A stretch of DNA of 62,649 nucleotides, taken from the IMG/VR virus record IMGVR_UViG_3300018083_000030, positions 1 through 62,649 of that record. One strand, written 5' to 3'. The stretch comes from a virus. The notes beneath the pieces were generated by a model. The model was given only the letters and a program-made list of their open reading frames with translations, was not told where the DNA came from and did no database searches. The position numbers and the translations under genes were made by a program. How positions within the stretch are numbered: the first letter of the stretch is position 1; every line of letters starts with the position of its first letter. Below, in pieces: positions 1 to 62,649 of this stretch.

Positions 1-1114
1 CCTCGCGGCGCAACGATTCATCGAATTCGAGCGTCACGTCGGAAAAGCAATTGGATGTTCCCGACGCATCCATGGCGACCGCGCGCACGTGTTCCTTGCA
101 GATCTTCGACCCGACGCAATAAACGCCGCGCACGAACGCACGCACGGCCTCGAGCATTCTTTCCCGGGCATCGACTGGACAGCCCTGGAAGCAATGCGCC
201 ACCACGGTGACCATCGTGGGCAACGCCTGATAGTAGCGCCCGACGATGCCGACCGGTGCCAAGCCCTCGCCCTTGCCCGGATAGTGTCCCCACATCCATT
301 CGTTCATGGCGTCGATGACCTCGCACGTCGGCACCCCGTAGGGGGCGTGATCGCGATCACCGAATGCGCCTTCCATGAACGGATAGATCGACACCATTTG
401 CGGATCGCAACAGCCTTCGCACTCTTCGACGCAGGCCCGCGTTACGCCGGGATAGGTCGACGTCGTTTCGAGATACCATTTCAGATTGGTCGAGACGGCG
501 CTGGCGCGCTCGGCCGCGACGATGCGCGAGCGCAGCGAGTCGCACGACTCGTTATCGGACCCGCCCACCAGCCCGTTGCCGACCACGATGGCGTCAATGT
601 CGATCCCCGGATACGTGGTCGACACGATTAGCGGTGTGCCCGCCGGCATGTCGAACGCCACGCCGCCGGTGACCGACACCACGCGCAGCACGGCGCGGCC
701 GGTGTCATCGATGGTCGTGGGATTGAACGCCACCCCCGGGTCGAGCTTGTATTCCCGCGCCTCGCCTGCGAACCGGATATTGGCCGGGATGACTGCGCCA
801 GCGTCGCCGGTGATCGCGACGTAACCCTTGGATCTGGTCGCCGAGTGCAGATTGATTCCGTGCTGCGCGCCGTACACCACGAGGTTGTCGCAGCACATTG
901 TTGCCGGGTTGTTTTCCTTTAGCGCCTGCGTCACGAACCCGTGCATGGTGTTGACCGCGCCGGCCATGACAAACGCCAACACGTCCTCGGTCGACATCGG
1001 CAGCACCGGCGCGCCGCCCAGCAACCGCTTGGAAAGCTCGGTGGCGATGGCGGTTTGCAGCTGGCCGATATCCGGTCGCGGCAGCGTGCACGAAATGTCG
1101 GTGATCAAGGCCAT
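1..1114 (-). CDS. Baseplate protein J-like (Mu gp47), N-terminal 371 residues, cut by window edge
   Basis: Baseplate wedge component that joins the hub to the fibre-bearing periphery in Mu-like contractile tails. ATG at 1114 follows the stop of the gp46-like gene by 15 bases, and the frame stays open to base 1. The middle part reads like J family proteins (GGSDNESCDSLRSRI near residue 180, then a Cys-rich segment and a segment ending DVTLEFDESLRRE). The order gp46, J, gp48 matches Mu. The C-terminus is apparently the short open frame at 62,575-62,649 at the other end of the window, giving about 395 residues. The family call rests on order plus partial motif likeness. Confidence 0.8.
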   Translation of the reverse strand, partial: MALITDISCTLPRPDIGQLQTAIATELSKRLLGGAPVLPMSTEDVLAFVMAGAVNTMHGFVTQALKENNPATMCCDNLVVYGAQHGINLHSATRSKGYVAITGDAGAVIPANIRFAGEAREYKLDPGVAFNPTTIDDTGRAVLRVVSVTGGVAFDMPAGTPLIVSTTYPGIDIDAIVVGNGLVGGSDNESCDSLRSRIVAAERASAVSTNLKWYLETTSTYPGVTRACVEECEGCCDPQMVSIYPFMEGAFGDRDHAPYGVPTCEVIDAMNEWMWGHYPGKGEGLAPVGIVGRYYQALPTMVTVVAHCFQGCPVDARERMLEAVRAFVRGVYCVGSKICKEHVRAVAMDASGTSNCFSDVTLEFDESLRRE

Positions 1115-1129
1115 CCGGTTGCCCTCCCG

Positions 1130-1762
1130 TCACGCCACCAGCGCCCGCTGACTCAAAGGCGTCGTCGTCGTCGCCGCGCCCTGCCGGTATTCCGCCCACA
1201 GCCACGTTGCGTCGGGCATGGCCGTGCCCTGAAACACCATCTCACGGCTGATGCCCGGGCCGGTGATCTTCACTATCAGATTCATCACGTTCCGGCTCAC
1301 GTAAAACGTGCGCACGGCGAGCGTGGCGACGATGCCCCAGTCGATCAGGTAATTCAGCGCGGCCAGCGCGTAGTCCTTGGCGGTGATCAACGCTTCGTTG
1401 TTGGCGACGTGCCACTTGAGCGCCCACAGCTTCGATCCGCTGGAAAACGTGTCGGTGCGAAACGAATCCGCCCACCATCCGCCGTCGGTCTTGCCCAGAA
1501 TGTGTTCCTCGCAATCGATGTGCCCGCGCGTGAATAGCTGCGTCGTGATCCATCCCTCGATCCATTTCTCGCGGTCGATGGTGCCCAGCGCGTTGATGTG
1601 CAGCGCCGGATTGCCGCCGTAGCATTCCTGCGGACACGTCGGCGGCGAGCACTCCGGCACCCGCCGGTGCGACAGCGGCTTTTCGAAAATCGGATAATTG
1701 ACCGTGCGACAGACCGGCTTCGGCGGTGCGCACACGTTGGTGGGTCGGGCGAGTGGTGCCAT
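1130..1762 (-). CDS. Baseplate protein GP46-like
   Basis: 210 residues. Small baseplate protein of the Mu gp46 type. The family core is visible: DGGWWADSF near residue 95, then GSKLWALKWHV and a helical AKDYALAALNYLIDWGI segment, ending in beta strands. The N-terminal 50 residues are rich in Cys and Pro (CAPPKPVC, ECSPPTCPQEC), which is not part of the usual family and may bind metal or form disulfides. It lies directly before the J gene, the normal order, but three fibre genes separate it from the gp45-like spike. Confidence 0.8.
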   Translation of the reverse strand: MAPLARPTNVCAPPKPVCRTVNYPIFEKPLSHRRVPECSPPTCPQECYGGNPALHINALGTIDREKWIEGWITTQLFTRGHIDCEEHILGKTDGGWWADSFRTDTFSSGSKLWALKWHVANNEALITAKDYALAALNYLIDWGIVATLAVRTFYVSRNVMNLIVKITGPGISREMVFQGTAMPDATWLWAEYRQGAATTTTPLSQRALVA

Positions 1763-1773
1763 GACTTCCCCCT

Positions 1774-2550
1774 TTACGGATACGGATATCGTACTATCAC
1801 GATGCCCGCGATGCCGCTGCCGCCGAAGTTGCCGCCGTATGCACCCCAGCCGCCGCCACCGTAGCCGGATCCGCTATTGCTGCCGCCGGAGGTGCCGCCC
1901 AGTCCATAGTTGACGGCGGTGCCGGTGATCGAACTCGACCGCGCAGCGCCGCCGACGTAGCTCGGGGCGTTGCCACCAGCGCCGCCGCCGCCGCCGCCGT
2001 AGCCGCCACCGTTCCATTCCATGCCGTTGCCGCCTTGGCTGCCGATGCCGTAGCTGTAGCCGAAATTATTGTACGCGGTGCCGCCGCCGCAGCCGCCATC
2101 CATGCCTCGCTGTGAGTAGTACAGATTATCACCGGCGCTGTTCCACACGCACTGCGAACCGCCGCCGCCGCCGATCGCGGTGCCGATGCCGGCGATGTTG
2201 GAAGACCCGCCGTTGGCTCCGATATAGGTCGCCGGGCCAGCGCCAACACCGCCAGCGCCGACGCCAACCGAATAAGATCCGACGCCGCGCGCTACCGTGC
2301 CGATGAGTATGCCACCGGCCCCGCCGCCGCCGGCATATGCACCGGCGTTGTCGGAATACCCGCCGCCGGCACCGCCGGCCAGGATGAGATAATCGAGCGT
2401 CACCAACCCCGGCGCGGAAACGATGACAAGCGATCCGCTAGTGGTGAACGTGTGGACTCTGAAACCCGTAATGTCGGTGATGACGCCGCCGGTGGCCACG
2501 ACGGGGCCACCTAGCGGAATGCCGACAGGAAGCGGCCCGACCGGAAACAT
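1774..2550 (-). CDS. Glycine-rich tail fibre or adhesin
   Basis: 258 residues. Residues 1-60 form a short beta-rich head; the rest is dominated by Gly runs (GGGGAGG, YGGGGGGAGG) separated by polar and aromatic residues, ending in GIAGIVIVRYPYP. A Gly-rich body ending in a VIVRYP-like strand is typical of phage fibre tips and resembles in style the polyglycine-sandwich adhesins of T-even phages. The ATG overlaps the previous stop (TGATG), so translation is coupled to the upstream fibre gene. Probably a receptor-binding tip; the receptor is unknown. Confidence 0.65.
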   Translation of the reverse strand: MFPVGPLPVGIPLGGPVVATGGVITDITGFRVHTFTTSGSLVIVSAPGLVTLDYLILAGGAGGGYSDNAGAYAGGGGAGGILIGTVARGVGSYSVGVGAGGVGAGPATYIGANGGSSNIAGIGTAIGGGGGSQCVWNSAGDNLYYSQRGMDGGCGGGTAYNNFGYSYGIGSQGGNGMEWNGGGYGGGGGGAGGNAPSYVGGAARSSSITGTAVNYGLGGTSGGSNSGSGYGGGGWGAYGGNFGGSGIAGIVIVRYPYP

Positions 2551-3044
2551 CAGAGATTGATTCCTTTCGCCGCGCCCACCAGATCGTAGGTCGTTCCACT
2601 CCACCGGAACACGATGTGATCGCGCACAGTGCCGCTCGACCACGTGCTTTGCGTGTAGTTGGCGAGCCCTTTGAAATTGCTGCCGAAGGTAACAGCACCG
2701 GCCGCCGTCATGGTGATCGTGATCGACACGAAGATGCCGACCGCTGGATTCGCCGATGGGTTGGCGATGACGAATGCAGCGGCCACCGCAGCGGTGAACG
2801 CTTGCACCTGGGCGAGCGAGAAATCGGCCGGGACGCTGCTAGCGATAGCAACGGGAGGCGGCGCGATATCGATCCACGTCGCGTTGCGGCGCGCATAGGA
2901 TTTGCCATCGTTCGGTGCCTCGGGCACCGTGTTGCCGACGCCGCCTTGCATCACCCACGCATAGCCGTTGTAAGTGTAGGTCGGACCTCCGGCCGGTGTG
3001 AACACCTGTCCGTTCGTTGGCGAACTTGGAAAATCGAAAGCCAT
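2550..3044 (-). CDS. Short tail fibre protein with FPxSPxxGQ head
   Basis: 164 residues. The start MAFDFPSSPTNGQVF and the following TYNGYAWVMQGG make a short module found at the start of many phage fibres; the next gene upstream begins with the same module (FPASPLVGQTYDF). The remainder is Ala-rich then beta-rich. The ATG at 3044 lies just past the TAG of the upstream fibre gene. A longer in-frame start at 3098 would run through the neighbouring gene and was rejected. Role in receptor binding or fibre assembly is inferred. Confidence 0.6.
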   Translation of the reverse strand: MAFDFPSSPTNGQVFTPAGGPTYTYNGYAWVMQGGVGNTVPEAPNDGKSYARRNATWIDIAPPPVAIASSVPADFSLAQVQAFTAAVAAAFVIANPSANPAVGIFVSITITMTAAGAVTFGSNFKGLANYTQSTWSSGTVRDHIVFRWSGTTYDLVGAAKGINL

Positions 3045-3045
3045 T

Positions 3046-4347
3046 CTATGCCCCCCAGCGCGAACAGTTGATCGGCACCGGACCAATGAACGGCCCATCG
3101 AAGTTTAGATTCCAGCCGTGATTTTGAAGGTAGGCACAGGCAAGCACCGAAATTTGCATGTTGCTTCCAATCCCCGCGTATGGGCCAAGCATCCCTGTCG
3201 GCGGCGCGGCATTGGGATTGCCGTTGTACGTTGGTGCATTCCAATTGCCGTTGGTTGTGATGTTGCGCATGGCGCACATGCCCAAGCTGGTGTCGATATA
3301 GAATCCCAGCCAATCACCAGACGCGAACGGCGGATAGTTCGCATAGCCCGTTCCGGCGGCGTAAAAAGTTCCTGTACCGCCCCACCCGACCGAATTGGTG
3401 TTTTGTCCGGGGTAATAACTCGACGGGGCCTCAAAGCCCAAATAGGACGCGCCAACCCCAATGATGCAGTTGTTTGAATCGCCCCCGAACGATTGCGCCT
3501 CGAAATACTTGCGGCCGGTGCGCACGTGTGGCTGTGACATGACCGTCCAATAGGCGGCGGTGGCGAAAGTCTTTGTGACGGTCAGATTGTTGTTGCTGAA
3601 CGCAAAGATCGGACCTCCGTTTGCAGCCGGTAGCTGGCGGTGCGGGTCCATGATGGTCTTCGACTCGGCCGCGACCGTGCCGGCAATCGTGGTGCCGGTC
3701 TTGTTGACGCCGTAGAGGTGGAACGTGCCGGCGGTGATGTTGCCGCCGGTGTTCATAATCCGAATCGCGTTGAATGCGCCGGTGTCGAGGATGTAGCTGC
3801 CGCTACCATCAAAGCCGGCGAGGCCATCGGTCGGGTTGCGCAAATGGCTTTTGTAAAAAAACGGTTTGAAGACTCCGGCTATTTGCGGGGTGAAAAATCG
3901 AACGGTGCCGAACACGGAAAATCCTGTTCCCGCCGTGTGCGCTCCCGTGATTTGCAATTGCGCTTGGTTGGCAAAGAAATTGACTGACCCGGCAGCGGCA
4001 TACGGAGCGTAGACTTGGCCCATGTGATAGCTGCTGGCGGCACCCTTGAATGTTGCGCCGCCGTCCTGGCTGATCCTGATCGCGAACGCGCCGTTGGCTG
4101 CACATTGCGCGCCGAAAAAATGCAATTCGTATTCGTCAAAAGTGCCGTCGATTCCCTTTGTGAAATCGACCGCCGCCACCGCGCTCGACACCACGCGCGA
4201 ATCAATCAACACGAGTTGCCCAGCGGGCATGACACCACCCAAGCCGCCGGGATCAATGATCCAGCCCAGACCGTTCCAGCGCCATCGCTTGCCGCCGAAA
4301 TCGTAGGTCTGGCCGACCAGCGGCGAGGCGGGGAAATCTAGCGGCAT
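3046..4347 (-). CDS. Tail fibre with SPRY-like C-terminal domain
   Basis: 433 residues. The N-terminus has the FPASPLVGQ...WNGLGWI anchor module. The middle (about 60-240) is beta-rich. The last about 185 residues look like a B30.2/SPRY fold: VRTGRKYFEAQSF, then CIIGVGASYLGFE, a GSGDWLGFYIDTS-type strand and a C-terminal beta region. SPRY domains bind proteins or sugars and are known in phage fibres, so this is a plausible receptor-binding part. It starts the three-gene fibre block 1774-4347, inserted between the gp45-like spike and gp46. The SPRY call is by eye. Confidence 0.65.
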   Translation of the reverse strand: MPLDFPASPLVGQTYDFGGKRWRWNGLGWIIDPGGLGGVMPAGQLVLIDSRVVSSAVAAVDFTKGIDGTFDEYELHFFGAQCAANGAFAIRISQDGGATFKGAASSYHMGQVYAPYAAAGSVNFFANQAQLQITGAHTAGTGFSVFGTVRFFTPQIAGVFKPFFYKSHLRNPTDGLAGFDGSGSYILDTGAFNAIRIMNTGGNITAGTFHLYGVNKTGTTIAGTVAAESKTIMDPHRQLPAANGGPIFAFSNNNLTVTKTFATAAYWTVMSQPHVRTGRKYFEAQSFGGDSNNCIIGVGASYLGFEAPSSYYPGQNTNSVGWGGTGTFYAAGTGYANYPPFASGDWLGFYIDTSLGMCAMRNITTNGNWNAPTYNGNPNAAPPTGMLGPYAGIGSNMQISVLACAYLQNHGWNLNFDGPFIGPVPINCSRWGA

Positions 4348-4357
4348 GTGATCACCA

Positions 4358-7264
4358 TCATGCTGCGATCTCCATCACCTGAAGCGTCGCGCGTTGCGTG
4401 CCGCCCAGATAGCGATTGGCGGCATAGCCGTTGACGTACACGTTATTGGCAGTGCCAGTTTGAAGATTGCCGTACCGTATTTTGAATGTTGTCGCAGCCG
4501 TAGAGCCGGCCGCAATTTCGACGTCCAAATTCATCGAACAGACATAGCCCGCGCCAGGAGTGGTAACGCAACTCGATGCGATGGCGTTGGCCGTTCCATC
4601 TCTAAACGCCGACACCTGTATCCCAGCGTTCAGGCCGCAAGCCATTGGAGCATTGAAGTGCAGCCGCAGTTTGTTGGTCGCCGCCTTCGGGGAAATCGAA
4701 ACCGTCAGCAATTCCGTCCCGCTCGATTGCTGCGGCACCGCGTCAATGACGCCAGCAAAGACGGCCGACGTGCTGGTGAGGGCGGTATATTCCGCATAGA
4801 CCGATTGCACGACGGTGCCGGCCGCCACGGCGTTGGCCGGCCCGGTTTCGATCCACGTCGATGAAAGCGCGCTAACGTGATAGGTGTACGAAATCCCGCT
4901 GGTGTCATCCAGCCATTGCATGCCCTCGGTCGGTGAAGCGGGCGGCGTCGAGGACACGGTGAGGCCGCCGCCGCCGGTAGGAGCAACACCGCCGCCGCCA
5001 CCGACCGCCACCCATTGCGACGAATTGGCGTCGGTCACGTACAGGAAAAGGATACCGGAATCGCTTTCCCACCATAGCGCGCCAGCGGTCGGCGACGCCG
5101 GTGGCGTGTCCGATATCGTGATCGATGCGCCGCTCGCCGCCGCGAGCGCCGCCGCTATGGCCGCCTGCACGAACGCGGTGCTGGCGGCGGTCGTGTCGTT
5201 GTCGCTGGTCGCCGCCGTCGGCACGCGCGGATCGCCAGTGAACACCGGCGAGGCCAGCGGCGCATAGGCCGACAAGTCAATCGACAGCGTGCCGCTGACC
5301 AGCGACAGCGGCGCGTTGGCCGTGACCACGCCGGCCGGACCCTGCGGCCCCTGGATGCCCTGCGTTCCGGGCGGGCCTTGCGTGCCGGTGTCGCCCTTCG
5401 GTCCCTGTGAACCCGTCGTGCCGGCCGGGCCTTGGATTCCCTGATCGCCCTTTGGTCCCTGTGCGCCCGTCGTGCCGGCCGGACCCTGCGGACCCTGCGA
5501 ACCGGGCGGGCCTTGGATCGAGCCGCCCGACACCCACGCCGTGCCGTCCCAGATCCACAGGCTATCGTCGGCCTGGACGATGTAGGCGTCGCCTTGGGTG
5601 TTGCCGCTCGCCGGCAAGTCCCCCGACGTCGCGACCGACCCTTGCATGGTGATGCCGGTGCCGGCCTCGCCCTGCGCCCCTTGGACACCCTGCGGCCCCT
5701 GCGGACCCTCCGGCCCGGCTGGTCCGGGAACGGTGCTTGCCGCCCCCTGCGCGCCCTGTGGGCCGGTTGGACCTTCCGGCCCTGCCGGACCTACCGGCCC
5801 GACCGTTCCCGGCGTCCCTGGGCTTCCCTGGGTGCCCTGTGGCCCTTGTATGCCCTGCGGACCCGCCGGCCCGGTGCCCCCCTGTGCGCCGGTTGCTCCT
5901 GCCGGCCCGACCGGCCCGACCGGGCCGACCGGCCCCGGTTGCCCGTTGGCGGCCACCCATTGCGTCGAGGTGCCGTCCCAGTAGGACACGTAAAGCGCCC
6001 CGGAATCGCTTTCCCACCACAGCAGCCCGGGGGTTGGTGTTGGCGGCGGCGTGTCCGCAATCGTCACCCCGCCGGCCCCGTCCTCGCCGGCTGGCCCAGC
6101 TGGCCCGGGCGGCCCCTGCGGTCCCTGTGGCCCGGGCGGTCCCGGGACACCCTCGCCGCCGCCGCCGGTGGCGTGGCTGGTCAAGTTGCCCAGCGCGTCG
6201 AGGTACAGCGGCTCGGCGATGGCGAGCGCCAGCGCGTCCTCGGCGTCGAGGTAGAACGGTTTTTTATAGGTCAGCGTGATGTTGGCACCGGTGACCTTGA
6301 CCGGTGGGCTGGCGGTGGGCGGTGCGCCGCCGCCACCGCTAATGATTTGCCCCATCTGGTTTTGCAGCTGGGCGACCGCTGCGCCGACTCCCAGCAACGA
6401 TACGACTCCGTCCTTGCTGGTCGCCTGCCACGGCTTCGTTCCGTCCGGCCCTTTCGCCAGTCCGATTTCGCCGCCCTCGCCGCCTTCGGCGAACGCCGCC
6501 GCCATGTTGTCGTCGTAGGCGTCGAACGTCACCGCGTCCTGCGCTGGTGTCACCGACGCATTGCCGCCGGCCCGGTGATCGCGGGCGTGGTGGATGGCAC
6601 CGACGTAAACGCCACCCGACGCCTCGAGATAGACCTTGCCGTCGACCTTTTGCTTGTGCTCCTTCGTGGCGAATTGCGTGCCGTTCGCCGCCTTCACGTC
6701 GAAGTTGCCTTGGGTGTTGTAGCCCTGGCCCTTGTCGGCGTTGTTCTTGAACACGCTTTTCGTGGTGCCGCTGACTTTCTGGTCCTTGCCGTCCCAGTGC
6801 ATGCCGGCGACTCGACCTGAGTCTTTGGTCTGCCCCGGCTCGGGATCGTCACCGCCGCCACCGTTGCCGCCGCCGGCACCGTTGCCGCCGCCTTTTTTTT
6901 CCTTCTTGTGCCGGATGAACAATTTCTTGTCGTCGGGCGAATAATTAAACGCTTCGTTTTCGTCCGGCTGCGGATGTTCCTCGCGGTCGCCGATCACCCA
7001 CGCCACGACGCGGCGCGATGAATCGCCGCCGACGTCCATCGTGAACACTTCCATTTTTTCGGAAGGCTTGACGTGCGCGACGTAGCCGACCGGGTGCAGC
7101 ACGTCGAGCTTGTCGTTCTCGATCTTGGATCCGGTGATGACGCGAGCGCGTAACAGCTTGCCGTCGTTGTAGACCTTTTTCAGATATCCGCGCCGAACGT
7201 AGTTGCGCACCTTGTGCGACAGGTGCAGCACGTGTTCCCATGATAGCGAGGGATTGCTTGACAT
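4358..7264 (-). CDS. Baseplate spike (Mu gp45-like) fused to collagen-like fibre repeats
   Basis: 968 residues; Mu gp45 itself is only about 200. Residues 1-115 read like the gp45 spike base ([18 protein letters not shown], then [12 protein letters not shown] and [10 protein letters not shown]). A low-complexity K/G linker and a beta-helix-like part follow. From about residue 375 there are long Gly-X-Y collagen-like tracts ([17 protein letters not shown]) interrupted by short modules with WWESDSG or LWIWDGTAW. The C-terminal 200 residues are beta-rich and non-collagenous. It follows the hub gene with no gap. The frame is open throughout, so the fusion is real in this assembly; only the repeat tracts are at risk of assembly error. 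Confidence 0.8.
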
Positions 7265-8386
7265 CTATTCGCCCCCCGACGTCATGCCCGAAGACATGAA
7301 GCTGCCGCCGCCGCCGGCCGATCCGCCTTCCTCGCCGCCGCCGCCCTCTTCGTCGCCGAACGAATCCTTCGGCTTCAATGTCAGCGTGGCGGTGCGCGTG
7401 TCCTTGTCCATGTCGAACGACACGGTCGAGATTTGCAACATGTCGGCCACGCCGTCGACCGGAATCGTGACGTGATGGAGCTTGCCGACTTTCCACAGCT
7501 GGCCGCCGTCGTCGGACCATGTCGACATTGTCAGCGTGACGTCGAGGCCCGCGCCCTTGCGCCGCTTGGCCTCGCCCATGGCGCGCTTTTTCAATGTCTG
7601 TTTGTCGTGATCGGAATCGATGAGCATGTGGAATTCGCGTTTATATTTGACGTAGGGATCCTTGGCTTCGCCGACCAATTCCTCGGCCTCCTTCCCGTAC
7701 TTCTTATCGGTCGGCACCGAATTGCCCTTGGCCTTCACGTCGGAATAGCGCGGCGACATGTCCCGCTTGGTCGACCATTGGAAAAAATTGCGGCCCAGCA
7801 CCAGCGGTTGCCCGCTGCCTTCGTCGCTGCCCTTCTTCGACAGCACGACGTTGCCCTGTTCGTTTTCGGTAAACGTCAGATTGAATTCGCGGCAAGCGCG
7901 GCGCATGGCGCGCTCGACCGACTCCCCCTCTTGGATGATGAAGCGTTCCAGCTGCCGGCTTTCGCCGCTCTTGTCCTCCAGCTTCGGCTCATATCCTTCC
8001 ATTAGTTTTTTGCTGATCTTGCCCGGCGACTTTTTGTTCTCTTGCCCGCTCGGGTGATCGGCGTGGCTGTCGACAATGGACGACGCCAGCCCGCGAAACG
8101 ATATGTCGACGTTGTATGACGAGTCGGATCCGTGCGAGGTGCGGCTGTCAACGCGGAACGTGCACGCCAGCTGCCCGTCGAGCATAAGCACGCCGCGCAC
8201 GCCGTCGATGATGGCCTGAATCGGTGCGGCCGCCGCCGCCGCCATTTCCGCGCCCGGCCAGGAGAACGTGACGGTGCCGCTCGACGTCGCGTCTTCCTTG
8301 TTGCGCTTGAACGACAGTTTCAGAAAGTTGCCGTAGTCGCCGCCGGCAATGGTGATGAATGCGGATCCCGCTAGTTCGTTGGGCAT
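7265..8386 (-). CDS. Baseplate hub protein (Mu gpP-like, gp27/late-control-D type)
   Basis: 373 residues. Forms the ring between tail tube and spike in Mu-like phages. It starts with a beta domain (FITIAGGDYGNFLKLSFKRN), has ISFRGLASSIVDSHADHP near residue 95, a RAMRRACREFNLTFTENEQG segment and closes with a beta domain and acidic Gly tail. Position between the gpN-like protein and the gp45-like spike is the Mu order. TAG abuts the spike ATG. Family assignment comes from order and overall pattern. Confidence 0.75.
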   Translation of the reverse strand: MPNELAGSAFITIAGGDYGNFLKLSFKRNKEDATSSGTVTFSWPGAEMAAAAAAPIQAIIDGVRGVLMLDGQLACTFRVDSRTSHGSDSSYNVDISFRGLASSIVDSHADHPSGQENKKSPGKISKKLMEGYEPKLEDKSGESRQLERFIIQEGESVERAMRRACREFNLTFTENEQGNVVLSKKGSDEGSGQPLVLGRNFFQWSTKRDMSPRYSDVKAKGNSVPTDKKYGKEAEELVGEAKDPYVKYKREFHMLIDSDHDKQTLKKRAMGEAKRRKGAGLDVTLTMSTWSDDGGQLWKVGKLHHVTIPVDGVADMLQISTVSFDMDKDTRTATLTLKPKDSFGDEEGGGGEEGGSAGGGGSFMSSGMTSGGE

Positions 8387-8389
8387 GGG

Positions 8390-9652
8390 TCAACTCGCCG
8401 GTGCGACTATCTCGCGGCCGATATAAAACGGCACCATGTGCGTGTTGTAGCTTTCGATTTGCTGGTATCGCCGGCCGTCGACGTAGAGCTTGTGCGACAC
8501 CACGACCGACGGCCATTGCCCGTGAACCGACGACGTGACGATGCCCGGCAATCGAATGTTTTTCATCAGGATGCCGCGCGCGGCGTCGGCGCGAGCTCGC
8601 CTGATAGCGGTCACCAGCACGTCGTAGCAGCTGCGCGCCGCCAGCAACTCTTCGTCGTCATACACCGCCATCACGAAATCGAGCGCCAGGATTGCCTCGG
8701 ACACGCTTTGGTAGGTCGACTGCGCCGCCGTCAGCGCGTAGTCGCGAATCAGCGATAGTCGCGCCGCGACGATCAGGCTTTCGACGCTGGCGGTGCCGTC
8801 GGCTTGCTCGACCACGAATGCGTTGAATGCGTGCAATCGCTTCATGGCGTCGAGGTGCAGGCGTCGAATCGTTGCAGTGCCTTCGGTGATCGGTGCCACC
8901 ACGCCGTCGAATGTGATGTAACCGGCCTTTGTCACCGTGACGTCGAACGTGGCGGTGCTGTCGTCGGGCGTCGATCCGGCATAGGGAATCGCCGACCATT
9001 GCCGCATGGCTTGGGGCGCTGGCATGGCGAGCATTTCCAGCGTGGTCGCCGGCATCGGCTGGGCGCGACCCTCGAGCACCGATATCACGTCGAACGATTC
9101 TTCGTCGCTGGCCGGCGCGACCAGCGTGGCGAGGTTTAGATCGATGGCGCGTGCCGCCTCGACCGCGTTGGCGTTGGCGTTCCACGTGGCGCGCAGCTTC
9201 GACGCTTCAATGGCCGCCGACCCCGATTGATACATGGAGTCGACCGACGACCCCATCAGATACGGGGCCATGCTCGAATGCGCTTCGACGAAATCGAAAT
9301 CGAGCTTCGTGCGCTTTATGTCTTTGCGATAGTCGGCCGACATGCGCAGCGTGACGCATGCGACTTGCTGGCCGCCGAACATGGGGTGCACCAGCGTGCC
9401 GGGCTGTGGCGATTCCGCCGCCCGCGCCATGCGCGCCGACTGTTCGATCTGATCGGACCCGATGAGATATCCGGTGACCTTAAAGCGCCGGATCTTGCGC
9501 CCCAGATCCTTGTAGCCGGTGTCTTCCGACAACGGGTATTCATACTGGTCCCCGCGCCGACCGAATTCATCGTCGGTCGTTTCGCACAGGAACGGAACGC
9601 CTTTCCACGAGGCGTCGCGATAGGTCGGGATTTCGCAACCGGGTGCTGCCAT
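8390..9652 (-). CDS. DNA circularization N-terminal domain protein (Mu gpN-like)
   Basis: 420 residues. Tail/baseplate protein of the Mu gpN type. The family N-terminus is clear: SWKGVPFLCETTDDEFGRRG, EYPLSEDTGYKDLGRKIRRF, then PGTLVHPMFG and VEAHSSM (about residues 13-130). The rest is helical with a C-terminal LPGIVTSSVHGQWPSVVVSH-like stretch preceding the final beta part. It sits between the tape measure and the hub, as in Mu. The historical domain name does not imply proven DNA circularization. Confidence 0.8.
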   Translation of the reverse strand: MAAPGCEIPTYRDASWKGVPFLCETTDDEFGRRGDQYEYPLSEDTGYKDLGRKIRRFKVTGYLIGSDQIEQSARMARAAESPQPGTLVHPMFGGQQVACVTLRMSADYRKDIKRTKLDFDFVEAHSSMAPYLMGSSVDSMYQSGSAAIEASKLRATWNANANAVEAARAIDLNLATLVAPASDEESFDVISVLEGRAQPMPATTLEMLAMPAPQAMRQWSAIPYAGSTPDDSTATFDVTVTKAGYITFDGVVAPITEGTATIRRLHLDAMKRLHAFNAFVVEQADGTASVESLIVAARLSLIRDYALTAAQSTYQSVSEAILALDFVMAVYDDEELLAARSCYDVLVTAIRRARADAARGILMKNIRLPGIVTSSVHGQWPSVVVSHKLYVDGRRYQQIESYNTHMVPFYIGREIVAPAS

Positions 9653-9655
9653 GGC

Positions 9656-12082
9656 TTAGGGTGCGTCCGTTCCGTTGGATGGTTTCGCAGCGGCACCGCC
9701 GCCGCCGCCGCTGACAGTGGAGCTTACAGCGCCGGACACGTCCACTTTGACGTTCACGGTCGTGGCGCTGATAATACCTGCCGCCGTCGTTCCTATCTTC
9801 GATCCAATAGCGCCGCCGTCGACCGACGAATTGAACGCCCCGCCGGCCTCGCTCCCCTTGCCGCTCAAACCCGATCCGGCCGCGTCGTTGAACGTCTGCG
9901 CGGCTTCGCCGGCTTTTGTCGTCAGATTCTGGCCAATCGAATCGATGCCGAGTTGTTCTGCCGCGCCCGGCGCAGGCTTCGGCCCCTGCCCTGGCAAGAA
10001 TGGGCCTTCTTGCTCGCCGCGCGCCCGGCGTTCGTCGCGTTCCCGCTGTTCCCGCCTTAGCAGATCGGTCGATGTTTCGAACGGCTTGAATCCCGGGATG
10101 ATCTGGCCAACCGTGTTGATCATTGTTTTCACGGCGTCGGTGATCGCGGTGCCGAGGCCGGAAAACAGATTGGGCGCGGTGGCCTTGATCCCGTCGATGG
10201 CGCTGGTCACGCCCTCCGAAATCATGGTGCCGATTCCGCTCCATAGATCCTTTTGGTTCTGCCACGCGCTTTTGAGTCCCTCGCCGATGGCCGGCCCGAT
10301 TACGTCGGTCCACACCGCCTTTTGATTGTCCCACGCGCTCTTGAGTCCTTCTGTGAACCTTTCTTTGAGTCCCTCCCATATAGTTTGATCCGGTGTGGCG
10401 ATTGCGCCTCTAACACTGTTCCAAATAATGTCTTTAAGCTTGCCAAGCTCGGTCCCGATATCTTCCACTTTCAGGTTTTGCAGATAGTCGCCGACCACCT
10501 TTCCCGCCGCTTTGAGCTTGTCGGTCGGAATCATTTTCAGCAGTTCGGTGCCGACGTCGAGCGCCAGCCGTCCGATGTTGCCGACAATCTGCGAATAGAT
10601 CGGCGACAGCTGCGCGCTGATATCGTTTTTTGCCGCCTGAAATCTGGTCGCCGCCGGCGTGGTGATCCGTCCAATTGCTTCGTCGCGCTTTTGTGCGATT
10701 GCGCGGGCCTTGAATTCCTCACGCTGCAATGCCGCCGCTTGTTGCTCCAGTTGCTTCGACGTGGTCTTGGGCACCACCTTGTCGAAAGAATCGCTGACGG
10801 CCGCTAGTTCGTCCCTGAATTTTTTTGCCTCGCCCCTCGGTAGACCGCGCACCGCGTCGGCCAGCGGCTTGCCTGCGAACAAGTCGAACGACTTGTCGAA
10901 CGCATGCAGCTTTTTTTCTAGCGCCGCCTTTTGCTTCGGCGTTTTCGCCGCGTTGATCTTGTCTTCGAGTTCGAACCGTTTGTCGGCGATGCGGGTGAGC
11001 ACGCCGGTGGCGTCGGCCTCGCCCTTCTTTTCCATCTCGGCCATGGTCTTTTTGTCGAGGCCAAGCGTGCTGAAGATTCCTTTGTCGCCCAGGATTCCCT
11101 TTTTGCGTTTCTGATCGGTGAGCAACCGGGGCAACCGGTTTTCGAATCCTTCCGCTTTGTCCCCGAACAGCTGGTCGCGCAGCATGTCGCGGTCGGCGAT
11201 TTCGTCCACGGTTTTGCCTTGGGCCTTGGCGCGGCCCATGTTGTCCCAGATGTTTTTCGCGCTCTTGCTGGCGGCGTCGATGCCCTTATTCGCCGCCCAC
11301 GCGCCGACCGCCAACGTCCCCGCTGCCGCCGCCAATGCGCCGACAGCGACCGCCGCACCGCCCAGTATCGTAACCACGCCCGCGCCGACGCCCAGCCGCG
11401 CCGCCAGCCCCATGCCCCCGGCCGCGCCCTCCGCTACACCGGCACCGCCTATCGGCGGCAAGCCCATGGCTTCCCGTTTCGCCAGTTCCTTCTTATTGAG
11501 CGGCATGCGCGCCGCCGGCGGCTTGGCGTAGCGGGCGCGAATCTCTTCGTCGGTGCCCTGCGCGTTGCTGAATTGGCGCAGCTTGCGAATCATCTTGTCG
11601 GTCATGCCGGTGGCGACCGCCTCCGGCGCGGCGAATGCTTCCTTGGGGCGGGCCATCACCTTTGCGACCGCCGCTTGCGCCTTGGCAATTCCCCCGGTGA
11701 CGGTCTGCAACGGCGCGACCGCCTTGGCGAGGATCGATTGCCCCTCGCCGATCTTCCCCATCAACTTGCCGGTGATGGCCTGCGTCGCACCGACGGCCGC
11801 GACGGTCTTAGCAATGCTGGCTTGTTGGCTGGCGGTCTTTTCCACCACCTTGGCGGTGACAACCCCGGCCGCGATGGCGGGCGCGATGGCGCGCTTGACG
11901 GCAACGTGTGTTGCTGCGGTCGATGCGGCCAGACTGCCAATGCCGCCCTTGCCGCCGCCGATTCCGATCTTGCTGGTGCCGCCCGCTGCGGCGAGCTTTT
12001 TAAGATCCGCCATCAATTTGCGGATCTTGTCTTCACCCTCGACGGTGACGATTAATCTGGCGGTAGAGGTAACGTCGGCCAT
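9656..12082 (-). CDS. Tail tape measure protein
   Basis: 808 residues, by far the longest helical protein of the tail module. Ala/Lys/Gly-rich helices make up residues 1-190. A strongly hydrophobic Ala/Gly/Val stretch (about 225-270, GAGVVTILGGAAVAVGALAA) is typical of tape measures. Long coiled regions with KTTSKQLEQQAAALQREEF and a Gly/Ser C-terminus follow. It lies directly after the frameshifting chaperone pair, the near-universal order. Sets tail length in the family; a sheath gene is present, so the tail is contractile. Confidence 0.9.
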   Translation of the reverse strand: MADVTSTARLIVTVEGEDKIRKLMADLKKLAAAGGTSKIGIGGGKGGIGSLAASTAATHVAVKRAIAPAIAAGVVTAKVVEKTASQQASIAKTVAAVGATQAITGKLMGKIGEGQSILAKAVAPLQTVTGGIAKAQAAVAKVMARPKEAFAAPEAVATGMTDKMIRKLRQFSNAQGTDEEIRARYAKPPAARMPLNKKELAKREAMGLPPIGGAGVAEGAAGGMGLAARLGVGAGVVTILGGAAVAVGALAAAAGTLAVGAWAANKGIDAASKSAKNIWDNMGRAKAQGKTVDEIADRDMLRDQLFGDKAEGFENRLPRLLTDQKRKKGILGDKGIFSTLGLDKKTMAEMEKKGEADATGVLTRIADKRFELEDKINAAKTPKQKAALEKKLHAFDKSFDLFAGKPLADAVRGLPRGEAKKFRDELAAVSDSFDKVVPKTTSKQLEQQAAALQREEFKARAIAQKRDEAIGRITTPAATRFQAAKNDISAQLSPIYSQIVGNIGRLALDVGTELLKMIPTDKLKAAGKVVGDYLQNLKVEDIGTELGKLKDIIWNSVRGAIATPDQTIWEGLKERFTEGLKSAWDNQKAVWTDVIGPAIGEGLKSAWQNQKDLWSGIGTMISEGVTSAIDGIKATAPNLFSGLGTAITDAVKTMINTVGQIIPGFKPFETSTDLLRREQRERDERRARGEQEGPFLPGQGPKPAPGAAEQLGIDSIGQNLTTKAGEAAQTFNDAAGSGLSGKGSEAGGAFNSSVDGGAIGSKIGTTAAGIISATTVNVKVDVSGAVSSTVSGGGGGAAAKPSNGTDAP

Positions 12083-12094
12083 TGCGCTTTGCCC

Positions 12095-12846
12095 CTAATC
12101 GTCAAGGACCGACGGCGTTGCGTCTCTCCGCTTGTTGATCACATTGACCAGTCGCACCGCACGTTTGATCGTGAGGTTATCCCACGACCCCGGCGGCCAT
12201 CGGAATCGGAATCCAATTACTGCAACGTCCTCCTCCACCTGTTTTGCGACACGACTAACTTTCCCATGATGCGCTTCCTTATATTGTAGTAGTCCATGTA
12301 ATCGACGGCGTTGATGATCGCGTCGTTCATGGGCATTTTCGTGCCTAGCAGCGTGCCGAATAGGCGCATGAATGTTTTGAATTCCTGCGCGTCGCCGCTG
12401 GTGTCGAGAAATTCCGAAAGCTCGCCCAGCTTGCGCGCTTCGAATTGAATTTGGTGGATGACCTCGGCGTCGTCCTGCGGTCCCAGCTTGATCGGATGCA
12501 ACAGGTTGTAGACCACCGGCGATCCGATGCCGTCGCCGACAATTTCGTCGGACAGCGGGGCGGCGTCGGCCTCCCGCGAAAAGCTCCCGATGATATCGAT
12601 GACCTCGAGCACGTCGGGCGACGACAGTTCGGCGGCCTTGAATTCAACCGGCTCGGTGCCGCCGTTGATGGCGCGCACGTTGCTGGCGATGAATCTTTCG
12701 AGGCGTGTTTTGATGGTGGGCGCGTCGGCCATTCCGGCCAGATCCTTGGCCGTCGGCCGGAAGATGACAATTTCTTTCGACTTGCCGCCACCCTCGACGG
12801 CGCTCACCTCCTGCAACAATTCGAGTCGCGCGTATTCTTTCGCCAT
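12095..12846 (-). CDS. Tail assembly chaperone, long product by -1 ribosomal frameshift
   Basis: Shared first 196 codons, then a slip at GGGAAAG to the -1 frame adds 54 codons before TAG at 12,097-12,095, giving about 250 residues. The added part begins VSRVAKQVEEDVAVIGFRF, contains WPPGSWDNLTIKRA and ends PSVLDD. It fills an otherwise empty gap between the short product and the tape-measure ATG at 12,082. The heptamer is identical to that of lambda G-GT. The extension's coding look and exact closing of the gap make this a firm prediction, though the slip rate cannot be read from sequence. Confidence 0.75.
12217..12846 (-). CDS. Tail assembly chaperone, short (zero-frame) product
   Basis: 209 residues. 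Acidic helical protein between tail tube and tape measure, the position of lambda gpG and Mu gp41-type chaperones. It has the typical FRPTAKDLAGM start region and a conserved-looking tail IHQIQFEARKLGELSEFLD and NAVDYMDYYNIRKRIMGKL. The heptamer GGGAAAG at 12,265-12,259 (read on the minus strand) lies in zero-frame phase G-GGA-AAG, 14 codons before the TAA/TGA end, so a second product is expected. Binds the tape measure and recruits tail subunits in the family. Confidence 0.8.
   Translation of the reverse strand: MAKEYARLELLQEVSAVEGGGKSKEIVIFRPTAKDLAGMADAPTIKTRLERFIASNVRAINGGTEPVEFKAAELSSPDVLEVIDIIGSFSREADAAPLSDEIVGDGIGSPVVYNLLHPIKLGPQDDAEVIHQIQFEARKLGELSEFLDTSGDAQEFKTFMRLFGTLLGTKMPMNDAIINAVDYMDYYNIRKRIMGKLVVSQNRWRRTLQ
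12259..12265 (-). other. Programmed -1 frameshift slippery heptamer GGGAAAG
   Basis: Read on the minus strand, ATG GGA AAG TTA becomes GGG AAA GTT after a one-base backward slip. It is the same heptamer used by lambda for gpG-T and is in the correct phase of the chaperone gene (start 12,846). Confidence 0.75.
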
Positions 12847-12871
12847 GCGTGTGGTGTCCCTTCACAAAGCA

Positions 12872-13246
12872 TTAGGCGGCCAGCGGTAGAAGCTCGATGA
12901 TTTCGTCGGTGATCAGCGTCAGCTTTTGAATGTTCTTTTTGGCGTCGTAGGCATCCTCGGCGATGTTCGACGCATGCTCGGTCGAGAACGTGCGACCGTC
13001 GCACAGTTCCAGCACCAGCGGCACGTTGCAGATCTCTTGGAAATATCGAACGTACATGTCGACCGGCACGACCACCGTGGCCTCGATTGTCGGGTTGCGG
13101 TCTTCCAGCGTCCATTCGCCGTCGTAGGCTTCGGTTCGGCGCTGGTTCGTCACGATCACCGTGACGTCGCCGTCCGATTGCAAGCGGATCGAACGGCCTT
13201 GAATCGTGAAGTTCAACACGCCTTTGCATTTGATGCAGATCGCCAT
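12872..13246 (-). CDS. Tail tube protein
   Basis: 124 residues. Beta-rich protein with GEWTLEDRNPTIEATVVVP and an NVPLVLELCDGRTFSTEHAS segment, the pattern of Mu gpM-type tube proteins, whose hexamer rings stack into the inner tail tube. It lies directly after the sheath gene and before the chaperone, as in Mu. Two early Cys (CIKCKG) are an extra feature. The start codon follows the sheath stop by 17 bases. Confidence 0.8.
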   Translation of the reverse strand: MAICIKCKGVLNFTIQGRSIRLQSDGDVTVIVTNQRRTEAYDGEWTLEDRNPTIEATVVVPVDMYVRYFQEICNVPLVLELCDGRTFSTEHASNIAEDAYDAKKNIQKLTLITDEIIELLPLAA

Positions 13247-13263
13247 TGGTCAGCCCCTTGCGT

Positions 13264-15042
13264 TTACACCGGCGGGATGCACGAGAACTCGGGTGCCACG
13301 TCAATCGAGGTGGCGATGCGCGCGAGTTGATTCACGAGATCGAGATCGATCATGACGTTCACGCGATTCGGATCGCAGTTGTTGAACGTGTTGGTGCGCT
13401 CGACCCGCACCATCTTTTCGAGCGTTTCCGACGTGGGCTCGGCGGTCCAGCCGAACTGCGTGCCACGCATCCACGCGATGATGCTGGCTTGCAGGATGCG
13501 CGGAGTCACCGCACGCTTGCCCTGCGGAATCCGCGTGCCGTCGTTCATCAGCGACACGCTGGCGTAGTTGTGCCGATACCAGTTGCCCAGATCGCGCACG
13601 AACTTGACCGTGGTGTAACGCGACTCGACGCGCTGCCAAGCGCCATCCGGTGCGCCGGTGTTGGGATCGTACTTGTAGGTTGTCAGCGGTTCCTCGATCC
13701 ACAGCTGGGTGTTGCGCAGGCCGCGCGAGTTGGCGACGTCCCAGTTCATGATCCCGGCGTCGTAGAAGGCGCGCTTTTCCGCCGACGTCCAGATGGTCGA
13801 GCATTGCCGCGCGTCGTACAGGAAGCCCAAGAATCCGTTGTCGTATTGCACCGGCCGCGACGGGTCATAGCAAGCGGTGCAGCACACCCGCGACGTGGTC
13901 GCCGCCGCCAGCACATAGCCGGGATACTTGTAACCGGTGCGCACCGGAACAACGACTTCCTCCGGGTTGTTGCGGTCGCGACCATAGGCGGCGATGGTGC
14001 CGGCGCTGGCGGTCTTGCTGTGGAAGAGATGCCCGCCCTTGAAGTTGCCTTGCACGCCGCAGCGCCAGTTCTGCCGCACCAGCTGGATGAACGCTTCGAT
14101 GGCGATTTCTTCCTCGGTGCCCAGACAGATGCAATCCCATGGGCAGTTCATCGCCGGAATCGCCGTGGTGTACTCGATCACGCCGGCCCCTTCGTCGCCC
14201 TCGGCCTCGGTCACGGTGATGCCTTCGGGGATTTCGTCGCCGAACTGCGGATTCCACACCGGCACGAACCAATTGCTTTGAATGCCGGCATTCTTCGCCG
14301 TGAGCGTGACCACCGACCCGGCGGCTTCGGCGGTGAACGGCAGATCGATATCGGCATTCAGCGCCGCCGCATAATCGGTGGCGATAATGTCGGACGTGGT
14401 GCCGATGATGACGCCGATGTTGAAAATCTTGTCGATGATCGACCACGCCAGCACACCCGAATTCGTGCACGGCCCGCCGAACGTGACGGTGTAGGTGGCG
14501 GCCACGCCGCCGGCTGCGCCCCATGTCAGATTGAACGTCGCACCTGTGCCGATGCCGGTGGAGGACACTTGCGCCACCGGGTTGGTCGGATCCGGCGCGC
14601 CCTCCGCAATGTGGCCGGCCTTCGAAATCGACGTGGTGGCGATTGCGCCGGCGGTGACGCTGTCAACCTTCAGCTGCACGCCGTCGGGCAACGTGACGAT
14701 ATCGTTGACCACGTAGCCGGTGCCGGGTGCAGCAATGGCGGCGGCGGAAACGCCCTTGCCTTGCGATGGATCGGCGAGCGGCGCGCAGTACAGCGGCAAC
14801 TCGGGACAGGTGTTGAAATGCTGTTCGGCCATCAGCGACATCACCGAACCGGCACCGAATAGTTCGCGCGATTCCTGTACCGAATAGATGATGTAAAACT
14901 CGCCGATTTCGGCGGTGCCTTCGTCGGTCATTTGCGCGATGTAGAGCGGCCGGCAAAGCTCGGCGAGCGGCATGTAACCGGTGACGCACCACGTGAGGAA
15001 ATTGCCGCGAGCCTGTGCGAGAGAGATTCGATTCTGTGCCAT
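13264..15042 (-). CDS. Contractile tail sheath protein (Mu gpL-like) with inserted repeat module
   Basis: 592 residues. Establishes this as a myovirus. Family landmarks: GAGSVMSLMAEQHF near residue 63, followed by PLYCAPLADP as in Mu gpL, and a C-terminal region with YTTVKFVRDLGNWYR and PRILQASIIAWM typical of sheath C-termini that make subunit contacts. Residues 98-174 (VSAAAI... to GTGATFNLTW) form a module that also occurs inside the unrelated protein at 19,389-20,030. An SD-like GGGGGCCAGGAC precedes the ATG. Confidence 0.85.
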   Translation of the reverse strand: MAQNRISLAQARGNFLTWCVTGYMPLAELCRPLYIAQMTDEGTAEIGEFYIIYSVQESRELFGAGSVMSLMAEQHFNTCPELPLYCAPLADPSQGKGVSAAAIAAPGTGYVVNDIVTLPDGVQLKVDSVTAGAIATTSISKAGHIAEGAPDPTNPVAQVSSTGIGTGATFNLTWGAAGGVAATYTVTFGGPCTNSGVLAWSIIDKIFNIGVIIGTTSDIIATDYAAALNADIDLPFTAEAAGSVVTLTAKNAGIQSNWFVPVWNPQFGDEIPEGITVTEAEGDEGAGVIEYTTAIPAMNCPWDCICLGTEEEIAIEAFIQLVRQNWRCGVQGNFKGGHLFHSKTASAGTIAAYGRDRNNPEEVVVPVRTGYKYPGYVLAAATTSRVCCTACYDPSRPVQYDNGFLGFLYDARQCSTIWTSAEKRAFYDAGIMNWDVANSRGLRNTQLWIEEPLTTYKYDPNTGAPDGAWQRVESRYTTVKFVRDLGNWYRHNYASVSLMNDGTRIPQGKRAVTPRILQASIIAWMRGTQFGWTAEPTSETLEKMVRVERTNTFNNCDPNRVNVMIDLDLVNQLARIATSIDVAPEFSCIPPV

Positions 15043-15118
15043 GTCCTGGCCCCCTCTGACGTTCGCCTATTTCCTCGACGTGTAACGCCAACCTATCGGA
15101 ACTTAACAGCTTCGGCAA

Positions 15119-15550
15119 TTACTCCGCAGGCCACGCCGGCTCGCGGTATGCCCGTTGTGGCGTTGCCGGCTGCGGCTGCGGCGGCTGCGGCTGTTCCGGC
15201 CCGTCCTCTTGAGTCTCTTCCTTGGCGACGCGCCGCCCGCCGAATTCCGCCGGCAACCGCATTCTGGCGATGGCCGGATTCGGCTCCATCTCGACCAGAT
15301 CGCCGGCCATGATCGCCAGCACCAGCGACGACGTCAGCGGCGTGGTGACGAAATCTTCATGCGGGATCGGCATGTCCTGAATGTCGTACACCACGCGCGG
15401 CGACTCGTAGGTCACCCCGTCGGTGCCGGTGATCTGATCGACCACCGCCTTGACCGTCAGCATTTGCGGATCGTGCGGGGCCATGGCCCGGGGCGAGGCC
15501 GCGCGTGGATTGAACGTCGGCACCTTTCGCAGTCGGCTCGGATCGGCCAT
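15119..15550 (-). CDS. Hypothetical protein between tail terminator candidate and sheath
   Basis: 143 residues, not recognised. Beta/alpha core (LTVKAVVDQITGTDGVTYES, PLTSSLVLAIMAGDLVEMEP) and a Pro/Gln-rich C-terminus (PEQPQPPQPQPATPQ). The start at 15,550 follows the upstream stop by four bases. A similar small gene before the sheath occurs in Mu-like phages, but no motif fixes a function. Confidence 0.6.
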   Translation of the reverse strand: MADPSRLRKVPTFNPRAASPRAMAPHDPQMLTVKAVVDQITGTDGVTYESPRVVYDIQDMPIPHEDFVTTPLTSSLVLAIMAGDLVEMEPNPAIARMRLPAEFGGRRVAKEETQEDGPEQPQPPQPQPATPQRAYREPAWPAE

Positions 15551-15554
15551 CGGG

Positions 15555-16268
15555 TCATCTCCTTCTGATGGTGGGACGCGGCACGCCGCCCAGATTCGGC
15601 CAATAGGCCCCGGGCGGCTCCGGCTCGACCGCCGGCATCGGTGGATCCTTTATCATGATTTGCGGGTCGTGCGGTGCACATGGATTGCACGGGTCGCACT
15701 CCGGCGGCCCGCAATCCGAATGCAGATTGATGAACACGTCGCCAAGCTCGGAGCACTCCGGCCCGCCGATATCTTCCAGATCGGTGCAGAACCGGATCTG
15801 TTCGAAGAAGACGAACACGAACGCAACCTTGACCGCCGGGATCCGCGTGCCCTCGATCCGCATGCCGGCGTATTGCGTCGGCTTGAAGAATTCGTTCGGC
15901 CGCCAGTTCACCAGCGCGTTGATCAATTGCTTTTCGACCAGTTCGATATCGTCCGCGGCTTCCCACTCGCATTCGGATGCGCGCGCGTCGAGTTGCGCGA
16001 TGAACGTGATGGAACGCGGGTTGATGATATCTTCGGTTTCGCTTTCGAGCGGCCGCAGCTGCGGAATGCGAACCACCGTCGGGACCACCAGCAAGTAGGG
16101 CAGCTCGAGCGCCGCCCAGTGCTCTTGCTCCAGCTGGCGCAACACCAGCTTGACGTTGTCGCCGAATATCGTGTGGGCGCGACGCAGCCGCTTCACCACC
16201 ATGTTGAACAGGCTTTCGCTGTGGCCGAACGCCGCCAGCAAGTCCCGGGTGTTAGTCGTCGCGTCCAC
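15555..16268 (-). CDS. Probable tail terminator or tail completion protein
   Basis: 237 residues. Lies between the gp10-like protein and the sheath, where the neck-to-tail terminator is normally encoded. Residues 1-155 are a mixed alpha/beta domain (IRIP-type strands, DDIELVEKQLINALV, VKVAFVFVFFEQIRF). The last 80 residues are Cys/Pro-rich (DCGPPECDPCNPC), unusual for the role and perhaps a metal or disulfide knot. It overlaps the small upstream gene by 17 bases. Function is from position. Confidence 0.5.
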   Translation of the reverse strand: MDATTNTRDLLAAFGHSESLFNMVVKRLRRAHTIFGDNVKLVLRQLEQEHWAALELPYLLVVPTVVRIPQLRPLESETEDIINPRSITFIAQLDARASECEWEAADDIELVEKQLINALVNWRPNEFFKPTQYAGMRIEGTRIPAVKVAFVFVFFEQIRFCTDLEDIGGPECSELGDVFINLHSDCGPPECDPCNPCAPHDPQIMIKDPPMPAVEPEPPGAYWPNLGGVPRPTIRRR

Positions 16269-16416
16269 GCTTGGACTCCCGTGCCAGATCCCGAATGATC
16301 AAGAGTTCGGGCATGTTCTGCGCCACCCATTCGAGCGAGCGCGCCTTGCGTTCGTCCTCTAGCCGCCGGACCCGTTCCACCAGCTGCCGCAGCGAAAGCG
16401 ACTTGTCGTCGTCCAT
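16252..16416 (-). CDS. Small helical protein, neck region
   Basis: 54 residues: MDDDKSLSLRQLVERVRRLE and then DERKARSLEWVAQNMPELL, a charged coiled-coil-like helix. The ATG lies one base past the stop of the gp10-like gene and the stop lies inside the next gene, as expected of a coupled late gene. No recognised family. Confidence 0.55.
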   Translation of the reverse strand: MDDDKSLSLRQLVERVRRLEDERKARSLEWVAQNMPELLIIRDLARESKRGRDD

Positions 16417-16417
16417 G

Positions 16418-16804
16418 TCACCCTCCGGCCTTGAAGGATACCGCCCTGGCCAACTCTTCGACCTCCGGCCGCGCCGATAGCGACTCGTCCAGCGCGTCCG
16501 GCAGCATCTTGCGCGCCGCCATCTTGCTGGTGCCGGTCGTCAGGTAGCCGGCATATTCCACCTCGCTGAAAAGCTCGCCCTCCCGGCCCGACGCTTCGTA
16601 GTCGATTGATCCGATTAGCCGGCCGGTGTCCGCGCCCGGCCACGCACCCGGTGCCGACGGCGACGGCCCCGATGCGTTCGATATGAAAAAGTTGCGCGCG
16701 TCGTTCAGCCGGTGATCGATCCACGCCGTGATCAACCCCTCGTCAATCGCAACCGTTGGCAAGTTGCTGACGTCGACGGTGATGGTGACAGTGACGTCGG
16801 CCAT
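16418..16804 (-). CDS. HK97 gp10-like neck/tail-completion protein
   Basis: 128 residues. Has the family core GRLIGSIDYEAS, then LFSEVEYAGYLTTGTSKMAARKMLPDAL, matching the usual YA.xLE.GT.xM.ARPF pattern. These proteins sit at the head-tail neck. The start ATG overlaps the upstream stop (TGATG). The order connector, gp10-like, terminator candidate, sheath is standard. Confidence 0.75.
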   Translation of the reverse strand: MADVTVTITVDVSNLPTVAIDEGLITAWIDHRLNDARNFFISNASGPSPSAPGAWPGADTGRLIGSIDYEASGREGELFSEVEYAGYLTTGTSKMAARKMLPDALDESLSARPEVEELARAVSFKAGG

Positions 16805-17298
16805 CAGATCCGATCCACTACGTTGGGCAATCCGGCCATTTCCGGCACCTCGAATCGGGGCGGCGGCTCTTGCGTCGCCGGGTCGTTGCGAACGTCGCGC
16901 ACAAGCTCCGACCAGCAGAACAATTGCAGCCAGCGCAACACGCCGCCCATGTCCTTGACCATCGCCACCTTGTACCACGTTTCGGTGTAGCGGTTGGCGT
17001 GGAACACCCAATGGTTCAGATCGATCTTGACGTCGGGCGGCACTCGAATCGTCACCTCGACGGTCGGGTGGCGCACCTGGGCGTGGCCGCGCCCCATGCC
17101 CGGATAGACGGTCTGATAGTCGAGGATCTGTTGCGCGTCGAGCGGCCGCACGCGAGCGTGCACCCTGATCACGCCCGGCCGATCTACGATGGTCGACACG
17201 TTGCCGTCGGGCCGCTCCAGCATGGTGCAAATGACCACCACTTCCCGCAAGTCACCGATGCGCGGGATAGATTCTCGGCGTAGGTCGATCCTCGGCAT
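16804..17298 (-). CDS. Head-tail connector / head closure protein
   Basis: 164 residues. Central part GVIRVHARVRPLDAQQILD then TVEVTIRVPPDVKIDLNHWV and TWYKVAMVKDMGG resembles small beta-barrel head-closure proteins (SPP1 gp16 type). Start ATG overlaps the upstream stop (ATGA). A longer frame from 17,454 runs inside the neighbour and is rejected. Confidence 0.6.
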   Translation of the reverse strand: MPRIDLRRESIPRIGDLREVVVICTMLERPDGNVSTIVDRPGVIRVHARVRPLDAQQILDYQTVYPGMGRGHAQVRHPTVEVTIRVPPDVKIDLNHWVFHANRYTETWYKVAMVKDMGGVLRWLQLFCWSELVRDVRNDPATQEPPPRFEVPEMAGLPNVVDRI

Positions 17299-17867
17299 CA
17301 CGCCACATAGGTGAGGTGCGGTGCCAGGAATCCCTTGGCCCCGCTCCGGGTTAAGATCTGGTCGTCCATTTTCACATCGCCCCGGTTCTCGACCATGTGG
17401 GCGAACAGCTGCGCGACCGCCTGCACGAATGCCGGCGATATCTGTTGACTGCACACGTCGCCGGCCGGCTGGCCGATGTTATATTGCGCCGTCAGCGTGC
17501 AGTAGCAGCACAGCGACGCCGGCATGCACACGTCCCACCCTTCGGGGTAGTCGTATGGATTGGGAAGATTCCTATGGCTGTCCAGCTGTGGTGCATTGGG
17601 CGGCAGCACGGCCACCAGCACCCCATTCGAAAACAGCCGCACCTCGCTGGTCGGCTCGCCCGACAATTTGATCGATCCGTCGCGCTGATTCACGGTCACC
17701 GTTTCGGTGACCTGTCGAGCGGGATAGACGAACCCGGCGGCGTCGGCGCACACCTCCCACGCCGCGTTGAACCAATGACGCATCAACGGCTCGGCAAACG
17801 ATTGGTCGGTCGCCGCATGTAGCTTGGCGATTTCGTAGGCGGCCTCGATTGGATTCGGTTGGGTCAT
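17298..17867 (-). CDS. Head-tail connector-like protein
   Basis: 189 residues. Begins MTQPNPIEAAYEIAKLHAAT and continues with a helical MRHWFNAAWEVCADAAGF segment, then beta strands and a Cys pair (SLCCYC). The helical start and its place upstream of head closure fit an adaptor, but no strong motif is seen. ATG 17,867 overlaps the stop of the tiny upstream gene (ATGA), which supports this start over the in-frame ATG at 17,939. Confidence 0.5.
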   Translation of the reverse strand: MTQPNPIEAAYEIAKLHAATDQSFAEPLMRHWFNAAWEVCADAAGFVYPARQVTETVTVNQRDGSIKLSGEPTSEVRLFSNGVLVAVLPPNAPQLDSHRNLPNPYDYPEGWDVCMPASLCCYCTLTAQYNIGQPAGDVCSQQISPAFVQAVAQLFAHMVENRGDVKMDDQILTRSGAKGFLAPHLTYVA

Positions 17868-17986
17868 CGATATCTGCCAATGCGCCAGTCCTGCCGCGCC
17901 CAGCTGGTGCGGAAGCCTTCCCGCCGCATCGTCGGCCAATGGCGACTCCAGTCGGCATACAGATATCGCCGCCTAGTGTCCCGCAC
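17864..17986 (-). CDS. Tiny Trp/Arg-rich protein
   Basis: 40 residues from a GTG at 17,986, starting VRDTRRRYLYADWSRHW, with four Trp and many Arg. Its TGA forms an ATGA overlap with the connector gene start, and its start overlaps the upstream gene end. Composition looks coding rather than shadow, because the two alternative frames here read as Ala/Gly/Arg noise. No family recognised. Confidence 0.4.
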   Translation of the reverse strand: MRDTRRRYLYADWSRHWPTMRREGFRTSWARQDWRIGRYR

Positions 17987-18395
17987 GTACCGAGATCGAC
18001 ACGCATTCGTTGACGACGCTTTTGACGCCATTGCAGTCGGTGAATCCCACAGAGATATCGAACCGAAACACCTTGCCGACCGGAATGTCGGGGCCGGTCT
18101 TGATCATGTTCACGGTCAACCGGCCGTCGCCCATGATGCGCGTGAAGCCGGGCCAGGACGATGCCGGATCGGTCGCCAATCCCGACACCAGTTCGATTTC
18201 GGCGTCGTCAGCTGGTGCCGGCGGCGACACCATCATGTTGCTGATCGCGGCCGACTCGATGCTCGACAGATTGTAGCCGTCGACGCTGGCGAGGAATCCG
18301 GTCCAGTCGATTGGCATCGGCACGGTTTCACCCGGCCGCACCTCCCACAGCATGCACGTGCAGGCGGGGTATGGCGAACATTGGAACGTCTGCAT
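17973..18395 (-). CDS. Hypothetical virion-module protein
   Basis: 140 residues; not recognised. Cys-rich start (CSPYPACTC), then alpha/beta sequence with MPIDWTGFLASVDGYNLSSI and a beta C-terminus. An SD GAGGTG lies just before the ATG. Head or neck location inferred from position. Confidence 0.6.
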   Translation of the reverse strand: MQTFQCSPYPACTCMLWEVRPGETVPMPIDWTGFLASVDGYNLSSIESAAISNMMVSPPAPADDAEIELVSGLATDPASSWPGFTRIMGDGRLTVNMIKTGPDIPVGKVFRFDISVGFTDCNGVKSVVNECVSISVRAGH

Positions 18396-18401
18396 GGCAC
18401 C

Positions 18402-18596
18402 TCACCGTCGACAGGGCACGGTTAGAGTCGCGATTCGCCGTTGGACGTAAAGCGTTGGGATGCGACGCTGTGAAACCAGCACAGCGCCGCCGCACGGTTG
18501 CGGTGAAGTGGCGAGCGGCTGTCGGGAGGACGATTGCCACCGCTCGCCGTTGGCCGGCATTCGGTTGCTAGGATACGAAACCGGCCAAGCACGCAT
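18402..18596 (-). CDS. Small hypothetical protein
   Basis: 64 residues starting MRAWPVSYPSNRMPANGERW. An AGGT stands six bases before the ATG, three bases after the preceding stop, and its own TGA makes part of the SD (TGAGGTG) of the next gene. Tight packing argues for reality; the Arg/Ser-rich sequence has no recognised family. Confidence 0.35.
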   Translation of the reverse strand: MRAWPVSYPSNRMPANGERWQSSSRQPLATSPQPCGGAVLVSQRRIPTLYVQRRIATLTVPCRR

Positions 18597-18599
18597 CGG

Positions 18600-18761
18600 T
18601 TACCTGCGAACCTCTTGCCGCCTTTCGGAGTCGCGTTCCTCCTTCTGGGCCGCAAACGTCGTGGTGCCCGTCGTGGTGCACATGCACGGCGACGGGAAAT
18701 AGTCGAGCGCACAGGGCGGCCCGGCCGCCCCGCATGGTCCGAAACATCGCGAAGTCATCAT
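18600..18761 (-). CDS. Small Cys-rich protein
   Basis: 53 residues beginning MMTSRCFGPCGAAGPPC, with a CMC pair, then a Thr-rich stretch and a charged helical tail (AAQKEERDSERRQEVRR). The ATG overlaps the stop of the upstream gene. Four to five Cys in the first 28 residues suggest a metal-binding or disulfide-bonded head protein. Confidence 0.4.
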   Translation of the reverse strand: MMTSRCFGPCGAAGPPCALDYFPSPCMCTTTGTTTFAAQKEERDSERRQEVRR

Positions 18762-19006
18762 GACTCACCTTCCTTTGCTTTGGTCCGCCGCAAGTCCATC
18801 ACCAGATCCACCGGTTCATCGTCCTTCGGCTTATCGTCCAGATCTTCCGGTTTCACCTGTTTGGCCAGCCCGCGCTTGATCATGTTGGATCCGGCGAAGT
18901 CCGGCACCGCGTAGACCTCGCCCGGCGCGTATTCGGTGACGCTGATTCCGTTGTCGAGCGAATAGCGCACGTGCTTGTCGGCGATGATGCGAACCAACAG
19001 AGTCAC
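18758..19006 (-). CDS. Hypothetical small head-module protein
   Basis: 82 residues from a GTG that overlaps the upstream TGA (GTGA). Starts VTLLVRIIADKHVRYSLDNG, then TEYAPGEVYAVPDFAGSNMI and an acidic Lys/Asp C-terminus. The layout resembles small phage proteins with a PGEV...VP strand pattern near the capsid gene. Function not assigned. Confidence 0.55.
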   Translation of the reverse strand: MTLLVRIIADKHVRYSLDNGISVTEYAPGEVYAVPDFAGSNMIKRGLAKQVKPEDLDDKPKDDEPVDLVMDLRRTKAKEGES

Positions 19007-19383
19007 CGCATGGCCTCCAACTCTACAACGTAGCCGGCGCAATCCTGTTCGCTGGCCTTGTCGTTATCCTCGAATGGCAGCACCCGGAGCCAATCGGCGA
19101 TGTGCCGACGATAGATCACCTCCGCGTCGCCCTCGACCTGATCGACCAGAAATCCGCCGCGCACCGTGCCGGCGACCTTGTCGACCAGCGTGACCGGATC
19201 GACCACCCGCCCGTTCGACAGGTTCGACACCTCGCACCACGACAGTTCGTCGGGCACGCCGTCGAGATCGCGGGTGTGCTGCAAGCGGAATCGGGCTGCG
19301 CCCTGCCCGCGAAATACTATGCGCGCCGCCTTGCCGGGGACCGGTTGCGGGGTGACGGTGCCGTGGTCATAGAGAACATTCAT
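19003..19383 (-). CDS. Hypothetical head-module protein
   Basis: 126 residues, starting MNVLYDHGTVTPQPVPGKAA. Beta-rich first half, WCEVSNLSNGRVVDPVTLVDK in the middle and an alpha/beta C-terminus. The long frame from 19,566 enters the neighbour; 19,383 is the natural start, six bases after the previous stop. Confidence 0.55.
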   Translation of the reverse strand: MNVLYDHGTVTPQPVPGKAARIVFRGQGAARFRLQHTRDLDGVPDELSWCEVSNLSNGRVVDPVTLVDKVAGTVRGGFLVDQVEGDAEVIYRRHIADWLRVLPFEDNDKASEQDCAGYVVELEAMR

Positions 19384-19388
19384 CCGAC

Positions 19389-20030
19389 TCACATGCCGCT
19401 GCGCCGCAGGCGCGTGACCACCGCGATCAAGTCGAGCGCCGTGGCACCCTGCGAGAAAATCCGAATGAATTGCTTCGGGCACGACACCGCGATGCTGCAT
19501 TGAGAGTGCGCCTTCAGCGGACGTTGCGCCGAAAACGTGATCGAGGCGTCGCCGACGTCCACCCAAGTGAGGTTGAACGTGGCCCCGGTGCCGCCGCCAG
19601 AACTCGACACCTGGGCCGCCGGATTCGCCGGGGCCGTGCCGGTGATGCTGCCCGGATTGGCAATCGTCACCCCGGTGACCGCGCCAGCGTTCACGGTTGC
19701 GACCGTGAGCACCACGCCGTTCGCCAGCGTGATGGTGTGGCCGACGGCATAGCTGGCACCGCCGGCAACGATGGCCGCCGCGTTGACCTGTTTAGTCGCG
19801 ACCGCCGGCATCGGCGAGCAGTCGGGCAGGATTTGCAGCGGTGCCCACGATCCGGGCACGCACGCATCGTTCGCCGACGCATCGGCACCCTGCACCGTGT
19901 AGGTGCCGGTCACGATATCGCCGGCCGTCTGGTTCGCCAGCACCAGCGCGTAGGCAATGCCCGGGCTTATGTCGGCGAACTTGGGCGACAACACATTGTA
20001 GGCCAGCACCGTGCCCGCTGCGGATACCAT
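19389..20030 (-). CDS. Duplicated head (decoration-like) protein with inserted repeat module
   Basis: 213 residues. A tandem paralogue of the next gene: both start SAAGTVLAYNV.SPKFADI and end with KAHSQC..AV.CPKQF.R and a VVTRL.R.GM tail. This copy has an insertion at residues 82-156 (VNAAAI to GTGATFNLTW) that matches sheath residues 98-174. Position just after the major capsid suggests a decoration or stabilising role; not shown by any motif. Confidence 0.6.
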   Translation of the reverse strand: MVSAAGTVLAYNVLSPKFADISPGIAYALVLANQTAGDIVTGTYTVQGADASANDACVPGSWAPLQILPDCSPMPAVATKQVNAAAIVAGGASYAVGHTITLANGVVLTVATVNAGAVTGVTIANPGSITGTAPANPAAQVSSSGGGTGATFNLTWVDVGDASITFSAQRPLKAHSQCSIAVSCPKQFIRIFSQGATALDLIAVVTRLRRSGM

Positions 20031-20037
20031 CGCGACC

Positions 20038-20439
20038 TCACATCCCGGTGCGCTTCAATCGCGTCACCACTGCCAGAATGTCGAGCGTGCCAGCGGTGCC
20101 GGCCACCCGCACGAATTGCTTGGGACACGCGACCGCGAATGCGCATTGCGAATGCGCCTTGATCGGGTTTTGCGCGTCCACGGTGATCACCGCATTCGGC
20201 GCACCCGTCCCCAGCGGCGGCGAGCATTCCGGCTCGACCTTCAGCGGTGCCCAGACATCCGGGGCACACGGGTCGTCGGCCTTGGCATCGGCACCCTCGA
20301 CGGTGAACGTGCCGGTCGTGACGTCGGCGGCGGTCTGATTCGACAGGATGATGGCATAGGCGTGGCCCACGCCAATGTCGGCGAACTTCGGCGAGGCGAC
20401 GTTGTACGCCAGCACCGTGCCGGCTGCGCTAATGGTCAT
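20038..20439 (-). CDS. Duplicated head (decoration-like) protein, short copy
   Basis: 133 residues, directly after the major capsid gene. Shares both ends with the 19,389-20,030 protein but lacks the inserted module. Beta-rich with several Cys (DDPCAPDVW, EPECSPP). A duplicated small protein after the capsid fits a decoration or head-fibre base; this is inference from place and size. Confidence 0.6.
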   Translation of the reverse strand: MTISAAGTVLAYNVASPKFADIGVGHAYAIILSNQTAADVTTGTFTVEGADAKADDPCAPDVWAPLKVEPECSPPLGTGAPNAVITVDAQNPIKAHSQCAFAVACPKQFVRVAGTAGTLDILAVVTRLKRTGM

Positions 20440-20470
20440 GGGTTAGCCTCCTGTTTCGAGTGTGCGCCGA

Positions 20471-21814
20471 TTAGCCGATCCGCATAAGGCGAGCGGCGTT
20501 CGGGCAGATCGGTGCACCGCCGATTCGTGCTTCGAACTTGAACAGCACGCAGAAGCCCGCCGAATAGGGATCCTGTTGCATGGTGACCGCCTTGCGGTTG
20601 ACCACCATATAAGCCTGTTGCCAGTTGCCGTATGCGACCGGCGTTGCGCCAGCGACCACGTCGGGCATCTGATTGGCGATCACGACCGGCGAGCCGGCGA
20701 CGATGTATTGCCCGGCGACCAGCGGCGAGGCGATCATGATCGGCCGCCCCATGGCGTCCGACATGGTGAGCGTCAAGCCGAACGTGTTTTGATTCATCAG
20801 GTAGGCACCGCCCGGTCCCTGGAAATTCTGCGGGACGGTGTATTTCAGCAGCACCAGATCCTGCCACGTGAATTGCGCAGCTGGCGTGCCCGCGCCGGTG
20901 TCGCAGATCGGAATGCCGGAGCGCAGCAACCCCAGCGGCTTGCCGACGCCGTCACCCGATACGATGGCTTGCGAGATCTGATTGCGGTAAGCGCGATTGA
21001 CCTTCTGCAACAGCCACGACTCGATGTTGACGTTCGCGTCCTCCAGCAAGTCCCGCGACGTGCAGACGATATAGCGCAGCGACTCCGGCTTGATTTCGAC
21101 TTCGCCCAGCCCCTCGCCGATTTGCTGCGTCGGGTTGTTGGCGAAACACTGCGACTCGCAAGCCCACGCCGCCGTGTCCCAAATTTCGTTGTCGACCATG
21201 AATTTGACCGACGGCCCGCTGATCGTGATGTTCGCCATCAGCCCGGTAATGTCGGTGACGTCTTCGATGCACGATAGGATCGTGCTCGACATTTCCGGCG
21301 CGAGGAAGAAGCCGGTTGATCCCAGATTGAACGACGACAACGCCTTGCGCTGATCGTCGGGCAACTCGGAAATGTTCGTGCAGTGCATCAGGTTGCGCAT
21401 GGCCTTGATCGCGATGCCGGCCTCGGTCACCTGATCGTCGGTGTAAGAGAACGGATGGTCGCCGCCGCGCTTCGTCACCCGCGCATAGTGCTTGGTTTCG
21501 AGCAAGGCAACGGCCTGTTCTTTCATCGTGTCTTTTTCATCGCCGCCGCCGGGGCGCTGAACTTTTTTCGACAGCGAGTTGATGGCCTCTTGCAAGCCTT
21601 GCAGCTGGGCCACGTGCTCGGCCGCCTCCTTCACGATGCGGTCAAGCTTGGCCTCGGTTTCGGTGTGCGTCTTCGACCCGTTGGCAATATCTTTTTTCAA
21701 TTCTTCGAACGTCGAAGCACGCGCGGCGTCGGCCGTTGCCAGCGCCTCGCTTTGCTTTTTCACCTCGGCCTGCACGTCCTTCAACAACGTCTGTACGGTT
21801 TCCTCGATGGTCAT
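20471..21814 (-). CDS. Major capsid protein (HK97 fold)
   Basis: 447 residues. Residues 1-110 are a charged coiled coil (delta/scaffold domain, expected to be cleaved by the protease). The mature part starts near KDTMKEQAVALLETKHY and shows SFNLGSTGFFLAPEMS, a NPTQQIGEGLGEVEIKP strand region and ESWLLQKVNRAYRNQISQAI helix typical of HK97-fold capsids, then GKPLGLL. Start ATG overlaps the protease stop (ATGA). Confidence 0.92.
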   Translation of the reverse strand: MTIEETVQTLLKDVQAEVKKQSEALATADAARASTFEELKKDIANGSKTHTETEAKLDRIVKEAAEHVAQLQGLQEAINSLSKKVQRPGGGDEKDTMKEQAVALLETKHYARVTKRGGDHPFSYTDDQVTEAGIAIKAMRNLMHCTNISELPDDQRKALSSFNLGSTGFFLAPEMSSTILSCIEDVTDITGLMANITISGPSVKFMVDNEIWDTAAWACESQCFANNPTQQIGEGLGEVEIKPESLRYIVCTSRDLLEDANVNIESWLLQKVNRAYRNQISQAIVSGDGVGKPLGLLRSGIPICDTGAGTPAAQFTWQDLVLLKYTVPQNFQGPGGAYLMNQNTFGLTLTMSDAMGRPIMIASPLVAGQYIVAGSPVVIANQMPDVVAGATPVAYGNWQQAYMVVNRKAVTMQQDPYSAGFCVLFKFEARIGGAPICPNAARLMRIG

Positions 21815-22509
21815 GGGACGCGCCTTTCTTTGACGTCGTGCAGGAGTGCCTTTAGCGCGGCGGCCAAGGCGGTGAGTCGTTCATCGTCGGAGTCCCTGCC
21901 GTCCGATGCCTTGAATCCATCTATCTCGGTTATATCGATTCGGCGGTGATCGCCGAATCCCTTGCGCAATACACTCTCGACGTCGCCGTCGGTCCAGCCG
22001 TTGTCGTGCAGCCAGTCCCGCGTTTGCTCGCGGGATAGACTCTTGACCGCACTCACCGTCGCACCCGGATTCGCCGGCAGCGATACGATGCTGCATTCGA
22101 TCAACGATGCGCGTTTGATGGTGCGGACCTGTTTGCTGTCGTCCCAGCTGGCCCCGCCCGGTTCGATCATGAAGCCTACGGAAAGCCCGTCAAGGAAACC
22201 CTGTTTCATCAGGGCGTGAGTCTCGCGGCCCTTGTCGGTCAAAAGCGAAATCGCGCCTTCGACCTTCAGATACTTGCCGTCCTGTTCGAATTTTTGCCAG
22301 CCGCCGATCAAGTGCTCGCGGTTGTGGTCGCGAAACATCTTGACCTTTTTCGGCGTGATGCTGCCGAACGCGCCGGCTTCGATAATGTCGCGAGCGCGAT
22401 CACGCTCGGCTGTTGATGCGATTCCGGTGAACGATGCACGGTCGGCACCGTCGGCAATGGCTTTCGTTTCGAAGCCAGCTTCGGACCACGAGAGATCGTG
22501 AATCAACAT
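21811..22509 (-). CDS. HK97-family prohead protease
   Basis: 232 residues. Shows the protease family pattern: FTGIASTAERDRARDIIEAGAF, FRDHNREHLIGG with the catalytic His region, LSVGFMIE, and IKRASLIECSIVSLPANPGA with the catalytic Ser. Cleaves the capsid delta domain. I chose ATG 22,509 (MLIHDLSW) over the GTG at 22,542 because the family usually begins just before this segment. Directly upstream of the capsid gene. Confidence 0.9.
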   Translation of the reverse strand: MLIHDLSWSEAGFETKAIADGADRASFTGIASTAERDRARDIIEAGAFGSITPKKVKMFRDHNREHLIGGWQKFEQDGKYLKVEGAISLLTDKGRETHALMKQGFLDGLSVGFMIEPGGASWDDSKQVRTIKRASLIECSIVSLPANPGATVSAVKSLSREQTRDWLHDNGWTDGDVESVLRKGFGDHRRIDITEIDGFKASDGRDSDDERLTALAAALKALLHDVKERRVP

Positions 22510-22612
22510 GATTGCCCCGCGCTTCGCTGGCGCGGACGGCACCGCAGCCCAGCGCCACAGCGGGGGACACTATGCCAAAAGCCGGAAGGGCGCAAATACT
22601 TACCGGAGACTG

Positions 22613-24151
22613 TTAAAGGCGGCCGGCAGGAGAGTGCCGCAACCGCGCAATCATCCGGTCAGCCTGTCGGATGAATGGCCCCAGTCCAGCCGCGTCCGAT
22701 TGCAGCAAGCCTTCGCGATATTCGATCCACTCTTCGACCGGGGCCTCGGGTGACGGCGGATCGATGAATGCCAGCGGCGGCTCGCGCACCGCCTTAGTGG
22801 TGAACGATTTGCGATACGTGCTGATCCGCTTCGTCATGTCATCCACGATGCGTTCGAACCGCAATGGATCCCGCAACACTGCGGCCTCGAGATCCGGTGC
22901 AAGCTCGGCTGTATAATCGACCAGCCCCGCCCGCTTCACCGCCGTCACCGCTGCATGGGTTTGCACACGGTACGCCATGCTTCCCGTCAAGTCTTGCAGC
23001 TGGTCGAGCCCCCGCCCGTAGAGCACCTTTAACGCTTGGCCGGCATTCGGGTGCGCGCTGGTCGCAAGATAGCGACTGCCAAGCGCACCGTGCGCATAGA
23101 GTCGCCGCAAGCCGTGATATGCGCCCAGCACCGAAAGATCCTGTCCAGAAAACGATCCGTCGCCCGGGTGATTGTGGTGCACCTCGATCTGTCGGAATTC
23201 ATCTCGGATCGCCGCCGACAATGCCGGCGTGAAATTCACTTCGCCTTTGGATCCGCTGTTCGCGTCGGCCATCAGCTGGCCGGTCTGGTAATCGATCCAA
23301 CGCAAATGTTCGCGCCCGGTGGCGCGGCCCTGGTCCCGCACATAGCGTTCGGCCTCGGTCGCCGCCGCTTGCCGGCGCATGTCCAGATTGCCGACCGGCA
23401 CCACGTCGGGCGGCGGTTCCGGCTCGGTTGCCGGCCGCGCCCCCTCGCTGTGGTACAGAATCGAACACCGGCAATTGACTATCTCTTCGGCCCCCGCGCC
23501 CAGACTGGCATCGCCTGGGCGCATCATTTGCGCACCGCCGACGGAGAACGGTTCATCGAATGGCACGGTCGTGCCGCCGACCGCAACGTGCGACGGCCGC
23601 GTGCGGTTGTCGTTGATCGCGACCCACGTTTTTGATCCGACCTTGATGTTCTTGTATTTCAGCGCCGCTTCGACGCCGGCCATGGCCGCATTGTGCGTTT
23701 CGGTGCGCGCGATCACCATCGCCCGCTTTTTGCCAAGCTCGGGCGCGCGCTTGGCAATCTCGGCCGCGATCCGCTTGGTGCTCTTGCCCTGCCGCACCAT
23801 GTCGATGATCAACCCGGCGACCATGTCGGCCAGCGTGGTCGAGATGTTGGTGATCTTGGCCCCGGCGTTGATCGTGAGCCACGCCACTTGCTCGCCCATG
23901 AACCGGGTTAGTGCCTTTTCCTCGACCTGGGCGGTGATGGCGCGGTATTGGTCGCGATAGATGTGACGATAAAACAACGCCAGCAATGGCCGGCCGCGCT
24001 TGTTCACGTAGTCGATGGCGCGCGCGTGATTGCGATTCGCCTGTAGCCGAATGCCGGCAATCAATATCGGTGCGAGCCGCACATGGAGTCGCTGTTCCAT
24101 CACGTCGAGATAACGCTGGAACGCCCGATCATTGGCGACGTCTAGCAACAT
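22613..24151 (-). CDS. MuF/SPP1 gp7-like minor head protein with JAB-like metalloprotease domain
   Basis: 512 residues. Residues 1-235 are the MuF domain: long helices, RAMVIARTETHNAAMAG (about 144-159), and the closing NCRCSILY (226-233). Residues about 270-400 carry a JAMM-like signature: Glu281 in GREHLRWID, then HNHPGDGSFSGQD with H326, H328, S335 and D338 in place of the usual HxHPx6SxxD. JAB domains cleave isopeptide or peptide bonds; in a head protein a maturation or ejected-effector role is possible but unproven. ATG 24,151 chosen because the longer frame (24,517) overlaps the methyltransferase and reads as noise. Confidence 0.75.
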   Translation of the reverse strand: MLLDVANDRAFQRYLDVMEQRLHVRLAPILIAGIRLQANRNHARAIDYVNKRGRPLLALFYRHIYRDQYRAITAQVEEKALTRFMGEQVAWLTINAGAKITNISTTLADMVAGLIIDMVRQGKSTKRIAAEIAKRAPELGKKRAMVIARTETHNAAMAGVEAALKYKNIKVGSKTWVAINDNRTRPSHVAVGGTTVPFDEPFSVGGAQMMRPGDASLGAGAEEIVNCRCSILYHSEGARPATEPEPPPDVVPVGNLDMRRQAAATEAERYVRDQGRATGREHLRWIDYQTGQLMADANSGSKGEVNFTPALSAAIRDEFRQIEVHHNHPGDGSFSGQDLSVLGAYHGLRRLYAHGALGSRYLATSAHPNAGQALKVLYGRGLDQLQDLTGSMAYRVQTHAAVTAVKRAGLVDYTAELAPDLEAAVLRDPLRFERIVDDMTKRISTYRKSFTTKAVREPPLAFIDPPSPEAPVEEWIEYREGLLQSDAAGLGPFIRQADRMIARLRHSPAGRL

Positions 24152-24158
24152 TGGCGAT

Positions 24159-24767
24159 TCACTCTGCCGCCTCGCCGAACTTGTCGAGTTCGTTCCCCCA
24201 GCTGTCCCAGCCCGACCGCCGGCGGCGGGCGAACAACTCGCAATAGGGTCCGGCCACCAGCCGCTCGATCCGACCGTGCACGCAATCCGGCTTGCGGCTG
24301 TGCTGCCGCCTCGGTTCGATGATGGCTTGCCGCACACCGGCGTCGATCCGCTTGGGGTTGCCGCGCGTCGCCAGCAAGCACGGCTCGGTGTTGGCGCGCG
24401 TCCAGTAGCCCATTCCGACTTGCACGTCGGTGTCGTCGCGGAACATTTCGAGTTGCCCGGCGTGCGCCTTCGTCCACACGAAGCCCGCCGTTTTGAATTC
24501 AAAGCCCCACATGTCAATCAACGCCAGCGCGTCGTGCAGATTGGGCCAGCACGCCCACAGGAACAGCACGCAATCGTCGGCGGCCAGCTGGCCCACCGGC
24601 AGCGCGGCCAGCGCGGCGGTGTCCATGGTCCCATAATGCCGCTCGACCGCCCGCGAGGTGTTGGCGTCGGTGCGCTCCCACCATGGACGTTTCGACCAGT
24701 TGTAGAATTTCCACGGCGGGTCGGCGAGGATGGCCCGGTAATGCCCGGGCGTGAGGCCGTCGAACAT
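24159..24767 (-). CDS. MT-A70 family adenine-specific DNA methyltransferase
   Basis: 202 residues. DPPW catalytic motif (ILADPPWKFYNW, residues 13-24), with CVLFLWACWPNL, FVWTKAHAGQLEM and GRIERLVAGPYCELFARRR matching the family. Makes N6-methyladenine in DNA, probably protecting phage DNA or evading host restriction. It lies between portal and minor head genes, an unusual site for a modification gene. The frame continues upstream in natural-looking sequence (HALHDRTDNPVKAPARAYN) but has no start there, and a 7-C run at 24,840-24,846 may hide a frameshift. Confidence 0.85.
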   Translation of the reverse strand: MFDGLTPGHYRAILADPPWKFYNWSKRPWWERTDANTSRAVERHYGTMDTAALAALPVGQLAADDCVLFLWACWPNLHDALALIDMWGFEFKTAGFVWTKAHAGQLEMFRDDTDVQVGMGYWTRANTEPCLLATRGNPKRIDAGVRQAIIEPRRQHSRKPDCVHGRIERLVAGPYCELFARRRRSGWDSWGNELDKFGEAAE

Positions 24768-24887
24768 TTCGCCCCCTTCCGCGTTGTAAGCCCGGGCCGG
24801 CGCTTTGACCGGGTTGTCGGTCCTGTCGTGGAGGGCATGCCCCCCCGCCTAACAGCGTCCCCCCCCGCTTCGCTAGGCGATTGCCCT

Positions 24888-26174
24888 TCACGGCGTTTCC
24901 ACATCACCCTCGCCGCTGACCTCGACGCCCACCTGTCCGGCCAGGATTTCGACCTGCATCCGCTTGCGATTCAAGTCCTCGGTCATGACCGGAACGTCGG
25001 ACGTCGGATCGTCGTCCGGCGGATATCCTAGCAGCGCCCGCTGTTCGTTGACCGATAGCATCGAAGCGTTGCGCGCGATATCCACAAGCTGCAACCGCGC
25101 CGCCGCCATCGCCGGAATGTGGGTGATATCCACCCGGATTTCGGCCGGGCTACCGTGCAGCAATGCGTGATTCAACGCCGCCACGTAGAGGTTGATATAG
25201 CCCGGCAACACCGTGTCGGTGAGAAACCCGACGCGCGCATTGGTCAAGTTGTTGTAGGTGTCCGTTCCCGGGATGCCGACCAGTTGTGTCGGCACGCCGA
25301 ACGTCATCACCACGTCACGGGCGAGCGAATCCTTGATCTCGACCGATAGCGCGCTGGATGGATCCTCCGACAACCGGGTCAGCATCCACTTGGCGTTCGC
25401 CGTCACCATGGTGCCGCCCGACTCCTTGCCGTTCAGCTTGAAGCGGTCGAGGCCGTCCTTGATATCCTGCACCGCCTTTTGCGCCATCTCTTGCTCGGTC
25501 GACAGCACCCCGGTGATGTTGGACGAATTCGAAACGATATCGGCGCAGCGTTGCAGAATCCGGGTGAACACCTCGGCCGGAGCCGCCGCGATAGCGGCCG
25601 GCGACTTGTCGCTTTGCCAGTTAAGTGCCGGGCGGTGAATGTAGATTAGCTCACACTCGCCGGTTTCCGGGTCGACCGGAAAATACTCGGTGCCCTGCGA
25701 GGTGATGCGCTTGAACCCGGCAATCACTTTAGAATGGTTCAAAAATTCGATGGTGATTTCGTTAGCGTTGATCGGCCACAGTTCCAGAATGACCGGGCTA
25801 TTCCCGTTGACGCCGCGCACCTGTTTCAAGAATGCCCGGCTGGCCACCGCCAGCGACGCCGCGATGAAGTATTGCAGCGCGGCCGACGTCCATTGCGGGT
25901 TCGGCCGCTCGATCACGTCGGCGACCCGCTGTTCGGTTGGCCCCAGCGCGCCCGACTCCGTGTGCACCTCGAGCGCCACCGACGACGACATTTGCGCAAT
26001 CATGTCGACGGATCGCCACAGGTAGATGTTGCGGACGTACTCTTTCAGCATCTCGACCGACATGCGGTCGAGCGACACCTGATTGTTGACGGTCGACGCC
26101 ACGCTACCGGATCCGTGCAACACCAGCGCCGCCGTCGCCGGTGGAGCCTCTTGCTTCGACCACCACCACGCCAT
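24888..26174 (-). CDS. Portal protein (HK97 family)
   Basis: 428 residues. DNA gateway of the head. Landmarks: VYACVR-like region here as VRNIYLWRSVDMIAQMSSS, ERPNPQWT, the LYIHRP-type strand ELIYIHRPALNWQ, ITGVLSTEQEM, and FGVPTQLVGIPGTDTYNN followed by the long crown helix. Typical length. Preceded by a Cys gene, followed by the methyltransferase. Confidence 0.9.
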   Translation of the reverse strand: MAWWWSKQEAPPATAALVLHGSGSVASTVNNQVSLDRMSVEMLKEYVRNIYLWRSVDMIAQMSSSVALEVHTESGALGPTEQRVADVIERPNPQWTSAALQYFIAASLAVASRAFLKQVRGVNGNSPVILELWPINANEITIEFLNHSKVIAGFKRITSQGTEYFPVDPETGECELIYIHRPALNWQSDKSPAAIAAAPAEVFTRILQRCADIVSNSSNITGVLSTEQEMAQKAVQDIKDGLDRFKLNGKESGGTMVTANAKWMLTRLSEDPSSALSVEIKDSLARDVVMTFGVPTQLVGIPGTDTYNNLTNARVGFLTDTVLPGYINLYVAALNHALLHGSPAEIRVDITHIPAMAAARLQLVDIARNASMLSVNEQRALLGYPPDDDPTSDVPVMTEDLNRKRMQVEILAGQVGVEVSGEGDVETP

Positions 26175-26183
26175 GCCGGCCCC

Positions 26184-26402
26184 CTACGTTGTGCGCTTGT
26201 ACGGCGACGCCTTGACCACCTTGGCCGTGCTGCCGTTGCCGCCGCCGTATTTCTTGGCGACGTCGACGGGCGACATGCCGGCCAGCTTGTCCGCGTTGAT
26301 TGCCACCGCAGTGCGCACCGCCTGATAAGCGCCGCGCGGATTGAAGTGGCGCACCGCCGAAAAGAATTGCTGGCGGGCCTGCCCACATCCGGCACATGCC
26401 AT
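26184..26402 (-). CDS. Small CxxC protein next to portal
   Basis: 72 residues: start MACAGCGQARQQFFSAVRHF, then a helical AINADKLAGMSPVDVAKKYG and basic end. A perfect SD (TAGGAGG) precedes the ATG. One CAGC knuckle could bind zinc together with later residues or in a dimer. Function unknown. Confidence 0.6.
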   Translation of the reverse strand: MACAGCGQARQQFFSAVRHFNPRGAYQAVRTAVAINADKLAGMSPVDVAKKYGGGNGSTAKVVKASPYKRTT

Positions 26403-26414
26403 TTTGGAATCCTC

Positions 26415-26525
26415 CTATCGGTTTGAAGCCGCCGGGGGCGCGGTCAGCAGCTTATGACCTCCCCCGCGCGACCCCTTGGCTGACGTGGGGACTCGCCCCC
26501 GCGTGGTGGCGACACGCCAGCGCAA
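26415..26525 (-). CDS. Tiny hypothetical protein (low support)
   Basis: 36 residues from a possible TTG start at 26,525, ending in VPTSAKGSRGGGHKLLTAPP. Its TAG is part of the SD of the next gene, a pattern repeated here. The start codon is uncertain and no family is recognised. Confidence 0.25.
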   Translation of the reverse strand: MRWRVATTRGRVPTSAKGSRGGGHKLLTAPPAASNR

Positions 26526-26529
26526 TGGT

Positions 26530-26610
26530 TTACGGCGTCGGCACCGGCGGCCATGGCGTCGGCAACCGGCACGGCACCACGTTTTTACAAGCCCAGCATT
26601 TGACGTGCAT
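26530..26610 (-). CDS. Tiny Cys protein after TerL
   Basis: 26 residues: MHVKCWACKNVVPCRLPTPW then Pro-rich end. SD AGGAG, partly inside the TerL stop, stands six bases before the ATG. The CWAC plus later Cys recalls Com-like zinc knuckles, but the peptide is very short. Confidence 0.35.
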   Translation of the reverse strand: MHVKCWACKNVVPCRLPTPWPPVPTP

Positions 26611-26619
26611 GACGGACTC

Positions 26620-27951
26620 CTATGCGATGGGCACTTGGGTGACCACCTTCGACAACCGCGTGAGCGCCCAGACCGCAGCGTCGAGTCGATTGGGCGAGCC
26701 ATCGACGGCGCGATCCCACTCCCGACTGAATCCCAACATCTCGGCTTCCAGCTGGTCGAGGCCCCGGCGATGCTTCACCCGGCCTTTTTCATATAGCAGG
26801 GAAATCGGCTCGGCGCGCATGGCCTTGCCGCGCGACGCCGTCACCTCCCGCACCCGGATGATGGAGTCGGCCCGCTTCTGCGCCGCGTGCGCGCGCTCGG
26901 CCGCCTGCCGCACCACGTCCATCACCATATCGCCGCCGAAGTTGCGCTCGACCACGACGTCGTCAGCGTCGAATTCGTCGTGCGCCTTCACCACTTCGTC
27001 GCCCCACTTGCCGGGCGAGGCGTTCACCGTGCGGTCGGCCAGCACCGCGTAGGATCCATCGTTCAACAACGCCGCCACCACGATGCCGACGTCGTCGGCA
27101 CCGCCCGACGGGTCAACCCCGACCGTGACCTGTTCGATGACGTCCTCGGCGACGTCGTCGTGGCGCAGCCATTCATCTTTGAATAGCGCGTTCCCCGGAT
27201 CGAGAATCATTCCGCCCATGAGTTCCTGACGGCCCAGCCGGGTGCCTTCGTAAAGCTCGCGGATCTTGCGCAGGAATGCCGGCGACAGGTGCGCGGCGTT
27301 GTCGTAGGTCGACCCGGTCGTGATCGACACGCCGTCCATCGCGACCAGTTTTTTCATGAACGGAGTCGGGCGCGGCGTGGTGGCGATCAACACCCGGGGC
27401 TTGTCGCCCAGCCGCAGCCCCAGCATCATCATGTCGAAGACCTCTTGCTGGTAGCGCATGCGGCCCAGTTCATCGATCACCGCGAGTTCGCATTGCGGGC
27501 CGCGCAGCGAATCCGGTTCTTCGCCGGAGAACATGACCGCCATGGCACCGTTGGGCCATTCCAGCCGGCGCTTGGATTGCACCCAACGCGGCCGGCCGTC
27601 GCGTGGCGAGGTGGCCAGAATCCCGCTGGTGCCTTCAAGGTTGACGTCGTGGCAATCCGCCGTCGTCGGCGCGATGATGTGGATCCGTTTGATGCCGGCG
27701 CGCACCGCGATGTGAACCGCGCTCGACACCGAATGCGACTTGCCGGTGCCGCGACCGCCCAGGAACAGCCAACACCAGTCGAGATCCACCGGCGGCAGCT
27801 GCGCCGTGCGGGCGGCAAAGATCCAGTCCTCGGCCACGTCGTCGCCCAGCTGGCCGGCGAGCACCTTGCGCTGCGCGTCCGACAACGACGCCACCGCCGC
27901 ACGCGCGTCGTGCATGCGGCGAACTTCGTGCATGAACCGGTCAAGCGCCAT
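26620..27951 (-). CDS. Terminase large subunit
   Basis: 443 residues. ATP-driven DNA packaging motor. Walker A GGRGTGKS (65-72), Walker B ELAVIDELG (about 155-163), coupling motif RVLIATTPRPTP (186-197), and nuclease start VTVGVDPSGGADDVG with Asp280. DDVVVERNFGG carries a second acidic cluster. ATG 27,951 overlaps TerS by 11 bases; a GTG at 27,969 is possible. One of the surest calls in the window. Confidence 0.95.
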   Translation of the reverse strand: MALDRFMHEVRRMHDARAAVASLSDAQRKVLAGQLGDDVAEDWIFAARTAQLPPVDLDWCWLFLGGRGTGKSHSVSSAVHIAVRAGIKRIHIIAPTTADCHDVNLEGTSGILATSPRDGRPRWVQSKRRLEWPNGAMAVMFSGEEPDSLRGPQCELAVIDELGRMRYQQEVFDMMMLGLRLGDKPRVLIATTPRPTPFMKKLVAMDGVSITTGSTYDNAAHLSPAFLRKIRELYEGTRLGRQELMGGMILDPGNALFKDEWLRHDDVAEDVIEQVTVGVDPSGGADDVGIVVAALLNDGSYAVLADRTVNASPGKWGDEVVKAHDEFDADDVVVERNFGGDMVMDVVRQAAERAHAAQKRADSIIRVREVTASRGKAMRAEPISLLYEKGRVKHRRGLDQLEAEMLGFSREWDRAVDGSPNRLDAAVWALTRLSKVVTQVPIA

Positions 27952-28408
27952 TGTTGCCGTCGTCCACAACCTCGCCCTCGATCACCGGGCCGTGCGCCAA
28001 GCGGTCGAGCGCCGCCATGATCTTGTCGGTTGTCGTGGCCGGCTCGGGCCGGCTGTCGTCGCTGATCCCGGCGCGTGGCTGTATGTCGATTCCCAGCATG
28101 CGGGCGCGCCGTTCCATCAACCGGATCACCAGCGCGCAAGCGTCATAGTCGCCTTCCCGCGCCTTGCCGAAATAGATTTGCGTCAGATCGTCCAGCCGCT
28201 CCAGTTCGATTTCGACCGTGCGTGCGCGCAGCGTCGGCGTCACCCCGCCGCACATCCGGGTCAAGCTGCCCTCGACCTCGCCGACCGTGCAATCGAGTTG
28301 GTGGGCAATCTGCCGAACCGGCACGCCGTTCAACCGCAGGCGGAACGCCTTGCGGTCGCGTTCGAACTTGGCGGCGGCATCTTCCCAATTGACAATCTCG
28401 GCGGTCAT
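27941..28408 (-). CDS. Terminase small subunit-like DNA-binding protein
   Basis: 155 residues. HTH-like stretch RLRLNGVPVRQIAHQLDCTVGEVEG (about 23-47) and helices that follow suit a DNA-recognition subunit of the packaging terminase. It sits directly before TerL and overlaps it. Start ATG overlaps the stop of the small gene upstream (ATGA). Confidence 0.7.
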   Translation of the reverse strand: MTAEIVNWEDAAAKFERDRKAFRLRLNGVPVRQIAHQLDCTVGEVEGSLTRMCGGVTPTLRARTVEIELERLDDLTQIYFGKAREGDYDACALVIRLMERRARMLGIDIQPRAGISDDSRPEPATTTDKIMAALDRLAHGPVIEGEVVDDGNNGA

Positions 28409-28617
28409 CGGTGCTTATGCCTTACATGTGCGCGCCGGACGTCGGGGATCCTGGGCTGGGCGACCTCATGACCGCTGCGGAAAACCGTGTGGCGTAAATG
28501 ATGCGACAGCGAGTGCCACAAGTCCGATTCCGTGTTCCCGATCAATTTGCGCAACGCCCGAAAATCTTCGTAGGCGTGGCAAGCGTGGCGATGGATTGCG
28601 TCCCGGTTCGTCCACAT
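28405..28617 (-). CDS. Small His/Arg-rich protein heading the late operon
   Basis: 70 residues: MWTNRDAIHRHACHAYEDFR, then ALRKLIGNTESDLWHSLSHH and a basic tail. SD GGGGGA lies five bases before ATG 28,617; its TGA overlaps the TerS ATG. A further in-frame ATG at 28,629 would overlap the first codon of the divergent plus-strand gene. Function unknown. Confidence 0.55.
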   Translation of the reverse strand: MWTNRDAIHRHACHAYEDFRALRKLIGNTESDLWHSLSHHLRHTVFRSGHEVAQPRIPDVRRAHVRHKHR

Positions 28618-28627
28618 TGGATCCCCC

Positions 28628-29416
28628 ATGCTGCACGTCGTTGACGATAAGACCGCACCCGACAAGGTGCAACAACAGAGAAGGCTTGGCCTTCCGTTCA
28701 CCGTCGTCACCGGCACGCTCGACGTCGGCCGCGTGCTGGTCGAGGCCATGCGCGAGGGTTTGCCGCTCGACAACGTCGCCGTCCTGTCGTGGAACAACGG
28801 CACCAGCCTGCGCCACGCCACCCGGATCACCGTGGCCAAGGCGCAAGGCTATCCGCCCGACTTGCCGCTCGACGACATGATCGCCGGGGCCGACCCGGAG
28901 GTGATCGGCTCGGTCTGGCAAGTGATCGATGCGCACAGCTGGGACCGCCGGCCGCCGATGACGGGCGACCACCGCCGCGCCGTGACCGACGAATATGTCG
29001 AGCTAATCCGCCGGGTGAGCGAGGAGTCCGACCCGACGTTTCTGCGCGGCGTGCGCCGGCAGATCGAAACCGCGATCCGGCTTTCGATCAAATCCCGGCT
29101 TGACGAACTAACCTTGCACGAAGCCTGCCGCCGCGCCGGTGCTGCCGGCAAGCGCCTGCCGGCGTGGTCGTTCATTTGCGAGGCCGTCGACTATTTCGGC
29201 GAATACAAGCGCCAGGAGAGCGTCGCCGATCTTGCCGACCACCTCGCCGCCAAGCTCGAGCCGGTGCCCGCCTGCACGCTCGCCCTGATCGATGACGCGG
29301 GCGCGATTCCGTTGCTCGGCCTGCGCGCGCTGCGCCGGCTGTTGCCGCACGCCTCTTTCGTGCTCGCCGGCATGGACGGCGAAGACGCGACTCGACGCGC
29401 CAAAAGCATCTTTTGA
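28628..29416 (+). CDS. Hypothetical protein, divergent from the late operon
   Basis: 262 residues; no family recognised. Alpha/beta start (PFTVVTGTLDVGRVLVEAMR), Trp-containing middle (WNNGTSLRHATRI, HSWDRRPPMTGDHRRAV) and helical C-terminal half. No SD is seen before the ATG, and it is only ten bases from the divergent minus-strand start, so it may be leaderless or start from an unrecognised codon. Confidence 0.6.
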   Translation: MLHVVDDKTAPDKVQQQRRLGLPFTVVTGTLDVGRVLVEAMREGLPLDNVAVLSWNNGTSLRHATRITVAKAQGYPPDLPLDDMIAGADPEVIGSVWQVIDAHSWDRRPPMTGDHRRAVTDEYVELIRRVSEESDPTFLRGVRRQIETAIRLSIKSRLDELTLHEACRRAGAAGKRLPAWSFICEAVDYFGEYKRQESVADLADHLAAKLEPVPACTLALIDDAGAIPLLGLRALRRLLPHASFVLAGMDGEDATRRAKSIF

Positions 29417-29493
29417 AATTATTTTCGCATTGATGCCATTCGCCGATTTCCGCTGAAACCGCCCGACGCAAACGACGCGACTCAAGGCCGTGT

Positions 29494-29499
29494 TATAAT
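29494..29499 (+). promoter_or_regulatory. Candidate -10 box TATAAT
   Basis: Perfect TATAAT in an intergenic stretch 59 bases before the next ATG. The expected -35 position (around CAAACGAC) is a poor match, so activator help or an extended -10 may be needed. Confidence 0.4.
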
Positions 29500-29557
29500 G
29501 CTTGCATCGGTCGGGAATGATCCCGGGCGAGTTGTTTGAAACGTGAAAGGATACGCC

Positions 29558-29965
29558 ATGCGCCGAAAGCGCAAAGCAAAGCTATCGAAGATCCAAGAGC
29601 ACCAGAACGAAACCAACAAGTGGCTCGCCAAGCGCGACGCCGCCATCGCCATGCTGGTGAAATCGATGGGCCACCTTGTGCGGCTCGACCGCACCGGCCG
29701 GCGTTTGCAGAAAGCGGCGTTGCACCCGGTGCAACAGGACATCGCCGACAAGCTAAACAAGGCGACGAAGCGAAAGCGTTTGTTGCCGGAACTTGGAACG
29801 ATATTGCAAGGCAAGCCGGCATCGGCGGCGGCCCCGATTGAACCGCCGCCGACCGCCGATCCCCCGCCCGATAACGAAGCCCGGATGAAAGCCGCCGGCT
29901 TTCGACCGCGCAAAAAAGCCCGCCGGAATGCGGAACACTCCGACGGGTTAGATACGAGCCAATGA
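29558..29965 (+). CDS. Small basic hypothetical protein
   Basis: 135 residues. Strongly basic start MRRKRKAKLSKIQEHQNETN, helical middle and a Pro-rich section (EPPPTADPPPDNEARM) before a second basic cluster. SD AAGGA precedes ATG 29,558; the in-frame GTG at 29,543 is less likely. It ends just before an intrinsic terminator, so it forms a single-gene transcript with the TATAAT promoter. The basic character suggests nucleic-acid binding. Confidence 0.55.
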   Translation: MRRKRKAKLSKIQEHQNETNKWLAKRDAAIAMLVKSMGHLVRLDRTGRRLQKAALHPVQQDIADKLNKATKRKRLLPELGTILQGKPASAAAPIEPPPTADPPPDNEARMKAAGFRPRKKARRNAEHSDGLDTSQ

Positions 29966-30000
29966 CAACGGCACAATAAAGGCCGACACCGACACGTCAA

Positions 30001-30036
30001 CCCCCCGGGATATCCACACCCGGGGGGAATTTTTTT
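30001..30036 (+). terminator. Intrinsic terminator
   Basis: Perfect 9-bp stem CCCCCCGGG / CCCGGGGGG with a 9-base loop (30,010-30,018), followed after AA by seven T (30,030-30,036). Ends the 29,558-29,965 transcript. Confidence 0.85.
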
Positions 30037-30096
30037 GCCCGCCGTCAACCCGCGACGTGTTAATGATTCGCCGTCGCTGAATCCCCGGAAAACCCG

Positions 30097-30960
30097 ATGG
30101 CCGAAACCACCAAAATCGAATGGTGCGACTCGACGCTGAATCCCTGGATCGGGTGCCAGAACGTCTCGCCCGGCTGCGAGCATTGCTATGCCGAAGAGAT
30201 GAACGGCTATCGCAAGTGGACGGAATGGGGGCCGCACGGCGTGCGCCGCCGCACCTCGCCGTCGACCTGGGCGAAGGTCAACGACTACGAACGCAACGCC
30301 GCCGCGTTCCAGCGCAAGCACGGCCGCCGGCAACGGGTGTTCTGCGCGTCGCTCGCCGACGTGTTCGACAACAAAGCACCCGACGGCGCGCGCGATGACC
30401 TGTGGCACCTGATCCGCCGGTGCCCGAACGTCGATTTCCTGTTGCTGACCAAGCGACCGCAAAACATCCGCAAGATGCTGCCGGCCGACTGGGGATCGCG
30501 CTTCGGCTACCCGAACGTGTGGCTTGGCACCACGACCGAAGACGCCGAACACTACCAGCAACGCTGGCCGGTGCTCGCCGCCGTGCCCGCGACCATCCGG
30601 TTCATCTCATACGAACCCGCCGTGGGGCCGCTCGGCCCGCTGCAAGTCATGTCGGCGTTGACCGAATACGGTGCGCGCGTGCCCGACTGGGTGATCGCTG
30701 GCGGCGAATCCGGCCCGCGTGCCCGCCGCATGAATCCCGACTGGGCGCGAGCCGCGCGCGATCAATGCGTGCCGCTGGGCGTCGCATTCTTTTTCAAGCA
30801 ATGGGGCAGCTGGCCCAGCAACCCGGCGCGCGAGGCCGACAACCCGCTAAATGGCAAGGGCGGCGGCTTGCTCGACGGCCGGCTGTGGCGCGAATTCCCG
30901 CAACAAAAAACGGCACCGCGCGATGCGATGCCGTTGCAGAATTCGGAGTTGCCGTTTTAG
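30097..30960 (+). CDS. Phage Gp37/Gp68 family (DUF5131) protein, radical-SAM-like Cys motif
   Basis: 287 residues. Family opening IEWCDSTLNPWIGCQNVSPG then CEHCYAE, with Cys spacing of an Fe-S cluster site, followed by RVFCASLADVFDN, DFLLLTKRP, NVWLGTTTED, FISYEPAVGPLG and DWVIAGGESGPRARRM. The fold is related to radical SAM TIM barrels; the reaction is not established. It stands alone behind a terminator, which fits a self-contained accessory (moron-like) gene. Its stop overlaps the stop of a convergent small gene. Confidence 0.85.
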   Translation: MAETTKIEWCDSTLNPWIGCQNVSPGCEHCYAEEMNGYRKWTEWGPHGVRRRTSPSTWAKVNDYERNAAAFQRKHGRRQRVFCASLADVFDNKAPDGARDDLWHLIRRCPNVDFLLLTKRPQNIRKMLPADWGSRFGYPNVWLGTTTEDAEHYQQRWPVLAAVPATIRFISYEPAVGPLGPLQVMSALTEYGARVPDWVIAGGESGPRARRMNPDWARAARDQCVPLGVAFFFKQWGSWPSNPAREADNPLNGKGGGLLDGRLWREFPQQKTAPRDAMPLQNSELPF

Positions 30961-31124
30961 CGGTCGCGCTTGTCGCTTGGATTCTGGTCGCCTTGTCCCG
31001 GCTGGCCCGGGTTCTGCTGTCCCGGCTTGTCGCCCGGATAACGCGGTTGCGCCGTTCCCGGCTGTGGCTTGCCCTGTTCGTTCTTGTTCTTGTCGTCCTC
31101 TTGCTCGCGTGGATTCTCGCCCAT
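30957..31124 (-). CDS. Small Gln/Pro/Gly-rich protein
   Basis: 55 residues, very hydrophilic: MGENPREQEDDKNKNEQGKP and then QNPGQPGQGDQNP. SD GAGGAA before ATG 31,124. An in-frame longer start at 31,232 would add a CxxC segment (SPVCARCAALL). Similar low-complexity small proteins are common in alphaproteobacteria; function unknown. Confidence 0.45.
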   Translation of the reverse strand: MGENPREQEDDKNKNEQGKPQPGTAQPRYPGDKPGQQNPGQPGQGDQNPSDKRDR

Positions 31125-31230
31125 GGGGGTTTCCTCTTCGTGTGCAGTAGCGGAATCAACTCGGCCCTGGCGACGATGTTCCCAGCGTGCCAGTAATGCG
31201 GCGCAGCGTGCGCACACGGGGGAATCTCCC

Positions 31231-31413
31231 ATGTCAGTGAAGCTTACCAATATCGCCGGCCGCGACCTCGAAGTTGACGACGGCGCGGGTGGCCGGCTCA
31301 TTATTCCCGCCGGGCACACCGTCGCCTATCTCGCCGACATTGCCAGCGACGACGTGCGCCAACTACTTGCCGGCGGCCAACTCAAGATCGAGGACGACTC
31401 CGACGGCGCGTGA
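31231..31413 (+). CDS. Small beta-rich protein
   Basis: 60 residues: MSVKLTNIAGRDLEVDDGAG, GHTVAYLADI and a short helix, acidic end. SD GGGGGAA. It resembles small phage head-module beta proteins, and its PAGHTV strand recalls the PGEVYAV strand of the protein at 18,758-19,006, but it is far from that module. Function unknown. Confidence 0.5.
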   Translation: MSVKLTNIAGRDLEVDDGAGGRLIIPAGHTVAYLADIASDDVRQLLAGGQLKIEDDSDGA

Positions 31414-31608
31414 TTATTTGCACGCCGGCAAGCTCGGATAACGCGCGCACACCTTGCGCTTGACCGTGCTGTAAGCCGACTTGCCGCTGGCGCGCGCCAG
31501 CGCGTTGGCCGCGTGCGAGCGGTCGTGGATCGGATAGGCGCGCTTGCCGGGGAGCGCGAACGATGACTTGGGGAGACTGTTGCGCTTTGCCGCTTTGAGC
31601 TTGGCCAT
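31414..31608 (-). CDS. Conserved small basic protein (KRNSLPKSSFALPGKRAYPI type)
   Basis: 64 residues. The block RNSLPKSSFALPGKRAYPIH, then AANALARASG, is a small conserved motif I recognise from phage and bacterial proteins (DUF6582-like). Basic and probably nucleic-acid or capsid binding. It is read away from the ParB-like gene, sharing the palindromic control region. Confidence 0.6.
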   Translation of the reverse strand: MAKLKAAKRNSLPKSSFALPGKRAYPIHDRSHAANALARASGKSAYSTVKRKVCARYPSLPACK

Positions 31609-31630
31609 GGCGATGACCTCCGGTTAATCT

Positions 31631-31658
31631 GGATTAGCTAATCAATATTAGCTAATCC
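31631..31658. promoter_or_regulatory. Perfect 12-bp inverted repeat, probable operator
   Basis: GGATTAGCTAAT, CAAT spacer, ATTAGCTAATCC. Each arm also contains the palindrome ATTAGCTAAT. It lies in the 73-base gap between divergent genes at 31,608 (minus) and 31,682 (plus) and is AT-rich in a GC-rich genome, so a dimeric or tetrameric regulator site is likely. Confidence 0.6.
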
Positions 31659-31681
31659 ATCGCAGATCCCAAGGGGTTGGC

Positions 31682-32251
31682 ATGCCCGCCACCGTTCACG
31701 ACGACAACCGCCCGATTGAATCGCTGCGCCCAGATCCGCAGAACGCGCGCCGGCACCCGCCGTCGCAGATCACGCAAATTGCCGCCAGCATCAAGCGGTT
31801 CGGCATGGTCGCCCCGCTGGTCATCCGCCCCGACGGGACGCTGATCGGCGGCGAGGCCACGTTGACCGCCTGCAAAAACCTCGGCCACCGCTCGATTGCG
31901 TGCCGTGTGGTCGACGGCCTGTCCGACACGCAATACCGCGCGCTCGGGCTGGCGTTGAATCGCTTGCCGGAGCAATCGACCTGGGATGACGGCTTGCTGG
32001 CGGAAACGCTGCGCGAGCTTGAACGCGAGGACATCGTGGCCGCCGGCTTTTCCGACTCCGACCTTGTGAAGCTCGCCGCCGAACCGGAGCCGATCACGGT
32101 GGAAGAAATCGACACGTCGGTCGTGTTCGATGAATTTTGGATTTCGGTGCGCGGCCCGCTGAAACATCAAGCCGACATGCTGGCCGCGCTGCAAAAGGCG
32201 GCCAAGCAACTCGACGGCGTGACCGTCGACCTCGGGGTGATATCGCTGTGA
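31682..32251 (+). CDS. ParB N-terminal domain (ParB/sulfiredoxin-like) protein
   Basis: 189 residues. Shows the ParB motif series: PIESLRPDPQNARRHPPSQI, QIAASIKRFGMVAPLVI, then GTLIGGEATLTACKNLG (in place of the usual GHRRLxAA) and an HTH-like helix region. Such phage ParB-domain proteins are often nucleases or CTP-dependent regulators, commonly paired with methyltransferases, as here (32,436). The palindrome at 31,631-31,658 may be its own site. Confidence 0.75.
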   Translation: MPATVHDDNRPIESLRPDPQNARRHPPSQITQIAASIKRFGMVAPLVIRPDGTLIGGEATLTACKNLGHRSIACRVVDGLSDTQYRALGLALNRLPEQSTWDDGLLAETLRELEREDIVAAGFSDSDLVKLAAEPEPITVEEIDTSVVFDEFWISVRGPLKHQADMLAALQKAAKQLDGVTVDLGVISL

Positions 32252-32439
32252 AGCTCAAATTTCGCGACGGCTTCGATTGGCGGCGCGTCGCTTGGGGGCG
32301 GCCCGATAGTCGAGTGCGCCCGTTGTGTTCGTATTGCCACGGCGCATTGCCGGAGGTGCCGTTGATGCTCTGGCGCGACGACGGCAGCGCCATGCAGCTG
32401 TGCGACGATTGCGTCGACCAATGGGTAACCAGCGGATGA
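32248..32439 (+). CDS. Small zinc-ribbon-like protein
   Basis: 63 residues from GTG overlapping the ParB-like stop (GTGA). CSYC near residue 28 and CDDC near 53 make a four-Cys ribbon. Coupled on both sides, so part of the ParB-methyltransferase operon. Confidence 0.6.
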   Translation: MKLKFRDGFDWRRVAWGRPDSRVRPLCSYCHGALPEVPLMLWRDDGSAMQLCDDCVDQWVTSG

Positions 32440-33041
32440 AGGCGCGCCGCCCGTTCAACGTCAACAAGTACAAGACCGACAACACGTTCGCCGCCACGCC
32501 GGCCAAGGTCGAGATCCGGCGCAACGTGCTCGACGCCGTAGGCGCACCGGCGCGGGTGTTCGACGCTTTCGCCGGCCCGGGCGAACTCTATTCGCTGGTG
32601 TGGTCGCAGGCCGCCGCATACACCGGCTGCGACGTGCGATGGTTCAACGATCACCGCCGCATGTTCGTCGGCGACAATCGCCGGGTGCTGCGCGCCATCG
32701 ATCTAGCCGCCTTCAATATCTTCGACCTCGACGCCTATGGCTCGCCGTGGGAACAAGCCATCATCATCGCTGCACGCCGCCCGCTGCGCGGCGAACGCCT
32801 TGGCCTGGTTCTCACCGACGGGCTGGAAATGCAGTTCAAGATGAACGGAGTCCCGGCAGCGGTGTCGCTGCTGACCGGGCTGCGTCCCGACGTGCAAGTG
32901 GGCTTGGGCCGCCGGCCCGAAGCCGTGCTCGACCGCTGCATTGCCGGGCTGGCCGAACGCTTCGGCGCGCGGGTGACGAAGCAATGGCGCGCGTCGAACC
33001 GCCGGACGGCCAGCTATGTCGGGCTGGTGCTCGAAAGCTAA
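32436..33041 (+). CDS. SAM-dependent methyltransferase with Trm1-like motif
   Basis: 201 residues. Motif I VFDAFAGPGELYSL (about 33-46), then NIFDLDAYGSPWEQAI, which resembles the DLDPYGSP motif IV of Trm1-type tRNA guanine-N2 methyltransferases, and GLVLTDGLEMQFK. Class I fold; substrate cannot be read. ATG 32,436 forms an ATGA overlap; ATG 32,421 is an alternative. Confidence 0.65.
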   Translation: MKARRPFNVNKYKTDNTFAATPAKVEIRRNVLDAVGAPARVFDAFAGPGELYSLVWSQAAAYTGCDVRWFNDHRRMFVGDNRRVLRAIDLAAFNIFDLDAYGSPWEQAIIIAARRPLRGERLGLVLTDGLEMQFKMNGVPAAVSLLTGLRPDVQVGLGRRPEAVLDRCIAGLAERFGARVTKQWRASNRRTASYVGLVLES

Positions 33042-33068
33042 TCGACTCAGAACCGACTCAGAACCGAC

Positions 33069-33236
33069 TCATCGCCGCACCCGTGCAACCTCGATCTGCG
33101 CCAGTTCCAGGGCGCGGCGCAATGCGGCGTTTTCCATTCGCAGCCGCGTGACCTCGGCGGTCATGCAGATCGGGCACAAGCCGTCGGTGGCGGCGGTGAG
33201 TTGTTCGGCGATATCATGCCGGCAAGCGTCGGTCAT
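33069..33236 (-). CDS. Small Cys/coiled-coil protein
   Basis: 55 residues: MTDACRHDIAEQLTAATDGL, CPIC, then a leucine-zipper-like helix (TRLRMENAALRRALELAQIE). ATG overlaps the upstream stop. Likely a small DNA-associated or regulatory protein; last gene of the leftward regulator cluster. Confidence 0.5.
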   Translation of the reverse strand: MTDACRHDIAEQLTAATDGLCPICMTAEVTRLRMENAALRRALELAQIEVARVRR

Positions 33237-33589
33237 GGCTTGGCGGTCGGTTGGTCGAACAGACTCGGCTGCACGGGTTGCTGCGGTCGGTTGTGATTGA
33301 CGCCCCACAGCTTCACCATTTTTTTGGTGTTGGGATTGCGGATCTCGCCGACTTCGACAAGGAATCCGTCGCGCGTTAGATCGCTGCGGCGTTTGCGCCA
33401 CTTGCCGTTCCGAGTGCCGCCCAGTTCGATTTCCATTTGGAAATCCGCGAACGATTTCGGATCGGCGTTAAAGAACAGCTGCCACACCGTCGCGCGATCC
33501 TTGATCTTGGCAGCGTCGAGCTTGGCGGCGGCGTGGCTGGTGTTGGGATCGGAATTGCGTGCGTTGAATTCGGGCGGATCGTCGGCCAT
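33233..33589 (-). CDS. Winged-helix-like phage protein (DPNTSHAAA type)
   Basis: 118 residues. The block NSDPNTSHAAAKLDAAKIKD followed by a winged-helix-like core (ADFQMEIELGGTRNGKWRKR, LTRDGFLVEVGEIRNPNT) is common in phage replication or regulation loci. Probably binds DNA. Confidence 0.55.
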   Translation of the reverse strand: MADDPPEFNARNSDPNTSHAAAKLDAAKIKDRATVWQLFFNADPKSFADFQMEIELGGTRNGKWRKRRSDLTRDGFLVEVGEIRNPNTKKMVKLWGVNHNRPQQPVQPSLFDQPTAKP

Positions 33590-33601
33590 ATCAGGCCCCC
33601 A

Positions 33602-34102
33602 TCATTCGGCCGCGACCAGACGCGGCCGGAACGGCTGTTCTTCCACCGGCCGTTCGTCCCTCTTTTCTTTTTTCTGCAACCGCTCGAGCCGGGACGCCGA
33701 CACCTTGCGCGCGCCTTTCAGTTGCTTGCGTAGCTTGCGGTTCTCGGCGTCAAGCTCGACGGCGCGCTGATCCTGCCACGTGCCATGCAGCACCTCGCCC
33801 AGCGCCGTCACCGCCCATTCGAAGATGTTGTCGTCGGGCTTCATTCTTGTCACGCCCCAATGCGGGTTGTGAAAATGTTCACGCACCGAAATGTCGCCGC
33901 AGATGTGATTGTATTTGACTTGCAGCGGTGCGGGATGCAATCGGCACCAGCCGTCGATCTTGCCGTGAGCTTTGATGTAGTTGATCGCGGTGTGCTGATT
34001 CCACTTGTTGCCGCAGTGAGCTTGGCACCGCCCGGCTTCGCGGTCGGCCTTGTGCTCGGCTGGCTCGGTCGGCTGGAAATACTGGCAGATCATGCACGGC
34101 AT
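33602..34102 (-). CDS. Hypothetical Cys/His-rich protein
   Basis: 166 residues. Begins MPCMICQYFQPTEPAEHKAD with further Cys/His (CQAHC, GWCRLHP), then a helical region and a basic coiled C-terminus. The first 60 residues could bind zinc. Not recognised. Confidence 0.55.
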   Translation of the reverse strand: MPCMICQYFQPTEPAEHKADREAGRCQAHCGNKWNQHTAINYIKAHGKIDGWCRLHPAPLQVKYNHICGDISVREHFHNPHWGVTRMKPDDNIFEWAVTALGEVLHGTWQDQRAVELDAENRKLRKQLKGARKVSASRLERLQKKEKRDERPVEEQPFRPRLVAAE

Positions 34103-34129
34103 TGTCCGTCCTCCTGTTGTCGTTCCCTT

Positions 34130-34333
34130 TCACGTCGCCTCGCCGCGTAGCTCGGCGATCAACTTGCGCAAGCGTTCCTCTTCCTCCTTCGGAATCAAGC
34201 GCCGGCCGCCGAAGTGCACGACCTTGACGTGGCCTTGGTTGACGTCGTCGTAAAGCCCGCTGCGCGATATGCCCAGCCGCTTGGCCACCGCGTCGATGCT
34301 GCGCTCGGCGAACGGCGACGTGCGGCGGATCAT
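34130..34333 (-). CDS. Excisionase/AlpA-like HTH protein
   Basis: 67 residues. VAKRLGISRSGLYDDVNQG is an HTH_17-like recognition helix, followed by VVHFGGRRLIPKEEEERL, as in excisionases and MerR-like small regulators. Close to the integrase, so a recombination directionality factor is plausible. Confidence 0.6.
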   Translation of the reverse strand: MIRRTSPFAERSIDAVAKRLGISRSGLYDDVNQGHVKVVHFGGRRLIPKEEEERLRKLIAELRGEAT

Positions 34334-34563
34334 GTGATTGCCGCCAGCGCGCGTTGCAGCTTACGCCGGGACGCGACCAGATTCTTGCCCAGCTTGCCGA
34401 TGGGCAACCGCTTGGTGCGGGCGGCGTAGTACACGTGCTTTTCCTTGACCCCTAGAAACGCCGCGATAGCCGCCGCCCCGACCAATAGATCGTCGGCCGG
34501 CCGCTCGCCGGCCGCCCTGTCGCTGTCCACCGCCATGCCGCACCTGTGATTCGAATGCGCCAT
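34330..34563 (-). CDS. Small HTH DNA-binding protein
   Basis: 77 residues. AAIAAFLGVKEKHVYYAART is HTH-like, followed by KLPIGKLGKNLVASRRKLQRA-type wing and helix. ATG 34,536 (preceded by AGGTG) is an alternative start. Its stop overlaps the next gene start (ATGA). First gene of the leftward regulator cluster facing the integrase; a repressor or excision regulator. Confidence 0.5.
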   Translation of the reverse strand: MAHSNHRCGMAVDSDRAAGERPADDLLVGAAAIAAFLGVKEKHVYYAARTKRLPIGKLGKNLVASRRKLQRALAAIT

Positions 34564-34957
34564 GGTGCCCCAGCTTGCCACCTATTCCAACGCCCTGCCG
34601 CTTGTTCCTCCACAGGCCCGGCGAGCCATGCCGGCATCCGGCATAGCTGCCGCACGCGGGGCGTGCCGGCCCTTCCATGTGCCACCCGTGTGGCGTCCAC
34701 GAGCCGGCATATAGTGGAAATCATTGATAACAATTGGGAATTATTGGCAAGCTGTGGAAATGCCGTTGCCACATAGAAAACCGCGACTTGTGCCCGTTTC
34801 ATAGGGTTTTGCGCTGGTTTTGCCCCCGGAATCCGTCATTTCAGAAGTCCGCAGAACGCCGTTGATATTGCTCACGAATTTTCGTCCTTGTGCTATCGCC
34901 GTGGCACCCCTATATTCCGTCTTACCAAACAGTGCCACACGCACCCAACAAGGACCA
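34564..34957. promoter_or_regulatory. Divergent control region between regulator cluster and integrase operon
   Basis: 394 bases with no convincing gene. Holds the inverted repeat ATGCCGG-CAT-CCGGCAT (34,628-34,644), an AT-rich block at about 34,715-34,760 with the words AATTGGGAATTATTGG and AAGCTGTGGAAATGC that recur in altered form at 42,590-42,645, and a promoter candidate at 34,888-34,916. The phage attachment site may lie here, but no tRNA-like core is visible. Confidence 0.45.
34888..34916 (+). promoter_or_regulatory. Candidate promoter for the integrase operon
   Basis: TTGTGC (34,888-34,893), 17-base spacer, TATATT (34,911-34,916). The -10 matches 5/6 of consensus, the -35 only 3/6. 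It is 42 bases before the first ATG. Confidence 0.4.
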
Positions 34958-35185
34958 ATGACAATGACCGTCGTTCGTGAATTCTCCCCCTGCGGCCCGT
35001 GCCTCACCCTCGGCGCGCTCGTTCGGGAAACCGCGCAATTCTACTGCTACGCCGACCGTGCCGACGGCACCCAACGCAAGATCCGCAAGCCCACCCCGGG
35101 CAACTGGTCAAAGGCCCACGTCGAGCCTTGCGTGTCGTGCCGCGACCACGCCCGGACCCAATACCCCCACGGCTATCAAGACTGA
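34958..35185 (+). CDS. Small four-Cys protein before integrase
   Basis: 75 residues. CGPC near residue 13 and CVSC near 59 suggest a zinc ribbon. The leader AAGGACCAATGACAATG is repeated almost exactly before the integrase gene; either of the two ATGs may be used. Function unknown. Confidence 0.55.
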   Translation: MTMTVVREFSPCGPCLTLGALVRETAQFYCYADRADGTQRKIRKPTPGNWSKAHVEPCVSCRDHARTQYPHGYQD

Positions 35186-35205
35186 TCACCCCAGAAAAAG
35201 GACCA

Positions 35206-36366
35206 ATGACAATGTCTGTTCGTAAACGCGCCTGGACCTCCCCCAACGGTGAAAAGAAAACCGGCTGGGAGGTGTCCTATTCGGTCAACGGCAAGCGGCA
35301 CCGCAAGCTGTTCGACCTGAAGAAACCCGCCGACGCTTTCCATCTGCGCGCCCGCAACGAAGTCAGCACCGGCGTGCACACCCCCGACTCGGTGTCGGTC
35401 ACCGTCGCCGAAGCCGGCGCGCGCTGGCTCGAGCATTGCGAGGCGCGCGGCATCGAACGCTCGACCATCACCGCCTATCGCCAACACCTCGCCCTGCACA
35501 TCGCCCCCTATCTCGGCGGCGTGAAGCTCTCGACCTTGACCTTGCCGATGGTGCCGGAGTTTCAAGACCGGCTGCGCGCCGACGGCCGCTCGCCGGCCAT
35601 GATCCGCAAGTCCCGCGTCGCACTCGGCGCGATCTTGAAGTTCGCCCAGAAGCGCGGCCTTGTCGGTCAGAACGTGGTGCGCTCGCTCGGCCGCGACGAC
35701 GATCACGCCACCGACCGCGCCGCCAAGCGCCCGCTGGAAATCGGCGTGGACATTCCGTCCCGCGACGAGATCCGCGCCATCGAATCCAAGCTGCCGGGCA
35801 CCCGCTATCGGGCGCTGCTGACCACCGCGTTCACGACCGGGTTGCGCGCGTCCGAACTGCGCGGGCTGCGCTGGGCCGACGTCGACCTGAAACGCGGCGA
35901 ACTGCACGTGCGCCAGCGCGCCGACCGTTACAACCGGATCGGCCGCCCCAAGTCATCGGCCGGCACCCGCTCGATCCCGTTGATGCCGATGGTCGTCGCC
36001 GTGCTGCGCGAGCACAAGCTGGCCACGCCGGCCAATGCGCTCGACCTTGTGTTCCCGAATCGCAAGGGCAAGGTCGACCACCTTGTAACCATCGCCGAAG
36101 GCTGGCGCGCGGCGCAGGAGCTTGCCGGCGTCGTCGGCCCCGACCGCGCTGCGAAATATCCCGGCCTGCACGCGATCCGCCATTTCTATGCGTCGTGGTG
36201 CATCAACCGGATTGCCGACGGCGGCCTCGAATTGCCGATGAAAGTGGTGCAGGGCCGGCTCGGCCACGCCACGATTTCGATGACCGCCGACGTCTATGGC
36301 CACCTGTTCCCGACCGCCGACCATAGCTCGGAAATGGCCACCGCCCAGCGCGCTTGGCTGGCCTGA
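35206..36366 (+). CDS. int: Tyrosine-family phage integrase
   Basis: 386 residues. N-terminal arm-binding part (about 1-55), core-binding SAM-like domain (about 65-160) and catalytic domain with R214 (TGLRASELRGLRW), K249, H322-x-x-R325 (HAIRHF), H354 (LGHATI) and Tyr364 (DVYGHLF). Catalyses site-specific integration, so the phage is temperate rather than transposing like Mu despite its Mu-like tail. It is preceded by a small Cys gene and faces HTH regulators, the usual lysogeny block. Full length. Confidence 0.93.
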   Translation: MTMSVRKRAWTSPNGEKKTGWEVSYSVNGKRHRKLFDLKKPADAFHLRARNEVSTGVHTPDSVSVTVAEAGARWLEHCEARGIERSTITAYRQHLALHIAPYLGGVKLSTLTLPMVPEFQDRLRADGRSPAMIRKSRVALGAILKFAQKRGLVGQNVVRSLGRDDDHATDRAAKRPLEIGVDIPSRDEIRAIESKLPGTRYRALLTTAFTTGLRASELRGLRWADVDLKRGELHVRQRADRYNRIGRPKSSAGTRSIPLMPMVVAVLREHKLATPANALDLVFPNRKGKVDHLVTIAEGWRAAQELAGVVGPDRAAKYPGLHAIRHFYASWCINRIADGGLELPMKVVQGRLGHATISMTADVYGHLFPTADHSSEMATAQRAWLA

Positions 36367-36414
36367 AACCGGACGGGGGCCACGGCCCCCCTCCCCCTTG
36401 TCCACAACCTTAAT

Positions 36415-36433
36415 AACCCGTGACGGGTTGACA
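36415..36433 (+). promoter_or_regulatory. Operator-like palindrome overlapping TTGACA
   Basis: AACCCGTGACGGGTT (36,415-36,429) runs into TTGACA (36,428-36,433). The same arrangement occurs at 47,191-47,209 and in altered form at 40,615-40,634. Likely a promoter controlled by a phage repressor, although no good -10 is seen at 17 bases. Confidence 0.5.
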
Positions 36434-36458
36434 CCCGCTTACCGAAAGATGAAAACCA

Positions 36459-36740
36459 ATGACCACGAGTCGCCACATGCCCACAAAGCACGAAGCCACC
36501 GACGCCAGCGGCAAGGTGTGGAAACGCACCTCGCAAAGCCGCGTCTATTCGCATTGCGTCGTGATCCACACGCCGGCCACGCTACCGACCGAACTGTGGC
36601 CGCGCGGCTGGCCGCCGTCGAGCAAGGCCGAATGGGCCTCGACCTTGACCAATGCCCAGAACAACGCCCGGCGCTGGCAACGCGGCCGCGAGGGTATCAC
36701 CGTGGAAATTCTGGAAGCTCGAATCGTGGGCGTCCGATGA
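36459..36740 (+). CDS. Hypothetical protein, first gene of small-gene train
   Basis: 93 residues. WKRTSQSRVYSHCVVIHTPA, PRGWPPSSKAEWASTLTNAQ and WQRGREGITVEIL give a compact alpha/beta protein. Directly downstream of the operator-like palindrome. Not recognised. Confidence 0.55.
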   Translation: MTTSRHMPTKHEATDASGKVWKRTSQSRVYSHCVVIHTPATLPTELWPRGWPPSSKAEWASTLTNAQNNARRWQRGREGITVEILEARIVGVR

Positions 36741-36913
36741 CCGCGCAGCCCTCCGCGTCCACCGCCCTGCGGCTGATCGAAGCCCAGCGCCGTGTCATCG
36801 CCACCCGCCGCCGGCTGCAAAGCCTGTCGTCGCTCGATCCCGGCTTTGCCGCCGCCATCAACGCCTATCGCGCCGCGCTCGACGCGCTCGCCCAGCAACA
36901 GGAGTCCGCGTGA
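36737..36913 (+). CDS. Small helical protein
   Basis: 58 residues, one long Ala/Arg/Leu helix (ALRLIEAQRRVIATRRRLQS). ATGA overlap upstream and TGATG overlap downstream. Not recognised. Confidence 0.5.
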   Translation: MTAQPSASTALRLIEAQRRVIATRRRLQSLSSLDPGFAAAINAYRAALDALAQQQESA

Positions 36914-37140
36914 TGGGATACGCCCTTGGCACCTCGGCCTGCATCGGCTGCGGTCGCATCTTTTCATACAACCCGATGCGGGTGCCGTCGTTCACCCCGC
37001 CGGGCGGCACCCGCGAGCCGATTTGCGAACAGTGCTTCAACATCATCAACGACAAGCGTGCCGACAAAGGCTTGCCGCCATTTTCGCGTCATCCCGACGC
37101 CTATGAACCCTGCGACGAAGAGGAATTGCACTATGATTGA
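36913..37140 (+). CDS. Zinc-ribbon protein
   Basis: 75 residues with CIGCGRIFSYNP and REPICEQCFNIIND: a clear CxxC...CxxC treble-clef or ribbon, acidic C-terminus. Could also start at GTG 36,910. Overlaps the next gene by eight bases. Confidence 0.6.
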   Translation: MGYALGTSACIGCGRIFSYNPMRVPSFTPPGGTREPICEQCFNIINDKRADKGLPPFSRHPDAYEPCDEEELHYD

Positions 37141-37468
37141 CGCTTTCAAAAGTACATTGAATCTCGGCCTCCTGATCGGCTTTCTGGTCGCCTTGCCGTT
37201 CACCGTTGGCTGCATCCTGGCCCCCGGCCTGCAATGGCCGCCGTTGTTCGGCGGCGTGTTGCTCACCCTGCCGTGGATCGGCGCATGGCTCCCGGCCATC
37301 GTCGCCTTTTACCGGCCGCACCCGAACCGCGTCGCCATCACCGTGCTGAATCTGGTGGCCGTAGTGACGCTGTTAACCTTCGTCGGTGTGGTGCTGTATG
37401 TGCTCGCCCTGATCTGGGCATACACCGGCCCGCGCGACGTCTATGTGGGCGTGGGAGTCGTGGGATGA
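37133..37468 (+). CDS. Superinfection immunity family membrane protein
   Basis: 111 residues with three membrane segments (about 9-30, 35-58 and 65-95). The stretch WLPAIVAFYRPHPNRVAITV followed by LNLV and VLALIWAY matches the Imm-superinfection family, whose T4 member blocks DNA entry of later phages at the inner membrane. Family call from motif; an immunity role here is inferred. Confidence 0.65.
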   Translation: MIDAFKSTLNLGLLIGFLVALPFTVGCILAPGLQWPPLFGGVLLTLPWIGAWLPAIVAFYRPHPNRVAITVLNLVAVVTLLTFVGVVLYVLALIWAYTGPRDVYVGVGVVG

Positions 37469-37719
37469 ACCTGTTCACCCCCGCCGGCCTCACGCTGCAT
37501 TGCGGCGACGCCGTCCACCGTGGCGACGATCCGCGCCACATCGGCCGCGTCGAGGCCGTGCACAACACCGGCCAAGTCAAAGTCCGTTGGCTCGACACCG
37601 GATGGTTCGAATGGCTCGACGGATCAGACCTCGAATTCGAACGATGCTCGGATTGCGGTTGGCGTCTGCCGCGTATCGGTTGCCCGCGCTGTCACGGCGT
37701 CGCATTGCGATTTGAATGA
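37465..37719 (+). CDS. Small protein with C-terminal zinc ribbon
   Basis: 84 residues. SH3-like start (DPRHIGRVEAVHNTGQVKVR, WLDTGWFEWLDGSDLE) then CSDCGWRLPRIGCPRC. ATGA overlap with the membrane gene. Not assigned. Confidence 0.55.
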   Translation: MNLFTPAGLTLHCGDAVHRGDDPRHIGRVEAVHNTGQVKVRWLDTGWFEWLDGSDLEFERCSDCGWRLPRIGCPRCHGVALRFE

Positions 37720-37734
37720 CCATCGGAGGACAAA

Positions 37735-37920
37735 ATGGAAAAGCCGAAATTGGAATGCTCGATCTGCCACCGCCCGATCACGCCGCACCCGTTAAGCGGC
37801 TGGGCCGGCGGCAACAACGCCATGCCGGTCAACGATGGCCGCTGTTGCGACGAATGCGACGACACCATCGTGGTGCCGGCGCGCATCACGTTGATGCGTC
37901 GCCGGGAGTCGGTGTCGTGA
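37735..37920 (+). CDS. Small Cys-rich protein
   Basis: 61 residues: CSICHRPITPHPLSGWAGGN and CCDEC form a likely zinc-binding pair. SD GGAGGA. Not assigned. Confidence 0.6.
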   Translation: MEKPKLECSICHRPITPHPLSGWAGGNNAMPVNDGRCCDECDDTIVVPARITLMRRRESVS

Positions 37921-38288
37921 TGGTGCGGTCGTTTCTCACGCTGTCGACCGGGCACTTGCGTAGCTCGACCGAAGAGTGGCTGTCGCTCGCCTCGATCAAG
38001 CAAACGCACTGGGTGTCGGCGACTCCCTACGGCTGGTTCGTGTACTGCGACGAAGATGCGACCGGCGACGATTTCCCGGCCGACCTGATCGCGGTGTTCA
38101 ACTATGCCAACACGCTCGGCGTCGACTACGTCATGTTCGATTCGGAGGTGGACCCCATCGAAGCCTTGCCGTTCTACATCACCCCGCAAGGCCGATGGAC
38201 CGACAATCCGGTGGCGTTCACCGATCACGACCTCGACGCCCAGATCACGGCGGAATTCGACAAGGCCGCAGATCGTCCCGCGTATTGA
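37920..38288 (+). CDS. DUF5983-like protein
   Basis: 122 residues. LSTGHLRSSTEEWLSLASIK, then TPYGWFVYCDED and DYVMFDSEVDPIEALPFY, a pattern I associate with DUF5983. TGATG start; GTG 37,917 is an alternative. Last gene before a structured leader. Confidence 0.5.
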   Translation: MVRSFLTLSTGHLRSSTEEWLSLASIKQTHWVSATPYGWFVYCDEDATGDDFPADLIAVFNYANTLGVDYVMFDSEVDPIEALPFYITPQGRWTDNPVAFTDHDLDAQITAEFDKAADRPAY

Positions 38289-38295
38289 CCGAACA

Positions 38296-38384
38296 CCTGC
38301 GCCGCTTTGATACCCCGGCGGTGCAGGTTAGGGGCCGTGCTGTTTGTTTGGCGACTTGTCGGCACGGCCCCGCCCTTTCCGGGG
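38296..38384 (+). promoter_or_regulatory. Structured leader with competing hairpins
   Basis: Stem 1: 38,296-38,305 with 38,318-38,327 (one wobble). Stem 2: GGGGCCGTGC 38,331-38,340 with GCACGGCCCC 38,362-38,371. Stem 3: CCCCG 38,368-38,372 with CGGGG 38,380-38,384. Stems 2 and 3 share 38,368-38,371 and cannot form together. In the 121-base gap before the 38,410 gene. Confidence 0.5.
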
Positions 38385-38409
38385 TAAACAACAAAAGGAA
38401 CCGCTACCA

Positions 38410-38763
38410 ATGACACCCGCCCGACAAGCCGAAATGATTACAGAATTGCAACGTGTGCTTTCGAGCTATCGTTGCGACAAAATTTATCCGACGCGGCCCA
38501 GCTATCGACGCTGCAAAAAATGCCAATGGTGCCTTGTCGCCGCATTCCTCGCCGCCTTGACCGTGCCGGCCACCGCCGGCTCGGTGAGCTTCCACGATGC
38601 GCGCGGCAACTATGCCGGTGCGTCAATCACCCGCAACGGTCACAGCACGTTTACCGATTCCGGCGGCCGCTATGTCGGAAGCTCCAGCACACGCGGCAAC
38701 ACCACGACGGTGTATGACCGCAACGGCAACCGCGCCGGCACCCTCACCCGCACAGGACGATGA
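38410..38763 (+). CDS. Membrane-anchored or exported protein with short beta repeats
   Basis: 117 residues. Basic Cys-containing N-terminus (RCKKCQWC), hydrophobic segment CLVAAFLAALTVPATAGS (about 46-63) like a signal anchor or late signal peptide, then repeating VSFHDARGNYAG, HSTFTDSGGRYVG and TTVYDRNGNRAG units of about 20 residues (DxxGxxxG), recalling RHS/YD-like repeats. Probably surface- or periplasm-exposed; role unknown. Confidence 0.5.
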   Translation: MTPARQAEMITELQRVLSSYRCDKIYPTRPSYRRCKKCQWCLVAAFLAALTVPATAGSVSFHDARGNYAGASITRNGHSTFTDSGGRYVGSSSTRGNTTTVYDRNGNRAGTLTRTGR

Positions 38764-38767
38764 CACC

Positions 38768-39016
38768 ATGGCCAGCAAACGCCGCACCAACCTGCAACCG
38801 ACCGCGACCGTGCAAGACACCATCGCCGACTCCGACGAGTCGTTGCCGGCCAGCAACCCGCAACCGGCGCGCTCGACGCTCGCCGATATCCGCGCCACCG
38901 CCGTCAACCGCATGGCCGACGCCGCGCACGACGTCGCCCACACCATCGCCGACCTCGAAGCGTGGCGAAACGAGATCGACGCCACCATCGCGTTTCTGAA
39001 AGCGCAACGGCGGTGA
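38768..39016 (+). CDS. Small hydrophilic helical protein
   Basis: 82 residues. Polar start, then helical RATAVNRMADAAHDVAHTIA and LEAWRNEIDATIAFLKAQRR. Four bases after the preceding stop. Not recognised. Confidence 0.5.
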   Translation: MASKRRTNLQPTATVQDTIADSDESLPASNPQPARSTLADIRATAVNRMADAAHDVAHTIADLEAWRNEIDATIAFLKAQRR

Positions 39017-39018
39017 GC

Positions 39019-39255
39019 ATGGCCAAGGATGTCACCATCGCCGGGATTCCGGTAACCATCATTGCCGACGAAGAGGCCGAAACCGTCGACTATGTCGTGT
39101 GCGCACCGGACGGGGCGTCGCCGTTCACCGACAATTTCAAGGGCACATGCTGCAAGTGCGGCTGTGCCGTGATGTATCGATGGCACGCCCCGCGCAAGCC
39201 GGCAAAGATCTGTCTCGAATGCGTGACCAAGCTGGCGCAAGCGGAGTCGAAGTGA
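39019..39255 (+). CDS. Small zinc-ribbon protein
   Basis: 78 residues. Beta start MAKDVTIAGIPVTIIADEEA, then CCKCGC and CLEC. Two bases after the previous stop; TGATG overlap with the next gene. Confidence 0.55.
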   Translation: MAKDVTIAGIPVTIIADEEAETVDYVVCAPDGASPFTDNFKGTCCKCGCAVMYRWHAPRKPAKICLECVTKLAQAESK

Positions 39256-39551
39256 TGCCGATTCCGTTCACGCAATACCTGCGGCCGGATGGACGCAAGC
39301 GCGACGTCACCATCGAACGCTCGCCGGAGGTGGAAGCGTTGGCGCAACGCTTCATCGCCTCCGGCGGCAAGTTCGAATGCGAGGAATTGCGCACCGGCGA
39401 AGCGTCGTTCACCGCCGTCAAGTATGGCCGCGACGTCGCCATCGAACTGGTGCCCAACGGCCCGGCCGTGCCCGCCGCCGTCGACCGCGTGGTGCGGCTG
39501 GCACAGGATTATCTCGACGCCGAAGATCCACAAGGCACGCTGCCGCTGTAA
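39255..39551 (+). CDS. Small alpha/beta hypothetical protein
   Basis: 98 residues. YLRPDGRKRDVTIERSPEVE, RFIASGGKFECEELRTGEAS, then ELVPNGPAVPAAVDRVV, a fold reminiscent of small phage proteins with FxxPxGR starts. Ends in TAATG overlap. Confidence 0.55.
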   Translation: MPIPFTQYLRPDGRKRDVTIERSPEVEALAQRFIASGGKFECEELRTGEASFTAVKYGRDVAIELVPNGPAVPAAVDRVVRLAQDYLDAEDPQGTLPL

Positions 39552-39757
39552 TGGAATCGCTAATGACCGACCAGATCGAGCGGCTGCAAACACGATACGA
39601 CAGCGCAACCGACCAAGCCGTGCGCTATGCCGACGACAACGCGCGGCTGCGGGCGCTGCTGCGCGAGGCGCTGTTGTACGACGCTCAGATCGTCCACATG
39701 GAATCATGGTGGAGGAAAGTGCGCGTCGAACTGGACCCAAGCCAAAAGGAAACCTGA
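39551..39757 (+). CDS. Small coiled-coil protein
   Basis: 68 residues, one charged helix (QIERLQTRYDSATDQAVRYA, DDNARLRALLREALLYD). ATG 39,563 is an alternative start. Not recognised. Confidence 0.5.
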   Translation: MESLMTDQIERLQTRYDSATDQAVRYADDNARLRALLREALLYDAQIVHMESWWRKVRVELDPSQKET

Positions 39758-39760
39758 ATC

Positions 39761-39922
39761 ATGTTCGTGTTGCTGGTGATCGAAGACGACGACGACGGCC
39801 ACTTGCGCGAAATCGTCGGGCCGTTCGCAAGTCGCGCCGCCGCTGCCGCCTATCGCCAACACGTCAACGTCGAGCGCACCGAAGTGGTCGAGCTAACCTC
39901 GCCGCCGGTGGAAACGCTGTGA
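39761..39922 (+). CDS. Tiny acidic protein
   Basis: 53 residues: MFVLLVIEDDDDGHLREIVG, PFASRAAAAAYRQHV. Three bases after the previous stop and GTGA-coupled to the next. Not recognised. Confidence 0.5.
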   Translation: MFVLLVIEDDDDGHLREIVGPFASRAAAAAYRQHVNVERTEVVELTSPPVETL

Positions 39923-40023
39923 ACAGTTCCCCGGTCGAGGTGATCGTCATGGTGATCACGCTGTTGCTCGCCGCCACCGCGCTGGTCGCCGTGACGGTGA
40001 CGATCTACGCTTGGACGCATTGA
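39919..40023 (+). CDS. Tiny single-pass membrane protein
   Basis: 34 residues from GTG, almost all one hydrophobic segment (VMVITLLLAATALVAVTVTI). Overlaps the previous stop (GTGA). Possible membrane effector; unknown. Confidence 0.45.
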   Translation: MNSSPVEVIVMVITLLLAATALVAVTVTIYAWTH

Positions 40024-40049
40024 AGATCTTGGACCCATTGAGGTGCACC

Positions 40050-40274
40050 ATGGCCGAACCGAAACGATACGCCATGATCGACGCCGACGGCACGGTCTAC
40101 AACGTCGTGATGTGGGACGGCGAAACGCCGTGGCCGAACGACGCCGATGTGCTGGTGCAAAGCGACGACGCCGGCATCGGCTGGCGCTTCGCCAGCGGCA
40201 AGCTGGTGCCGCCGCCACCGTCGGGCGACGTCGCCCGCCAGATCCTCGCTAACAAGGCCACCGACGCCGGCTGA
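40050..40274 (+). CDS. Small protein with DxDGTVxNVVxWDG motif
   Basis: 74 residues: RYAMIDADGTVYNVVMWDGE, WRFASGKLVPPPP. Short beta module resembling those seen in phage fibre or tail proteins, here free-standing. SD GAGGTG. Unknown. Confidence 0.5.
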   Translation: MAEPKRYAMIDADGTVYNVVMWDGETPWPNDADVLVQSDDAGIGWRFASGKLVPPPPSGDVARQILANKATDAG

Positions 40275-40278
40275 AACC

Positions 40279-40506
40279 ATGACCGCCACCGTCCTGCACA
40301 TGTGGACGCTGTACGATCACCCGCGCGATCACCCCGACGCCTTTGTCGCCCGCCGCCACATCATCGTCGCCGGGGCGACTGCCCCCACCCCCGACATGTT
40401 CGTCGCCGACTCGCTGGCCGAACTGCGCGCGCTGTTGCCGCCCGGCCTTGTCTGCGTCCCGCGCTCGGCCCTGGACGAACCGTCCATCGTGGAGTCCTGG
40501 CTGTGA
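40279..40506 (+). CDS. Small hypothetical protein
   Basis: 75 residues: WTLYDHPRDHPDAFVARRHI, then FVADSLAELRALLPPGLVCV. Reads like a small alpha/beta protein with a DHPDAFVARR core. Not assigned. Confidence 0.5.
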   Translation: MTATVLHMWTLYDHPRDHPDAFVARRHIIVAGATAPTPDMFVADSLAELRALLPPGLVCVPRSALDEPSIVESWL

Positions 40507-40586
40507 GCGCGCTCGCCCACGCCGTGGTGCTGTGGGCCGTGGCCGCCGCCGTGCTGGTGATGGTGCTGACCCTGACGTTCGCCTGA
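40503..40586 (+). CDS. Tiny single-pass membrane protein
   Basis: 27 residues from GTG, overlapping the previous stop (GTGA): AHAVVLWAVAAAVLVMVLTL. Last gene of the train. Confidence 0.4.
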   Translation: MSALAHAVVLWAVAAAVLVMVLTLTFA

Positions 40587-40591
40587 CACGA

Positions 40592-40688
40592 TTTCGAAAC
40601 TTTTCTTTCGAAATTGACCCGTGGACGGGTTGACGGGGCGAGATTTCTCATTTTCAATTGAAAACGCCGGCCACTGGGATGGCCGGCG
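40592..40688 (+). promoter_or_regulatory. Dense control region before the DndB-like gene
   Basis: Contains TTTCGAAA twice (40,592-40,599 and 40,606-40,613), GACCCGTGGACGGGTTGAC (40,616-40,634), TTTTCAATTGAAAA (40,651-40,664) and a perfect 9-bp hairpin CGCCGGCCA/TGGCCGGCG (40,665-40,673 with 40,680-40,688). TTGACG (40,630-40,635), a 17-base spacer and TTCAAT form a promoter candidate. Confidence 0.55.
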
Positions 40689-40722
40689 CTCCTGCAACCC
40701 GGTCACAACGGAGGGAATCCAC

Positions 40723-42159
40723 ATGACCGCGTCCAACATCATCAACCGCTTCACCCCGCTGTCAACCTACGGCGTGCAATTGCCGTCGCACGTGCTGGTG
40801 AAACCAACCCGGCAGAACCTGCTGACCGAATTCCACCAGTACGGCTACGACGGCGAGCAATTCTTCGGCGTCGCCTTCGTGCAGGGCAACCGCCTGCAAT
40901 TCACCACGGCCATGCCCATGACCGTGCTGCACAAGGTCGCCAAAATCGACCGCGCCGGAGCCGGCTCCAATATCACCTCGCTGCAAAAAGCCGCCAACCG
41001 CCCCAAGATCGCCGGGCATAGCAAAGCCCTGCGCCAGTACCTTGTCGATAACGCCTGCAAAGGGGAGAAGTTTATTTTGCCGGCGTTCGCCATGAACTTC
41101 GGCGATGAGAGTACGACACCGGAAGACGCGCCCAATGCCGTGCTCTGGATCTACGCCCACGAAAACGAGAACTCGACCAACGGCTGGCCCGCCCTGTTCC
41201 AGCTGCCGCGCGGCATCAAATTGGATGCAACCGATGGCGCGCATCGGCTGGACGAATCCGAAAAGATTGTCAGCGACGGCAAGCTGACGGAGGCACAACG
41301 CGAAAACCTCGGGCGCAATGCCTGCGACGTCAAAATCATCTTCGAAAGCAAGCGGATCGACGCCCATCAGGATTTCGCCGATTGCGCCAAGGCCAAGCCG
41401 ATCACCGGCAGCATCATCTCTTCGTTCGATGTGCGCGACTTGCGCAACTCGCAAACCGTGCGGCTGGTGGAGTCGGTCGACTTTTTAAAGCACTACGTCG
41501 ACGCCACCGCCGCAAATGTGAATTTGTCGGCCGGCAGCTTGAAGATCTGGAGCATGTCGGCCGTGCGTGGCTTCGTCGGCCACGTGCAAGACCGCTACCC
41601 GCCACCCGCCGGCGGTGACGCCAGCGCCGTCGAATCCACCCTGGTCGAGAAACTGTCGGGCGCACCCCTGTTCTTCGGTGCCATGATTAAACACCTCCCC
41701 CAGCTGCACACCCTGGAACTGGCACGCCTGGAAGCCGAAGCCCGGCGCGCCTGCCCGCAACCGGCACCGCCCGCCGTCCGTACCGAAACCCCCGCCACGT
41801 TCAGGAACAAGCGCGGCGGTGACGTCGCACTCCGCGGAATCGGCATGTCCCTGTTCGCTCGGGCGTTCCTGTACGCCAAGCAACACGGCCTGTCGTTCGA
41901 TCATATCGCCCAACGGTTGGCCGCCGTCGATTGGCACGTGCTCGATTGCGAACGCGACGACTTGCCGAATCCAGCCACCGAAGAAGGCCGCCTCACGTTC
42001 GCCGATGAAGTCCGACGCCACGTCGTCCCAACTTGGACCTCGCTGATCATCGTCGGCGAGTCACGCTATCGCATCGGTTCGTCCAACGACGAAGCGAACG
42101 CCGCCTGGGAGCGCATCAAAGCGGCGCATTTGGATCCTATCGCCGAAGCCGCAGAGTAA
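40723..42159 (+). CDS. DndB-like DGQHR-domain protein
   Basis: 478 residues. DGAHRLDESE (171-180) corresponds to the DGQHR signature of DndB and its relatives. Flanking features also fit: a strand-rich N-terminal part (GEQFFGVAFVQGNRLQFTTA), a VKIIFE strand and a helical C-terminal half. In Dnd systems DndB represses the phosphorothioation operon. No DndA, C, D or E gene is in the window, so here it could regulate transcription, counter a host Dnd system or act alone. Start ATG has SD GGAGGGAAT. Followed by a terminator, so it is its own transcription unit with an unusually rich control region. Confidence 0.7.
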   Translation: MTASNIINRFTPLSTYGVQLPSHVLVKPTRQNLLTEFHQYGYDGEQFFGVAFVQGNRLQFTTAMPMTVLHKVAKIDRAGAGSNITSLQKAANRPKIAGHSKALRQYLVDNACKGEKFILPAFAMNFGDESTTPEDAPNAVLWIYAHENENSTNGWPALFQLPRGIKLDATDGAHRLDESEKIVSDGKLTEAQRENLGRNACDVKIIFESKRIDAHQDFADCAKAKPITGSIISSFDVRDLRNSQTVRLVESVDFLKHYVDATAANVNLSAGSLKIWSMSAVRGFVGHVQDRYPPPAGGDASAVESTLVEKLSGAPLFFGAMIKHLPQLHTLELARLEAEARRACPQPAPPAVRTETPATFRNKRGGDVALRGIGMSLFARAFLYAKQHGLSFDHIAQRLAAVDWHVLDCERDDLPNPATEEGRLTFADEVRRHVVPTWTSLIIVGESRYRIGSSNDEANAAWERIKAAHLDPIAEAAE

Positions 42160-42182
42160 GCGTCGCGTCCCATAGTGCGTTG

Positions 42183-42209
42183 CGGGGCCGGAGCAATCCG
42201 GCCCCGTTT
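42183..42209 (+). terminator. Intrinsic terminator after the DndB-like gene
   Basis: Perfect 9-bp stem CGGGGCCGG / CCGGCCCCG with a six-base loop (AGCAAT), followed by TTT. Also just downstream of the convergent gene that ends at 42,221. Confidence 0.7.
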
Positions 42210-42220
42210 CACGTGGAACA

Positions 42221-42394
42221 CTACTTGCGCCGCCCACCCTTGCCCTTCCCCTTCCCGCGCTTGCCACCGCTGCGGCCGCCCCCAGCCATCCAGTTCGATA
42301 TCGCCGCCGCACTCGACTTGCTGAAACCCGCGCGCTTCAACCCTTCGTAGGCACTCGGTTTCTTGATCGATGGCCCATGATCGTGTCCCGGCAT
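42221..42394 (-). CDS. Small conserved basic protein (MPGHDHGPSIKKP type)
   Basis: 57 residues. MPGHDHGPSIKKPSAYEGLK, then RAGFSKSSAAAISNW and a Gly/Lys/Arg tail (GGKRGKGKGKGGRRK). The first part matches a small bacterial/phage family with a YExLxxKGMSKxxAAxIxN core. Function unknown; basic tail suggests nucleic-acid binding. Confidence 0.65.
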   Translation of the reverse strand: MPGHDHGPSIKKPSAYEGLKRAGFSKSSAAAISNWMAGGGRSGGKRGKGKGKGGRRK

Positions 42395-42589
42395 GTTCGA
42401 CTCCCGTTCAGGCGACAAAGTTGGGCGACAGTGTCGGTTAAATTTGTCGTCGTCGCTTCGTTCCGTATGATTAAGGTTTTAACGGTTTCGGAGTGTGGGA
42501 TTGGTGCTCCTGGGGAGGGGAGAGGCGGCCGCGCCCGGAAAAAGAAAGTGGGTGGCTCGGAATAATTATTTGATTCTGCTGGGGAATTT

Positions 42590-42619
42590 TTGGAATTAAT
42601 TGGAAATAATTGGAAAAAT
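42590..42619 (+). repeat. Three 10-bp tandem repeats TTGGAAWTAA
   Basis: TTGGAATTAA, TTGGAAATAA, TTGGAAAAAT in direct succession. The neighbouring words AATTGG and AAGCTGTTGAAATGC echo the region 34,729-34,760. Confidence 0.65.
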
Positions 42620-43261
42620 TGTGGCTGTAAGCTGTTGAAATGCATGACGAATGCAGTCTGCACTACACCGCACCCACCGGGCCGGGGGTAGGGGGTGGCT
42701 CGAAACGCTGGCGCGCGATCAGCGACCACCGCTTGCCGGCTATCGCTGCACCTCGACCGCCTCGCCCTGCCCGTGCCGTGACCGCCTGTGCGTTCCCGTA
42801 CCGATCCCCTTGTCCACCTTCACCGGAACGCCGCAAGGCCGCCTGTGGGCCGCCCTGGCTCGGCTGGTGCCCGTACAATCCCGCTACGATCCCGATACGA
42901 CCGCGATCACCGGGCGACGGCAGGGGGGTGGCGATACGGGCGGCAAGGCCCGGTTTCGCCGGGGATGTGCCGGCCTGGAACGTAGGGGGTGGCGCAAAAC
43001 TGGCACACGTCGGCGAATAACCCAACGATATCAACGCGATGATGCGGATATGTCCTCCGCATTAGTGCAAGATGTGCCCGTATTCATTGGGTTTCCGCAG
43101 CCACCATCGGCCACCATCAGCCACCGCCACCCGCTCGCCGTCGCCGCGCACCTCGACCGCCGGGCCGCGCAGTTGGCCGGCCGCGTCACCCCCGTGCCCT
43201 GTTCGACTCCCGATGATCGACGCGGTGCCGCTCGCCCTCCGAACCGAAATTATTTCAGCGC

Positions 43262-43522
43262 GTGACGCAGTGACGGGTAGATCGGAACCAACCTTTTCCG
43301 GGCGCGTGCGCAGGCACGCATATGCTATGTGTCACACCTGTCACAAGTGTCACAACCGGCATTCTGCCGGCCTTACTTGGGTGACGGGTTAGGTGACGGG
43401 GTGACGGATGACGCGGTGCACAATGCAATTCTAGGTGACAAACATTTTCGCTTTCGATCATTATCACGTCACACCTGTCACACCCGTCACCGGCCGCGCC
43501 GGATTCGTGACGGGTTGGTGAC
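43262..43522. repeat. Iteron-like array of GTGAC/GTCAC words
   Basis: Fourteen copies in 261 bases: GTGAC at 43262, 43270, 43381, 43393, 43401, 43435, 43507 and 43518; GTCAC at 43331, 43340, 43349, 43468, 43477 and 43486. The two GTCAC triplets are phased at exactly 9 bp (TGTCACAMS units at 43,330-43,356); the last pair is an exact 11-bp repeat GTGACGGGTTG. Suits an origin or a multi-site regulator. Confidence 0.65.
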
Positions 43523-43576
43523 GGGTTGGGCTGTTTCCACTAACGCCGTTTCTTAAACCAGCATGTGAGGTTGACG

Positions 43577-43867
43577 ATGAACACGAGCGAATGGGAGCGC
43601 CGGGCCGACGCTGGCGATGGGCAGTTCGCGATTGCGTTGGCTTTGCTGCGCGTGGTGTCGGCCATTCACTTGCTGGGCGACGGCACAGCTGGGTTCACCG
43701 AATCCGGCTCGATCAAAGAAACGCCGGGCGCGCTGGCGAACTTCGGCCGGCGCTTGTGCGATGCCTTGGACAGCGTAGGGACGAACATGCCGACGCACCT
43801 CGACGTGACCGTGTCGGTGGACGACGAGAGCGAGCCGCAGACCGTGGTGATCAAGAAGTCCGACTAG
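43577..43867 (+). CDS. Small hypothetical protein beside the repeat array
   Basis: 96 residues: MNTSEWERRADAGDGQFAIA, LALLRVVSAIHLLGDG, PTHLDVTVSVDDESEPQTVV. SD GAGG. Its stop overlaps the stop of the convergent helicase gene. Its place next to the iterons is suggestive of replication control, but there is no motif. Confidence 0.55.
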   Translation: MNTSEWERRADAGDGQFAIALALLRVVSAIHLLGDGTAGFTESGSIKETPGALANFGRRLCDALDSVGTNMPTHLDVTVSVDDESEPQTVVIKKSD

Positions 43868-45297
43868 GCTGACATTGCCCCGATATCCATCAAGCGAATG
43901 CCGTGAAAGCCCCGGCCGGCGTTGTCGTGATAGCGTGCGAGGCCCTTGGCTTCGAGGCGGTCCACGAATTTTTTCATGCTATCCGACCGCTCGCCGACGG
44001 CCTCGCAAAACAGCTTCCATGAATTGAACAGTGCGGTTGATGTGGTTTTAGCGTTGGGATCGGCGAGCGAGCACCGCTGATCGAGCCATTGCTGCAACAA
44101 GTCCTGATTGTCGAAGTAGCTTTCGGTTGCGCCCAACACCGATGCGGGCGGATCGAGGCCGCGCTCCCGCCACGCGACATAGCCGTCGAGCACCCATCCC
44201 AAAATGGCCGGCCGTTCCAGGGCGAGCTTATCGGCCAGCGTGCGGTCGAGTTCGTCCTCGCTGATCGTGACGGTGAACGGTATCAGGTGCAGCCGGCGGC
44301 GCATGGCGCGGTCGACGTTGCGCAACGACGGCTTGTTGTTTCCGACCACCACTATCTTGAACTGCGGCAGGTATTCGAACGAATTGCTGTGCATGAAGTT
44401 GGCGCGCACCGGATCGCCGCCGGTCAGCGTCTTGATCTTGGCTTCGTTCCAGCCGCCCTCGCCGGTTTCCGCTGTGAGCAACAACCGCACGCCGCGCATG
44501 GCGGCCAATTCTTCCTTGTGTTGCGGTTTCTTGGTCGCCGCGAACATCTCGAGCGACGCTTGCGAAGCATACGTTCCCAACACCGCTTTGAGCGTGTTCA
44601 GGAACGTGCCTTTGCCGTTGCCGCCGGTGCCGTAGCAAAAGAAAAAGCTCTGTTCGTGGGTGAACGGGGTGGCGCAATAGCCGGCCATACGTTGCAGGTA
44701 CGCAATCAACTCGGCGTCGCCGGCGGTGATCTTGTCGAGAAACGCCAGCCATGTCGGGCACGCGCCGCGCTCGGCGGTGACGCCGGCCATCTTCGAACAG
44801 AAGTCCTCCCGCCGCTGCGGCCCCAGCGTCCAGCCGTGCGCGCCGTTGGCCTTCATGCTGACCGTGGCCGTGGTCATGTTGAACACCTCGGCCTTGTCGA
44901 AGTGATCGACCGGCACGGCCACCAGATGGCGCGTGCGTTTGGCGCAAGACGTCAAAAAACCGACGTCCTCCAGCCGGGTCTTTGGTTTGGGTTTCTTCTG
45001 CGCCCGACTGATTTCGCAACAGAGTTCGCCCAGATTGTTTTCGAGCGTGCACCGCTGGTCGTCCTCCCAGACGTGCCCAGTCCAGTGAAAATCGCCCATC
45101 TTCTTGAAGAACAGGAATTGATCCCCGCGCCGGGCCATGAAGATCTTCACCACGGCGTCGTGGGTCAGTAGCCAGTTCGGTGCCAGCCATGGATCCGGCT
45201 CCGGGGCCTCGACGCCGTCGCGTTGAACTATGCGCAACGCTGGCCGCTCCCGTTCCCGCTCGCCCGACGTGCCGCCGTCGTCATCCTGATCGGCCAT
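43864..45297 (-). CDS. Phage/plasmid primase-type SF3 helicase (P4 alpha/D5 family)
   Basis: 477 residues. Helicase for phage DNA replication. N-terminal D5-like domain, Walker A GTGGNGKG (223-230), ELAAMRGVRLLLTAETGEG with Walker B region, FKIVVVGNNKPSLRNVDRAM with sensor Asn, and RRRLHLIPFTVTI with the arginine finger. Separate small genes upstream supply the primase zinc and Toprim parts. Confidence 0.9.
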   Translation of the reverse strand: MADQDDDGGTSGERERERPALRIVQRDGVEAPEPDPWLAPNWLLTHDAVVKIFMARRGDQFLFFKKMGDFHWTGHVWEDDQRCTLENNLGELCCEISRAQKKPKPKTRLEDVGFLTSCAKRTRHLVAVPVDHFDKAEVFNMTTATVSMKANGAHGWTLGPQRREDFCSKMAGVTAERGACPTWLAFLDKITAGDAELIAYLQRMAGYCATPFTHEQSFFFCYGTGGNGKGTFLNTLKAVLGTYASQASLEMFAATKKPQHKEELAAMRGVRLLLTAETGEGGWNEAKIKTLTGGDPVRANFMHSNSFEYLPQFKIVVVGNNKPSLRNVDRAMRRRLHLIPFTVTISEDELDRTLADKLALERPAILGWVLDGYVAWRERGLDPPASVLGATESYFDNQDLLQQWLDQRCSLADPNAKTTSTALFNSWKLFCEAVGERSDSMKKFVDRLEAKGLARYHDNAGRGFHGIRLMDIGAMSA

Positions 45298-45306
45298 GAA
45301 TCGCCT

Positions 45307-45963
45307 CTAAAGGTCGGCATGTTCCGCCGCCTGCGCCGCCACCAGATCCGCAAAGTCCGTCCCCACCGCCGACGTGGTGATCGCGCTCGCCCGCCAGCCC
45401 CATGTCAGCTTGACCGCTGCGGCCGCGCGCTCGCCGGCCTTCGACTCGTCGTTGTCGAACGCCACCACGACGCGACCGACGAACCACAACAGCGGCAACC
45501 GCTCGACCGCGCCCGCGCTCCCCAGCGCCCACACCGGCGCGTAGCCCAGCTGCAACAAGGCCAAGCCCGTCTCGAATCCCTCGCACACGTGCAAGACCGG
45601 CGCGTAAAAGTTCGCCGCACCGCAGCACGTCGCCCGATGTGACGTGAGCTTCATGGCCGCGCCCGCGACCGGCCCCAGCATCATTGGCTGCTGTAACTTT
45701 TTGAAATCCGGCGTGATGTAGATGCGCTGAATCGCGACCGGGGTGTCGCCTTCCATGCGCCGGAACAGCACGACCAGCGCCGGGCACGTGCCGCCCTGGC
45801 GCGGACACTCCGGCAGGAACCGGACCACCTCGCCGTCAAGCTCGCCCGGCAACGCCAGCCCGCGCATGGCGAGGTAATACTCGCCGGCCGTGCCGCGCAC
45901 GTCGCTGGCCCGGTCCCAGATCCGCAGCGCACCTTGCGCGCGTTGCCGGTCCTCCGGCGTCAT
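45307..45963 (-). CDS. Toprim-domain primase subunit
   Basis: 218 residues. Starts MTPEDRQRAQGALRIWDRAS (DUF7146-like lead), then HVCEGFETGLALLQLGYAPV with the catalytic Glu, ALGSAGAVERLP, VVVAFDNDESKAGERAA with the DxD-like acidic pair, as in Toprim primases. ATG overlaps the zinc-domain gene stop (ATGA). Together they make up what is usually one primase. Confidence 0.8.
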   Translation of the reverse strand: MTPEDRQRAQGALRIWDRASDVRGTAGEYYLAMRGLALPGELDGEVVRFLPECPRQGGTCPALVVLFRRMEGDTPVAIQRIYITPDFKKLQQPMMLGPVAGAAMKLTSHRATCCGAANFYAPVLHVCEGFETGLALLQLGYAPVWALGSAGAVERLPLLWFVGRVVVAFDNDESKAGERAAAAVKLTWGWRASAITTSAVGTDFADLVAAQAAEHADL

Positions 45964-46205
45964 GGGTGCGCCCCCCGCCCGTTCTTGTGGGAGCGTGTGG
46001 GTCGTGCGTCCCACAAGCCGCGCGCCCGGAACGCCGCGATCACGTCGCCGGCCTCGCACCCGGCCCAGCATTTCACCAGCACGGTGGAATCCCCTTGGGT
46101 GAACGAACACGACGGCGAGCGGTCTTCGTGCGCCGGGCAACAACAGATCCAATACTTGCCGCACCGTTTCGCTTTCACCCGCCTTGCCAGTTCGTTAGCC
46201 GTCAT
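45960..46205 (-). CDS. Primase zinc-binding (CHC2-like) domain protein
   Basis: 81 residues. KYWICCCPAHEDRSPSCSF then VLVKCWAGCEAGDVIAAFR is the CHC2 primase zinc finger, which positions the primase on its template. Here it is a separate gene, coupled to the Toprim gene by an ATGA overlap and to the gene before it by another. Confidence 0.8.
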   Translation of the reverse strand: MTANELARRVKAKRCGKYWICCCPAHEDRSPSCSFTQGDSTVLVKCWAGCEAGDVIAAFRARGLWDARPTRSHKNGRGAHP

Positions 46206-46375
46206 GGCTCGCCCTCCGTCTTAGCCGTGTTAATTTTTTCGTCCGCGTGCGAGGGGCGCGGAAGCCGCCGGATCATCTCTTCCAACAGCAACAGGTGATC
46301 GTTGCGAAACCACACCGCCGCCGCCCGCCGCAGCGCGTCCACCAGTTCGGCCGTGGGCATGTCGCGCACCGTCAT
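46202..46375 (-). CDS. Small helical protein in primase operon
   Basis: 57 residues: MTVRDMPTAELVDALRRAAA, VWFRNDHLLLLEEMIRRLPR. ATGA overlaps on both sides. Not recognised. Confidence 0.55.
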   Translation of the reverse strand: MTVRDMPTAELVDALRRAAAVWFRNDHLLLLEEMIRRLPRPSHADEKINTAKTEGEP

Positions 46376-46788
46376 GCCGAGATCCTCGCCGGGATCACCC
46401 GCCAGCGGTGCAGCGCGTCGAAAACGTCCTTCATGTCGTCGCACAGCGCGTAGCCGTGCCCGGCCTTGATCAACCGGAACGCCACCGCCTTTTGCGGATC
46501 GCTCGCCTTGCTGCCGGCCCGCTTCAATTCGAGAAACGCCACCGGCCCGTTGATGTGAAAGAATTGGAAGTCCGGCCAACCGGGTTGAACGCCCATGCGT
46601 TTCAACCGCCCGGCCGTCGCCGGGGTGCGATATTCGCCGGCCGGGAAATGCGTCCACGTCCACTCGGTCGAGCACCAGCGCGTCAACACGTCGGCCACGA
46701 TGCAGTGCAGCTTGAATTCGTCCACCGCCGGCAACGCAACCCCGCGCTGGCGCTTGCCTTTGAACAGGTGCAGCTGCGCCGGCCCCAT
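46372..46788 (-). CDS. VRR-NUC domain nuclease
   Basis: 138 residues. RMGVQPGWPDFQFFHINGPV, AFLELKRAGSKASDPQKAVA carries the PD-(D/E)xK nuclease core (PD...ELKR...Q) of VRR-NUC proteins, which act as Holliday-junction or flap nucleases. In the replication operon before the primase parts. Confidence 0.8.
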   Translation of the reverse strand: MGPAQLHLFKGKRQRGVALPAVDEFKLHCIVADVLTRWCSTEWTWTHFPAGEYRTPATAGRLKRMGVQPGWPDFQFFHINGPVAFLELKRAGSKASDPQKAVAFRLIKAGHGYALCDDMKDVFDALHRWRVIPARISA

Positions 46789-46792
46789 GCCG

Positions 46793-47083
46793 TCACCTCG
46801 CCCGGGTCCGATGCTTGCTACGGGTAGCGGGTCGCTTGCGCTTGACCGCTATCGCTCGCGGCTTCTTGGCGTGACCATTGAGCCGGCGCGTGATCGGATT
46901 GCCGCACAGCTTCAATCGATCAATGCCGGCGACGTGGTCGAGCACGCATGCCATCTCCCACGTCACCCACCCGCGCCGCTTGGCGAGGTGCACCGCATTC
47001 TGCGAATAACCGATGGCCGCCGCCAACTTGGCCTCGGAACCATAGGAGGCGATTGCTGCCTCTAGCAGCCGTCGTGCCGACAT
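46793..47083 (-). CDS. Cro/YdaS-like HTH regulator
   Basis: 96 residues. LLEAAIASYGSEAKLAAAIG, then YSQNAVHLAKRRGWVTWEMA is a YdaS/Cro HTH; the tail is very basic. It faces the recombination operon across a 174-base gap containing the AACCCG-N3-CGGGTT palindrome, so it is the best candidate for the protein binding that site, here and at the other copies. Confidence 0.65.
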   Translation of the reverse strand: MSARRLLEAAIASYGSEAKLAAAIGYSQNAVHLAKRRGWVTWEMACVLDHVAGIDRLKLCGNPITRRLNGHAKKPRAIAVKRKRPATRSKHRTRAR

Positions 47084-47190
47084 GTTGGAACTCGCGTTTG
47101 ATTGACCGGATTCGCCGCGCCGATATAAGGCGCACAAGTCCGCAGCAGATTCAATAGGCCGGCGGTTCGTCCACACTAACCCACAGCCCC

Positions 47191-47209
47191 AACCCGTCGC
47201 GGGTTGACA
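47191..47209 (+). promoter_or_regulatory. Operator-like palindrome overlapping TTGACA
   Basis: AACCCGTCGCGGGTT (47,191-47,205) merges into TTGACA (47,204-47,209). A weak -10 (TACGTT) follows after 16 bases. Same design as 36,415-36,433; controls the recombination operon in all likelihood. Confidence 0.55.
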
Positions 47210-47257
47210 CCACGGGCCGCTCGACTACGTTCGATTGACGCGATTCCGGGGGACTCG

Positions 47258-48073
47258 ATGGCACTCACCGCCGCGCAGCTGGCCGCACGCGAGGGCAAGA
47301 TCACGGCGTCGTTCGCACCGCAATTGATGGATGGCGACACCCACAAGATCTACAACAAGTGGCTGGAATTGATCGGCGATCCGTCGTGGAAGCCGGAAGA
47401 CATGACCGACAATTTCCCCGCTTTCCACGGCACCGTGATGGAACCGCACGTGCTCGACTGGCACCAGCGTACCAGCGGGCACGCGCTGATTCGGCGCGGT
47501 GAAGTGGTGCAACACCCAACCCGACCGTATGTCTGCGCCACGCTCGACGCCTATCGCGAAGCCGACCAGTGCGTCATCGATTGCAAATGTCCCGGCGCAT
47601 GGATGACGCTGGCGCGGGTCGAAGCCTACTACACCGCGCAAATGATCGTGCAACGCGCCTGCGTCGGTGCCGTCAACGCCGCGCTGCTGATTTCGCACGG
47701 CGGTGCCACGCCCATCGAATTGCCGATGACCATCGATGCCGACTACGAGTCGCTGGTGTGGCAACGCATCGATGCGTTTCAACGCTGCGTCGAAACGCTG
47801 ACCGAACCGGTCGAGCTTCCACCGGCACCGCCACCGCCGCCCTGGCGAACGATAGATCTCGACCGCGATTGCGCCCATCTCAATTGGGGCGCGGAAATGG
47901 TCGGCAACCTGATCACCTGGGAGAACACGCGCGACACCGCCGTGCTGCACGAAACCGCGAAAGAAGAAATCAAAAAGCTGTTGCCCGACGACGTCGGCCA
48001 CGTGTCGTTCGGCACCGTGCTGATCACCCGCGCGCGCAATCGCGCCGTCACCATCAAACGGGGCAAGTCATGA
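47258..48073 (+). CDS. YqaJ-like viral recombinase (exonuclease)
   Basis: 271 residues. GKITASFAPQLMDGDTHKIY start, FHGTVMEPHVLDWHQRTSGH with a catalytic Glu, CVIDCKCPGAWMTL with the DxK-type core and EAYYTAQMIVQRACVG. This is the lambda-exonuclease-like fold that resects DNA ends and hands single strands to the annealing protein encoded three genes on. SD GGGGGA before the ATG. Confidence 0.85.
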   Translation: MALTAAQLAAREGKITASFAPQLMDGDTHKIYNKWLELIGDPSWKPEDMTDNFPAFHGTVMEPHVLDWHQRTSGHALIRRGEVVQHPTRPYVCATLDAYREADQCVIDCKCPGAWMTLARVEAYYTAQMIVQRACVGAVNAALLISHGGATPIELPMTIDADYESLVWQRIDAFQRCVETLTEPVELPPAPPPPPWRTIDLDRDCAHLNWGAEMVGNLITWENTRDTAVLHETAKEEIKKLLPDDVGHVSFGTVLITRARNRAVTIKRGKS

Positions 48074-48267
48074 AAGCATTGATCGACAAGGACACCATTG
48101 CCGAATGGCAGGGCGCTTCCACCACCAGCACCAGCAACGCCGGCCACTACGCCATCGCGCTGGCCATCGTGGAATTGACGCGCGAGGCCAAGCGCATCGC
48201 CAACAACCTCGACACCATCGCCAACCAAATCGAAGGCGTCGAGGTCACGCTGTCGGAAAGATCATGA
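48070..48267 (+). CDS. Small helical protein in recombination operon
   Basis: 65 residues: AGHYAIALAIVELTREAKRI and ANNLDTIANQIEGVEVTL. ATGA overlaps with both neighbours. Unknown. Confidence 0.55.
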   Translation: MKALIDKDTIAEWQGASTTSTSNAGHYAIALAIVELTREAKRIANNLDTIANQIEGVEVTLSERS

Positions 48268-48992
48268 CCGCGCGCCCGCTCGGATTCATCGTCCCGCCCA
48301 TCGGCGATCCGTTCGCCGACTACATCCCCGACGACGCCACCCGCCAGGATCTCGACACCGACGAACTGGCATTGCTGGAACACGTGCGCGCCCACCACGA
48401 CGTCGCCGCTGGCTCGCTCGCATGGCCGGCCGCCACCGCCACCGACGCCGCCGCCGTGCTCGGGCCGGAGCGCCACAAGCTGATCGAACTCGGCCCGGTG
48501 CCGTGGACGCAACGCCCGGATTCGGCAGAGGAACTGCGCATGGATCGAATCCGCGCCAAGCGCGCCGAAAACCTGCGCCAGCGCGAACGCGAGCGCCGCA
48601 GCCGGGCGCGCAATCGCAAGCGCGCCAGCGTGCCGAAACCACCGCGCCCGCAACCGGATCCGAAACCGCGTCCGATTCCGCAACCGTTCCCACCGCCGCC
48701 GATGCCGCCCCCGCCGCGACCGATCCCGCCACCGCTGCACCCGCACCCCGCGCCCGGCACCGGTGGCATCAAGCCGATTCCGGTGAAGCCCGTGCACCCC
48801 GACGCCGACAAGATGTGGCCGCCACCGTCAGAACCGTGGCCAATGCCGGGGCCGATGGGCTTTACCCGCACGCTCGCGGTAAACCTGTCGGCCCCGGTGA
48901 TGAAGCCGACATGGCCGCAGCCGAAAACCGTTCACGATGCGCGTGGCGCGCGCGTCGTCAAGGCGACGCCGTATAAACCGAAAGGCCCATGA
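48264..48992 (+). CDS. Proline-rich hypothetical protein
   Basis: 242 residues. Acidic start, basic helix (RIRAKRAENLRQRERERRSR), then a long Pro tract (PFPPPPMPPPPRPIPPP) and a C-terminal segment ending VKATPYKPKGP. Between exonuclease and annealing protein. The C-terminal words recall the end of the portal-side protein at 26,184 (VVKASPYKRTT). Unknown. Confidence 0.5.
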   Translation: MTARPLGFIVPPIGDPFADYIPDDATRQDLDTDELALLEHVRAHHDVAAGSLAWPAATATDAAAVLGPERHKLIELGPVPWTQRPDSAEELRMDRIRAKRAENLRQRERERRSRARNRKRASVPKPPRPQPDPKPRPIPQPFPPPPMPPPPRPIPPPLHPHPAPGTGGIKPIPVKPVHPDADKMWPPPSEPWPMPGPMGFTRTLAVNLSAPVMKPTWPQPKTVHDARGARVVKATPYKPKGP

Positions 48993-48993
48993 C

Positions 48994-50046
48994 ATGAACG
49001 TCCCCGCTATCCGCCCCACTCGACTCCCGATGCCCGCGAACGCCGACGTCGACGCCGGCAAGTGGCGCGTGCTGGTCGAGGCCATCTTCCCCAACGCCAA
49101 GAGCGCCGACTCCGTCATGCTGGCGCTCGATTACTGCAAGGCACGCGGCCTCGACGTGCTGAAAAAACCGGTCAACATCGTGCCGATGTGGTCGAGCGCG
49201 CTCGGCCGCTACGTCGAAACCGTGTGGCCCAGCATCAACGAAATACAGGTGACCGCCGCGCGCACCGGCCAATGGGCCGGCATGGACGAACCGGTGTGGG
49301 GCAACAACATCACCCGCACGTTCGAAGGCCGGCAGAAAAACAAGCAAGGCGCGTGGGAAGACCGCACCGTCGAGGTGACCTATCCCGAATCCTGCGCCGT
49401 CACCGTGTATCGGCTGATCGGCGACGGCCGTTGCGCCTTCACCGAACCGGTGTACTGGATCGAAGCCTATGGCCGCATTGGCGGCGGCGAATTGCCGAAC
49501 GACATGTGGGCCAAGCGTCCGCGCGGCCAGCTGCACAAGGTGGCCAAGGCCGCCTCGCTGCGCGCCGCGTTTCCCGAAGAGGGCGACACCCCGGCCGCCG
49601 AAGAAATGGAAGGGCACTCGGTGGACCCGCCCGAACCGATTGTCGACAAGCCCGCACCGCCGGACAATTGGAAGCCGCCGGCCGGCACGGTGACGACCGA
49701 AGTGATGGGCAGCGGCGGCAGCGGCACCCCGGCCGGCGAGCCGGTGGAAGACTTCGACGCCGACACCGGTGAATACGGCCCGCGCGCCATCGCCGTCGAT
49801 GACGGCGAACCGTGGCGCGACTGGTGCCACCGCTTGCTCGATCACATCCGCGCCGCCACCACGCTGGCCGACGTCGACAAGTGGGAGGAAGAGAACGCCG
49901 ACACCATGGCGAAAGTGAATGCCGAAGCGCCCAAGATCCACGTGCAGCTGAAAGCGGCCATCGGCCGCCACCGCGTCAGCTTGGCCGGCCAACCGCAGAA
50001 GGATGCCGCCCCCACCGGAGAACCCGACAATGTCGCCACAGGCTAA
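48994..50046 (+). CDS. bet: Bet/RecT-type single-strand annealing protein
   Basis: 350 residues. SVMLALDYCKARGLDVLKKP, VNIVPMWSSALGRYVETVWP, SINEIQVTAARTGQWAGMDE match the lambda Bet family. Pairs with the YqaJ-like exonuclease for recombination-dependent replication or repair. The C-terminal 150 residues are Pro/Glu-rich then helical, longer than lambda Bet (261). Confidence 0.88.
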   Translation: MNVPAIRPTRLPMPANADVDAGKWRVLVEAIFPNAKSADSVMLALDYCKARGLDVLKKPVNIVPMWSSALGRYVETVWPSINEIQVTAARTGQWAGMDEPVWGNNITRTFEGRQKNKQGAWEDRTVEVTYPESCAVTVYRLIGDGRCAFTEPVYWIEAYGRIGGGELPNDMWAKRPRGQLHKVAKAASLRAAFPEEGDTPAAEEMEGHSVDPPEPIVDKPAPPDNWKPPAGTVTTEVMGSGGSGTPAGEPVEDFDADTGEYGPRAIAVDDGEPWRDWCHRLLDHIRAATTLADVDKWEEENADTMAKVNAEAPKIHVQLKAAIGRHRVSLAGQPQKDAAPTGEPDNVATG

Positions 50047-50527
50047 TCACCCGCGACTGGTGCGCATGATCGAAACCGCGTCGCGCAACATCGAAACCAT
50101 ATTCAACAACGTCGGCCACGTCGCCGCGATGTGGCATTGGCACGCCGCCGACGGCGACCAGTTCGTCACGCTGGCACCGCCGGGATTGAGCAAGGACGAA
50201 TGCGTGGCCACCATCCGCGAGGTGCTGATCTTGCACGAGGCCGTCGCCGTGCTGTTCATCGATGAAGCGTGGACGTTCACGGTCAAGACCGAAGCCGAAG
50301 CCCTCGAATGGGTGACCGCCGAACGCAAGCCGGACGACCCGCACGCCCGCGAGATCGTGCATTTCGTCGCCGAAGACGACACCGGCGAATTGATCGGCGT
50401 GCGCGATATCATCCGCCCGCCCAACGGCAAGCCGCAACTCGGCCAGCTGGTGCTCGAAGAGATGGCCGCGCCGACCGGCCGCTTTGTCGGCATGCTGCCG
50501 CGCCCGCGCCGGGCCACGCTGCAATGA
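50030..50527 (+). CDS. Hypothetical protein
   Basis: 165 residues. IETASRNIETIFNNVGHVAA, MWHWHAADGDQFVTLAPPGL, LFIDEAWTFTVKTEAEALEW, then HAREIVHFVAEDDTG. Recurs in my memory as a small alpha/beta phage protein but without a named function. Overlaps bet by 17 bases. Confidence 0.6.
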   Translation: MSPQANHPRLVRMIETASRNIETIFNNVGHVAAMWHWHAADGDQFVTLAPPGLSKDECVATIREVLILHEAVAVLFIDEAWTFTVKTEAEALEWVTAERKPDDPHAREIVHFVAEDDTGELIGVRDIIRPPNGKPQLGQLVLEEMAAPTGRFVGMLPRPRRATLQ

Positions 50528-50859
50528 CCGTGATCCCGTTCACGCCCCGGGAAAAGCTCGGCCAGCTGACCGACTATAGCCGGCGCTGGCGGCTGGCGCG
50601 CATCGTGATGATGCAATTTGGCGAGTGGCTGATAACCGAGAAATGCGACATCGCCGTCGACAAGGTGAGCGAGGAATCCGCCATCGCCGCGACCGCGATC
50701 CTGGCGCTCGGCGACATGCACGCCGACGATATCGTTGACCTGTATGACAGCGTGCACGCCATGCCGTGCCTCACCTATGACCAGCGCACCGCTGGCGCGG
50801 GCGAAATCCGCAAGTGGGCGCTGGCGTTTCTGGTCGACCGTGACGGGTGGAACGAATGA
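50524..50859 (+). CDS. Hypothetical protein
   Basis: 111 residues, helical (YSRRWRLARIVMMQFGEWLI, AGEIRKWALAFLVDRDGWNE). ATGA overlap. Unknown. Confidence 0.55.
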   Translation: MTVIPFTPREKLGQLTDYSRRWRLARIVMMQFGEWLITEKCDIAVDKVSEESAIAATAILALGDMHADDIVDLYDSVHAMPCLTYDQRTAGAGEIRKWALAFLVDRDGWNE

Positions 50860-51119
50860 TGCGCGACGAACAGAGCTTTCAGGACTCGCGCCGCATGCTG
50901 GTGGCGTTGCTGGCACAGGAAGATGACCCGCCGCTGATCGGCCTCGATGAAATCGACGTCACCGACCGCCTCAAAACCGTGGTGACCGCCAGCGCCGACG
51001 TGATCGTGCACACGCTTTGCCTGTTCTCCAACTACCGCAGCGACGTGGTGCATGAAGGCTTGACCAAATTGATCGAGGACATGCGCCGCAACATCGGCCG
51101 GCTGTGCGGTGACCATTGA
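50856..51119 (+). CDS. Hypothetical helical protein
   Basis: 87 residues. VVTASADVIVHTLCLFSNYR and SDVVHEGLTKLIEDMRRN are helical. Start at 50,856 or 50,859 (ATGATG). Overlaps both neighbours. Confidence 0.55.
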   Translation: MMRDEQSFQDSRRMLVALLAQEDDPPLIGLDEIDVTDRLKTVVTASADVIVHTLCLFSNYRSDVVHEGLTKLIEDMRRNIGRLCGDH

Positions 51120-51553
51120 TGCGCCGCGTCACCTACACCGTGCGCAACGGTGGCCGCCGGGTGCTGGTGCCCGAAGGCGTCGAGGCCGACGAACAATTGG
51201 CCAAGCTCGCCGTTGGCGAAGTGGTCGGCGTCGAGATCACCCGGCCGCGCTCGCCGAAGTTCAACGCCCGCGTTCACCTCACCATCGAACGCACCGCCGC
51301 CGCCATGCACATCACCGTGCGCGGTTGCTACGGCTGGCTGCTGACCCGCACCGGCCACATCAACATCGTGCTGTGGCCGCCCGGCCAAAAGCCGGTGATC
51401 GTGCCGCATGCCGTCAGCGACATGGACGCGCTCACCTTCGAAACCTTCTGGGAATCCGCCTGCACCATCATCCGCGCCGACGTGCTGCCGTACCTCCCCA
51501 CCGACGTCGCCGCCGATATTGCCCACCGCCTAGTGCCAGCCGATGAGGGATAA
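51119..51553 (+). CDS. DUF1367 family protein
   Basis: 144 residues. LVPEGVEADEQLAKLAVGEV, VGVEITRPRSPKFNARVHLT, then HAVSDMDALTFETFWESACT match the DUF1367 pattern (NinB-region phage proteins). Found in replication/recombination clusters; function not established. TGATG start. Confidence 0.65.
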   Translation: MRRVTYTVRNGGRRVLVPEGVEADEQLAKLAVGEVVGVEITRPRSPKFNARVHLTIERTAAAMHITVRGCYGWLLTRTGHINIVLWPPGQKPVIVPHAVSDMDALTFETFWESACTIIRADVLPYLPTDVAADIAHRLVPADEG

Positions 51554-51555
51554 AT

Positions 51556-51792
51556 ATGGCCATCGTGAATCGCTTCAATCGCGGCAAGCCGATACGCCCC
51601 GGAGCCAAGCCGAATCCGCGCGCCGCCAAGATGTGCGACGACTGGGTGAAAGCGCGCGGCGGAAACGCCAGCTTCGATTCGCTTTATCGCATGCTGGTGG
51701 AAGCCGGCTTCCCGCCCAACGACGCCCACCTTGCGCTGGAAGATTTCATGCGCGGCAACATGATGAAGCGAGTCAAAAAGCCGACGCCGTGA
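51556..51792 (+). CDS. Small basic hypothetical protein
   Basis: 78 residues: FNRGKPIRPGAKPNPRAAKM, ARGGNASFDSLYRMLVEAGF. Not recognised. Confidence 0.5.
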   Translation: MAIVNRFNRGKPIRPGAKPNPRAAKMCDDWVKARGGNASFDSLYRMLVEAGFPPNDAHLALEDFMRGNMMKRVKKPTP

Positions 51793-52070
51793 TCGAACGC
51801 GAACGCCTTGAAGTCCTGCTAGATCGCGACCGGCTCGAATCGATGCGCCTGTCGGTCAATCAAGAACGGCTGTTCGATGCGCTGTTGCGCTCATACCTGC
51901 ACGATCCGTTCGCCCTGGTGCCGGGCTACACCATCCGCCCGTTGCTCGGATCCAACCGGCTCGCCGTGCTGCGCGTCAAGCTGCGCCGCGTCGGCTGGGA
52001 CATCGTGTCGAAGAACGGCAAGCACGGCGGCTATCGCTTGGCGCGCTTGCTACCACCGGAGGGAACATGA
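51789..52070 (+). CDS. Winged-helix-like DNA-binding protein
   Basis: 93 residues from GTG (GTGA overlap). LSVNQERLFDALLRSYLHDP, IRPLLGSNRLAVLRVKLRRV, GWDIVSKNGKHGGYRLARLL looks like a winged helix with a GxxGYRL wing. Possibly a regulator or replication accessory. Confidence 0.55.
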   Translation: MIERERLEVLLDRDRLESMRLSVNQERLFDALLRSYLHDPFALVPGYTIRPLLGSNRLAVLRVKLRRVGWDIVSKNGKHGGYRLARLLPPEGT

Positions 52071-52336
52071 CCAACACCATGGGCCGACTTGCCATGCGCT
52101 CGGAAGGCGACTTGTGGGCCGCCTACTATGCCCTGCCCAACACCATGGACGGCGCGATCTTCCTCGGTTCGATCCAGCTGCGGTTCGTGCAGGACGCCGA
52201 ACGCAAATCGATGTTCATCGCTTTGATGCGCGAGGCGGTGTCGGACATTCTGGAACAGTTGACCGGCGAGCGCCCGACGTGGCCGGAACCCGAAGGCACG
52301 CCGGCACCCGAACACGAACGCGGGGGCAACGCATGA
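52067..52336 (+). CDS. Hypothetical protein
   Basis: 89 residues. GDLWAAYYALPNTMDGAIFL, RFVQDAERKSMFIALMREAV. ATGA overlaps. Not recognised. Confidence 0.55.
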   Translation: MTNTMGRLAMRSEGDLWAAYYALPNTMDGAIFLGSIQLRFVQDAERKSMFIALMREAVSDILEQLTGERPTWPEPEGTPAPEHERGGNA

Positions 52337-52524
52337 TCCCGTCGAGCGAAGCGGTAGCCGAAAACATCCGCCGCCATTGCGCCGGCATCGCCAAGGAAAT
52401 CGCCCAGCGCGTGGCGAACGATCCGAAGAATTCCGACGCCACGCCGTACAACGTCGAGCACCACGCCACGGCCGTGTTGCTCGATTGGTATCTCGGCAAT
52501 TTCATCCCGAACCGGGCCGACTAA
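52333..52524 (+). CDS. Small hypothetical protein
   Basis: 63 residues: VAENIRRHCAGIAKEIAQRV, YNVEHHATAVLLDWYLGNF. Helical. Not recognised. Confidence 0.5.
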   Translation: MIPSSEAVAENIRRHCAGIAKEIAQRVANDPKNSDATPYNVEHHATAVLLDWYLGNFIPNRAD

Positions 52525-52540
52525 TGAATGGGGCAGCGTG

Positions 52541-52729
52541 ATGACGAGTCTAGAAGACGACCGCGAAACCTATCTCGGCGACGGGCTTTATGTGCTGTTC
52601 GACGGCTGGGCATTCCGGCTGCGCGCGCCGCGCGAGGATGGCGACCACGTCGTGTTCCTCGAGCCGCGCATCATGAGTGAGTTCCTGGCGTTCGTGGCGA
52701 ACTCAACGCCCGGCAAGGTGGCCCAATGA
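52541..52729 (+). CDS. Small hypothetical protein
   Basis: 62 residues: GDGLYVLFDGWAFRLRAPRE, DHVVFLEPRIMSEFLAF, a compact beta module (GLYVxxDGxxxxL). GTG 52,538 is an alternative start. Confidence 0.55.
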   Translation: MTSLEDDRETYLGDGLYVLFDGWAFRLRAPREDGDHVVFLEPRIMSEFLAFVANSTPGKVAQ

Positions 52730-53067
52730 ATTGGCCGATGCGCCGCGTCATCCTCGAATCCCCCTATGCCGGCGACGTCGAGGCCAATGTCGCCTATGCC
52801 CGGCAATGCGTGCGCGATAGCGTGGCGCGCGGCGAGGCCCCGATTGCCTCGCACCTGTTGTTCACACAACCCGGAATCCTTGACGACGGCGTGCCGGAAC
52901 AGCGCGAGCTTGGCATTGCCGCCGGCCTTGCGTGGCTGATCCACGCCGACGCCATGGTGCTCTACATCGACCGGGGCATGTCGTTCGGCATGCGCGAGGC
53001 CATGAAGGCGGCGCAGCACCACGGGGTGCCGACCGAACTGCGCTCGCTGACGGTGATCCATGCGTGA
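52726..53067 (+). CDS. Nucleoside 2-deoxyribosyltransferase-like protein (DUF7768/DUF4406 type)
   Basis: 113 residues. VILESPYAGDVEANVAYARQ, APIASHLLFTQPGILDDGVP, DAMVLYIDRGMSFGMREAMK fit the family fold that handles nucleosides or nucleotides. May adjust nucleotide pools or make a signal or modified base; the substrate cannot be read. Confidence 0.7.
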   Translation: MNWPMRRVILESPYAGDVEANVAYARQCVRDSVARGEAPIASHLLFTQPGILDDGVPEQRELGIAAGLAWLIHADAMVLYIDRGMSFGMREAMKAAQHHGVPTELRSLTVIHA

Positions 53068-53431
53068 CCTGCACACCCTCGACCAATACCGCGTCGACAT
53101 CAGCAAAACGCACGGCTGGTCGGGCGATGGCACGTGCGGCATGTTCAAGCTGCCGTCACCCATCGACGGCGGCACCCTCATGTGCATCGCCTCGACCGAA
53201 GACGGCTGGGACCACGTGTCAGTGTCGCGCAAGAACCGCTGTCCGAACTGGATCGAAATGAGCTTCATCAAGCGCAAGTTTTATGGCGACGACGAAGTGG
53301 CGATGCAGCTGCACGTGCAAGTGACGCAACACATCAACGCGCACCCGCATTGCCTGCACCTTTGGCGGCCGCAAGCCGTCGAGATCCCACGGCCACCGGG
53401 ATGGATGGTGGCCCCACAACCGGAGCAATGA
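53060..53431 (+). CDS. Conserved phage protein (DUF7694-like)
   Basis: 123 residues. DGWDHVSVSRKNRCPNWIEM, KRKFYGDDEVAMQLHVQVTQ, HPHCLHLWRPQ: a strongly conserved layout seen in many phages of this kind, with no proven role. Overlaps its neighbour by eight bases. Confidence 0.65.
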   Translation: MRDLHTLDQYRVDISKTHGWSGDGTCGMFKLPSPIDGGTLMCIASTEDGWDHVSVSRKNRCPNWIEMSFIKRKFYGDDEVAMQLHVQVTQHINAHPHCLHLWRPQAVEIPRPPGWMVAPQPEQ

Positions 53432-53434
53432 CCA

Positions 53435-53941
53435 ATGACCAACGGACGCACACCACCCAAGCCGAACAGCAGCGGCATGCCGCGCGCCAACAACCTGCCG
53501 CCGGCCGGCCACAACCTCGGGCCGATGCACGACGAATTTTCGCAAGAGGCCGCGCGCGCCGCGCAACGCTATTTCGACATGACGTCGGAGATCGCCCGCC
53601 TCACCGGCGAGCTTGAAGCGTGGCGGCAACGCGCGACGCTGGCGGAAGAGGAAGTCAAACGCGCCGAAGCGCGCGAGCAAAAGCTGGCCGCCAAGCTCGA
53701 ATTCACCAGCGAAAAATTGATGGCAGAACGCGACACCTATCGCGACCGCCTGACCACGTTGAAAGCCGAATTCGCCACCGCCGGCAACATCATCCTGAAT
53801 TGCATCAAGGTGTCGGAAGACATGATGCAACAACAGGGCGAGCGCGTGTCGGTCGAACACCTCGACAAGCTGGCGCAGGAACTCGACAGCGAGCCGATGC
53901 CCAGCATCATCACCGCCGGCCCGCGCAATTCGGAGTCGTGA
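53435..53941 (+). CDS. Coiled-coil protein
   Basis: 168 residues. Residues 35-115 form a continuous charged coiled coil (EIARLTGELEAWRQRATLAE, EEVKRAEAREQKLAAKLEFT). No enzymatic motif. Possibly a scaffold or partner in the replication cluster. Confidence 0.6.
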   Translation: MTNGRTPPKPNSSGMPRANNLPPAGHNLGPMHDEFSQEAARAAQRYFDMTSEIARLTGELEAWRQRATLAEEEVKRAEAREQKLAAKLEFTSEKLMAERDTYRDRLTTLKAEFATAGNIILNCIKVSEDMMQQQGERVSVEHLDKLAQELDSEPMPSIITAGPRNSES

Positions 53942-53943
53942 TC

Positions 53944-54147
53944 ATGGCCGATCTGAAAGAACGCATCGCCGCAAGCGCGGACTTCACCCCCACCGAAAAG
54001 CTGTTGCTGCAAGAGGCGTTGAACACCGTCGCCAACACCAGCGGCGTGGTCGAGCGCAGCAATCCGACGTGGCGTGACATCCCAGCGGATAAGGTATTCG
54101 ACGCCGACACAACGAAGCGTTGCCCGACCTGTGGCGCTGGCCTGTAA
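53944..54147 (+). CDS. Small protein with terminal zinc knuckle
   Basis: 67 residues: DLKERIAASADFTPTEKLLL, LQEALNTVANTSG, ending RCPTCGAGL. TAATG overlap downstream. Unknown. Confidence 0.55.
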   Translation: MADLKERIAASADFTPTEKLLLQEALNTVANTSGVVERSNPTWRDIPADKVFDADTTKRCPTCGAGL

Positions 54148-54446
54148 TGCTGAAACCGATTTGCGTGTCGTGCCAGCGGTTCTACCGGCCGGAACGAAAC
54201 GGCGTGCGCTTCATCGAAAGCATGCCGAAACCCGGAGTCGTGCGCGCGGCACCGGGCACGTCCGCGCCGGAGCAATGGCAACCGTACAAGCTATGGGTCG
54301 CTGATCTGTGGAAGTGCCACGGCTGCGGCCACGAACTAATCATGGGCGCGTCGCGGGTGCCGATGGTCGAGCATTACCAGCCGGATTTCAAAGCCCACTG
54401 CGAAGCGGAACGCCACCTGATCCGCTGCACCGTCAACGACTGCTAA
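54147..54446 (+). CDS. Zinc-ribbon protein, last gene of the rightward operon
   Basis: 99 residues. CVSCQRFYRPERNGVRFIES at the start and LWKCHGCGHELIMGASRVPM later make two CxxC pairs, with CEAERHLIRC at the end. Followed at once by the bidirectional-looking terminator hairpin. Confidence 0.6.
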   Translation: MLKPICVSCQRFYRPERNGVRFIESMPKPGVVRAAPGTSAPEQWQPYKLWVADLWKCHGCGHELIMGASRVPMVEHYQPDFKAHCEAERHLIRCTVNDC

Positions 54447-54480
54447 AAAAATGCCCCCGGGGAACGGACTCCCGGGGGCA
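54443..54480 (-). terminator. Hairpin terminator between converging operons
   Basis: Perfect 10-bp stem TGCCCCCGGG (54,452-54,461) / CCCGGGGGCA (54,471-54,480), nine-base loop. Read on the minus strand it is followed by eight T, so it ends the late/lysis transcript; the same hairpin may help to stop plus-strand transcription. Confidence 0.8.
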
Positions 54481-54546
54481 ACCGTGCGGCATTCCGGGGG
54501 TACGACTCCCCGGCAAGGAACGCCGGACCATGACCGATTCGCCGCG

Positions 54547-54663
54547 TCATGGGAACGTCGTTGACCACCGCTCGAATCCGATGAACGAAACGGCGGCGAT
54601 CACCGCCATGGCGAGGATGAACGCCCACAGCGCCCAATTGAATCCGGGCGGGCGATCAGTCAT
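54547..54663 (-). CDS. Tiny single-pass membrane protein of lysis region
   Basis: 38 residues: MTDRPPGFNWALWAFILAMA then VIAAVSFIGFERW. One membrane helix. ATG overlaps the upstream stop (ATGA). Possibly a holin regulator or extra holin. Confidence 0.5.
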   Translation of the reverse strand: MTDRPPGFNWALWAFILAMAVIAAVSFIGFERWSTTFP

Positions 54664-54923
54664 CCGAACACCCACGCCGCCACCGTCATCACCGACAGCA
54701 CGACGAACGGGAACAGCGCGCCCAGAACGAACCCCCGAAACAACAGGCAACACGGGCAGTCGGTAAACAGGTGCTGCGCTAACCGGCTCGACCAATGCTC
54801 GGGCGTCCGACACCACGCTGGCGTGAAGACCTTGGAGGCCCACGCCAGCGCGTTCGATAACCAGTTGTCGGACCACTCGACCGGGCCACCCGGTCGCGGG
54901 TCATCCTTGGGACGGAAGCGAAT
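54660..54923 (-). CDS. Small membrane protein with probable ATT start
   Basis: 87 residues if ATT at 54,923 is the start: IRFRPKDDPRPGGPVEWSDN, W/C-rich middle (TPAWCRTPEHWSSRL, FTDCPCCLLF) and a C-terminal membrane helix (GFVLGALFPFVVLSVMTVAA). There is no ATG, GTG or TTG in the coding part; the junction reads TAATT where TAATG would be expected. Sequence quality of the frame is convincingly coding. Confidence 0.5.
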   Translation of the reverse strand: MRFRPKDDPRPGGPVEWSDNWLSNALAWASKVFTPAWCRTPEHWSSRLAQHLFTDCPCCLLFRGFVLGALFPFVVLSVMTVAAWVFG

Positions 54924-55561
54924 TAGCGACGTCCCTTCGGCTGCGCGCCGCCTTCCGGCAATCCCTGATCCGGCCGGTTGCCGGTGATCGGAATCGGCTG
55001 CGATGCAACCGGGATATACATCCAGCCGTATTGCGGCACATAGGCGAGCACCCAACCCTGGCGGCCGGCACCCGGCAGGGTGTTGTCGACGCCGGGTTGC
55101 GAACCCGGCAAACCCTGATCGGGTCGCGGTTGCGAGCCCGGCAACGTGTTGTCGATGCCCGGCTGATCTCCTGGCAAGCCCTGATCGGGACGGCCACCGC
55201 TACCCGGCAAGCCCTGATCCGGCCGGCCACCCTGACCGGGCAATCCGATATCCGGGTGCACCGGTGCCCACGGCAAGCCGTTGCTCGGATAGACCGGCAA
55301 CGGCGGCAATCCGATATCCGGGTGACCGGGCGCAATAGGCAAGCTGTTGTCGGGACGGCCGCCCATGCCCGGCAGAGTGTTATCGGGCCGGCCACCGAAG
55401 ATCGGCCGCCCATAGCCCGGATCGACTGGCGGCGACCAACCGGGGAGCGAGTTGTCGGGCCGGTTACCGCCCCAGCCGCCACCGGGACGACCGAATCCCG
55501 GATCGACCGGGCCGTCAACGCCGCCGCCAAGCGGGACGATCATTGCAAGAGTCGCTGTCAT
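54923..55561 (-). CDS. Repeat protein with PDNSLP/PDQGLP units
   Basis: 212 residues. Signal-like hydrophobic start (MTATLAMIVPLGGG), then about 13 units of 8-17 residues built on G-(R/H)-PD-(N/Q/I)-(S/T/G)-LP. Ends with VLAYVPQYGWMYIPVAS and a last PDQGLP unit. Low complexity, Pro/Gly-rich, located in the lysis region, so it may act in the envelope. No family known to me beyond similar unassigned phage proteins. Confidence 0.65.
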   Translation of the reverse strand: MTATLAMIVPLGGGVDGPVDPGFGRPGGGWGGNRPDNSLPGWSPPVDPGYGRPIFGGRPDNTLPGMGGRPDNSLPIAPGHPDIGLPPLPVYPSNGLPWAPVHPDIGLPGQGGRPDQGLPGSGGRPDQGLPGDQPGIDNTLPGSQPRPDQGLPGSQPGVDNTLPGAGRQGWVLAYVPQYGWMYIPVASQPIPITGNRPDQGLPEGGAQPKGRR

Positions 55562-55589
55562 GGTGTCGTGCTCCTGTTGCTGCTGTGAT

Positions 55590-55892
55590 TCAGTTGATGC
55601 GACGGCCAAGCGTTTCGGGAATCATGATGCTCGGCGTAGGCGCAAGCTCCGCTCCAACCGCCGGCCGTTCAGCTTGGCCGATGACGCGGATCGCCGGAAG
55701 ACCGAACAACAACGCCACGATCATGTAAAGCGCGATTAACGCGACCACTAACAGGTAAAGCCGCTGCACATTCCAATCGATGGGCCATTGCATCCAACGC
55801 GCAAACATCACGATGATTGCCCCGACCAGCACGAGGATGGCCACCACGATGGCCACATTGATCAAGCCCAGAACGAACCCGCTTAGTGACAT
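55590..55892 (-). CDS. Two-helix membrane protein, holin candidate
   Basis: 100 residues. Membrane helices about 6-30 (VLGLINVAIVVAILVLVGAI) and 45-70 (LYLLVVALIALYMIVALLFG), short charged loop, and soluble C-terminus. Size and topology fit a class II holin, which would release the endolysin. Next to the endolysin gene cluster; the call is by topology only. Confidence 0.5.
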   Translation of the reverse strand: MSLSGFVLGLINVAIVVAILVLVGAIIVMFARWMQWPIDWNVQRLYLLVVALIALYMIVALLFGLPAIRVIGQAERPAVGAELAPTPSIMIPETLGRRIN

Positions 55893-55924
55893 GGCTCGAC
55901 TCCCTTATGGTCGTGGTGTCGGCA

Positions 55925-56299
55925 TTAGCGCCAAGGCCGGGTTTCAGCGGATTGAAGCTGAAAGCTCGCAGTGCATTCATGTGGATCCCACGCCAGCGTG
56001 GAGGCCCTCGCTACAATGTGCGCCTTGATAGCGTTGTTCGTCCCAGTTTGCGCCCGCTTGGGCTGACCGGTGCCATCTAATACCCAATTCGCAAACAGCT
56101 TGCTTACTTGTTCATCAAGTGCCTTGTCGATTGCCGCAAGCATGACCGCTCGAATGTGGTCACGCTGTTCTGCGGTCACGCAAACGCTCACCTGTGATTC
56201 CGCAGCACCGCTGGCGACGTTCACCAGCGTGTACGCCAGTGCCACGGCTATCGCTAACGCAACAATCGCCCAAACCCATTCCTTTCCGCGCGTGATCAC
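55925..56299 (-). CDS. Signal-anchor protein next to endolysin
   Basis: 124 residues from a GTG overlapping the endolysin stop (GTGA). N-terminal membrane anchor WVWAIVALAIAVALAYTLVN (about 8-27), then a periplasmic-looking helix (EQRDHIRAVMLAAIDKALDE) and Cys-containing end. An inner-membrane spanin role is possible; no lipoprotein outer spanin was found. Confidence 0.5.
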   Translation of the reverse strand: MITRGKEWVWAIVALAIAVALAYTLVNVASGAAESQVSVCVTAEQRDHIRAVMLAAIDKALDEQVSKLFANWVLDGTGQPKRAQTGTNNAIKAHIVARASTLAWDPHECTASFQLQSAETRPWR

Positions 56300-57852
56300 G
56301 CCGCCGATTCCACGATGCTCTCGACCTCGGCCAAAAGCTCGACCACGTCGCTGCGCAACGTCACCTCTTTTCGAATGATCGGCCCCCAGTGATCCTTGCG
56401 ATTGCGCAGCCCGACGGCGGTGGAGAACACCGCGAACGCGGGGCAGAACTTCGCAAGCCACTGGTACGCGGCCCCCTCACCCTCGCCGACCGTTTCGAGG
56501 TTCGACGCTGTCGGCCAGATGCCCTCGGCGAACACGTGCAGGAATCCGTTGGGATCACTCCAATAGCGGTCGAACAGCGTTTCCATTTCGCCCGACGCCG
56601 ACTCCATGTTCCACGACATTTGAAACAATGCCGATTCGCACGTGTCGGATCCTTGCGAACTCGAGCCGGCCGACTGATCGCGGCCGCAGCTGTAGTCGCC
56701 GGATGACTCACGCATGCCCAGACCTATCAATAAGGTCCACAGCGCGCGCAGCGTTTCCACGCCGCCGGCCTCGACGTCGAGGCCCAGCGATTGCATTTCC
56801 TTGGCGTACCACGCCAGCGCGTCGTCATCTTCGTCGCCGGCACTCGGCTGCGCCATTTCTGCTGCTGCGGAGTGGTCGGCATTGAACGCCGTGATCGCCA
56901 GCGCGTAGCACAGGCACATGCCCGGCAGGTATCCGATGGGCGACTGTCCCCGGCTCGGCCAGGAATAATCTTGCACCGACGAGTCGAGTGCGAGTTGCAC
57001 GACGCGCGTGCCCAGTGCATGCGGCAATCCGTTGGACCCTGCCGCCACCCGCGCGTCGAGCGAGTCGACGGCATCCCACGTGACCGGACCCACAACACCG
57101 TCGGGCTTTAGATCGCAAGCGCGCTGGAACGCGCGCACCTGGGCGTCGGTCGCGGAGCCGAAGTCCCCGTCAGCTGGCAGGCCAAGTGATTCCTGTAGTT
57201 GAACTACATACGCGCCGTCGTCGCCCTTGCCCAGCGTGGGGCGATCCTCTTCGCTTGTCGGCGGCGGGCGCGTCCACGACGGCGGCACGCCTTCGGTTTC
57301 CTCGCCGGCCACCGCTTCGGCGATGGCGTTGCAAATGACGTCAAAATTCTGTCGGTAGATATCGGCGTCGGCGGTCGAATTGACGAAACAGATTTCCAGA
57401 AGCACCGCGACTTCCTGAGTCGCGTTAAGGAACTTCAAATTTCCCGAATGCTTGGGTCCGCGGTTGATCAATCCCGACGCCGCACAGATCGCGTCGACCA
57501 CCGTGTCGGCCACCTCGCTGCCGGCGGTGGATGCATAGAACACCTCGCAACCGACCGGGTTGCTGGTGTGGTCGGAACCATTGAACGTCGCGGAATTGAA
57601 ATGCACCGATATGTCGAGATCATGCGGGCCGGCATCGTTGTGGGCGGCCACGATGCGATTCAAATTCTCGGTCTGGTCGTCGCTCACATTGTCGTGGAAT
57701 GTTTCCACCTCGACGCCCAGCGCGCGCAGCGCCATGGCGGTGGCGTCGACCACCTCGCGGGCTTCGTCCACTTCGTCAAGATACGGCGGAACGGGTGAGC
57801 CTGCGGCCCCCCTGATATAGAGGCCGTGACCGCTCGACATCACGATGCGCAT
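56296..57852 (-). CDS. Modular endolysin: amidase, peptidoglycan-binding, lysozyme/transglycosylase-like
   Basis: 518 residues. (1) Amidase_3-type N-acetylmuramoyl-L-alanine amidase, about 1-185: MSSGHG with zinc-ligand His, DISVHFNS and VAVLLEICFVNS with catalytic Glu. (2) Peptidoglycan-binding domain, about 205-270: YVVQLQESLGLPADGDFGSA, VRAFQRACDLKPDGVVGP. (3) C-terminal about 280-518: LIGLGMRESSGDYSCGRDQS, ALFQMSWNMESASGEME, resembling transglycosylase/lysozyme-like domains with a catalytic Glu in MRESSG. Two catalytic domains for one lysin are unusual for a Gram-negative phage. Confidence 0.85.
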   Translation of the reverse strand: MRIVMSSGHGLYIRGAAGSPVPPYLDEVDEAREVVDATAMALRALGVEVETFHDNVSDDQTENLNRIVAAHNDAGPHDLDISVHFNSATFNGSDHTSNPVGCEVFYASTAGSEVADTVVDAICAASGLINRGPKHSGNLKFLNATQEVAVLLEICFVNSTADADIYRQNFDVICNAIAEAVAGEETEGVPPSWTRPPPTSEEDRPTLGKGDDGAYVVQLQESLGLPADGDFGSATDAQVRAFQRACDLKPDGVVGPVTWDAVDSLDARVAAGSNGLPHALGTRVVQLALDSSVQDYSWPSRGQSPIGYLPGMCLCYALAITAFNADHSAAAEMAQPSAGDEDDDALAWYAKEMQSLGLDVEAGGVETLRALWTLLIGLGMRESSGDYSCGRDQSAGSSSQGSDTCESALFQMSWNMESASGEMETLFDRYWSDPNGFLHVFAEGIWPTASNLETVGEGEGAAYQWLAKFCPAFAVFSTAVGLRNRKDHWGPIIRKEVTLRSDVVELLAEVESIVESAA

Positions 57853-58386
57853 CTAGCCCTCGATTAGCGCCCGCTTGGCGGCTCTTGGGCGCTTGGTTAA
57901 CCGCGCCGCCATGTCTTGCATAGCGTCCCTGCTATAGAGCGCCATTTCGCGCCAGACGGTTTGCACGTCTTGCCCGCCGAACAACCCGCCAGCGTCAAGC
58001 ACGACGGTGACCGGATCGTCCCAGCGATACACCGTGCCGTCGGGATATTTCCATGCCGCCATCATCTTGTCCTTGTCGACCGGATCAGGAATCGCGGTGA
58101 TGATGGCGTCGGCGTCGGCTTCGGTCTTGCCGTTGTCGGCCAGCCACATCAAAAATTGCCGATGGCTGACGGCCACAAGCGCCGCCTGCGACGGGTCGGG
58201 CGGCACCGGCGCGACGAATCCACCGGCCTCGGTCCATGTGTAATACGGCTGCACCTCCGGCCCGCATTCAATCCACGTGCCGGGCACGGTGGATCCGAAC
58301 ACTTGGTCGGGCGTCACGTCCATGCCTTCCGGTGGCGTGAACACCTCGGCCACCACGCCGTCGACCACCCGCGCATAATGAGCCAT
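57853..58386 (-). CDS. Hypothetical protein downstream of fibre gene
   Basis: 177 residues. YARVVDGVVAEVFTPPEGMD, VTPDQVFGSTVPGTWIECGP resembles the beginning of tail-fibre assembly or phage 'YP(x)W' proteins (VxNGxVxxI start), then QAALVAVSHRQFLMWLADNG and WREMALYSRDAMQDMA. May help fibre folding or be a structural accessory. Not firmly assigned. Confidence 0.5.
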   Translation of the reverse strand: MAHYARVVDGVVAEVFTPPEGMDVTPDQVFGSTVPGTWIECGPEVQPYYTWTEAGGFVAPVPPDPSQAALVAVSHRQFLMWLADNGKTEADADAIITAIPDPVDKDKMMAAWKYPDGTVYRWDDPVTVVLDAGGLFGGQDVQTVWREMALYSRDAMQDMAARLTKRPRAAKRALIEG

Positions 58387-58397
58387 CGTGCCCTCGC

Positions 58398-59561
58398 TTA
58401 ATCCTGTCGCACGTGCGTGATCTTTACGCGCCCGTTCGCGCCGGCCAGCTGGTAACCGTAGTAATAATTATCACTCTGATTGCCCGATCCGCCGCCGCCC
58501 GGTGGCAAGCCGGCATTGCCTTGCATGGCATACAGCCGGCCGCGTCCGGTGCCGCCGCCGGGCGATCCGCCCAAGCCCCAGAACACTTGGTGCGGGAAGC
58601 CGCCCGAACCGTCGATCATTTCCATGCCGCCGGTGCCGCCCTGGCCGGGCGTCGATCCCACCTCACCGTCGAGGTTGCCGCCACCGCCGCCGACGCATGA
58701 CATCAGCACCGGGCCACTCTGGATCGAAATGCTGGTCGTGCCGCCGGGGAATCCGCGATTGCCGCCGGCCTGATTGCCCTGCCCGCCAACACCCACGATC
58801 AAGTTTAAGATCTGCCCGGTGACCACCCGAAGATAAAGCAAGCCGTACTGCCCGCCGCCGCCACCGCCACCGCCGCCGCTACCGGTGCCAGCTGCACCGC
58901 CGCCGCCCGCGCCCCACGCCTCGATTCCCACATTGGTCACGCCGGTCGGCACCGGCCACGAGGTCGAGCTATTGAAAATCAACACGGTGAGATCGAAAGC
59001 GTCGCCGCCGAATTGCGACGGCACCGGGCCGACGACATAGAACGACCCGCCGTAGAAGATCGCCTCGAATGGTTTCAGCGCATAGAGATCCTGCGGTGCC
59101 AGATTCAGGCCGTCGTTGCGCACCACTGGCACCGGGCCATGGCCGTCGAGATTGACTGTCACCGGGCCGGTGTTGGCCTTCTCCGGCAAGATGCTTAACG
59201 TCATGTAGTTGTTGTAACCGGTCGACGGCGGGTCGAGCGTGGCGGTGAAATTGTTGGGACCGCCGACGAACATTGTGCCGCGTGGCAAGCCGCGCTGAAT
59301 CAAATAGCGCGCCGCCAATTCGAGATTGGTCAAGCGGTTCGGGTTGTAGGCAATCATGGCGCGGTCGACCAGCGCCTCTTGCTCGCTGATCAGTGAGTTG
59401 ACCACCTCCGGCCGCAAGCGCACGTCGCAGCCGTTGCCGTAGTACAGCGCGGCGGTGCCGACCGGTGCGGTGATCGGCGGATATGCGTGCGTCGGGTTCA
59501 GCTGGTCGTTGGGATTCGGTGCCAGCCCGCCATCGGTCGCAGCCGGGAAAATGCCACTCAT
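58398..59561 (-). CDS. Tail fibre with glycine-rich tip
   Basis: 387 residues. Residues 1-200 parallel the N-terminal part of the upstream fibre (MSGIFPAATDGGLAPNP, EALVDRAMIAYNPNRLTNLE). From about 215 the sequence is Gly-rich (GGGGGGGGQYGLLYLRVVTG, GGGGNLDGEVGS) and ends GRVKITHVRQD. A second Gly-rich receptor-binding tip besides 1774-2550. ATGA overlap with the upstream fibre. Confidence 0.65.
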   Translation of the reverse strand: MSGIFPAATDGGLAPNPNDQLNPTHAYPPITAPVGTAALYYGNGCDVRLRPEVVNSLISEQEALVDRAMIAYNPNRLTNLELAARYLIQRGLPRGTMFVGGPNNFTATLDPPSTGYNNYMTLSILPEKANTGPVTVNLDGHGPVPVVRNDGLNLAPQDLYALKPFEAIFYGGSFYVVGPVPSQFGGDAFDLTVLIFNSSTSWPVPTGVTNVGIEAWGAGGGGAAGTGSGGGGGGGGGQYGLLYLRVVTGQILNLIVGVGGQGNQAGGNRGFPGGTTSISIQSGPVLMSCVGGGGGNLDGEVGSTPGQGGTGGMEMIDGSGGFPHQVFWGLGGSPGGGTGRGRLYAMQGNAGLPPGGGGSGNQSDNYYYGYQLAGANGRVKITHVRQD

Positions 59562-61567
59562 GTACGGCCCCCTTGCAGTGCTGCGACCTGCGATTCGAGT
59601 TGATCAATGCGGCGCATCGCATCCTGCAACGCTTGGATCAATGCCGGCACGCATTTGGAATAGTCCACCGACCACGGCATGAACCCGGCTTCGCCCGGCT
59701 CGCCGGTGCCCTTGACGACAGCTTGCGGCAACACCGGCTCGAGTTCCTGCGCCATCAATCCGACGGCGTGGCCGCCGCCATCTTTCCAATCGAACTCCTG
59801 CACCGCCAGCGCGTCGATGATTTCGCGACCGCGCGAAAACGGCGTGTTGTTTTCCTTCAGCCTGATATCGGAGCTTGCCGCATACACGGTTTCGTAGTCG
59901 CTGATTCCAATCACGCCCACCTGGGTGCCGGCGTAGTTGTAAAATCCACACGCATAATTGCCGGCACCGGACCCGCCGGTGGCGGATCGACCCCAGAACG
60001 TAATCCCGACATGACCCCAGTACGTGTTGCATTGCGCTTCGGTGTTGCCGAAGTACGATGCCGCGCCAGCCGATCCGGTATAGGGGCCGATGCCGACGCA
60101 CCCGTCGGTACGGCGGATGGTGAACGGTGTGTTTTGCGTAGCCCCAGCGTCGCTGAATCCGATGATTTGAAAATCATCGCGCGCGGCGTTGCCGATGCCG
60201 CGCATTGACCAGCGCCCGACGGTGCTTTTCTTGAATAGTATTTCGCCGACGTAGGTTGCGCCCGGCGAGTCAACCGCCAGCTGTGCGTTGTTGCCGGCTG
60301 GCGCTTTCAGCGTGAGCGCCGGTGCGGCGAACGTCGCCGTGCCGGTGGCACGTGAGATCAACAGTGGCGTGGTGAGTTGCGAGTCGCCGTCGGAATAGGA
60401 GTCGAGGCGGAAATCGCTGCCGGCGTTGCTGCCGGCCTCGGCCGTGGCGTCGCCCAGCACCAGACGCCACCGCCGCTTGTTGTCGATGCGATTCAACCCG
60501 GTGATGGCGGCATCGTTGCCCGGGTTCTTGTAGATGCGGAACGTCGGTGCAGGGTCGTTGATCCACACGCTTTTGAACGTGGCCACGCCGGATGCGCGGT
60601 CGATCACCAGCGGCGAGTCGATGACGACGCCGGCATCGTCGCAGCGCGTCACCGCATAATTTGCGCCGGCATTGGCCCCGCCTTCCGGTGCGGTGTTCAT
60701 TTCCGCGCGCCATCGGTCGATGCCGTTGCGCTGGTATCCGAACCACGCCGAACCGTTGGCGGCGACCGAATTGACGTTGATGGCCGGCTGGACCTTGGCG
60801 ACCGAAATGTTGCCGGTGAACACGCCCCCGGTTTGCGGCATGTACGATGGGCCGCCGGCCGATATCGGAGTCCAGCCGTTGTTCAGCCGGGCATAGGTTT
60901 GTCCGTCGGTCGGGGCCTCGCCGATCTTGGTGTCGGCATATTGCTTCGGCACCGCCTCGAGCGGCTGCGTCGGATCGCCGTGCAACACCAGCGGCCCCGT
61001 CAGCTGGCCGCCGGTGAGTTGCAACACCTGAGTCCACGCCACGCCCTTGCGACCATAGGCGAACGTATCGTTCGGCGCTTCCGGCATCGCCACCACGATG
61101 GCGTCGACGTAGGCTTTGCTTGCGGCATGCTCCGGCAATGTCGGCGTGACCGGAATGACCAGCGCGCCGGTCATGGTGTCGCCGGCCTTGGCCACTTTGA
61201 GCGCGTCGCCGTCGTCCACGTATTGCTTGGATGCGGCGTGGTTGGGTGCGGTCGGTGCGCCCGGCAGGATGATCGGCCCGGTCACCGCCCCGCCCGCGCT
61301 GTCCAGCTTCTGATCGAATCGGGCCACCAGCGCGTCGCCCAGATTGGTCACCAGATTGGCATTGAATGAGAACCCCAGCCGGTCGACGGCGGCCAACGGC
61401 TCGGACGTGAGCGCGTTCATTTGTGCGTCGGTCAGCATGGTCGAGCAATCGGACGCGACGTAGAACGGCCCGTTGCCGATCACCGTGTGCGCGGGGATGT
61501 AACCGTTGACAACACCCGGCCCCGGCGGAACGCCGCCCATTTCTTCAGGTGGGAAAATTGCCGCCAT
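59558..61567 (-). CDS. Long tail fibre with peptidase S74 intramolecular chaperone
   Basis: 669 residues. N-terminal anchor MAAIFPPEEMGGVPPGPG. Repeated fibre units LPEHAASKAYVDAIV and TAPNHAASKQYVDDGDALK (about 90-150). Then beta shaft. C-terminal SDIRLKENNTPFSRGREIID, LAVQEFDWKDGGGHAVGLMA is the S74 domain that trimerises and self-cleaves fibre tips. I chose ATG 61,567 because the next fibre begins alike; the TTG at 61,609 is possible. Confidence 0.85.
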   Translation of the reverse strand: MAAIFPPEEMGGVPPGPGVVNGYIPAHTVIGNGPFYVASDCSTMLTDAQMNALTSEPLAAVDRLGFSFNANLVTNLGDALVARFDQKLDSAGGAVTGPIILPGAPTAPNHAASKQYVDDGDALKVAKAGDTMTGALVIPVTPTLPEHAASKAYVDAIVVAMPEAPNDTFAYGRKGVAWTQVLQLTGGQLTGPLVLHGDPTQPLEAVPKQYADTKIGEAPTDGQTYARLNNGWTPISAGGPSYMPQTGGVFTGNISVAKVQPAINVNSVAANGSAWFGYQRNGIDRWRAEMNTAPEGGANAGANYAVTRCDDAGVVIDSPLVIDRASGVATFKSVWINDPAPTFRIYKNPGNDAAITGLNRIDNKRRWRLVLGDATAEAGSNAGSDFRLDSYSDGDSQLTTPLLISRATGTATFAAPALTLKAPAGNNAQLAVDSPGATYVGEILFKKSTVGRWSMRGIGNAARDDFQIIGFSDAGATQNTPFTIRRTDGCVGIGPYTGSAGAASYFGNTEAQCNTYWGHVGITFWGRSATGGSGAGNYACGFYNYAGTQVGVIGISDYETVYAASSDIRLKENNTPFSRGREIIDALAVQEFDWKDGGGHAVGLMAQELEPVLPQAVVKGTGEPGEAGFMPWSVDYSKCVPALIQALQDAMRRIDQLESQVAALQGGRT

Positions 61568-61657
61568 TCGGTCCCGCCCCGCTTGGTTCGCGCCGGATAC
61601 TAGACTCAAAATGCTTAAAGCGGAAATGCTAAGGATCCCGCCAAGGCCCGGCGGCGT

Positions 61658-62578
61658 CTACATAATGCAATTCGCTTCGTCCCGCTGATAGACACACCAG
61701 AACGCATTGCGCGGCAGAATCTGCGGCAACAGCCACTTAAACGCTTCGTAGTATTCCGGGTCGTGCGGCTGCGGCGACGGCACTGTCGGCAAGTTGCAAT
61801 TGCTCGGCAGGATGCGCTCGCCCGGCCACATCACGATGTTCAATGACAGCAGCGGGTGATAGCACGTCGGCACCATCGGAATGAGTTCGCCCTTGCCTGG
61901 AATCGGGTTGTTGCTGCAATTGACCTTGTCGGGGCAATCCTGCTGATCCCGCGCCATTGTCCACCAGCCGCTCGGGTGCTCGGCCGGACAGTCGAATTGC
62001 CCGGCGTATCGCATCAACATCCGCGCGCCGAACACGCCCGCCAGCTGGGTCAGCGTGTCCCAGTTCATCACCTCGAATTTCAATCGCCAGACGAGGCAAA
62101 TGAGAAACGACAACAGCTGATCGGACCATTGCCCTTCGCATTCGTTGGGAAACGTGATGCCCAGCCGCGCCGCCCAGAGCTTCACCGTCAGCTGCGCCCG
62201 GCACGGGTCAAGCTCCCGTAGCAGCACGCATAACGCCTCGACCGAACCGAATCCGACCGACCCGAAAGCGTCGAGCAAGGCCAGCTGCGGCAACGGCGGA
62301 TCGTCGTCGCACGGGATTGAATCGCCGCAACATCCGCCGACGATAAGTTGCTGGCACCCGACCCGATTGCACCCGATGGCCGTGGCCCCAAGGCTTTGCT
62401 GACCGCTCGACAGTGGCGGCGATGCTTCCTTGGTGATGTTGTAGATCTGCCCTTCCGGTGCGAATGCCCGGATCGCGCAAATGAAAAATTCTTCGTCGAC
62501 GTCGCACGGCGACGGCCCGCAACAGCCGTCCGGCACACGACACTGAATCGTCGGAAGGTCGGGGCCGGATGTGTTCAT
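61658..62578 (-). CDS. Baseplate protein gp48-like (DUF2313/YmfQ type)
   Basis: 306 residues. LTVKLWAARLGITFPNECEG, QWSDQLLSFLICLVWRLKFE, LTQLAGVFGARMLMRYAG fit the baseplate protein that follows J in Mu-like phages. Very Cys-rich (NCGGCC-like clusters near residues 18-30, 78-92). Longer than Mu gp48. ATG overlaps the stop of the J C-terminal frame (ATGA). Confidence 0.7.
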   Translation of the reverse strand: MNTSGPDLPTIQCRVPDGCCGPSPCDVDEEFFICAIRAFAPEGQIYNITKEASPPLSSGQQSLGATAIGCNRVGCQQLIVGGCCGDSIPCDDDPPLPQLALLDAFGSVGFGSVEALCVLLRELDPCRAQLTVKLWAARLGITFPNECEGQWSDQLLSFLICLVWRLKFEVMNWDTLTQLAGVFGARMLMRYAGQFDCPAEHPSGWWTMARDQQDCPDKVNCSNNPIPGKGELIPMVPTCYHPLLSLNIVMWPGERILPSNCNLPTVPSPQPHDPEYYEAFKWLLPQILPRNAFWCVYQRDEANCIM

Positions 62579-62649
62579 GGCCGGCGCGCCAGGGCGAGCG
62601 GCGGTGCGGGCTGGAACGTCGATTCCCTTAGCTCGACGTCTTCGACCAC
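62575..62649 (-). CDS. C-terminal 24 codons of baseplate J, cut by window edge
   Basis: Open frame ending VELRESTFQPAPPLALARRP and TGA that overlaps the gp48-like ATG. Joining 62,649 to 1 after removing one duplicated base gives ESLRRE-VVEDVELRE in frame with the left-end J gene. A direct join is one base out of frame and would read into gp48 as Arg/Ala/Pro-rich noise. Confidence 0.7.
   Translation of the reverse strand: MVEDVELRESTFQPAPPLALARRP

Follow-up and report, generated by a model that had tools for sequence, protein, structure and literature searches.

What is the function of a dense array of short repeats that lies between positions 43262 and 43522 of a 62.6-kb virus contig? The contig is an IMG/VR record, and the whole of it (62,649 nt, hereafter the window) was analysed. 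By word count, the 261 bp of the array contain eight copies of GTGAC and six of GTCAC, which are the 14 copies reported in a preliminary description made from the letters alone. Because the window as a whole contains 147 copies, 0.61 would be expected per 261 bp. The second-densest place in the window has only four, so that the word is not equally common elsewhere. The cluster score of the array (-log10 p = 14.2) is the best of all 5-mers and exceeds those of all 40 first-order Markov simulations, which had a mean of 7.1 and a maximum of 11.2. Two triplets with exact 9-bp phasing had also been described; both are present, at 43331-43353 and 43468-43490, and none was found in 100 shuffles.

Read on the plus strand, the units form about five sets, in the order two forward, three reverse, three forward (followed by a single forward copy), three reverse, and two forward. 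The outer set (43262-43274, plus strand) consists of two GTGAC units with 8-bp spacing. It is inverted relative to the set at 43331-43353 (minus strand), in which three GTCAC units, equivalent to GTGAC on the helicase strand, are spaced by exactly 9 bp. These two sets face each other across an alternating purine-pyrimidine tract at 43302-43325, a Z-DNA-prone spacer element made up of 11 nt (43302-43312) and 12 nt (43314-43325) with one slip. A plus-strand set of three GTGAC units at 43381-43405 departs from 9-bp phasing, its spacings being 12 and 8 bp. It is followed by an AT-rich spacer (43406-43467; 56.5% AT vs 36.5% for the window) that includes a single GTGAC at 43435 and is a candidate melting region, and then by three GTCAC units at exactly 9 bp (43468-43490, minus strand). 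The array is closed, as previously described, by an exact 11-bp pair: GTGACGGGTTG occurs at 43507-43517 and again at 43518-43528 (plus strand, 11-bp spacing), forming the set closest to the helicase gene. Opposed iteron sets flank the AT-rich spacer and also the interval 43275-43330 (41% AT), which contains the alternating tract. The array therefore has the two iteron sets around an AT-rich, putative melting region that characterize origins of the SaPI/PICI type. The DnaA box that would be expected of a DnaA-dependent plasmid iteron origin (TTWTNCACA) does not occur in the window, and a search of Rfam gave no match.

Three genes on the minus strand run towards the array: a VRR-NUC-like gene (46372-46788), a DUF7146 + Toprim_3 primase gene (45307-46164, profile match) in the operon of the helicase, and the helicase gene itself (43864-45297; D5_N + DUF5906, Pfam PF08706/PF19263 above cut-off). 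This places the array 3' of the helicase gene. The earlier placement beside the helicase/primase operon holds in that the array adjoins the operon, but it does so at the 3' end of the helicase gene and not on the upstream or promoter side. Judged by its sequence, the helicase is a D5/SF3 protein of the self-loading type, and short iterons directly 3' of the gene for such a helicase are a further feature of SaPI/PICI-type origins. The distance from the helicase stop codon to the array is 342 bp, and an orphan ORF of 100 aa (43565-43867, plus strand) lies between them. This ORF matches no family, and none of the fetched loci contains a relative; it appears to be an insertion beside an otherwise conserved array-helicase pair. 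Genes of RecE/YqaJ type and RecT type, a tyrosine integrase gene and a DndB-like gene are also nearby. The last of these (40621-42159, plus strand; PF14072, E 4e-22) is a phage-borne gene upstream of the array region. Genes for terminase, portal, major head, tail sheath and tail fibre proteins are found in the window, far to the left of the array.

The best-supported reading is that the array is a phage replication origin with initiator-binding iterons, as the preliminary description had suggested. In the form preferred here, to which we give a probability of about 0.82, the GTGAC iterons would be bound by the D5-type SF3 helicase, encoded by the gene that ends a few hundred bp from the array, through its C-terminal winged helix. 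The inverted iteron sets would seat two hexamers, face to face across a short AT-rich or Z-prone spacer; the helicases would then melt the spacer and unwind it bidirectionally, after which the Toprim primase encoded alongside and the host polymerase would act. The helicase itself is the probable initiator because the array is 3' of its gene, as in SaPI/PICI and P4. A change in GC skew, which had been named as a check, is not seen at the array. A temperate phage with such a layout need not display one. Besides the missing skew change, the orphan ORF that interrupts the array-helicase pair, the uneven spacing of the 43381-43405 set and the slip in the alternating tract speak against this reading.

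The proposed iteron reader is a C-terminal winged-helix domain predicted in AlphaFold2 models at about residues 396-470 (43888-44112, minus strand). In Foldseek, the best matches of this region were the RFX winged helix 1dp7 and the tail of AsfvPrimPol, with weak E-values. A PDB sequence search with the helicase gave 7ola, described as the SaPI5 primase-helicase, as best match, and the model of the whole helicase aligned with SF3 primase-helicases including 7ola at TM 0.66/0.70. The window helicase used alone as query found no close viral relative. Across loci, association of the iteron word with the C-terminal domain compared with the ATPase core was slight (partial r 0.12; 53/500 permutations).

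IMG/VR was scanned for three 9-bp-phased GTCACA units with no protein criterion, giving at least 120 loci. Among the matches listed, a D5 helicase related to that of the window was present in 31/120, against 1/92 for a permuted control word (Fisher 8e-8), the control total of 92 hits not being comparable with the at least 120 loci of the GTCACA pattern. The array was at the 3' end of the D5 gene in 25 of these 31, and grouping by related array regions left 17 independent clusters among the matches listed, 13 of them with the array 3'. A control with 10-bp spacing likewise returned arrays and was thus a poor one, for which reason the permuted word was used. Viral contigs often contain such 10-bp-phased GTCACA arrays (L123-L242; at least 120), with D5 helicases in only 6/120 of those listed. 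Raw hits are inflated by Gly-Val-Thr collagen-like coding repeats, which imitate 9-bp GTGAC (judged by eye, for example, in L091, L414, L493 and L548, and suspected in L055, L106, L109 and L114); since these loci were kept in the 31/120 tally, it is conservative. A more stringent pattern, in which three units are followed after 55-85 bp by two inverted units, was searched for in bacterial and archaeal assemblies, one genome per species. It was found at 113 places in several phyla, a few of which may be collagen-like coding repeats, where simple base counting predicts about 0.01. At two loci (L010 334-454 and L066 11073-11193) the final 5% of the helicase coding sequence contains the array, and origin and gene end would overlap.

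The test from the protein side is decisive, because loci were chosen by helicase sequence only and the detector is independent of the word. The 800 bp around the stop codon of each helicase gene were scanned for any 5-mer repeated at a given lag together with its reverse complement at the same lag, 30-150 bp away. Inverted lag-9 sets were detected at D5 genes in 12/28 nonredundant loci and in 0/200 windows elsewhere in the same loci (Fisher 1e-12); this exact-match detector misses diverged iterons, which can be made out by eye in most of the other D5 loci. Lags of 7, 8, 10, 11 and 12 gave 0, 0, 1, 0 and 0 matches at D5 genes. At VapE genes, lag 8 was found in 10/36 and lag 9 in 8/36 (controls 0/243). 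The VapE-type phages (for example L609, at about 4170-4330, and L615-L694, many of them Pseudomonas-like) combine 8-bp and 9-bp phasing with GTCCC-, CAAC- and other words.

In 25/28 D5 loci vs 3/458 controls, purines and pyrimidines alternate strictly over a run of 14 nt or more that lies no more than 400 bp 3' of the stop codon; the control windows are mostly coding, and unrelated viral loci gave 34/1932, still far under 25/28. The median run length over all 28 D5 loci is 20. Most of the runs are located at +45 to +90, and nearly all loci having iteron sets show the run between the sets; the two runs of the window, one base apart, likewise sit between the 43331 triplet and the 43262 pair. Alternating runs are rarer in VapE loci (9/36 vs 3/577 controls). 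Three loci (L338, L362 and L351) have a near-perfect inverted repeat in the spacer instead of the alternating tract, which recalls the stem-loop origin of pRN1. Alternating CG/CA runs are the classic class of sequence able to adopt Z-DNA under negative supercoiling, and the tract described here may do so.

Comparison with relatives, which had been proposed as a further check, showed that the array, or its equivalent in another word, is kept beside the same gene. The helicases of the two nearest relatives, L695 and L696, are 58-59% identical to that of the window. In the 450 bp after the stop codon, L695 has nine GTGAC/GTCAC and no CTGAC/GTCAG, whereas L696 has no GTGAC/GTCAC and 11 CTGAC/GTCAG; the same region of the window has no CTGAC/GTCAG. 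All copies have been replaced while the layout was kept, as would be expected if a single sequence-specific binding protein exerted selection. The primase gene of AcaML1, the closest relative in culture, is followed directly on its 3' side by three copies of CTGACGGGT, an alternating tract and an inverted set; the word of AcaML1 is also CTGAC and its spacer is CG-alternating. Comparable layouts in other words are found in cultured phages, namely Pseudomonas vB_Pae_U5 (GTCCCA), Clostridioides phiCDKH02 (TGTCAACA) and Marinobacter PS3 (GGTCA). No such array was found in Arthrobacter phage Bridgette, Bacteroides phage BF503P2 or Bordetella phage BIP-1, the last having neither a GTGAC array nor phased words. 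Taken as sequence, then, the layout recurs beside such helicases in many unrelated phages and prophages, with varying words and often a seemingly Z-DNA-prone middle.

A multi-site operator, at which a phage repressor or activator would bind GTGAC cooperatively and control the small gene beside the array, the end of the early operon, or both, is unlikely. On both strands a weak sigma-70-like match does overlap the array, and a gene for an HTH regulator (weak match) lies close by, at 46793-47176 on the minus strand. However, arrays track the 3' end of the helicase gene in unrelated phages, where no helicase promoter lies, and they persist where the 100-aa gene is missing, as it is in all the fetched relatives. 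We know of no operator with opposed 9-bp sets around a Z-prone spacer.

It is slightly less probable still that the array is an origin whose iterons are read by a separate small initiator or a host protein and not by the helicase. Among the listed loci of the GTCACA scan, other arrays are 3' of VapE, DUF3987 or AAA_25 helicases, and with the same layout next to these the iteron reader might not always be the helicase. A conserved host protein is nevertheless difficult to reconcile with a word that differs between close relatives, and the clusters inspected by hand (the larger ones) shared helicase and packaging genes but no small DNA-binding gene. Moreover, reading of iterons by the helicase itself is known for SaPI Rep, P4 alpha and Cch2.

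A packaging site (cos/pac) bound by the small terminase is very improbable: the array is between the helicase and terminase genes in some relatives, but the recurrent neighbour across loci is the helicase, and in the window the array is not next to the terminase genes, the large terminase gene (TerL, 26620-27969) being about 16 kb away. Least probable of all is a parS-like centromere for partition of a plasmid-like prophage, since the ParB_N-like protein that might suggest it (31682-32251, plus strand; E 3e-5, below the Pfam cut-off) is encoded 12 kb from the array, close to a DUF5131 gene, the scanned proteins included no ParA, and the tyrosine integrase suits an integrating phage. The DUF5131 gene (30097-30960, plus strand) ends about 0.7 kb before the ParB_N-like gene.

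Beyond the origin proposed for this phage, the recurrence raises the possibility of a widespread origin class that serves several helicase families. In such a class, inverted 8-/9-bp iterons would surround a conserved alternating tract acting as a Z-DNA opening or helicase-loading element, and the word would drift with the initiator. This broader proposal is tentative, and we consider it somewhat less probable than its negation. The replication origins of most phages are unannotated, and no prior description of the motif in phages was found in the open-licence literature. The layout suggests a word-independent rule for finding origins, namely to look just 3' of a D5 or VapE helicase gene for inverted 9-bp iterons around an alternating tract. 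L695 and L696 provide a natural word-swap pair for how a self-loading helicase reads DNA, and a testable role of Z-prone DNA in origin opening is raised.

The reading of the array as a helicase-bound iteron origin of a full-size phage is based on the match of its layout to the origins of SaPI/PICI Rep, P4 crr and Cch2. The pRN1 plasmid and phage BIP-1 are less similar: an origin-like element is found 3' of an SF3 + winged-helix gene (PMC4234260), but it is a 100-nt stem-loop without iterons. Cch2 of SCCmec is, like the window helicase, of the D5 family, and it uses its C-terminal domain to bind 5-nt direct repeats (AAGTG) that lie immediately downstream of the cch2 gene (PMC7581432); it differs in that there are only three iterons, in a chromosomal cassette, and the origin is putative. 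P4 shares 9-bp iterons and an inverted set 3' of its helicase gene alpha. Its crr starts 46 bp beyond the 3' end of alpha; type I iterons (GGTGAACA) spaced by 9 bp come first, then the inverted set, and crr is AT-rich without an alternating tract (longest run 7). P4 also has a second, distant ori. The units of the array are not P4 type I iterons, the P4 word being GGTGAACA and that of the array GTGAC/GTGACGGG. P4 alpha is cited in PMC4234260 as reading its iterons with a winged helix.

The closest parallel is with the SaPI/PICI origins, in which iterons directly 3' of the initiator helicase gene form two sets around a melting region (PMC6092414, PMC7581432). The C-terminal domain of SaPI Rep recognises iterons directly downstream of its own gene, apparently as two hexamers (PMC7581432). 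The window shares iterons 3' of the helicase gene and sets around a spacer, and SaPI5 PriRep is the top PDB match of its helicase by sequence and a strong one by structure. It differs in being a full-size, integrase-bearing tailed phage with five sets and a GTGAC word, and its relatives have a Z-prone tract, not an AT-rich spacer alone. The element is not itself a PICI, which would be a satellite without capsid and tail genes, because the phage has its own virion genes (terminase, portal, head and tail). This origin type was described as unique to PICIs (PMC6092414); the present analysis would extend it to full-size phages and prophages of many phyla.
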